Source: a virus
Virus record (IMG/VR): IMGVR_UViG_3300020433_000063
Location: 1-20,411 of that record
Direction: 5' to 3' (one strand)
DNA length: 20,411 nt
Under the pieces are notes generated by a model that searched no databases, was not told the DNA's origin, and saw only the letters and a program-made list of their open reading frames with translations. Position 1 is the first letter of the stretch. The number at the start of each line of letters is the position of its first letter. The position numbers and the translations under genes are program-made. Positions 1-20,411 of the stretch are shown piece after piece.

Positions 1-3000
1 TCTAGAGACATGAACTGCGTCAATACTTCCCCTAATGACGGGTGTAGCGGTTGCGTTGGAAGTTGTGATTCCTTGTCTTCCGTCGATTCTAACGTTAATA
101 GGAGGATCCTGAAAAGTTTGTTCTCCGCTACCTGTAGATGTAAGATTGACATAATCTATTAAACTGGTTGATATCGATACTCGGAATGAGTTATCTGTTA
201 GTTTAATTATAAAGTATTCTTTCTCATTTGTCAGTCCACCAATATTACCTGCACCTTGTGAGTATTTTACAATCTCACCAGATTCAAAACCATGATTATC
301 AATATTGATTGTATCTGTATATGTGTTAATTCCTGTGACTGTTGTTATGAGTCTATTATGAAATATTCCATTTTGTTCAACAAGGATCTTATCTACTTTT
401 TTTCTCTGTTTTGTAGTGCTAAATGACTGAATACCACCACCACTACCAGATATAGGTATGACACCTGTGCCTGATAAAGCGTCCAACTCATTATCTGCTA
501 ACTGAATCTCATAATCATTATTATTGATGACAAAGTATGTTGCGTCATTGATAAGTTTACCAGGTGTTGTTCCTATTCCTATCGCATCGGTATTGTTTGT
601 AGTGTAAACTACTTCTTCTCCAGCCTTCAACCCATGAGCAGTCTTGAATGAAAATTTATTGAGTGATGTGTTTACTACCCCACCAGTTGTTGTTGAATCA
701 AACTCAACTACTTGTGGTGTGAGTTTCATTTTAGGTCTAAGAACTGCAGAGGTATTATTACCACCAGAAATAGTTACATTAGGGTCTTCTTGATAATCAA
801 CACCTGGTGTGTCTACAAGGACATCTATGATCGTTCCTGATACTTGTGATACAACTGACGCACCTACACCACTGTGACCTGTCTGAGACACAGAGAGTCT
901 TGGTCTGTTGATTACATCATATCCAGATCCTGTGTTCAATACATCAACTGTTCTCAGTGATCCATAATAAACTTTATCAGTGGATTTGTATGAGTATATC
1001 TCTACACCATTTGCAAATAAACCTATGCCACCCTGCACTGTCTTTTCTTTTTCTGTGCTGTATTCAGGTACAGGAAACTTTCTCAGTAATCTCTGTCCAC
1101 CTATAGATGTGCCAAACACCGCTTCTGGAGTCAGGAAATGAGTTGTAATGCCAGATATATCAGATCCTACCACTGAGGTAATATACTGCCCTCTACGTAC
1201 GTTCTCTGGGGTGTATGCGAGTGCTAATGTGTTCTGATCAATATTCTTGACATAGTATGGTTGATTCTCAATAAGATTTGTAAGTTTTACAGAATCAGAT
1301 GTGTAATAAACTAACTCACCATCATTATAGTTGTGGTCAGTTACAGTAATTTGACTTGTATCAGTTGAAATACCTGCTGTAGAAAATGTTCTTATTCTTT
1401 TCTGTGGGTTTATCTGCCAGTGAGGTAAACTATTAGATGCGACATAAACTTCCTGTCCTTTTGAATATGAATTTTGTACGTCTACCGCCTCACCTTCTTT
1501 TGTTTTGAGTTGTCTTCTTATGAAGTAAGTATTATTAACATTAATATTTGGAGCATTTACACGAATTGTATTCGATAGGGGTGTACCAGTGATACTACCC
1601 TGAATGATGTTATCATCAATATCAATAATATCAATCGTGTCACCTGTGTACAATGAATGATCATTCAATAGCACAATACTGTAATTATTTGGTGATATTT
1701 GATTTATAGTATTGATTTCATATCTCGCAGCAGTATTTCCTATCCATGTTGTAAACCTCTTGCTACTTTGCTCTATACCAAGTGTGCTTACATTGATTGA
1801 ACTACCTGTTTGCTGAGTAATCGCACTACCATTGAATTTATTGATAACACCAAGTATCTTTAGTCTTACTTCTGAATTGATGTCACCATCTTCATATGAT
1901 ATTGCAATGCCACCTTGTGTGATAGTAGAACCAATACTTATTTCAGATGAATGAGTAGTTACACCAACAAATTGTGTATAGTTTTTAGATGTGTATGGTA
2001 AAACAATATCACCTATAGTCAAATTACCACTACTTTCAAAACTAACTGTGCTGTCTACGTCAATAATTGTTGTATTGATACCTACAGGTTTTGTTACATA
2101 AGTTTTTGATGTCTGTTGAAACTCACCAATCTGTGTACCTTGTGATATGCCTATCTGATAATAATCTCTTCCACTTACAAATGATTTTTCTACACGGTAA
2201 ATTGAACCACTGCTACCGCCTTGTGTAATAGTTTGTCCTTCTATCTTTAGTGGATTTCCGCTTATTACTTCGCAAAGCACAAGATCTGCGACTACATAAT
2301 CCGCATCTGAAGGGCGAATCATGTTTTTTGCGGGTTGAATCATCTCAACCGTTTCGCCATATAAACCACCAAACAATATTTTGAACGCTTCTTCCGTACC
2401 CTTCGATTTGTAGAAGTCTGTTGATTGTCTTATAAAGTTGGGTTGATTGACTCTACTGTTTAGTTTTCTTTCTGCAAAACCAGGCAGTATCTGCTTCTTG
2501 AGTTTTTTTAGAAACTCTGTAAGAAATACATTACTTAGATTATTGACACGAGCATCTTCCGCATGAGTTGATATACCTGTACTTGAAAATGTTAGACTTT
2601 CAGGTTGATTCGTTTTACTATTATTTTCTATTCCACTAAAACCTCTTACACATCCAAAGAATGCTGTGCTACCTATTCCTGTATATGTAATAATCTCGTC
2701 ATTAATCTTTAGTAGTCCATATGACTCTGGCCACCCCTTAGTTGAATCTACGTATATTGTTTGACTTACAAAATTGACTGGTGAGGTAAGAGATGTAAAT
2801 CCAGTCAAAGTTTCATTGTTCAGAAAATCTAAACTTTTATATTCAATTATATTATCTGCAATGTCAATCGTTCCACCTTGAAATTCTTGAGAAACATAAT
2901 ACTGCTCTAAGAAATTTTCAAAATTTGGATTTTCTGTTGCGATAGACTGAGGAATTTGACCTCGAACTATCTCGTGGATTTTGACTTTAGTTATTGATGT

Positions 3001-3009
3001 GTTTATCAT
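1..3009 (-). CDS. Large virion structural protein (baseplate/tail, gp7 position), 3' end outside window
   Basis: An open frame runs from an ATG at 3009 to the left edge without a stop, giving 1003 codons. The ATG overlaps the gp6 stop by one base (TAATG), so translation is probably coupled. The N-terminus reads MINTSITKVKIHEIVRGQIP, followed by a segment containing SKGTEEAFKILFGGLYGE. The rest is rich in short beta-type repeats. A motif H-x-[LFY]-x-x-G-[DE]-x-[VI] recurs near 1680-1630, 1345-1320, 645-605 and 300-265. No catalytic motif was seen. In T4 the gene after gp6 is the baseplate wedge protein gp7, and cyanophages carry large structural proteins here. The position and late-operon context support a virion role, but I cannot call true gp7 homology. 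Confidence 0.75.
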   Translation of the reverse strand, partial: MINTSITKVKIHEIVRGQIPQSIATENPNFENFLEQYYVSQEFQGGTIDIADNIIEYKSLDFLNNETLTGFTSLTSPVNFVSQTIYVDSTKGWPESYGLLKINDEIITYTGIGSTAFFGCVRGFSGIENNSKTNQPESLTFSSTGISTHAEDARVNNLSNVFLTEFLKKLKKQILPGFAERKLNSRVNQPNFIRQSTDFYKSKGTEEAFKILFGGLYGETVEMIQPAKNMIRPSDADYVVADLVLCEVISGNPLKIEGQTITQGGSSGSIYRVEKSFVSGRDYYQIGISQGTQIGEFQQTSKTYVTKPVGINTTIIDVDSTVSFESSGNLTIGDIVLPYTSKNYTQFVGVTTHSSEISIGSTITQGGIAISYEDGDINSEVRLKILGVINKFNGSAITQQTGSSINVSTLGIEQSSKRFTTWIGNTAARYEINTINQISPNNYSIVLLNDHSLYTGDTIDIIDIDDNIIQGSITGTPLSNTIRVNAPNINVNNTYFIRRQLKTKEGEAVDVQNSYSKGQEVYVASNSLPHWQINPQKRIRTFSTAGISTDTSQITVTDHNYNDGELVYYTSDSVKLTNLIENQPYYVKNIDQNTLALAYTPENVRRGQYITSVVGSDISGITTHFLTPEAVFGTSIGGQRLLRKFPVPEYSTEKEKTVQGGIGLFANGVEIYSYKSTDKVYYGSLRTVDVLNTGSGYDVINRPRLSVSQTGHSGVGASVVSQVSGTIIDVLVDTPGVDYQEDPNVTISGGNNTSAVLRPKMKLTPQVVEFDSTTTGGVVNTSLNKFSFKTAHGLKAGEEVVYTTNNTDAIGIGTTPGKLINDATYFVINNNDYEIQLADNELDALSGTGVIPISGSGGGIQSFSTTKQRKKVDKILVEQNGIFHNRLITTVTGINTYTDTINIDNHGFESGEIVKYSQGAGNIGGLTNEKEYFIIKLTDNSFRVSISTSLIDYVNLTSTGSGEQTFQDPPINVRIDGRQGITTSNATATPVIRGSIDAVHVSR

Positions 3010-5141
3010 TAATATCCAGAACCAGAGCTGCTAGACGATGTTGATGATGATGACGAAGAAGATGATGAACTATATGTTGATGTGGATGTTGCAGAATCGG
3101 ATAGTATATTAGGTGTGGAAGTAATGAGTTTACTGGAATCTGAATGTGATGCCCCTGTCATTTTCTGTCCATTATTCATGGTATGGAATGGTCCGAAATA
3201 TGGTTGTCCATCTACATATCCTACCAATTGAGTTGATCCTGTGGTGCTTGATATGATTGCACCCCTTACCTTTTGACCATTTGAGTAACTTGATTGTACA
3301 TCAAATCTTGTGCCTGATGTATTTGCCCCAGAAGCAATAGAGTCTTGCCTCATATAGAAGTTGCTCATGCTAACATCAAACTGAAGGTACAATTCTTTTC
3401 TTGCCAAAACATCATTTGACTCAGGAATTGCCTGTACTTCAACAATATTATTTGGTTGTACAGTTGATGTAATATTCACAGTATCTATAATGATTTCTCC
3501 CTTCTTATAATCAATCGTACCAAAGGATTTAGAGAGAATTTTGATATCAGCGTCTGATACAATTTGGAAAAGTATCAAATTACCTTTATCGGCACCTGCT
3601 ATCTTTTCATCACTGAAGTATACTGTTCCAACCGTTCCTGAAATCGAGAAACCTGTTGATTTGATATTATAAGAAGGATTAGGACAATAAAACGTATTAT
3701 CGTAACATAATTCGTATTGTGCGAATTGATTGATCTTTGCATTGAGATTTCTTCTAATTCTGACTGTTGTGATGTTAGATGTTATAGATGTATTTACGCT
3801 GTCAATTAGAGATAGCATTTTACTATATTTGAATCTACCACCAAACTTATTCAATTCTGTGCCACCTGCAAATGATGTGATTGCACTTATAACTTCTGAC
3901 TTGAGATTATCAGGATCACCTATAAAGTTAGCGTTATAATAAATCGTACTGTCAATCTCAACATACATGAACTTAAGATCTACAAATTCAGGCACAATCC
4001 CTGCTACAGAATAACTTTTCAAAGATGACAATATTTCTTTCTTAGTAAAATCAGATAAGAAATTACCATTTCTAGGTTTTGCTGCAATGAATACTCTTCC
4101 ATATTGAGGTGGATCTAAGTCTTCTCCTCCATATGCACTAACTGATTCTATATTAGAATATACAGTCGGGAGTATCGCTTCATAGTCAGATGCTGTAACT
4201 GCCCTGTGTTGCGACGCATAGCGTCTAGGAGCGTAGTATTTTACACTCTGCAGTGATTCTATCTCATCTCCATTATCGGATGGTTGGTTGACCGTTAGAA
4301 TGGGTGTATAGTTCTGAAGAGTTGCACCATCCTGATCTATGAGTTTACCAGAGAATGAAAAATCTCTTACACCATTACCTGAAGAACCATTAGTGCGGAT
4401 ATATGAAATCTCCACCACGTTTCCGTCATCAAGTTTTTTACCAAAGATATTATCACCAAAAAGTAGTTCATACTTTTCGTCAGATGTCTCCTGTAGCAAA
4501 TAAATGTTTGATGTGGATGTAATACCTAAAATATTGTCAACTAATTTGAATTCTACTTCTGTCGTGGACGAAATATTATCTCTCACTTTAACTCTTATAG
4601 TTGAAGTGTCTATACCATCATTAGGTAAAACATACCTTTGGTTTTTTTGACTGCCATCGACAACAAAATTAGTCTCTAGGTATTGACCTTGGAATATCTC
4701 TAATGTTCCTACTGCTTCTCCATCTGTCGCTGTACCTGTTACTTGTTCGGGTAATGAAAAGATATAACTTGTGCTCGATACCCTACCATTTGATACAATA
4801 CCAGGTTGGAACTTTATTTGTGTAACTGTATTGTCTAAGTCTGAAATATTATAATCAACCTTTGCTTTTGCTGCTCTTTTTGATCTGGGCACATATCCTA
4901 TATTTCTTGCTAATGATACTACGTTTTCTCTTATAGTTGCACTGTCAATGAACGTCTCATTCACTGCCATATTCGTGTTGAACGCTGTAATATATGTGTT
5001 ATACGCTAATAGGTTTATCAATACAGATAAATTAGAACCTTCAAAATCAAAATCAGTAAAATTACTGTTTGATCTTAGGTAATCCTTGATCGAGGTTTTT
5101 ATATCCTCGTAGTTGAGGTTGGTGTATTGTTGTAGTGCCAT
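3009..5141 (-). CDS. gp6: Baseplate wedge subunit, gp6-like
   Basis: A 710-residue protein. T4 gp6 forms the inner dimeric ring of the baseplate wedge that holds the six wedges around the hub. The N-terminal region (MALQQYTNLNYEDIKTSIKD, then a stretch around residues 45-90 with NTNMAVNETFIDSA and RNIGYVPRS) and the central segment near residues 300-365 (YYAPRRYASQHRAVTASDYE, then YGRVFIAAKP) are the patterns I associate with T4-like gp6 and the wider baseplate J group. The start overlaps the gp25 stop by one base and the stop overlaps the next ATG by one base, as expected in a co-translated wedge operon. The last 30 or so residues are an unusual serine-rich tail. Confidence 0.9.
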   Translation of the reverse strand: MALQQYTNLNYEDIKTSIKDYLRSNSNFTDFDFEGSNLSVLINLLAYNTYITAFNTNMAVNETFIDSATIRENVVSLARNIGYVPRSKRAAKAKVDYNISDLDNTVTQIKFQPGIVSNGRVSSTSYIFSLPEQVTGTATDGEAVGTLEIFQGQYLETNFVVDGSQKNQRYVLPNDGIDTSTIRVKVRDNISSTTEVEFKLVDNILGITSTSNIYLLQETSDEKYELLFGDNIFGKKLDDGNVVEISYIRTNGSSGNGVRDFSFSGKLIDQDGATLQNYTPILTVNQPSDNGDEIESLQSVKYYAPRRYASQHRAVTASDYEAILPTVYSNIESVSAYGGEDLDPPQYGRVFIAAKPRNGNFLSDFTKKEILSSLKSYSVAGIVPEFVDLKFMYVEIDSTIYYNANFIGDPDNLKSEVISAITSFAGGTELNKFGGRFKYSKMLSLIDSVNTSITSNITTVRIRRNLNAKINQFAQYELCYDNTFYCPNPSYNIKSTGFSISGTVGTVYFSDEKIAGADKGNLILFQIVSDADIKILSKSFGTIDYKKGEIIIDTVNITSTVQPNNIVEVQAIPESNDVLARKELYLQFDVSMSNFYMRQDSIASGANTSGTRFDVQSSYSNGQKVRGAIISSTTGSTQLVGYVDGQPYFGPFHTMNNGQKMTGASHSDSSKLITSTPNILSDSATSTSTYSSSSSSSSSSTSSSSSGSGY

Positions 5142-5545
5142 TATAACCTAGTTGGTTCTAAAATAAAGTTTAGAGATTGTGTGGGAGCAGATAGACCCAC
5201 AATGTCATAATTTATGGAGATATCAATAGCATTTTCATCAGGAAAAGAATTTACTTTTACCTCTTGAAGCAAGACTCTTGGTTCATAGTTAGTGATCACA
5301 GTTTCGATCTCATTTTTTATAGGGTCGATATAATCATCATTTGCTAATTCAAAAAGTGCTTGTTCCACCCTTGTTCCCACCAAGTCATTGAAGAATACTT
5401 CTCCTATTTGTATTCTTACTAAATTTTGAACAGATCTCTTGATTGCATCCTCATTTTTCAAGGGAAGCATATCATTGGTTATTGGATGACGCTTGAATGA
5501 AAGCGAAATATCTTTGAAACCTTGAGATGTTCTTTGAACTGGCAC
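5141..5545 (-). CDS. gp25: Baseplate wedge subunit, gp25-like
   Basis: A 134-residue protein matching the GPW/gp25 family. It has a short N-terminus with FKDIS, a middle segment with the residues VRIQIGEVFFND typical of this fold, and a C-terminal half ending in short beta strands (IDISINYDIVG). In T4 gp25 joins the wedge core and is needed for sheath assembly. Its usual length is about 130 residues. The start codon is GTG at 5545. It was chosen because the protein then begins MPVQRTSQGF and has normal family length. No strong Shine-Dalgarno sequence lies upstream. Two late-type promoter boxes lie 21-35 bases upstream, so this is the first gene of the late block read here. Confidence 0.92.
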   Translation of the reverse strand: MPVQRTSQGFKDISLSFKRHPITNDMLPLKNEDAIKRSVQNLVRIQIGEVFFNDLVGTRVEQALFELANDDYIDPIKNEIETVITNYEPRVLLQEVKVNSFPDENAIDISINYDIVGLSAPTQSLNFILEPTRL

Positions 5546-5565
5546 TATTTTACTACGATCTCGTG

Positions 5566-5580
5566 TATTTATCTATTTAG
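5566..5580 (-). promoter_or_regulatory. T4-type late promoter boxes before gp25
   Basis: On the minus strand CTAAATA (5580-5574) is followed directly by GATAAATA (5573-5566). T4 late promoters carry TATAAATA as a lone -10 element read by a phage sigma factor. The second box differs from it at one base and lies 20 bases before the gp25 start, placing transcription start just ahead of the gene. Which box is used cannot be told from sequence. Confidence 0.7.
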
Positions 5581-5584
5581 AGGC

Positions 5585-5611
5585 AATAAAAAAGGGAGTC
5601 TCTCGACTCCC
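5585..5611 (-). terminator. Intrinsic terminator after the 5662-7290 genes
   Basis: A perfect 7-bp stem GGGAGTC/GACTCCC (5594-5600 with 5605-5611) has a four-base loop. On the minus strand it is followed by six T residues (5593-5588). It ends transcripts from the upstream accessory genes just before the late promoter of gp25, isolating the structural operon. Confidence 0.85.
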
Positions 5612-5661
5612 GTATGAAAAAAAGACTAATAAACTCTCCGTCGCCAGGTTTCTGTCGGATT

Positions 5662-5865
5662 TTACTCGTCTTCTGTATCATCACCCAAATACTCAACTCG
5701 TACATCATCTGGATGGGGTGTGCCCACTGAATAAAAGTCATCTGCAAAATCTTGCGTGATGTCCATCATTTCATCTTCCGTAACAGAAGCGTGAACCTTT
5801 TCTTCCCCAACGTATATATCATACTTTGCTGCCATTGTTACATCAGTTACATTATTTGTAACCAT
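5662..5865 (-). CDS. Small acidic hypothetical protein
   Basis: A 67-residue acidic protein. The sequence after residue 11 (MAAKYDIYVGEEKVHASV) looks like a small beta-alpha domain, and the C-terminus is DVRVEYLGDDTEDE. The ATG at 5865 directly abuts the stop of the glycosyltransferase-like gene (TAA then ATG). A second in-frame Met at residue 11 could be the true start, and neither has a clear Shine-Dalgarno sequence. It lies immediately before the terminator at 5585-5611. I do not recognise a function. The acidic C-terminus could suit a small binding or regulatory protein, but this is only a guess. Confidence 0.75.
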   Translation of the reverse strand: MVTNNVTDVTMAAKYDIYVGEEKVHASVTEDEMMDITQDFADDFYSVGTPHPDDVRVEYLGDDTEDE

Positions 5866-6621
5866 TTATAAAATCCTAGTTTTCTCATGACCAACTCTAC
5901 ACTTAGGATCTACCCATATTTCGTAACCTGCTTTGATTGCATCTAAACAGAAAGAAACGTCTTCACCACACATGTCTTGGACTTCTCCTGATTCAAATAC
6001 TTGCATCTGAGGAGCAAACCAAGGGTACTTCATTTGTTCGTTTTCAAATACACCTTTCTTAATAAGTAACCAACCAAACCCTGTATAATCAACTGTAAAG
6101 GGTTTGCGTCTCTTGACAATTCCATCAAGCATCTCATGATTCATCACACCACCATTCTCTTTGAAATCGTTCTCTTCCATCCAATGAGCACATGATGTTG
6201 TACGTCCATCTTCAGTTACATACCAACCTGCTGCAAGATCTTTGTCCATCCATACAAGACGATAGAACTGCTCAACACCAAAAACTATATCACTATCAAT
6301 CCATAACTGATAATCATACTTGAGTTTACCATCCCAAGGTATCTGATCAGGTCCTCGTAATACGTTTGCACCTAGACACTTACATCTGGCAAAGTTCACC
6401 ATAGATGAATAGTCTTGCGATATCTGTATGCTTGCACCTGCTTGAACTAATTCAAAACATAGAGATACAAAGTTCTTCAAGTAAACGTATGATACTCCTC
6501 GACCTGGTAAGCAGAATACTATACTCTTTCCTTTGATGAGTGGTCTAGCATTCTCTATTGAAAATTCTTTCTTATCATCTGTTTTAGGTGCAGACGAAAC
6601 CACCTTGAATCCTTTTGCCAT
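5866..6621 (-). CDS. Glycosyltransferase-like protein, GT-A fold
   Basis: A 251-residue protein with GT-A glycosyltransferase features. A strand-forming start (SIVFCLPG, residues 33-40) is followed by LWIDSDIVF with the DSD metal/nucleotide-sugar motif at 109-111. A conserved-looking DYTGFGWLLIKKGVFE lies at 178-193, GEDVSFC at 219-225 (a likely catalytic acidic patch), and a C-terminal GHEK at 244-247 whose His could be the last metal ligand. Such enzymes move a sugar from a nucleotide donor to an acceptor; donor and acceptor are unknown. T4-like phages can glycosylate DNA, but similar cyanophage proteins near baseplate genes have no proven substrate. The gene sits between the gp25 block and the SGNH/carbamoyltransferase island, which suggests virion or envelope glycan chemistry. 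A late-type box precedes it. Confidence 0.7.
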   Translation of the reverse strand: MAKGFKVVSSAPKTDDKKEFSIENARPLIKGKSIVFCLPGRGVSYVYLKNFVSLCFELVQAGASIQISQDYSSMVNFARCKCLGANVLRGPDQIPWDGKLKYDYQLWIDSDIVFGVEQFYRLVWMDKDLAAGWYVTEDGRTTSCAHWMEENDFKENGGVMNHEMLDGIVKRRKPFTVDYTGFGWLLIKKGVFENEQMKYPWFAPQMQVFESGEVQDMCGEDVSFCLDAIKAGYEIWVDPKCRVGHEKTRIL

Positions 6622-6651
6622 TACGAAAGATCGCTGTCAATTCATTATACT

Positions 6652-6659
6652 GATTTATA
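6652..6659 (-). promoter_or_regulatory. Candidate late promoter before the glycosyltransferase
   Basis: The minus strand reads TATAAATC at 6659-6652, one base off the T4 late consensus TATAAATA and 30 bases before the glycosyltransferase ATG. It overlaps the stop of the upstream SGNH gene. This is a single short match in AT-rich DNA, so support is moderate. Confidence 0.45.
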
Positions 6660-7290
6660 TAGTCGATGTCAATTTGTCTATTATCCAGTCTGCAAGTTTT
6701 TCATGACCCCTGTAATTGAAGTGACCTATTCCTTTCTTCTCTTTTTCGTTCCAATAATATTTCTTGTTTTTACTTATCCCTAAGATAGTTTTTTTAGAAG
6801 ATAAATTCCACATACTCTTCGATACTAAAGGAAGATCACCATTACACATTTCTTTGAATGGATTGTCATCACCCTGCACAGGAAAATACTGTAGAAGAAG
6901 TAAAGGTATTCCTTTTCTTTCAAATAGTTGTTCTAACAGTAATCTGTTCTTATAAAAATTTATTGCCCCTACATTATCATCATAAAAGGTATCGTAAAAT
7001 AATTTGGTATTCCTTTCCTCTTCCTTATATCGCAGAGGTCCAGGTATCAACCTACTATTGAGATCTATTCTTGCAGAGTGAGTCATTAATATAATCGCAT
7101 GATCACATGTATTTTTATTCATCCATTCATAGGTGCGGTATACTATACCATCATTACTTGAACCTGACTTTGCATCATTATAATGATCAGCACCAAGACG
7201 ATTACTTACTATAGTCGAGAATCTTTGTTTTACTCTATCTTCACAACCTTTTCCCTGAGTATATGAACAACCATTAAAATACAGAAACAT
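6655..7290 (-). CDS. SGNH/GDSL-like hydrolase paralogue A
   Basis: A 211-residue protein from the ATG at 7290. An upstream in-frame ATG at 7317 exists, but 7290 has a strong GGAGAAG four bases ahead and gives the same N-terminal layout as the four paralogues. Block I is FNGCSYTQG with the predicted nucleophile Ser9. Block II is SGSSNDGI. A central strand reads IILMTHSAR. The C-terminal block is GHFNYRGHEKLADW, with two His. SGNH enzymes are esterases or acyltransferases on sugars, lipids or peptides. The usual Asp of the DxxH motif is not visible, so activity is uncertain. The start overlaps the carbamoyltransferase stop by 17 bases, so the two are co-translated. This is the last gene of the six-gene overlapping run. 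Confidence 0.75.
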   Translation of the reverse strand: MFLYFNGCSYTQGKGCEDRVKQRFSTIVSNRLGADHYNDAKSGSSNDGIVYRTYEWMNKNTCDHAIILMTHSARIDLNSRLIPGPLRYKEEERNTKLFYDTFYDDNVGAINFYKNRLLLEQLFERKGIPLLLLQYFPVQGDDNPFKEMCNGDLPLVSKSMWNLSSKKTILGISKNKKYYWNEKEKKGIGHFNYRGHEKLADWIIDKLTSTI

Positions 7291-8665
7291 TATACTTCTC
7301 CGAAAATAGTTCTGCATCCTCCCATGTATTCACCATAGGTTTTCCTTTTATATTGAGTGATGTATTCAATAACACAGGACAATCAGTTCTCTTGTACCAC
7401 TCCTCCAGTATTGGTCTCAGGATGCTCTCCGATGTTTCAGGTACCGTTTGTACTCTCGCACTATTATCGACGTGTATACAAGCAGGTATCGCCTTTGGTT
7501 GCTTACACTGATAGACATAGGACATGTATCTCGAATGGGAAGGCATATCAAAGTAGTCCTGACAATGCTCCTCCAAAACTGCAGGTGCAAATGGTCTGAA
7601 CTTCTGTCTCTTCTTGATCTCATTTACTCTGTCTTTGTTTGCAAGTTTCCTCGGATCCGCCAATAGACTTCGATTACCGAGAGCACGAGGACCAAACTCA
7701 GCACGACCATTTGCAACGCCAGCGATTCCTTTTTCGAGTAAGCAGTCAACTATTTCCCTAGGATTACAGTAGTGTTGTATATTATATCCCAAGTAGGGAG
7801 AGAATTCAACCTTGCCACCATATGATAACAATGCTGCTCCTAATGCACCACCTGCATCACCAGGATTCGGCATGATCCACATATTATACATTTCTCTCAA
7901 ACCAGTGTTACACACACAGTTGAGTGCCACTCCTCCACCATAGCAAATATTGTCACTATACTTTGCTGCTCTTGCAAATATCTCATTGAGTTCCAATTGC
8001 AGTATACGCTCTGCACTTTTTGCAATATCACACTTATCGTATGATTCTGATATCCTTACACCCTTATGACAGTTCTGATGTCTCAATCTTTCTACCACAT
8101 TCATATAGACAGGTTTTCCAAACGCTGCCATACCCATAAAGATATATTCTTCATCTAGTGGTCTAAGACCTGCCCATTTGGTCAAAGCACTGTACCACAG
8201 TCCAATAGAGTTAGGATATCGCTGTGACCACACCTTTTTATATTTTGCCTTACCTTCTACCATTTTTGCAGTCCATATAGACGTACAATCCCATTCTCCA
8301 ATACTATCAATGACTACACACGCTGCTTCCTCGAATACGGAGGTTTGAAATGCTGCAGCAGCATGAGAAAGGTGATGTGGAAAATATTGAGTGGGTTTCA
8401 GTCCCAAATGCCTTTCACTGAAAGTTGTTCTGTATTGACCTGCATAAAACTGCCTTGTTTTCTTCAAAAGCGGTTTTTCGTAAAAAGCAATGTCATAATT
8501 GCCTTCATGCATGTTGAATAACTGTGCAGTCGCAGATGCAGTGCAATCTAAGTCACGATCATGCTTTTTCTTAGAAAATCGCTCTGAATGAGTTGCAAAA
8601 CGTATTCTGCCTTTGTTTACGACTGCAATTGCAGAATCGTGGAAACCTTCGCTAAATCCAATCAT
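7274..8665 (-). CDS. NodU/CmcH-type carbamoyltransferase
   Basis: A 463-residue protein with the signatures of carbamoyltransferases that use carbamoyl phosphate and ATP to carbamoylate a hydroxyl of a sugar or polyketide. The N-terminal half has GFHDSAIAVV (residues 7-16) and the HHLSHA histidine cluster (97-102), followed by VVIDSIGEWD. The C-terminal YrdC-like half has YGGGVALNC (242-250), NPGDAGGALGAALL (267-280), GRAEFGPRALGNRSLL (320-335), RPFAPAVL (357-364) and LNTSLNIKGKP (433-443). Cellular members are usually near 550-600 residues. This one is compact but keeps all blocks I looked for. It overlaps SGNH B upstream by ATGA and SGNH A downstream, so it is made together with both. The acceptor is unknown; a surface glycan is the simplest inference. 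Confidence 0.92.
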   Translation of the reverse strand: MIGFSEGFHDSAIAVVNKGRIRFATHSERFSKKKHDRDLDCTASATAQLFNMHEGNYDIAFYEKPLLKKTRQFYAGQYRTTFSERHLGLKPTQYFPHHLSHAAAAFQTSVFEEAACVVIDSIGEWDCTSIWTAKMVEGKAKYKKVWSQRYPNSIGLWYSALTKWAGLRPLDEEYIFMGMAAFGKPVYMNVVERLRHQNCHKGVRISESYDKCDIAKSAERILQLELNEIFARAAKYSDNICYGGGVALNCVCNTGLREMYNMWIMPNPGDAGGALGAALLSYGGKVEFSPYLGYNIQHYCNPREIVDCLLEKGIAGVANGRAEFGPRALGNRSLLADPRKLANKDRVNEIKKRQKFRPFAPAVLEEHCQDYFDMPSHSRYMSYVYQCKQPKAIPACIHVDNSARVQTVPETSESILRPILEEWYKRTDCPVLLNTSLNIKGKPMVNTWEDAELFSEKYNVSVF

Positions 8666-9339
8666 AATAACTTCATTATATCAGATGCAATCATTGAATG
8701 CCCCAATGCATTAGGATGATTTTGTTTTGCTCTAGGATACTTAGATAAATTTAGCTGTAAGTCAATAGGCAGTTTGCATTTGGGATTAATTGAAAATATA
8801 AGGTGATCTTTGTTCATTCTTTTCAATTTATTTTTTATAAGGTTGAAAAATAACATTTCTTCAGTCAAACCATACTCATCATGGTATATCTCTTCAAAAT
8901 AATGAATCCACCATTCTTTTCCCTCAAGTACTTTGCCTGTAGTCAAAAATCTTTCTTTACCACCCAAAATTCGATCCCACAGTCTAGTTTCCTTTTTTTC
9001 AAAACGTTTTAACCATTTTTCTCTTTTATTTGGGAATTCCTTGATTTTTGCAAGCAATTTTACTTTATTGAACATTCCTGTGGGATCATACCACTCAGTT
9101 CTTGATGGATAAGTTAATTGTACAAATATCTTGTCAAATGACTCTAAATCTTGTTCTAAAAAAATTCTTGCTATGGCATGATTGGAAAAACCGTTTTCTG
9201 CCAAATTCACAACCTCTGCATCGAGTCTTCTACCAATAATACTGCTGAAACGCTTTTCTTTTATTTTTTCAAGCATGGATTTACCGACTGCGATTTCGCA
9301 ACCCCAAGTCCAACTACATCCTAGAAATAGCAATCTCAT
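8662..9339 (-). CDS. SGNH/GDSL-like hydrolase paralogue B
   Basis: A 225-residue protein started at the ATG at 9339, where it begins MRLLFLGCSWTWG like its paralogues. A longer frame to 9414 would run further into the upstream gene and add 25 residues with no family match. Block I is GCSWTWG with Ser9. Block II is ENGFSNHAIAR. The core strand motif is IFVQLTYPSRTEW. The C-terminal block is HPNALGHSMIASDI. The middle is longer and more lysine-rich than in C, D and E. As in A, the His-Pro block lacks the expected Asp three residues before His. The stop overlaps the carbamoyltransferase start (ATGA). The substrate is unknown; removal or transfer of an acyl group on the carbamoylated product is one possibility. 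Confidence 0.72.
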   Translation of the reverse strand: MRLLFLGCSWTWGCEIAVGKSMLEKIKEKRFSSIIGRRLDAEVVNLAENGFSNHAIARIFLEQDLESFDKIFVQLTYPSRTEWYDPTGMFNKVKLLAKIKEFPNKREKWLKRFEKKETRLWDRILGGKERFLTTGKVLEGKEWWIHYFEEIYHDEYGLTEEMLFFNLIKNKLKRMNKDHLIFSINPKCKLPIDLQLNLSKYPRAKQNHPNALGHSMIASDIMKLL

Positions 9340-9853
9340 AAATCTTGTCTGAAATAATTTGGTGACCTTTTTCGGTAGGATGTCTAGTTTCATCCATCGG
9401 AAAACGTAAATCAAAGATATTCAAGTCAAATTTCTTTGATCGAGTGTACTTATCTGTTGTTACTATTATACATGGCGTATTCTGAATTGCAAAGTAGTCA
9501 CTTATGCCTTCTATAGCAAAATTCTCTTCACATTCACCATATACATCATGATATATGTTCTCATACCAATATTTCCATATTTTTTTCCTCATATCAGTCA
9601 ATCTTGGATGAGAAAGAGCAACACTTATCTCTACCCACTTTTTTTCGTCATGATATTCGTGTCTTGAGCATGATGTCAATTGTATAATCGCCAAATCATA
9701 GTTTTGAGGATTATTTTCAATTGTTGTTCTCCATATTGACCTATTACTGTAACCAACTGATGAAATATTGGTCAAATCTGCGTTTAACTTACTCGCAAGC
9801 ATTTCTGGATACTTTCCAGCAGAAAAAGATGACCCGTTAGAGAATATTTTCAT
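9314..9853 (-). CDS. SGNH/GDSL-like hydrolase paralogue C
   Basis: A 179-residue protein from the ATG at 9853 (MKIFSNGSSFSAG). An ATG at 9868 adds five residues that the paralogues lack. Block I is NGSSFSAG, with Ser9 at the nucleophile position and a second Ser before it instead of Cys or Asp. Block II is SVGYSNRSIWR. The core strand is IIQLTSCSRHEY, nearly identical to the same segment of D. The C-terminal block is DETRHPTEKGHQIISDKI. Here an acidic residue sits four positions before the His, the nearest to a DxxH motif among the five. It overlaps B by 26 bases and D by 17 bases. A run WYENIYHDVYGECEE is shared in pattern with B and E, supporting common descent. Confidence 0.72.
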   Translation of the reverse strand: MKIFSNGSSFSAGKYPEMLASKLNADLTNISSVGYSNRSIWRTTIENNPQNYDLAIIQLTSCSRHEYHDEKKWVEISVALSHPRLTDMRKKIWKYWYENIYHDVYGECEENFAIEGISDYFAIQNTPCIIVTTDKYTRSKKFDLNIFDLRFPMDETRHPTEKGHQIISDKIYEIAISRM

Positions 9854-10445
9854 GTATGTGCTCCGCAATCACTTGATGACCCTTTTTATTTGGATGACCA
9901 TTCGGAAAATTGAAAAATGGTGTGTTATCTCTTCTTCCACCACCAAAAAGAGTGTAGAGAGAGGTCAGTGGTTTGGTTTCAGTCATTTTTTGCCATGATG
10001 ACCGTCTTGTATTATATAATAAGTCTTTTTTACGGTTTAGACAAACAATATAGTAAGGTATACCCTTGACTTTGAAGAAGTATTCGAGTAAAAACCTATT
10101 TTTGTAAAAATTTGCTATATCATCAGCATTTGTATTCAAATTTTCGTAATAAGACAAAGAGGCAAGGTCTTTATTACCTGCATTGAGACGAATATAATGT
10201 TCTCCTTTAGAATCTAGTATTTCTCTTCTTGAAATTTTGGTTAATTGTATAATTGCAAGGTCTACTACATGATTTTCACAGTATTCCATGGTAGTGCGAA
10301 GAATACCATCATTACATTTACCCTTTTCACTGATATTTACGTGTTCCTTTCCAACAAAATCCGATACTAGAGTTGAAAACCTGTCTTGTTCTCTATTTTC
10401 AAGTCCATCACCCCATGTCCAAGAGCATCCGTCAAATAATATCAT
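9837..10445 (-). CDS. SGNH/GDSL-like hydrolase paralogue D
   Basis: A 202-residue protein. The ATG at 10445 was chosen over the TTG one codon earlier, giving MILFDGCSWTWG with Ser8 at the nucleophile position. Block II is EKGKCNDGILR. The core is IIQLTKISRREI. A segment NFYKNRFLLEYFFKVKGIPYY matches INFYKNRLLLEQLFERKGIP of paralogue A closely, so A and D are the nearest pair. The C-terminal block is NGHPNKKGHQVIAEHI. The ATG lies inside the end of the 55-residue upstream gene (14-base overlap), and the stop overlaps gene C. This is the second gene of the overlapping run, with the substrate unknown. Confidence 0.74.
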   Translation of the reverse strand: MILFDGCSWTWGDGLENREQDRFSTLVSDFVGKEHVNISEKGKCNDGILRTTMEYCENHVVDLAIIQLTKISRREILDSKGEHYIRLNAGNKDLASLSYYENLNTNADDIANFYKNRFLLEYFFKVKGIPYYIVCLNRKKDLLYNTRRSSWQKMTETKPLTSLYTLFGGGRRDNTPFFNFPNGHPNKKGHQVIAEHIHENIL

Positions 10446-10599
10446 CAAAATGTGGTTTTACAATCACTTGATCTTCAGTATAGCACGATTTTACACCTGC
10501 TTTGATCATCATTTGAAAAGTTGTGCGTTTTTCATTCGCTTCCTCTTCAGTCAAATGCTCAAAAACGAGTTTTTTGTCTAAGTAAACGTCAAAATCCAT
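10432..10599 (-). CDS. Small hypothetical protein, first gene of the island operon
   Basis: A 55-residue protein beginning MDFDVYLDKKLVFEHLTEEE and ending VIVKPHFDDII. It has no membrane segment and no metal motif. The composition is a charged alpha/beta mix. The stop overlaps SGNH D by 14 bases, so it leads the run of six overlapping genes ending at 6655. No strong Shine-Dalgarno sequence was seen. Small proteins of this pattern (Y-L-D/N-x-K-x-V-x-E-x-L-T-E-E-E) feel familiar from T4-like phages, but I know no function. Coding is supported by the overlap and by uninterrupted, protein-like sequence. Confidence 0.65.
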   Translation of the reverse strand: MDFDVYLDKKLVFEHLTEEEANEKRTTFQMMIKAGVKSCYTEDQVIVKPHFDDII

Positions 10600-10671
10600 A
10601 CTTACACAGAATTCTAGTAAATCTCGACATACAAAACAACATTAAAGTCACTTTATAGTCGTCTGTTTGCT

Positions 10672-11070
10672 TCATCTACCATTAGTTATAACGATTCGAG
10701 TCTTACAACCCTTAGAACCACGTACTAAACGCTTTTTAGGTCCTTCAGATTTGACTCTTTGCCACTCTCTTATTCTATCATAGCGATCTTCATTGAAAAA
10801 GTACTGTTTGATGTACCAATCTTCCCAATTTTTGTGACCTTTCTCTCGATTACAGTTCTCACAGCAACAAATTACGTTTGTTGTCTCGTTTGTACCCCCT
10901 AGAACTTGAGGATGTATGTGATCAAGAGTCATTTGCTCATGATTTTCTCCACAATAGGCACAATTATGGTTCCACTTATCCTTTATTGCATCCTTCCAAC
11001 GTTTTTTTGCCTCCGATCTCGTTTGTGCCTTCATCTGATACAGGTAATCCTGTGGAGAAGCGAGTAGCAT
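10672..11070 (-). CDS. HNH endonuclease
   Basis: A 132-residue protein with a zinc-bound HNH nuclease domain. CAYC (C37, C40) is followed by LDHIHPQVLGG with the catalytic D50-H51 and H53, then the middle Asn of the motif in GTNETTNVICC, and the second metal pair CENC (C70, C73). The N-terminus is basic and helical (QTRSEAKKRWKDAIKDKW) and the C-terminus is basic, as in small free-standing homing-type or nicking endonucleases of phages. It lies between SGNH paralogue E and the rest of the SGNH array, with non-coding gaps of about 70-80 bases on each side, unlike the tight overlaps of its neighbours. That fits a selfish insertion. An ATG 12 codons in is an alternative start. Confidence 0.88.
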   Translation of the reverse strand: MLLASPQDYLYQMKAQTRSEAKKRWKDAIKDKWNHNCAYCGENHEQMTLDHIHPQVLGGTNETTNVICCCENCNREKGHKNWEDWYIKQYFFNEDRYDRIREWQRVKSEGPKKRLVRGSKGCKTRIVITNGR

Positions 11071-11102
11071 ATGTGATTTGGTTGTGTTCTATCTTATATA
11101 TG

Positions 11103-11140
11103 CCCTACTCTTCGTAAATGTAGGGGTCTTCTCTTCGTAA
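11103..11140. repeat. Small hairpin and direct repeat between HNH gene and SGNH E
   Basis: CCCTAC (11103-11108) pairs with GTAGGG (11120-11125). The 10-base word CTCTTCGTAA occurs twice (11108-11117 and 11131-11140). There is no T tract, so this is not an intrinsic terminator. The repeat may mark the insertion border of the HNH gene or be a regulatory site. Confidence 0.4.
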
Positions 11141-11150
11141 TTTCCACATT

Positions 11151-11699
11151 TTATAGCGGAACTTTATCAATTTGATTAAGCGTTTCATAAATTCGGTGTG
11201 CTATAATTCGATGACCAACCCTGTCAGGGTGTTTTGTTGCCCCTAAAGGGATGTCGGGTGTATTTATATGCACGTCATACCCATATTTTGAATCTTTAGA
11301 GTTTGTTAAGAGTAACAATTCTGTATTATTTGCTGCAAAATGATCAATTATAGCCTGTCGAAACAATAATTCGTCACTTTCACCGAATTCTTCACTATAA
11401 TAGTCTCTATAATAGTCTAAAAATCGCTTTCCATGCCCTCTGCCAGGATTAATATTCTCCCATTTCCCGTCTAAAAAGTATTCAGTACGGTTTTTATACG
11501 TCATTTGGATAATTCCAAGTGAAATATCGGTCAAATCTTGCTGAATTGTCTTTCTGTATATCTTTCGATTGCTACAACCTGGTTCTGACAGGTCTATAAA
11601 ATCCTCTTTCCATCGTTTTGAGAGCACACAAGCGAATCTTTCTTCCCTATCTTCAAGATTTGCTCCGTGTGTCCAAGAGTCACCGTTAAATAATAGCAT
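11151..11699 (-). CDS. SGNH/GDSL-like hydrolase paralogue E
   Basis: A 182-residue protein starting MLLFNGDSWTHG, the closest of the five to the classic GDS(L) block I, with Ser8 at the nucleophile position. Block II is EPGCSNRKIYR. The core is IIQMTYKNRTEY. The C-terminal block is GATKHPDRVGHRIIAHRI. As in the others, Asp is not at the -3 position from His. It is separated from the rest of the array by the HNH gene and lies back to back with the plus-strand gene at 11721. Only 21 bases separate the two starts, and they contain a palindromic -10-like box. If active it would be an esterase or acyltransferase; the substrate is unknown. Confidence 0.75.
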   Translation of the reverse strand: MLLFNGDSWTHGANLEDREERFACVLSKRWKEDFIDLSEPGCSNRKIYRKTIQQDLTDISLGIIQMTYKNRTEYFLDGKWENINPGRGHGKRFLDYYRDYYSEEFGESDELLFRQAIIDHFAANNTELLLLTNSKDSKYGYDVHINTPDIPLGATKHPDRVGHRIIAHRIYETLNQIDKVPL

Positions 11700-11706
11700 A
11701 ATGTGT

Positions 11707-11719
11707 TATAATGATTATA
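11707..11719. promoter_or_regulatory. Palindromic divergent -10 box
   Basis: TATAAT-G-ATTATA is a perfect palindrome that puts a consensus -10 hexamer on each strand (11707-11712 plus, 11719-11714 minus). It lies between the divergent starts at 11699 (SGNH E) and 11721. No good -35 box was seen for either direction. Confidence 0.55.
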
Positions 11720-11720
11720 T

Positions 11721-12233
11721 ATGACTCTTGACCCAACCACATATACAATTACAAAACAGAGGACTTATTCCTCTCAGTATAGACTTGACAGGGATATCAG
11801 GCATCTTCAACAGTTAGAGAGAGACAAGGATACATTTACCGAAGTACATATACCAGAATTTTCCTTTTCTTCAGAAGGATTGGTGCTGACCATACAATCA
11901 GAATTCATCAAAGGTCACTTTGTAGGTCATAGATTCTCAGACGTACTCTATCGTGAACTGGTCGAGAGAGAACATCCTTGGACTTTTACCGACTACAACA
12001 TTGGTAACTTTATCAAACAGATCAATACTTCTGACAAGATATACTGTGTGGACTTGGAATCTTACAAAAAGATGGAAATCAGTAAGCGTAAAGAAGAATG
12101 GAACAGATTACGTATCAACCGTGTCATGGGAGATAATGGGTGGTGTTCTCAAAAGACTGACTGTAGGTTCTGTCGTAAAACGGTACAGGAGATGGTGGAT
12201 GAATATACTTTCTTCGGTGAGGATGTCTTCTAA
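11721..12233 (+). CDS. Small protein with kinase-like motifs
   Basis: A 170-residue protein. I do not recognise it as a whole, but the motif order matches a minimal protein/aminoglycoside kinase fold. A possible strand with Lys12 (YTITKQ) is followed by a helix RLDRDIRHLQQLE (21-33) resembling the alpha-C REI..L..L pattern. Then comes an IPEF strand and a hinge-like LVLTIQSEFIKGHF, where EFIKG resembles EYIEG. A catalytic-loop-like TDYNIGNF has Asp and Asn at D-x4-N spacing (as in HGDLHPGN), and VDLES fills the place of the metal-binding Asp. The glycine loop is absent and the loop His is Thr. A C-terminal Cys cluster (CSQKTDCRFC) may bind metal. It could be a reduced lipopolysaccharide- or small-molecule-type kinase, or a degenerate binding fold. 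It starts 8 bases after a TATAAT box. Confidence 0.5.
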   Translation: MTLDPTTYTITKQRTYSSQYRLDRDIRHLQQLERDKDTFTEVHIPEFSFSSEGLVLTIQSEFIKGHFVGHRFSDVLYRELVEREHPWTFTDYNIGNFIKQINTSDKIYCVDLESYKKMEISKRKEEWNRLRINRVMGDNGWCSQKTDCRFCRKTVQEMVDEYTFFGEDVF

Positions 12234-12257
12234 GTATATGTTAAGGGGGACTCTCGG

Positions 12258-12270
12258 ACGGTAACACCGT
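12258..12270 (+). terminator. Weak hairpin after the kinase-like gene
   Basis: ACGGT-AAC-ACCGT forms a 5-bp stem, followed by TATTTAGAATTT, 25 bases after the stop at 12233. The stem is short and the T tract broken, so it is a weak terminator at best. Confidence 0.35.
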
Positions 12271-12347
12271 TATTTAGAATTTCACATATTTACATGAACT
12301 TTATTGAATTTTTGTTTCAGTTATGATAAGATACGAAATTATCCCTC

Positions 12348-12375
12348 TTGACAATCATTTGATACACGTTATAAT
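12348..12375 (+). promoter_or_regulatory. Consensus sigma-70-type promoter with embedded operator half
   Basis: TTGACA (12348-12353), a 16-base spacer and TATAAT (12370-12375). The spacer contains ATCATTTGATAC (12354-12365), matching 12 of the 14 bases of the palindrome next to the promoter at 14530-14558. Predicted start of transcription is about 12382, only about three bases before the sulfotransferase ATG at 12385, so the transcript may be leaderless. Confidence 0.85.
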
Positions 12376-12384
12376 AACATAACT

Positions 12385-13131
12385 ATGAAAACCCTTCTGA
12401 TCAATACAGGTTTTGGTTGGTCTGCAACCACACCTCTTTATCGAAGTCTTCAAGACAATTCATATATTGAAAAGTATCACTTCAATAAGAGAGAGAAAGA
12501 ATCTCATTACCTACAGAGGGTTTACGAGGGACACTCGGATATAAGTGACTATATTTCCTATCATAATGCTTTACCAGGCGAGAGAGTTGCCGACTTTTCC
12601 AACACCAATGCAGATCTCCCTTCTGAGTTCATCTCACAAATCGCCCCTATACTACACAAGCACTTCGATGTGAAAGTGACAATGATCGTAAGAGATCCAG
12701 TTCGTAGATTCTATTCCATGTGTGTACACAACTATCGGAAAAACGTTTTAGGTATCGATCAAAATGACTATACAGGAAATCGTACAAGTGATGCAGTTCT
12801 ACCATACTTTCGCTCCATGTTATCAAGAGCAAGACATTCTTATGTTCAGACTTATAAGACTTATAAAGAACACTTTCCCACATATGTGATAGTGATGGAG
12901 AACCTGTGGAAAAACCCAGAGAAAGAACTCCCCTTACTCTCATCATTTCTAGATTACCCTATTACAAAACTCTTTCCTAACGTATATCATGATGGCATTC
13001 TTCATCATAAACTCAAAGACCAATGGACGGATGATATACCACTTCCTAAACTCACCTATAAACTTGCTCGAAAACAAATGTCATGGATATATGACGAATG
13101 GGAGAAAGAGTTTGACAATATGCCATGGTAG
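12385..13131 (+). CDS. Sulfotransferase family protein
   Basis: A 248-residue protein with the two signatures of PAPS-dependent sulfotransferases. The N-terminal loop LLINTGFGWSATTPLYRSL (residues 4-22) fits the 5'-phosphosulfate binding site. VTMIVRDPVRRFYSMCVHNY (98-117) fits the 3'-phosphate binding segment with the R-D-P-x-x-R core. The length suits a single-domain soluble enzyme, and no signal peptide was seen. It would move sulfate from PAPS to a hydroxyl or amine of a glycan or small molecule. It carries its own consensus promoter and lies beside the SGNH/carbamoyltransferase island. That suggests the same surface polymer as acceptor, though early host targets are possible. Its 3' end contains the promoter for the next two genes. 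Confidence 0.8.
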   Translation: MKTLLINTGFGWSATTPLYRSLQDNSYIEKYHFNKREKESHYLQRVYEGHSDISDYISYHNALPGERVADFSNTNADLPSEFISQIAPILHKHFDVKVTMIVRDPVRRFYSMCVHNYRKNVLGIDQNDYTGNRTSDAVLPYFRSMLSRARHSYVQTYKTYKEHFPTYVIVMENLWKNPEKELPLLSSFLDYPITKLFPNVYHDGILHHKLKDQWTDDIPLPKLTYKLARKQMSWIYDEWEKEFDNMPW

Positions 13132-13140
13132 TACTATAAT
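13112..13140 (+). promoter_or_regulatory. Consensus sigma-70-type promoter inside sulfotransferase 3' end
   Basis: TTGACA (13112-13117), exactly 17 bases, then TATAAT (13135-13140). Both hexamers are perfect. The -35 box lies in the last codons of the sulfotransferase gene and the -10 just after its stop. Predicted start is near 13147, giving a leader of about 83 bases before the ATG at 13230. The leader has a small GTAAC/GTTAC hairpin. Confidence 0.88.
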
Positions 13141-13229
13141 AAAAGAGTAACGACGGTTACCTTGGGAGTGACTGAATAATCTTTCTGGCAAATGCTGGAT
13201 AAGGTGATGAGACACAGGTGGTGCTGCTG

Positions 13230-13487
13230 ATGCGAGTCAGAACCGACCTACCAGTCGGGTCTCAGGCAAAGAACGTATTTTACACTGTAGTGATGCCCGT
13301 TCTTTTGTTGGTAGACAGGATTCCAACCTCCCTTTTTTCCTCTTATATTGATGGGACGTTGAGTATAAGAGGAACCCTATTCTTTTTTATTATGCCTTTA
13401 TTTCTAATTGTACTCGGAGCATCTGGTATAGGTGCTGCCATCGCCCTTTATATTCTTCGTAAGTACGACGACCCCAATACATTATGA
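13230..13487 (+). CDS. Small membrane protein
   Basis: An 85-residue protein. The ATG at 13230 is preceded by AGGTGG eight bases upstream and was preferred to an in-frame GTG at 13218 that would sit on that site. A hydrophobic stretch near residues 21-33 (FYTVVMPVLLLV) is followed by a polar segment. A long membrane helix at about 51-78 (LFFFIMPLFLIVLGASGIGA and onward) ends in a charged tail RKYDDPNTL. One or two membrane passes are predicted. I do not recognise the family. Its stop overlaps the next start as ATGA, so the two are probably made as a pair. It is driven by the strong promoter at 13112-13140. Candidate roles include host-membrane take-over or photosynthesis-related functions, but nothing in the sequence decides. 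Confidence 0.7.
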   Translation: MRVRTDLPVGSQAKNVFYTVVMPVLLLVDRIPTSLFSSYIDGTLSIRGTLFFFIMPLFLIVLGASGIGAAIALYILRKYDDPNTL

Positions 13488-13657
13488 ACGCCAAATTGAA
13501 ACTTTTTTATAAAGTTGGATTTCCTCTTGTTATTATTATCCAACTGACTTCCATACTCTTCATGCTTTCATATAACGGAAGACAAAAAGCATTATCCTGT
13601 AAGGCACTCGGTGAATACTTTGTTTGTAAACAGGTTGAGATACCAAAAAAACTATAG
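13484..13657 (+). CDS. Small membrane protein coupled to the preceding gene
   Basis: A 57-residue protein starting at the ATG that overlaps the previous stop by four bases. A basic N-terminus (MNAKLKLFYK) is followed by one hydrophobic helix (VGFPLVIIIQLTSILFML) and a soluble tail containing two Cys (SCKALGEYFVCKQVEIPKKL). A signal-anchor layout with the tail outside, possibly with a disulfide between the two Cys ten residues apart, would fit. The function is not recognised. ATGA coupling and matching topology with its neighbour suggest a two-subunit membrane complex. Confidence 0.68.
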   Translation: MNAKLKLFYKVGFPLVIIIQLTSILFMLSYNGRQKALSCKALGEYFVCKQVEIPKKL

Positions 13658-13769
13658 GGGCGTTTTTAACTGGGAAAAAAATTTTCGTTTTCGATTGGTC
13701 GGGCGTTGGGAAACGTTTGTAGGTTAGAAAGAAGGTACTTTTTAATATCGGCACCGCCATCATAAGAAT

Positions 13770-13799
13770 AAAAAAAAATCGCAATTTTCACTGCGATTT
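13770..13799 (-). terminator. Intrinsic terminator, minus strand
   Basis: The 8-bp stem AAATCGCA/TGCGATTT (13776-13783 with 13792-13799) has an eight-base loop. On the minus strand it is followed by five more T residues after the TTT of the stem. It ends leftward transcripts from the winged-helix gene or from a short RNA starting between 13800 and 13910. Confidence 0.85.
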
Positions 13800-13837
13800 C
13801 GTGTATTTGTGTGAGGTGGGGTTGACAGGGTGTCAAG
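13770..13837 (-). ncRNA. Candidate small RNA ending in the terminator
   Basis: Read leftward, a TTGACA-ccc-TGTCAA stem-loop (13836-13822) is followed by an unpaired stretch CCCCACCTCACACAAAT and then the terminator hairpin at 13799-13770. The layout of two hairpins around a single-stranded CCTCACAC recalls the cyanobacterial RNA Yfr1, whose conserved loop is ACTCCTCACAC. Only eight bases match and no convincing -10 box was found, so a long 3' untranslated region of the upstream gene is equally possible. Confidence 0.25.
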
Positions 13838-13850
13838 TATCAATTGATAC
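13837..13850. promoter_or_regulatory. Palindrome GTATCAATTGATAC, operator candidate
   Basis: A perfect 14-base palindrome directly next to a TTGACA hexamer on the minus strand (13836-13831). It has the same arms as the site at 14560-14573, which also touches a TTGACA -35 box. Confidence 0.6.
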
Positions 13851-13922
13851 AGGGACGTGTTTCGGTTTGCATTGGGTATGTGAGGTATCAGATCTCGCCC
13901 ACGCTGTCAACTAAGGGTGTTC

Positions 13923-13952
13923 GACTCTGGACTTATTGGCATTGCCAGAGTC
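13923..13952. repeat. 8-bp hairpin after the winged-helix gene
   Basis: GACTCTGG (13923-13930) pairs with CCAGAGTC (13945-13952). The loop side also contains a TGGCA-T-TGCCA palindrome that could compete with the outer stem. No T tract follows on the minus strand, so this looks like an RNA-structure or protein site rather than an intrinsic terminator. Confidence 0.55.
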
Positions 13953-13959
13953 TGAGAAA

Positions 13960-14292
13960 CTAAGCGTTTAGAAACTGGTTATAAAGTTCTTTGACTAACC
14001 AACGCTTAGAAATACGAACTGGAAAGTATTTTACACGCTTACCAGATGGACTAACTGTGAAACGAACCTCGTCACGAAGGCAAAGGGGATCGATTGCCTG
14101 TTTGAACATTCTCTTGCAGTTCATGTCTTGCCAGTTAGGGTCGATTGCTTTTGCTATCTCTGTGAGTGTCATTCCTTGAGGATTATTTCTGATGATCTCA
14201 AGAATTGCTTTTGTGCTTACCTGATAGTCAAGGTCTCTGCTGTTTGTATTGATTGAGAATGACTTAGCAGGTGCGGGAGTTGAAAGGAACAT
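13960..14292 (-). CDS. Winged-helix-like DNA-binding protein, putative regulator
   Basis: A 110-residue basic protein. After a polar N-terminus, residues 25-92 have a winged-helix pattern. Helix one is STKAILEIIRNNPQ (26-39). The turn and second helix MTLTEIAKAI (41-50) have the TLTEIAKAI signature of a helix-turn-helix. A third helix around MNCKRMFKQAIDPL is followed by a two-stranded wing (VRFTVSPSGKRVKYFPV, 76-92). The C-terminus is a basic helix. Its promoter appears to be 14530-14558, with a GTATCA-N2-TGATAC palindrome against the -35 box, so autoregulation is plausible. A leader of about 230 bases and flanking 14-bp inverted repeats are unusual. No clear Shine-Dalgarno sequence precedes the ATG. 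The alternative is a structural DNA-binding protein of phage replication. Confidence 0.6.
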   Translation of the reverse strand: MFLSTPAPAKSFSINTNSRDLDYQVSTKAILEIIRNNPQGMTLTEIAKAIDPNWQDMNCKRMFKQAIDPLCLRDEVRFTVSPSGKRVKYFPVRISKRWLVKELYNQFLNA

Positions 14293-14385
14293 AATAAAGA
14301 ATTGCTGTCGAACACCCTTATATTAACATGTCCATCAGGTGAACGCCACCAGAAAAAGAGTAGTGGAAACCGTACATGTATCATA

Positions 14386-14499
14386 TTATACTTTGTATAA
14401 AATGTACATTGCATCTCTCTGGTGATCGATTATAATAGAGGTATAAGCAAAGAAGTCTGGGGTAGGACTTAAGAAAATGATCGAAACTCCCCCTGCCAT
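14386..14499 (-). CDS. Possible 37-codon leader peptide frame
   Basis: An ATG at 14499 opens 37 codons (MAGGVSIIFLSPTPDFFAYT and onward to MYILYKV) in the leader between the promoter at 14530-14558 and the winged-helix gene. An AGGAGGG lies near the transcript start but 21 bases before the ATG, too far for normal use. The hydrophobic start and Tyr/Ile-rich end give no family. It may be chance. Confidence 0.25.
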   Translation of the reverse strand: MAGGVSIIFLSPTPDFFAYTSIIIDHQRDAMYILYKV

Positions 14500-14529
14500 T
14501 AATTAATTTTTAAAAATCCAACCCTCCTA

Positions 14530-14558
14530 AGTATAGCATAAATTTCAGAATCTGTCAA
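14530..14558 (-). promoter_or_regulatory. Consensus sigma-70-type promoter for the winged-helix gene
   Basis: On the minus strand TTGACA (14558-14553), exactly 17 bases, then TATACT (14535-14530). Transcription should start near 14523, followed by AGGAGGG-containing leader sequence and about 230 bases to the ATG at 14292. The operator palindrome at 14560-14573 lies one base upstream of the -35 box. Confidence 0.85.
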
Positions 14559-14559
14559 T

Positions 14560-14573
14560 GTATCAAATGATAC
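14560..14573. promoter_or_regulatory. Operator candidate GTATCA-AA-TGATAC
   Basis: Perfect 6-base arms with a two-base centre, one base from the -35 box of the promoter at 14530-14558. The arms are the same as at 13837-13850, and a 12/14 match lies in the sulfotransferase promoter spacer. Confidence 0.7.
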
Positions 14574-14704
14574 GTGTACATGTTCATGTATAATATGTAC
14601 ATTGCCACCCTGATAGGAATTTGCTACATTTGAATGTATAATATGTTACAAGTGTGCCTGTAAAAAATGTTACAGTCTCTTGTAGCATCTGTTCGTGTGC
14701 CTTT

Positions 14705-14724
14705 TGATACATGCTGCTGTATCA
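14705..14724. promoter_or_regulatory. Inverted repeat TGATACA-N6-TGTATCA
   Basis: Perfect 7-base arms separated by TGCTGC. It uses the same half-site as the operator palindromes but in the opposite order with a longer spacer, and lies between copies of the 16-base elements at 14659 and 14734. Confidence 0.6.
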
Positions 14725-14857
14725 TTGTGCCTGTGTATAAAATGTTACAAGTGCCTGTATCGAAATTCTGTGTGGATTTCATAGGATTTTGTTGACTTTT
14801 TATACCATGCTCGCTAAGAGTACAATTGATACACACCTTTGTAACATCTATAAAGAA

Positions 14858-15028
14858 TCAATAAATGTTTTTTGAAACATTTTTATTGTTTTGCGTGTAA
14901 CATATAATACCCATAGTTGTAGCATCAAAAGAGTTCATTTCATGTAAACTTTTGTATATATCCCTTGACAACGAAAACGTAGTGTTACCAAGGGATTTAG
15001 AACGAACTTTAGACGAAAAAGGTTTCAT
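14858..15028 (-). CDS. Uncertain small protein frame
   Basis: A 56-codon frame from the ATG at 15028 (MKPFSSKVRSKSLGNTTFSL, then SRDIYKSLHEM). The first half reads like protein, the second half runs through a repeat-bearing stretch and ends in KNVSKNIY. It lies 40 bases after the gene at 15069. No clear ribosome site was seen and I recognise no family. It may be a real small gene or a decayed one. Confidence 0.3.
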   Translation of the reverse strand: MKPFSSKVRSKSLGNTTFSLSRDIYKSLHEMNSFDATTMGIICYTQNNKNVSKNIY

Positions 15029-15068
15029 AACGAAGTAATTGCGTATCAAATGGACGAACTGCTGTAAC

Positions 15069-15440
15069 TTATGCTACAGCAGGGTGTGTTTCTAAGGACG
15101 AAAAACCCTCCTTAGTAACCAAAATACCATCATAAAACGAAACTTTTTTCTTGCCTGTAAAATCAGTAACGAACCAGTCAAAATTCTTTTGAAAAACTCT
15201 GATTCCAGTATTGAACTCATATAATAAAGCATTGAGTCTAGACTTAGTGGTGTTAGTATGCCACCCTGCTGAACTTAGTGCTAGTGTCTGAGTTGTATGA
15301 TCTAACCAAGCAATAAGATTACCATGAAGTCTAACTTCTGATAAATTCTCTGATGAGTGATATGTCACACATGTATTAGAACTTGAAAAATTGCCCTTAT
15401 TGGATAGAGCGAAATTCATTTGTTTTTCGATTTGTCTCAT
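15069..15440 (-). CDS. Conserved-looking phage hypothetical protein
   Basis: A 123-residue protein starting MRQIEKQMNFALSNKGNFSS. The order of segments is a short helix, a strand pattern around VRLHGNLIAWLDH, then GWHTNTTKSRLNALLYEF and VFQKNFDWFVTD, ending in a strand region. This layout, in particular W-x-(S/T)-N-T-T-K-S-R-L-N-A-L-L, is one I recall from many marine T4-like and podovirus genomes, where it is always a hypothetical protein. No catalytic motif was seen. It follows intergenic module A (15466-15521), which probably carries its promoter. Its function remains unknown. Confidence 0.82.
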   Translation of the reverse strand: MRQIEKQMNFALSNKGNFSSSNTCVTYHSSENLSEVRLHGNLIAWLDHTTQTLALSSAGWHTNTTKSRLNALLYEFNTGIRVFQKNFDWFVTDFTGKKKVSFYDGILVTKEGFSSLETHPAVA

Positions 15441-15465
15441 GATGTAATAAAATTGCTGATGTCCT

Positions 15466-15521
15466 ATTATTGCCTATATTTTGGAATAGTGCAACTAGGC
15501 ATTGTGACACTTTTAAAAGTG
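15466..15521. promoter_or_regulatory. Intergenic module, copy A
   Basis: The stem TGCCTA/TAGGCA (15471-15476 with 15496-15501) is followed by TGTGACAC (15503-15510), which runs into the perfect palindrome CACTTTTAAAAGTG (15508-15521). It lies between the stop at 15526 and the start at 15440 of minus-strand genes. Confidence 0.6.
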
Positions 15522-15525
15522 GTTT

Positions 15526-15738
15526 TTATAGCATTTCTCTGATATAAGTTTTGATACTGTTTGAATAGTCTTGATATGTTCCCTTATACCAAGTGGGTTG
15601 AACTTGGGCGGGTGTCTGACTGCCCTTGCCATGTATGCACTCTCTAAGAGTCAATCCCTCTGCCATACCAAAGAAGAAATAGAAATAAAAGTTATCTTTA
15701 GATAACTGATTCCATTGTAGTTCATAACTGTTGCTCAT
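15526..15738 (-). CDS. Small hypothetical protein
   Basis: A 70-residue protein (MSNSYELQWNQLSKDNFYFY). It has an aromatic-rich N-terminal half with FYFYFFFGMAEGLTLRE and a polar C-terminus ending SIKTYIREML. The hydrophobic run is short and rich in Phe/Tyr, more like a packed core than a membrane helix. Its ATG overlaps the stop of the upstream gene (ATGA), so both are co-translated. The function is not recognised. Confidence 0.75.
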   Translation of the reverse strand: MSNSYELQWNQLSKDNFYFYFFFGMAEGLTLRECIHGKGSQTPAQVQPTWYKGTYQDYSNSIKTYIREML

Positions 15739-15962
15739 GCTCCTAACTCCTGTAATAATGCTCTATCGTATAAAGAGTCACAATGGAATGTGAGTACCTT
15801 ATCTGATGCTCCTATGCTTGGGTGGTAGTCTACCCATTGGGGTGGGTTCTCTGTGAGATCAGCGATCTCTACACTTCCGTACTCTCTGTTATAACGAGCG
15901 ATAAGTTCATATCCCTCTGATAACGAAAGAAGATGATTTCCGTACTTTCCTTTGTAACCCAT
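15735..15962 (-). CDS. Small hypothetical protein
   Basis: A 75-residue protein (MGYKGKYGNHLLSLSEGYEL) with an alternating strand/helix pattern and a C-terminal HCDSLYDRALLQELGA. It is the first gene after module E (15971-16044) and is joined to the 70-residue gene by ATGA. No strong Shine-Dalgarno sequence precedes the ATG. The function is not recognised. Confidence 0.75.
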   Translation of the reverse strand: MGYKGKYGNHLLSLSEGYELIARYNREYGSVEIADLTENPPQWVDYHPSIGASDKVLTFHCDSLYDRALLQELGA

Positions 15963-15970
15963 GACGAATG

Positions 15971-16044
15971 ATTTGTAACTGATCTAATATTAGTCGAGAT
16001 AGTTCACGAATGAAATAGACCTTGTGACAGTAATTAAACTGGTT
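15971..16044. promoter_or_regulatory. Intergenic module, copy E
   Basis: It contains TGTAACTGATCTAAT, shared with copy F, a TTCA-TTCG-TGAA hairpin on the minus strand, and TGTGACAG (16023-16030) leading into CAGTAATTAAACTG (16028-16041). The 22 bases 16023-16044 are identical to 17685-17706. The stop codon of the upstream gene lies inside the palindrome. Confidence 0.65.
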
Positions 16045-16282
16045 GTTTCTCTGGGTTTTTACCATCTTTCCAAATTATCTTACCTTCTAGGTTGAGAATA
16101 TCGAAGCATATCTCACATAGACAGTCTAAATTTGGTTGATGTGTCCGCCAGTCATAGTTCTCTTCAAGTGGACTATCCCAGTAGTAATATAAGTCAGGTT
16201 GATAGTCTGGTAATGCTCTGATAGCAGGTTCGCCATCAGTATGCTCATCATTGAAATTACCACATTTACAACATATTGCCAT
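16034..16282 (-). CDS. Small Cys-pair protein, possible zinc binder
   Basis: An 82-residue protein with two Cys pairs, CCKC near the N-terminus (C4-C7) and CLCEIC in the C-terminal half. Together they could hold one zinc ion in a ribbon- or knuckle-like fold. Between them lies an acidic, Tyr-rich segment (DLYYYWDSPLEENYDW). The ATG overlaps the preceding gene's stop by one base (TAATG). The function is unknown; DNA, RNA or protein binding would fit a metal ribbon. Confidence 0.78.
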   Translation of the reverse strand: MAICCKCGNFNDEHTDGEPAIRALPDYQPDLYYYWDSPLEENYDWRTHQPNLDCLCEICFDILNLEGKIIWKDGKNPEKQPV

Positions 16283-16527
16283 TATGCAACCACCTCTTTT
16301 ATCTTGACTTCGTACAGACCTTGCTGTTTATTCTCTTTGAGAGCATTGTGTATTCTAACAAGGCATCTGAAATTGTGGTCATTATCGAAGTAGGGTTTGC
16401 CCTTCTCTCCTGAGATATACTCCCAGTTCCAGTCTTGAATTGTGCCATCTTCCAGTACTGGGCATGACACCATTTCATCTTTTTCTGTCAACCAGAACGC
16501 TCTTTTGAAATTCATTGAAAAAATCAT
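16282..16527 (-). CDS. Small hypothetical protein
   Basis: An 81-residue protein. Starts are possible at the ATG at 16527 or at the fifth codon (16515, MNFKRAFWLTEKDE), which looks more like a natural N-terminus. Neither has a clear ribosome site. The body is mixed strand and helix with WNWEYISGEKGKPYFDND. It ends one base into the start of the Cys-pair protein, so the two form an operon behind module B. Confidence 0.72.
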   Translation of the reverse strand: MIFSMNFKRAFWLTEKDEMVSCPVLEDGTIQDWNWEYISGEKGKPYFDNDHNFRCLVRIHNALKENKQQGLYEVKIKEVVA

Positions 16528-16542
16528 AATGTTTCACGAAAG

Positions 16543-16607
16543 TTATACTTCATTATTGCCTATACTATGGACGAATGGTATAGACATTGTGACACTAATA
16601 AAAGTGA
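16543..16607. promoter_or_regulatory. Intergenic module, copy B
   Basis: The stem GCCTATAC/GTATAGAC (16558-16565 with 16578-16585, one G-T pair on each side) is followed by TGTGACAC (16588-16595) and CACT...AGTG (16592-16606). On the minus strand the stem leads into GGCAATAATGAAGTATAAC, close to copy C. Confidence 0.6.
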
Positions 16608-16643
16608 CCGCTTTCGCCCCTCTAGACTGGAATACTGACTAGG

Positions 16644-16841
16644 TTAGGGCATACCATCTAATATCTCTAATTGATGCGGTTTGAATGTCTTTTTAGTACT
16701 TCTGCTCTCGTCAGTAGTAATACAAACGATAGCGTTGATATTGGGATATAGAGTCAATACCCACCACTCAGAATAATCGTCAGTAAACATGACCTTATCG
16801 CCAATTGCAAACTGAGTGCATGATTCATTTTCTTTATACAT
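16644..16841 (-). CDS. Small hypothetical protein
   Basis: A 65-residue protein starting MYKENESCTQFAIGDKVMFT. The longer frame to 16910 would run through the upstream gene. The ATG at 16841 has GGAG ten bases upstream and overlaps the upstream stop by eight bases. The pattern FAIGDKVMFTDDYSEWWVL and KTFKPHQLEIL suggests a small SH3- or KOW-like beta barrel. This is inferred from pattern only. Confidence 0.68.
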   Translation of the reverse strand: MYKENESCTQFAIGDKVMFTDDYSEWWVLTLYPNINAIVCITTDESRSTKKTFKPHQLEILDGMP

Positions 16842-17073
16842 TTGGGTGTATCTCCAATATTTCATCAATCGTATCTGTGAAGTATTCTTCCCAGTACTCA
16901 TGAAATTCATTCATTGCTTCAGCATAAGTGAGTTTGTCCACCCACTCTCCTATGTCATTAGTGACATACTGCACGAGGTCTTTGGTTGACATATTATCAA
17001 CGAGTCGCTCAACATATATCTCTTTGAGAGTATTGAACTGCTCTTGATTCAAGACGATTTCATCAGGTTTCAT
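16834..17073 (-). CDS. Small acidic helical protein
   Basis: A 79-residue acidic protein (MKPDEIVLNQEQFNTLKEIY), mostly helical, ending FTDTIDEILEIHPNV. The ATG at 17073 overlaps the upstream stop as ATGA and has GGAGG ten bases before it, so it was preferred to an ATG six codons further out. The function is not recognised. Confidence 0.75.
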   Translation of the reverse strand: MKPDEIVLNQEQFNTLKEIYVERLVDNMSTKDLVQYVTNDIGEWVDKLTYAEAMNEFHEYWEEYFTDTIDEILEIHPNV

Positions 17074-17267
17074 TGTAGTAAGTCCTCCCATGCCTGTAAA
17101 ACGAGTTCTTCTCTTGCTTTCTTTGCTTCATCAAGTGTGTCATAAGTATCGTGAATACTACCAGTATCATCAAATACTTCCCAGTTACCAACACCATTGA
17201 AGCAAGGACGAATGTCATAAGTCTCGTCACAAGTCTCGAATATTGTATCGTGGTGTAATGTAGACAT
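17070..17267 (-). CDS. Small hypothetical protein
   Basis: A 65-residue acidic protein (MSTLHHDTIFETCDETYDIR), with a strand pattern GVGNWEVFDDTGSIHDTYDT followed by a helix LDEAKKAREELVLQAWEDLL. It has a strong AAGGAGG before the ATG at 17267. The alternative frame 17063-17332 on the same strand lacks such a site. Strand-strand-helix order is common in small phage regulatory proteins. No function is assigned. Confidence 0.78.
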   Translation of the reverse strand: MSTLHHDTIFETCDETYDIRPCFNGVGNWEVFDDTGSIHDTYDTLDEAKKAREELVLQAWEDLLQ

Positions 17268-17276
17268 GATTCCTCC

Positions 17277-17438
17277 TTAGTGTCTGTCTGAAATATACCA
17301 TGTACCCTCGTTAGGACGAGGTAATGGTTCAAAGTTTCTTGCTTCCATGTCTTTTACAACATTGAGGACTACAGGATTAGACATTGCTGTCTCATTCGCA
17401 AGAATACGTCCTCCACAATATGATCTGATATTACACAT
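17277..17438 (-). CDS. Small hypothetical protein
   Basis: A 53-residue protein (MCNIRSYCGGRILANETAMS), ending RPNEGTWYISDRH. GGAG lies ten bases before the ATG, and the start overlaps the upstream gene's stop by eight bases. Cys2 and Cys8 could pair or bind metal. Start site, overlap and composition support coding. The function is unknown. Confidence 0.7.
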   Translation of the reverse strand: MCNIRSYCGGRILANETAMSNPVVLNVVKDMEARNFEPLPRPNEGTWYISDRH

Positions 17439-17625
17439 GTAATTGTCTCCTGAGTTTTTTGATTACATCAATGACTACATCATTGAATGTTTCTTCATCA
17501 GGTTCGGTGTCCATCATCACAAAACCATAAACACATAAGTCCTCTATGTTTGGTAATGATTGATCGCCACCTTGCATGATGTACTTGTCAAACTCTTGAA
17601 CTTTGATTTGTTGAGATAGACTCAT
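17431..17625 (-). CDS. Small hypothetical protein
   Basis: A 64-residue protein (MSLSQQIKVQEFDKYIMQGG), with a central hydrophobic strand LCVYGFVMMDTEPDEETFND and a C-terminal basic helix DVIKKLRRQLHV. GAGG lies seven bases before the ATG. It is the first gene after module C. The function is not recognised. Confidence 0.76.
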   Translation of the reverse strand: MSLSQQIKVQEFDKYIMQGGDQSLPNIEDLCVYGFVMMDTEPDEETFNDVVIDVIKKLRRQLHV

Positions 17626-17640
17626 AATAACCTCGTTTGT

Positions 17641-17706
17641 TATAATTCATTATTGCCTGTTATCATAAGATAAGCAATAGATGATGTGACAGTAATTAAA
17701 CTGGTT
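17641..17706. promoter_or_regulatory. Intergenic module, copy C
   Basis: ATTGC...TTATC pairs with GATAA-GCAAT (17653-17664 with 17669-17678). TGTGACAG (17685-17692) then runs into CAGTAATTAAACTG (17690-17703). The last 22 bases are identical to copy E. On the minus strand the hairpin is followed by GGCAATAATGAATTATAAC, then GAGG and an ATG. Confidence 0.65.
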
Positions 17707-18041
17707 TAGAAATAAACTATGTCCCCAGTTTCTACGGCATGCTCTAGTTCAAGGTATTCTTCCCTTGCTTTCTCTCTGTCCTCTTGCCATTGATTCCAAC
17801 ATAGTTTACGATTGATGTCCAATAACTTGTCCATGTCCACACCTTCCCAGTCAGTCCAGTTGCTGACATAATCAAGTTGTGACTCATCATACCCACCATC
17901 AACAAGACTGGGTGCTGATATGAAATGGAATCCAATATCAATGAAGAAATGCCTACCGAACTCTTCTGACTCAATGGTCTGCATAGGTAAAAACTTACCA
18001 TGCTTGTCCTCTAGGTAACTAGAAAATAAGTATGTTCTCAT
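17706..18041 (-). CDS. Hypothetical protein
   Basis: A 111-residue protein started at the ATG at 18041 (MRTYLFSSYLEDKHGKFLPM), which overlaps the upstream stop as ATGA and has GGAG seven bases ahead. Four extra residues in a longer frame were rejected. The N-terminal half is strand-rich with two Phe/His clusters (RHFFIDIGFHFISAP). The C-terminal half is a charged helix (WNQWQEDREKAREEYLELEH). No motif was recognised. Confidence 0.76.
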   Translation of the reverse strand: MRTYLFSSYLEDKHGKFLPMQTIESEEFGRHFFIDIGFHFISAPSLVDGGYDESQLDYVSNWTDWEGVDMDKLLDINRKLCWNQWQEDREKAREEYLELEHAVETGDIVYF

Positions 18042-18229
18042 GATACACTCCACTCGAATGGACTGTCATCACATACAACCTCTAGTACTTCATCAAATAC
18101 TTTTTGGTCTATGTGATCTGGTAATCCTATGTCATTGACAAATAGGACGATCTCTGCAACAACTGACTGTTGCTCCTCTGTGAACTGAATAGTTCTTGTC
18201 CACTTTTTGTCTGTGTCTTTTCTTGACAT
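18038..18229 (-). CDS. Small hypothetical protein
   Basis: A 63-residue protein (MSRKDTDKKWTRTIQFTEEQ) with a basic N-terminus and an acidic helical C-terminus (VFDEVLEVVCDDSPFEW). GAGG lies nine bases before the ATG. The stop overlaps the next start as ATGA. It is the first gene after module D. The start of the fold (RTIQFTEEQQSVVAEIV) resembles the pattern of the gene at 18301 (VTFTNDELHAFSEHV), so the two may be related. Confidence 0.75.
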   Translation of the reverse strand: MSRKDTDKKWTRTIQFTEEQQSVVAEIVLFVNDIGLPDHIDQKVFDEVLEVVCDDSPFEWSVS

Positions 18230-18249
18230 GATTAGAACCTCTGTGTGTA

Positions 18250-18310
18250 TAATCCATTATGAACCATCTATCGTAAGATAACTATGGTTCTTGTGACAGT
18301 TTAATATCTG
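18250..18310. promoter_or_regulatory. Intergenic module, copy D
   Basis: The stem GAACCAT/ATGGTTC (18261-18267 with 18284-18290) has an inner TATC/GATA pair, then TGTGACAG (18292-18299). The flanking CAG...CTG (18297-18310) is weaker than in other copies. On the minus strand it is followed by TTCATAATGGATTATACAC and GAGG. Confidence 0.6.
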
Positions 18311-18498
18311 TCTGGTATGCGGTGATAGGGCGGTGAAAAATCTTTTCCCTCTGATAAACTGTCTAGGTTATCGTATAATACTTTGTCAATGAATGACTGT
18401 AAGTTATCATCAACTGGTTGATCTTGTTCATAGATGCACCATGTGACATGCTCACTAAAAGCATGTAGTTCATCATTTGTGAAAGTTACTTGTTTCAT
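18301..18498 (-). CDS. Small hypothetical protein
   Basis: A 65-residue protein (MKQVTFTNDELHAFSEHVTW), ending DFSPPYHRIPDRY. It is helical in the middle. It overlaps the end of the upstream gene by 26 bases, a longer overlap than its neighbours. No strong ribosome site was seen, and translation may depend on the upstream gene. The function is not recognised. Confidence 0.72.
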   Translation of the reverse strand: MKQVTFTNDELHAFSEHVTWCIYEQDQPVDDNLQSFIDKVLYDNLDSLSEGKDFSPPYHRIPDRY

Positions 18499-18742
18499 GA
18501 TCTAATCTTGAGAAATAGGTGTGTAACTCATTGATATGAGTCTGTAAGTCTAAAAGACAGTCTCCAATAGAACATGATGAACCTTCCCAGTCTTTTGGAA
18601 TATCCATAAGTGACTTTGGTTCTTCATCAAATTGACTACTGTCATATTCTTCAATGATGTCATCATTGATTGAATGACCTTGTAATGTTTCAACAACATC
18701 ATTGATGTTGAATAACATATTTGCCATGTAATCTCTGTTCAT
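18473..18742 (-). CDS. Small acidic hypothetical protein
   Basis: An 89-residue acidic protein (MNRDYMANMLFNINDVVETL), with DDIIEEYDSSQFDEEP in the middle and a helical end LLDLQTHINELHTYFSRLD. The ATG at 18742 is preceded by GGAGAATAGC. It follows the 48-residue gene with one base between stop and start. The function is not recognised. Confidence 0.74.
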   Translation of the reverse strand: MNRDYMANMLFNINDVVETLQGHSINDDIIEEYDSSQFDEEPKSLMDIPKDWEGSSCSIGDCLLDLQTHINELHTYFSRLDHETSNFHK

Positions 18743-18743
18743 G

Positions 18744-18890
18744 CTATTCTCCGTATTGGTTGACTATGATGTCCTCCAACTGTTCAAGTTGGTTTTTATC
18801 AAGTAAATTGAACATGACCTCGACTATATCATGTGGTGTGCCATTATCTCCTTCTTCGATAATGTCATGTATTTCGGATAGTAAGGTCAT
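18744..18890 (-). CDS. Small hypothetical protein
   Basis: A 48-residue acidic helical protein (MTLLSEIHDIIEEGDNGTPH), ending LEDIIVNQYGE. GGGGAG lies six bases before the ATG at 18890, and that site is formed by the last codons of the upstream gene. The stop sits next to the following start. The function is unknown. Confidence 0.68.
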   Translation of the reverse strand: MTLLSEIHDIIEEGDNGTPHDIVEVMFNLLDKNQLEQLEDIIVNQYGE

Positions 18891-18891
18891 A

Positions 18892-19017
18892 CTATTCTCC
18901 CCTCACTTCGTAGAGTTCATAATAGATCATGTCCTCAGTCTCAACATCTGCGAGACCTTGCTTGAGATAATCCCATAGTTCTCTTGAACTAGCGGATTGA
19001 ATTTCTGAATGAGTCAT
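18892..19017 (-). CDS. Small hypothetical protein
   Basis: A 41-residue acidic protein (MTHSEIQSASSRELWDYLKQ), ending YYELYEVRGE. The ATG overlaps the stop of the 67-residue gene as ATGA. It belongs to an unbroken run of coupled genes from 19338 to 18301. It is one of the shortest genes here, supported by coupling on both sides. Confidence 0.62.
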   Translation of the reverse strand: MTHSEIQSASSRELWDYLKQGLADVETEDMIYYELYEVRGE

Positions 19018-19217
19018 ACTTCGCCCTCGTCCTCAATGTGTTTTACTTCCATTGGTATTGGTTCATCATACTCTTCATCAAAGTCGAGTGTCCAATCATC
19101 AATGGGGTCATCAGTTGGTTCATGTGCTTTGACATGTGCATCAACTATGTCAGTCGCTTGGACTGTCTTGTAATAAGTCAATGTCTTTGTACCAGTAATA
19201 ACATACTGTCTAGGCAT
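19014..19217 (-). CDS. Small acidic hypothetical protein
   Basis: A 67-residue protein (MPRQYVITGTKTLTYYKTVQ) with a two-strand start, a short helix (ATDIVDAHVKAHE) and a very acidic end (DWTLDFDEEYDEPIP). GAGGAGG lies before the ATG. The strand-helix-acidic layout recurs in several proteins of this block. No function is assigned. Confidence 0.75.
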   Translation of the reverse strand: MPRQYVITGTKTLTYYKTVQATDIVDAHVKAHEPTDDPIDDWTLDFDEEYDEPIPMEVKHIEDEGEV

Positions 19218-19338
19218 TGTTATCGTCCTCCTCTACTGCAACAACGTATCCAGTAGCATTGAAATAATCATCAGCGATAAAACATGCTTCATCAAAGTCG
19301 TTAGTCCTCTGTATTGGGTCTGTGTGGATAACATACAT
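19210..19338 (-). CDS. Small hypothetical protein
   Basis: A 42-residue protein (MYVIHTDPIQRTNDFDEACF), ending YVVAVEEDDNNA. Its last codons provide the ribosome site of the next gene, which it overlaps by eight bases. It is the first gene after module F. Coding is supported by this nesting. The function is unknown. Confidence 0.62.
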   Translation of the reverse strand: MYVIHTDPIQRTNDFDEACFIADDYFNATGYVVAVEEDDNNA

Positions 19339-19351
19339 GATAGTTTGTGTA

Positions 19352-19414
19352 ACTGATCTAATTGTAGTCTATACTATGATGAATAGACAAAAAAATAGAC
19401 AGTCTTTCAACTGT
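19352..19414. promoter_or_regulatory. Intergenic module, copy F
   Basis: It contains TGTAACTGATCTAAT (as in copy E), a GTCTAT/ATAGAC stem around 19367-19387, and GACAGT-CTTTCA-ACTGTC at 19399-19414. The upstream gene's stop lies in that last loop. The TGTGACA word of the other copies is reduced to GACAG. Confidence 0.55.
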
Positions 19415-19571
19415 CTACTATTGGTTCATAAACTTTGATTGATAGTTCAGCATCTTGGGATAACTCTAACCCTGCTCTGGCAAGTGATTCCCATACTTTA
19501 TTTGCAATATGGGAATGTTCGTCCTCTGGTACAACCTCAAAGAGATTGATTTCTTTGTAATCGTGATTCAT
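19407..19571 (-). CDS. Small hypothetical protein
   Basis: A 54-residue protein (MNHDYKEINLFEVVPEDEHS), with a helix IANKVWESLARAGLELSQD and a final strand. The ATG overlaps the upstream stop as ATGA. The stop lies inside the palindrome of module F. The function is unknown. Confidence 0.66.
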   Translation of the reverse strand: MNHDYKEINLFEVVPEDEHSHIANKVWESLARAGLELSQDAELSIKVYEPIVDS

Positions 19572-19711
19572 GACTGTAAGATAGCATAAGTGTTTCTTGC
19601 GTTATCGTACTTTGACTCAAGTAAGCGAATAGCATGATGCTCACTTGCTGCCATGATGTACTCCTCAATTCTGTATCCTTCAACGAGTGCTGATACTAGA
19701 AACTGTCTCAT
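19568..19711 (-). CDS. Small hypothetical protein
   Basis: A 47-residue helical protein (MRQFLVSALVEGYRIEEYIM), ending NARNTYAILQS. GGAG lies eight bases before the ATG, and ATGA overlaps are present at both ends. It has a repeat-like pattern of Ala/Glu/Tyr helices. The function is unknown. Confidence 0.66.
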   Translation of the reverse strand: MRQFLVSALVEGYRIEEYIMAASEHHAIRLLESKYDNARNTYAILQS

Positions 19712-19866
19712 TGTTTGTTCTCCTCTGAATGATATGCTTGATCTAATAGATCATTATAAAATTTGTCTACTTCCTCGTCAACATCATTGTCAAGTAATAG
19801 ACTATCGAAAATGTCCTCTACTTTAGTGAGTTGTGTTTCACTAAGTTTGAGTGTAATACTTCTCAT
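19708..19866 (-). CDS. Small acidic helical protein
   Basis: A 52-residue protein (MRSITLKLSETQLTKVEDIF), ending YHSEENKQ. The N-terminus ITLKLSETQLTKVEDIF has a strand-then-helix look similar to ribbon-helix-helix proteins, but the remainder is a plain acidic helix. ATGA overlaps both neighbours. The function is unknown. Confidence 0.66.
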   Translation of the reverse strand: MRSITLKLSETQLTKVEDIFDSLLLDNDVDEEVDKFYNDLLDQAYHSEENKQ

Positions 19867-20048
19867 GACTCATGTTCCCATGTCATGAACTCCCACATAT
19901 AGTAATCTGTTGTAATGTGGTTGTCCTTACAAAATGTGAGTACCTTTTCATACTCCCCTCTTGCTATCTCGACTGAGTGCCAAGGTGTATTGACAGTAAT
20001 TAATTTGTTACTATCAAGGAAGTCAGGTAGTTGTGGTTCGTTAGGCAT
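19863..20048 (-). CDS. Small hypothetical protein
   Basis: A 61-residue protein (MPNEPQLPDFLDSNKLITVN). After a polar start it has a strand and a helix VEIARGEYEKVLTFCKDNHI, ending YMWEFMTWEHES. GAGG precedes the ATG at 20048 by five bases. It follows the methyltransferase gene by 21 bases, so it is probably on the same transcript. The function is not recognised. Confidence 0.74.
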   Translation of the reverse strand: MPNEPQLPDFLDSNKLITVNTPWHSVEIARGEYEKVLTFCKDNHITTDYYMWEFMTWEHES

Positions 20049-20069
20049 TGACCTCTTTGTGGGTATGCT

Positions 20070-20411
20070 TTAGTATAACATGTCTGTCAATGGGTTTTGT
20101 ACATCTTGTGCCAATATCTCAAGTGGCATACGTTTTTCAATCAATCCCGAATAATCCTCGTGTAGTTCACACCCGATATAATGTCTGTTATGTTGTTTTG
20201 ATACCATAGCGGTAGTTCCTGACCCCATGAATGGGTCAAGCACTATATCTCCCTCTCTTGACCCTGCTAATATGCAAGGTTCTATCAAGTCAGGTGGAAA
20301 CGTAGCGAAGTGAGCGTGTTTATATGGTTTATTGGTTACTGACCAAACATCACGTTTATTTTTCCTGTCATAAGACTTGGTAAGACCACTATGAGGAGAT
20401 AACCCACTCCC
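20070..20411 (-). CDS. DNA methyltransferase, C-terminal part (5' end outside window)
   Basis: The frame is open from the right edge for 113 codons to a TAA. It shows the C-terminal half of a DNA amino-methyltransferase. KHAHFATFPPDLIEPCILAG is followed by DIVLDPFMGSGTT, the S-adenosylmethionine motif I (F-x-G-S-G), and then RHYIGCELHEDY with an acidic ribose-contact residue. Motif I near the C-terminus means the catalytic (D/S)PP(Y/W) motif should lie upstream, outside the window, which fits the beta class (N6-adenine or N4-cytosine). Phage enzymes of this kind protect DNA from restriction or mark it. A TTG at 20288 opens a shorter frame but lies inside the conserved domain. Specificity cannot be read here. 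Confidence 0.9.
   Translation of the reverse strand, partial: GSGLSPHSGLTKSYDRKNKRDVWSVTNKPYKHAHFATFPPDLIEPCILAGSREGDIVLDPFMGSGTTAMVSKQHNRHYIGCELHEDYSGLIEKRMPLEILAQDVQNPLTDMLY

Follow-up and report, generated by a model that had tools for sequence, protein, structure and literature searches.

A conserved, hypervariable locus of predicted tailoring enzymes in a clade of uncultured T4-like cyanophages

NodU/Nol-type O-carbamoyltransferases (phrog_1601, T4-GC 303/721/1350) are already known as sporadic genes of cyanophages (PMC3037559). In addition, T4-like cyanophages have hyperplastic regions, LPS gene clusters and losable 'ORFanage' segments, in which variable content lies between conserved phage genes (PMC3037559, PMC4503421). 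The locus described here shares this arrangement but differs in being a dedicated site beside gp25 that is filled mainly from two enzyme families, SGNH-like proteins and sulfotransferases. Its carbamoyltransferase has the same Pfam domains as those of the cyanophage isolates but belongs to a compact clade, is ~30% identical to them and is embedded in an SGNH/sulfotransferase array. No such array was found in carbamoyltransferase-bearing cyanophage isolates. A literature search returned no paper joining carbamoyltransferase, sulfotransferase and cyanophage, and none on the single cell AG-345-D19, whose virus is discussed below.

The stretch analysed (the window) is the whole IMG/VR record IMGVR_UViG_3300020433_000063, a fragment of 20,411 bases. 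It is attributed to a marine T4-like phage because PHROG comparison places T4-like baseplate genes in its left third and a DNA methyltransferase at its right end. The former, all on the minus strand, are a baseplate wedge or virion structural gene that runs off the window (1..3009; phrog_2885, E = 5e-252) and the baseplate wedge genes gp6 (3009..5141; phrog_219, E = 3e-192) and gp25 (5141..5545; phrog_261, E = 3e-45). Photosystem genes of the psbA/psbD type are present in the related long records G001 (192 kb) and G002 (172 kb), with one such gene in G003, and these records are therefore taken to be cyanophages. From these near relatives we infer that the window phage is also a cyanophage.

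A first-pass annotation of the window had listed, between 5866 and 13131, a glycosyltransferase-like protein, a NodU-type carbamoyltransferase, five SGNH-like proteins, a sulfotransferase and a kinase-like protein. All of these are present. It had also proposed that six genes overlap tightly and are made together. An overlapping chain does exist, but it comprises five genes (SGNH-carbamoyltransferase-SGNH-SGNH-SGNH, 6655-10448), followed by an HNH gene and then by the fifth SGNH gene. The SGNH-like, carbamoyltransferase and glycosyltransferase genes all lie on the minus strand and the kinase-like and sulfotransferase genes on the plus strand, so the array is not one transcript; the strands and the separate promoters (see below) rule out a single message for all its genes. 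The HNH endonuclease gene (10672..11070, minus strand; PF14279, 6.5e-12), located within the SGNH run, belongs to a family found in 18 records of the locus set. It is weakly similar, below the cut-off, to the HNH of IscB.

IMG/VR was scanned with the window carbamoyltransferase. This yielded 251 relatives, of which 80 were kept as loci; these are thus selected by carbamoyltransferase similarity, have flanks of up to 10 kb and come from records most of which are fragments. The array families were built by linked similarity from simple-script gene calls, with one window SGNH gene dropped from the automatic counts. The genes are arranged as array - carbamoyltransferase - (SGNH-like gene) - glycosyltransferase - gp25 - gp6. 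SGNH-like genes occur in 75/80 loci, sulfotransferase genes in 64/80 and one or the other in 79/80, while glycosyltransferase and gp25 are both present in 78/80. The upstream sequence exceeds 3 kb in 47 loci; SGNH-like genes are present in all of these, and 43 carry sulfotransferase genes as well. In most loci the slot between carbamoyltransferase and glycosyltransferase is filled by an SGNH-like gene; in 10 it is taken by a radical SAM gene. Further array members (2OG-Fe(II) oxygenases, radical SAM proteins, a nucleotide-sugar epimerase, a second sulfotransferase type and an HpcH aldolase) are, by their sequence families, predicted tailoring enzymes. A frequent array protein of ~355 amino acids (L020, 8877-10004), with 26 relatives and no Pfam match, lies directly before the carbamoyltransferase.

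These comparisons show that the window region exemplifies a conserved, hypervariable locus of a clade of uncultured T4-like cyanophages. The gene set previously described as a phage island is genuine and extends beyond the window, but it is not a one-off. The proposed search for the same set in other phages has now been made: homologues of the SGNH-like genes are found together with genes for carbamoyltransferases and sulfotransferases, which refutes the possibility that they never are.

As a control, the glycosyltransferase of phage S-T4 was used to retrieve 80 loci, of which 46 have at least 1.5 kb on the array side. SGNH-like, sulfotransferase or carbamoyltransferase genes of the array families were found in 0/80 of these S-T4-type loci. 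Since 79/80 of the related loci carry array families, compared with none of the controls, the array content is not due to chance. With two SGNH-like queries and one sulfotransferase query, tblastn against 50,697 named phage records identified only AG-345-D19 and, for SGNH-like genes, C48C1; among named phage records, both families are thus nearly restricted to the single-cell virus AG-345-D19. Family profiles matched nothing in nine cyanophage and pelagiphage isolates; a profile search identified one SGNH-like gene near a carbamoyltransferase gene of pelagiphage Mosig. An IMG/VR search with the window sulfotransferase protein gave no match, and scans of prokaryote genomes, which detect close relatives only, revealed no relatives of one SGNH-like and one sulfotransferase protein.

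Clustering at 50% identity divides 211 SGNH-like proteins into 68 clusters and 176 sulfotransferase proteins into 47. In the 47 locus pairs whose carbamoyltransferases match at 90% identity or higher, the median share of array genes with a counterpart at 70% identity or above is 21%. The SGNH genes had initially been regarded as a five-fold expansion. Five homologous copies are indeed present in the window, but they did not arise by local duplication: SGNH-like copies in the same locus are ~31% identical (~31-35% for same-locus copies in general) and their closest relatives lie elsewhere. When loci with two or more copies of a family are considered, the nearest relative is in another locus for 188/189 SGNH-like genes and 152/158 sulfotransferase genes; near-duplicate records inflate these other-locus identities, not the low same-locus ones. 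This rules out recent tandem duplication of the SGNH genes and, because the closest relatives sit in other phages, points to shuffling between phages. The array set is thus passed from phage to phage and not multiplied on the spot. A 20-base cassette composed of a late-type promoter and a hairpin, TCTAAATAACGGTGTTACCG (12259..12278, minus strand), is identical in loci L010, L012 and L014, where it precedes an SGNH gene; in the window, the kinase-like gene intervenes. By analogy, its distribution resembles the shuffling of promoters and stem-loops reported for T4-type phages, which is discussed in PMC4503421.

The gene at 7274..8665 (minus strand) is predicted to encode a compact NodU/Nol-type O-carbamoyltransferase with the motif GPRALGNRS. 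Its family assignment is secure, with matches to PF16861 (1.6e-51) and PF02543 (2.8e-33) in Pfam and to phrog_1601 (3e-89) among the PHROGs. The N- and C-terminal carbamoyltransferase domains score 174.7 and 116.2 bits, compared with curated cut-offs of 27 and 24, and the catalytic motifs (GxHD, HH..H and GPRALGNRS) are invariant among 22 homologues. These matches bear out the earlier description as NodU-type, although the score against the NodU equivalog itself (NF041651) is 140 bits, below its cut-off of 1000. Most members of the clade are 458-463 amino acids long, compared with 505 in phage C48C1. Record G001 also includes a second carbamoyltransferase (L104, 141670-143856), apparently split into two ORFs and adjoining a radical SAM-like gene.

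The five SGNH-like genes of the window are mutually homologous, one of them retrieving the other four at E values of 1e-23 to 8e-7. The gene at 6655..7317 occupies the slot between carbamoyltransferase and glycosyltransferase. Three others, 8662..9414 (likely start 9339, MRLLFLGCSW), 9314..9868 (likely start near 9853) and 9837..10448 (also identified by Pfam search), were assigned by homology to the other window SGNH-like genes. The last, 11151..11699, also assigned by homology, is the first of the minus-strand unit and is 96% identical to a gene of locus L011. A structure model of the 6655-7317 product, built from a family alignment of 68 sequences, has a pLDDT of 91 and gives 67 Foldseek matches in the PDB at E <= 1e-3. 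The PDB matches listed are overwhelmingly GDSL/SGNH esterases (for example, TesA and Axe2), and among the viral fold matches are many unnamed proteins with an SGNH domain from uncultured phages. An SGNH fold, seen both in the model and in the PDB matches, argues against the possibility, foreseen in the first-pass annotation, that these genes match unrelated families.

Over 174 unique SGNH-like sequences, four residues are nearly invariant: a Ser (166), the Asn of a GxSN motif (171), an Arg (172) and a His (170). The phage family shares with the SGNH/GDSL esterases (TesA, Axe2, CE2) the fold, the nucleophile Ser of block I, the block-II Gly and the block V His. It differs from them in having neither a secretion signal nor the GxND block III, whose Asn is absent (QxTxxxR stands in its place and N55 falls in block II), nor the canonical DxxH Asp (an Asp lies three residues ahead of the His in 3/165 sequences), and in having the GxSN Asn and the Arg as invariant residues. 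The family is thus built on the SGNH fold, yet is not a canonical four-block member. Catalysis by these proteins is assumed, because the canonical Asp and the block-III Asn are missing. DUF6071 (PF19547) is matched by 20/71 of the phage SGNH-like members, and neither the window SGNH-like proteins nor the window sulfotransferase had a convincing PHROG match. Nearly all SGNH-like proteins lack a signal peptide or membrane segment and none was found in the sulfotransferases or carbamoyltransferases, so that the substrate of the array enzymes is probably cytosolic.

The sulfotransferase gene (12385..13131, plus strand) was assigned to the PAPS-dependent type from PF00685, a family profile and its motif. 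The window protein alone reaches E = 2e-4 against PF00685 but, at 21.2 bits, is just below the 22-bit cut-off. The assignment, made at the outset in the first-pass annotation, is supported by the family profile, which matches solved sulfotransferases (3RNL, 2e-8); the profile similarity of other family members reaches 5e-7. Across 44 sequences G, T, RDP, R and S are nearly invariant, and we take these to be the PAPS-binding loop and the R...S motif. The phage family thus has profile similarity and an FRDPxRR...S motif in common with PAPS-dependent sulfotransferases (3RNL and the heparan 3-O-sulfotransferases), from which it differs in forming a rapidly evolving pool encoded by phages, a single fetched locus having as many as 8 copies.

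The protein encoded at 5866..6621 (minus strand), matching phrog_1574 (4e-113) and, weakly, glycosyltransferase PHROGs, had been called DXD glycosyltransferase-like. Its DSD motif (D109-S-D111) is invariant in the family and the best fold matches of its model are GT-A enzymes, but the model is of low confidence (pLDDT 57) and phrog_1574 carries no function. Motif, weak PHROG matches and GT-A-like model together make it a likely glycosyltransferase. Members of phrog_1574 are very common among marine T4-like phages, occurring in at least 599 IMG/VR stretches, and are ~85% conserved here. As this conserved neighbour is also present in cyanophages without the array, its link with the array may be positional only. 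The protein encoded at 11721..12233 (plus strand) carries the signature D91-x4-N96...D111, whose three residues are invariant in a family of 8 from related arrays. It had no database match and no PDB match, and 'kinase-like' is a label drawn from the motif only.

The promoters give a mixed picture. Before gp25 (5546..5611, minus strand), a terminator-like hairpin (5611-5594) is followed by a late-type promoter motif, CTCTAAATAGATAAATA, and such a motif occurs in 57/57 distinct gp25 upstream regions. Perfect sigma70-type promoters (12/12 matches each) precede the glycosyltransferase (TTGACA-17-TATAAT, 6644..6672, minus strand), the sulfotransferase (12348..12375, plus strand) and a manA RNA (13112..13140, plus strand). 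In 90-92% of loci, that of the glycosyltransferase is mismatched at no more than 2 positions. The manA RNA (RF01745; 13146..13337, plus strand; E = 5e-46) was also found in 8/14 other arrays searched, and the eight copies checked have a sigma70 promoter with 0-1 mismatches immediately before the RNA. It is a cyanophage element located ahead of mannose, fructose and other metabolic genes (PMC2864571). In the window (13112-13490, plus strand), the promoter-manA RNA unit, which recurs in related arrays, is followed by a tiny membrane-protein-like ORF, MPLFLIVLGASGIGAAIALYILRKYDDPNTL. Late-type motifs precede 14 array units, nearly all SGNH-like, and across loci promoters are not clearly enriched ahead of the SGNH and sulfotransferase genes taken as a class. 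The promoters thus set the glycosyltransferase apart from the virion genes, without settling the target of the array.

With a probability of about 0.5, we consider that the array serves to modify, in a combinatorial way, a glycan synthesised inside infected cells, the host envelope being slightly preferred as the target. Its enzymes would act in the cytoplasm on a glycan under synthesis, decorating and trimming hydroxyl groups: carbamoyl and sulfate would be added, and acyl groups removed or moved. The choice of array would set the final chemistry and each array would give a different surface. Altered envelope glycans might then be bound less well by rival or sister phages, and competing phages or varied receptors could provide the selection that favours shuffling. 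The first-pass annotation had suggested that the region may sugar-decorate and edit a surface polymer. Chemistry of group transfer and removal on a polymer fits the families found, but among the array genes we recognised neither a polymerase or flippase nor a set of glycosyltransferases, so that the array would modify a glycan and not build one. We slightly prefer the glycans of the infected host's envelope because the sulfotransferase and glycosyltransferase have sigma70-type promoters. Phage fibre glycans come next, and close behind, because a sulfotransferase cluster lies by a fibre-like gene and the carbamoyltransferases of isolates are near oxygenase and fibre genes.

These last observations also bear on whether the array acts on the virion of the phage itself, glycans of tail-fibre or baseplate proteins being the most likely substrates, with variation tuning adsorption or host range. 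The locus abuts gp25 and gp6 in 78/80 loci, although adjacency is not proof and gp25 has a separate terminator and late-type motif while the glycosyltransferase and window sulfotransferase use sigma70-type promoters; late-type motifs do head some SGNH units. In record G001, a second sulfotransferase cluster (L103, 42732-47870) is located between a 1430-amino-acid repetitive fibre-like gene, itself with no PHROG match, and neck-type genes, and a cluster beside a fibre-like gene recurs in L195 and L197. In isolates S-SSM5 and S-CAM8, 2OG-Fe(II) oxygenase genes and a gene annotated as fibre lie close to the carbamoyltransferase gene, and its neighbours in P-RSM4 are the same. On balance we regard decoration of the virion as rather unlikely. 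The G001 cluster also holds two more P-loop proteins of unknown family.

It is more doubtful still that unrelated metabolic genes, belonging to no single pathway, have simply gathered at a site prone to recombination. The hyperplastic and 'ORFanage' segments cited above provide a precedent, the array genes shuffle freely and an HNH gene recurs, but the content is non-random, since two protein families and one carbamoyltransferase dominate 79/80 loci, and even divergent copies retain the catalytic motifs. Tailoring of a small molecule or peptide rather than a glycan seems improbable: carbamoyltransferase, sulfotransferase, radical SAM proteins and oxygenases are typical natural-product tailoring genes, but the genes examined included no recognisable gene for building a scaffold and no candidate precursor peptide. 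It is very improbable that the carbamoyltransferase modifies DNA. A metagenomic phage enzyme has been shown to make 5-carbamoyloxymethylcytosine (PMC8670742); the window enzyme belongs to the same superfamily and has the carbamoyltransferase domains in common with it, at 25% identity. However, the motif is GPRALGNRS in 22/22 homologues and GPRALCNTT in the DNA enzyme, that is, GNR instead of CNT at TobZ 421/423, positions that the same study links to modification. In addition, no match to PF00303 (thymidylate synthase/dCMP hydroxymethylase) was found in 9 records, several of them fragments. DNA carbamoylation is therefore disfavoured both by the motif and by the missing dCMP hydroxymethylase partner.

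The locus is common in uncultured cyanophages and apparently unstudied, with its variation concentrated in sugar-type tailoring enzymes. Quite tentatively, sulfotransferases and SGNH-type enzymes might form a common pool across the ocean, which is drawn upon at a dedicated site and gives phages of near-identical backbone chemically distinct host or virion surfaces, a combinatorial chemistry that can be likened to bacterial O-antigen variation. If the tailoring of glycans is confirmed, the locus would yield many sulfotransferases and SGNH-type enzymes of phage origin and would provide a testable handle on competition and variation among the phages of abundant marine photosynthetic bacteria. That related viruses differ mainly in the enzymes they hold suggests an unstudied way to vary surface chemistry.
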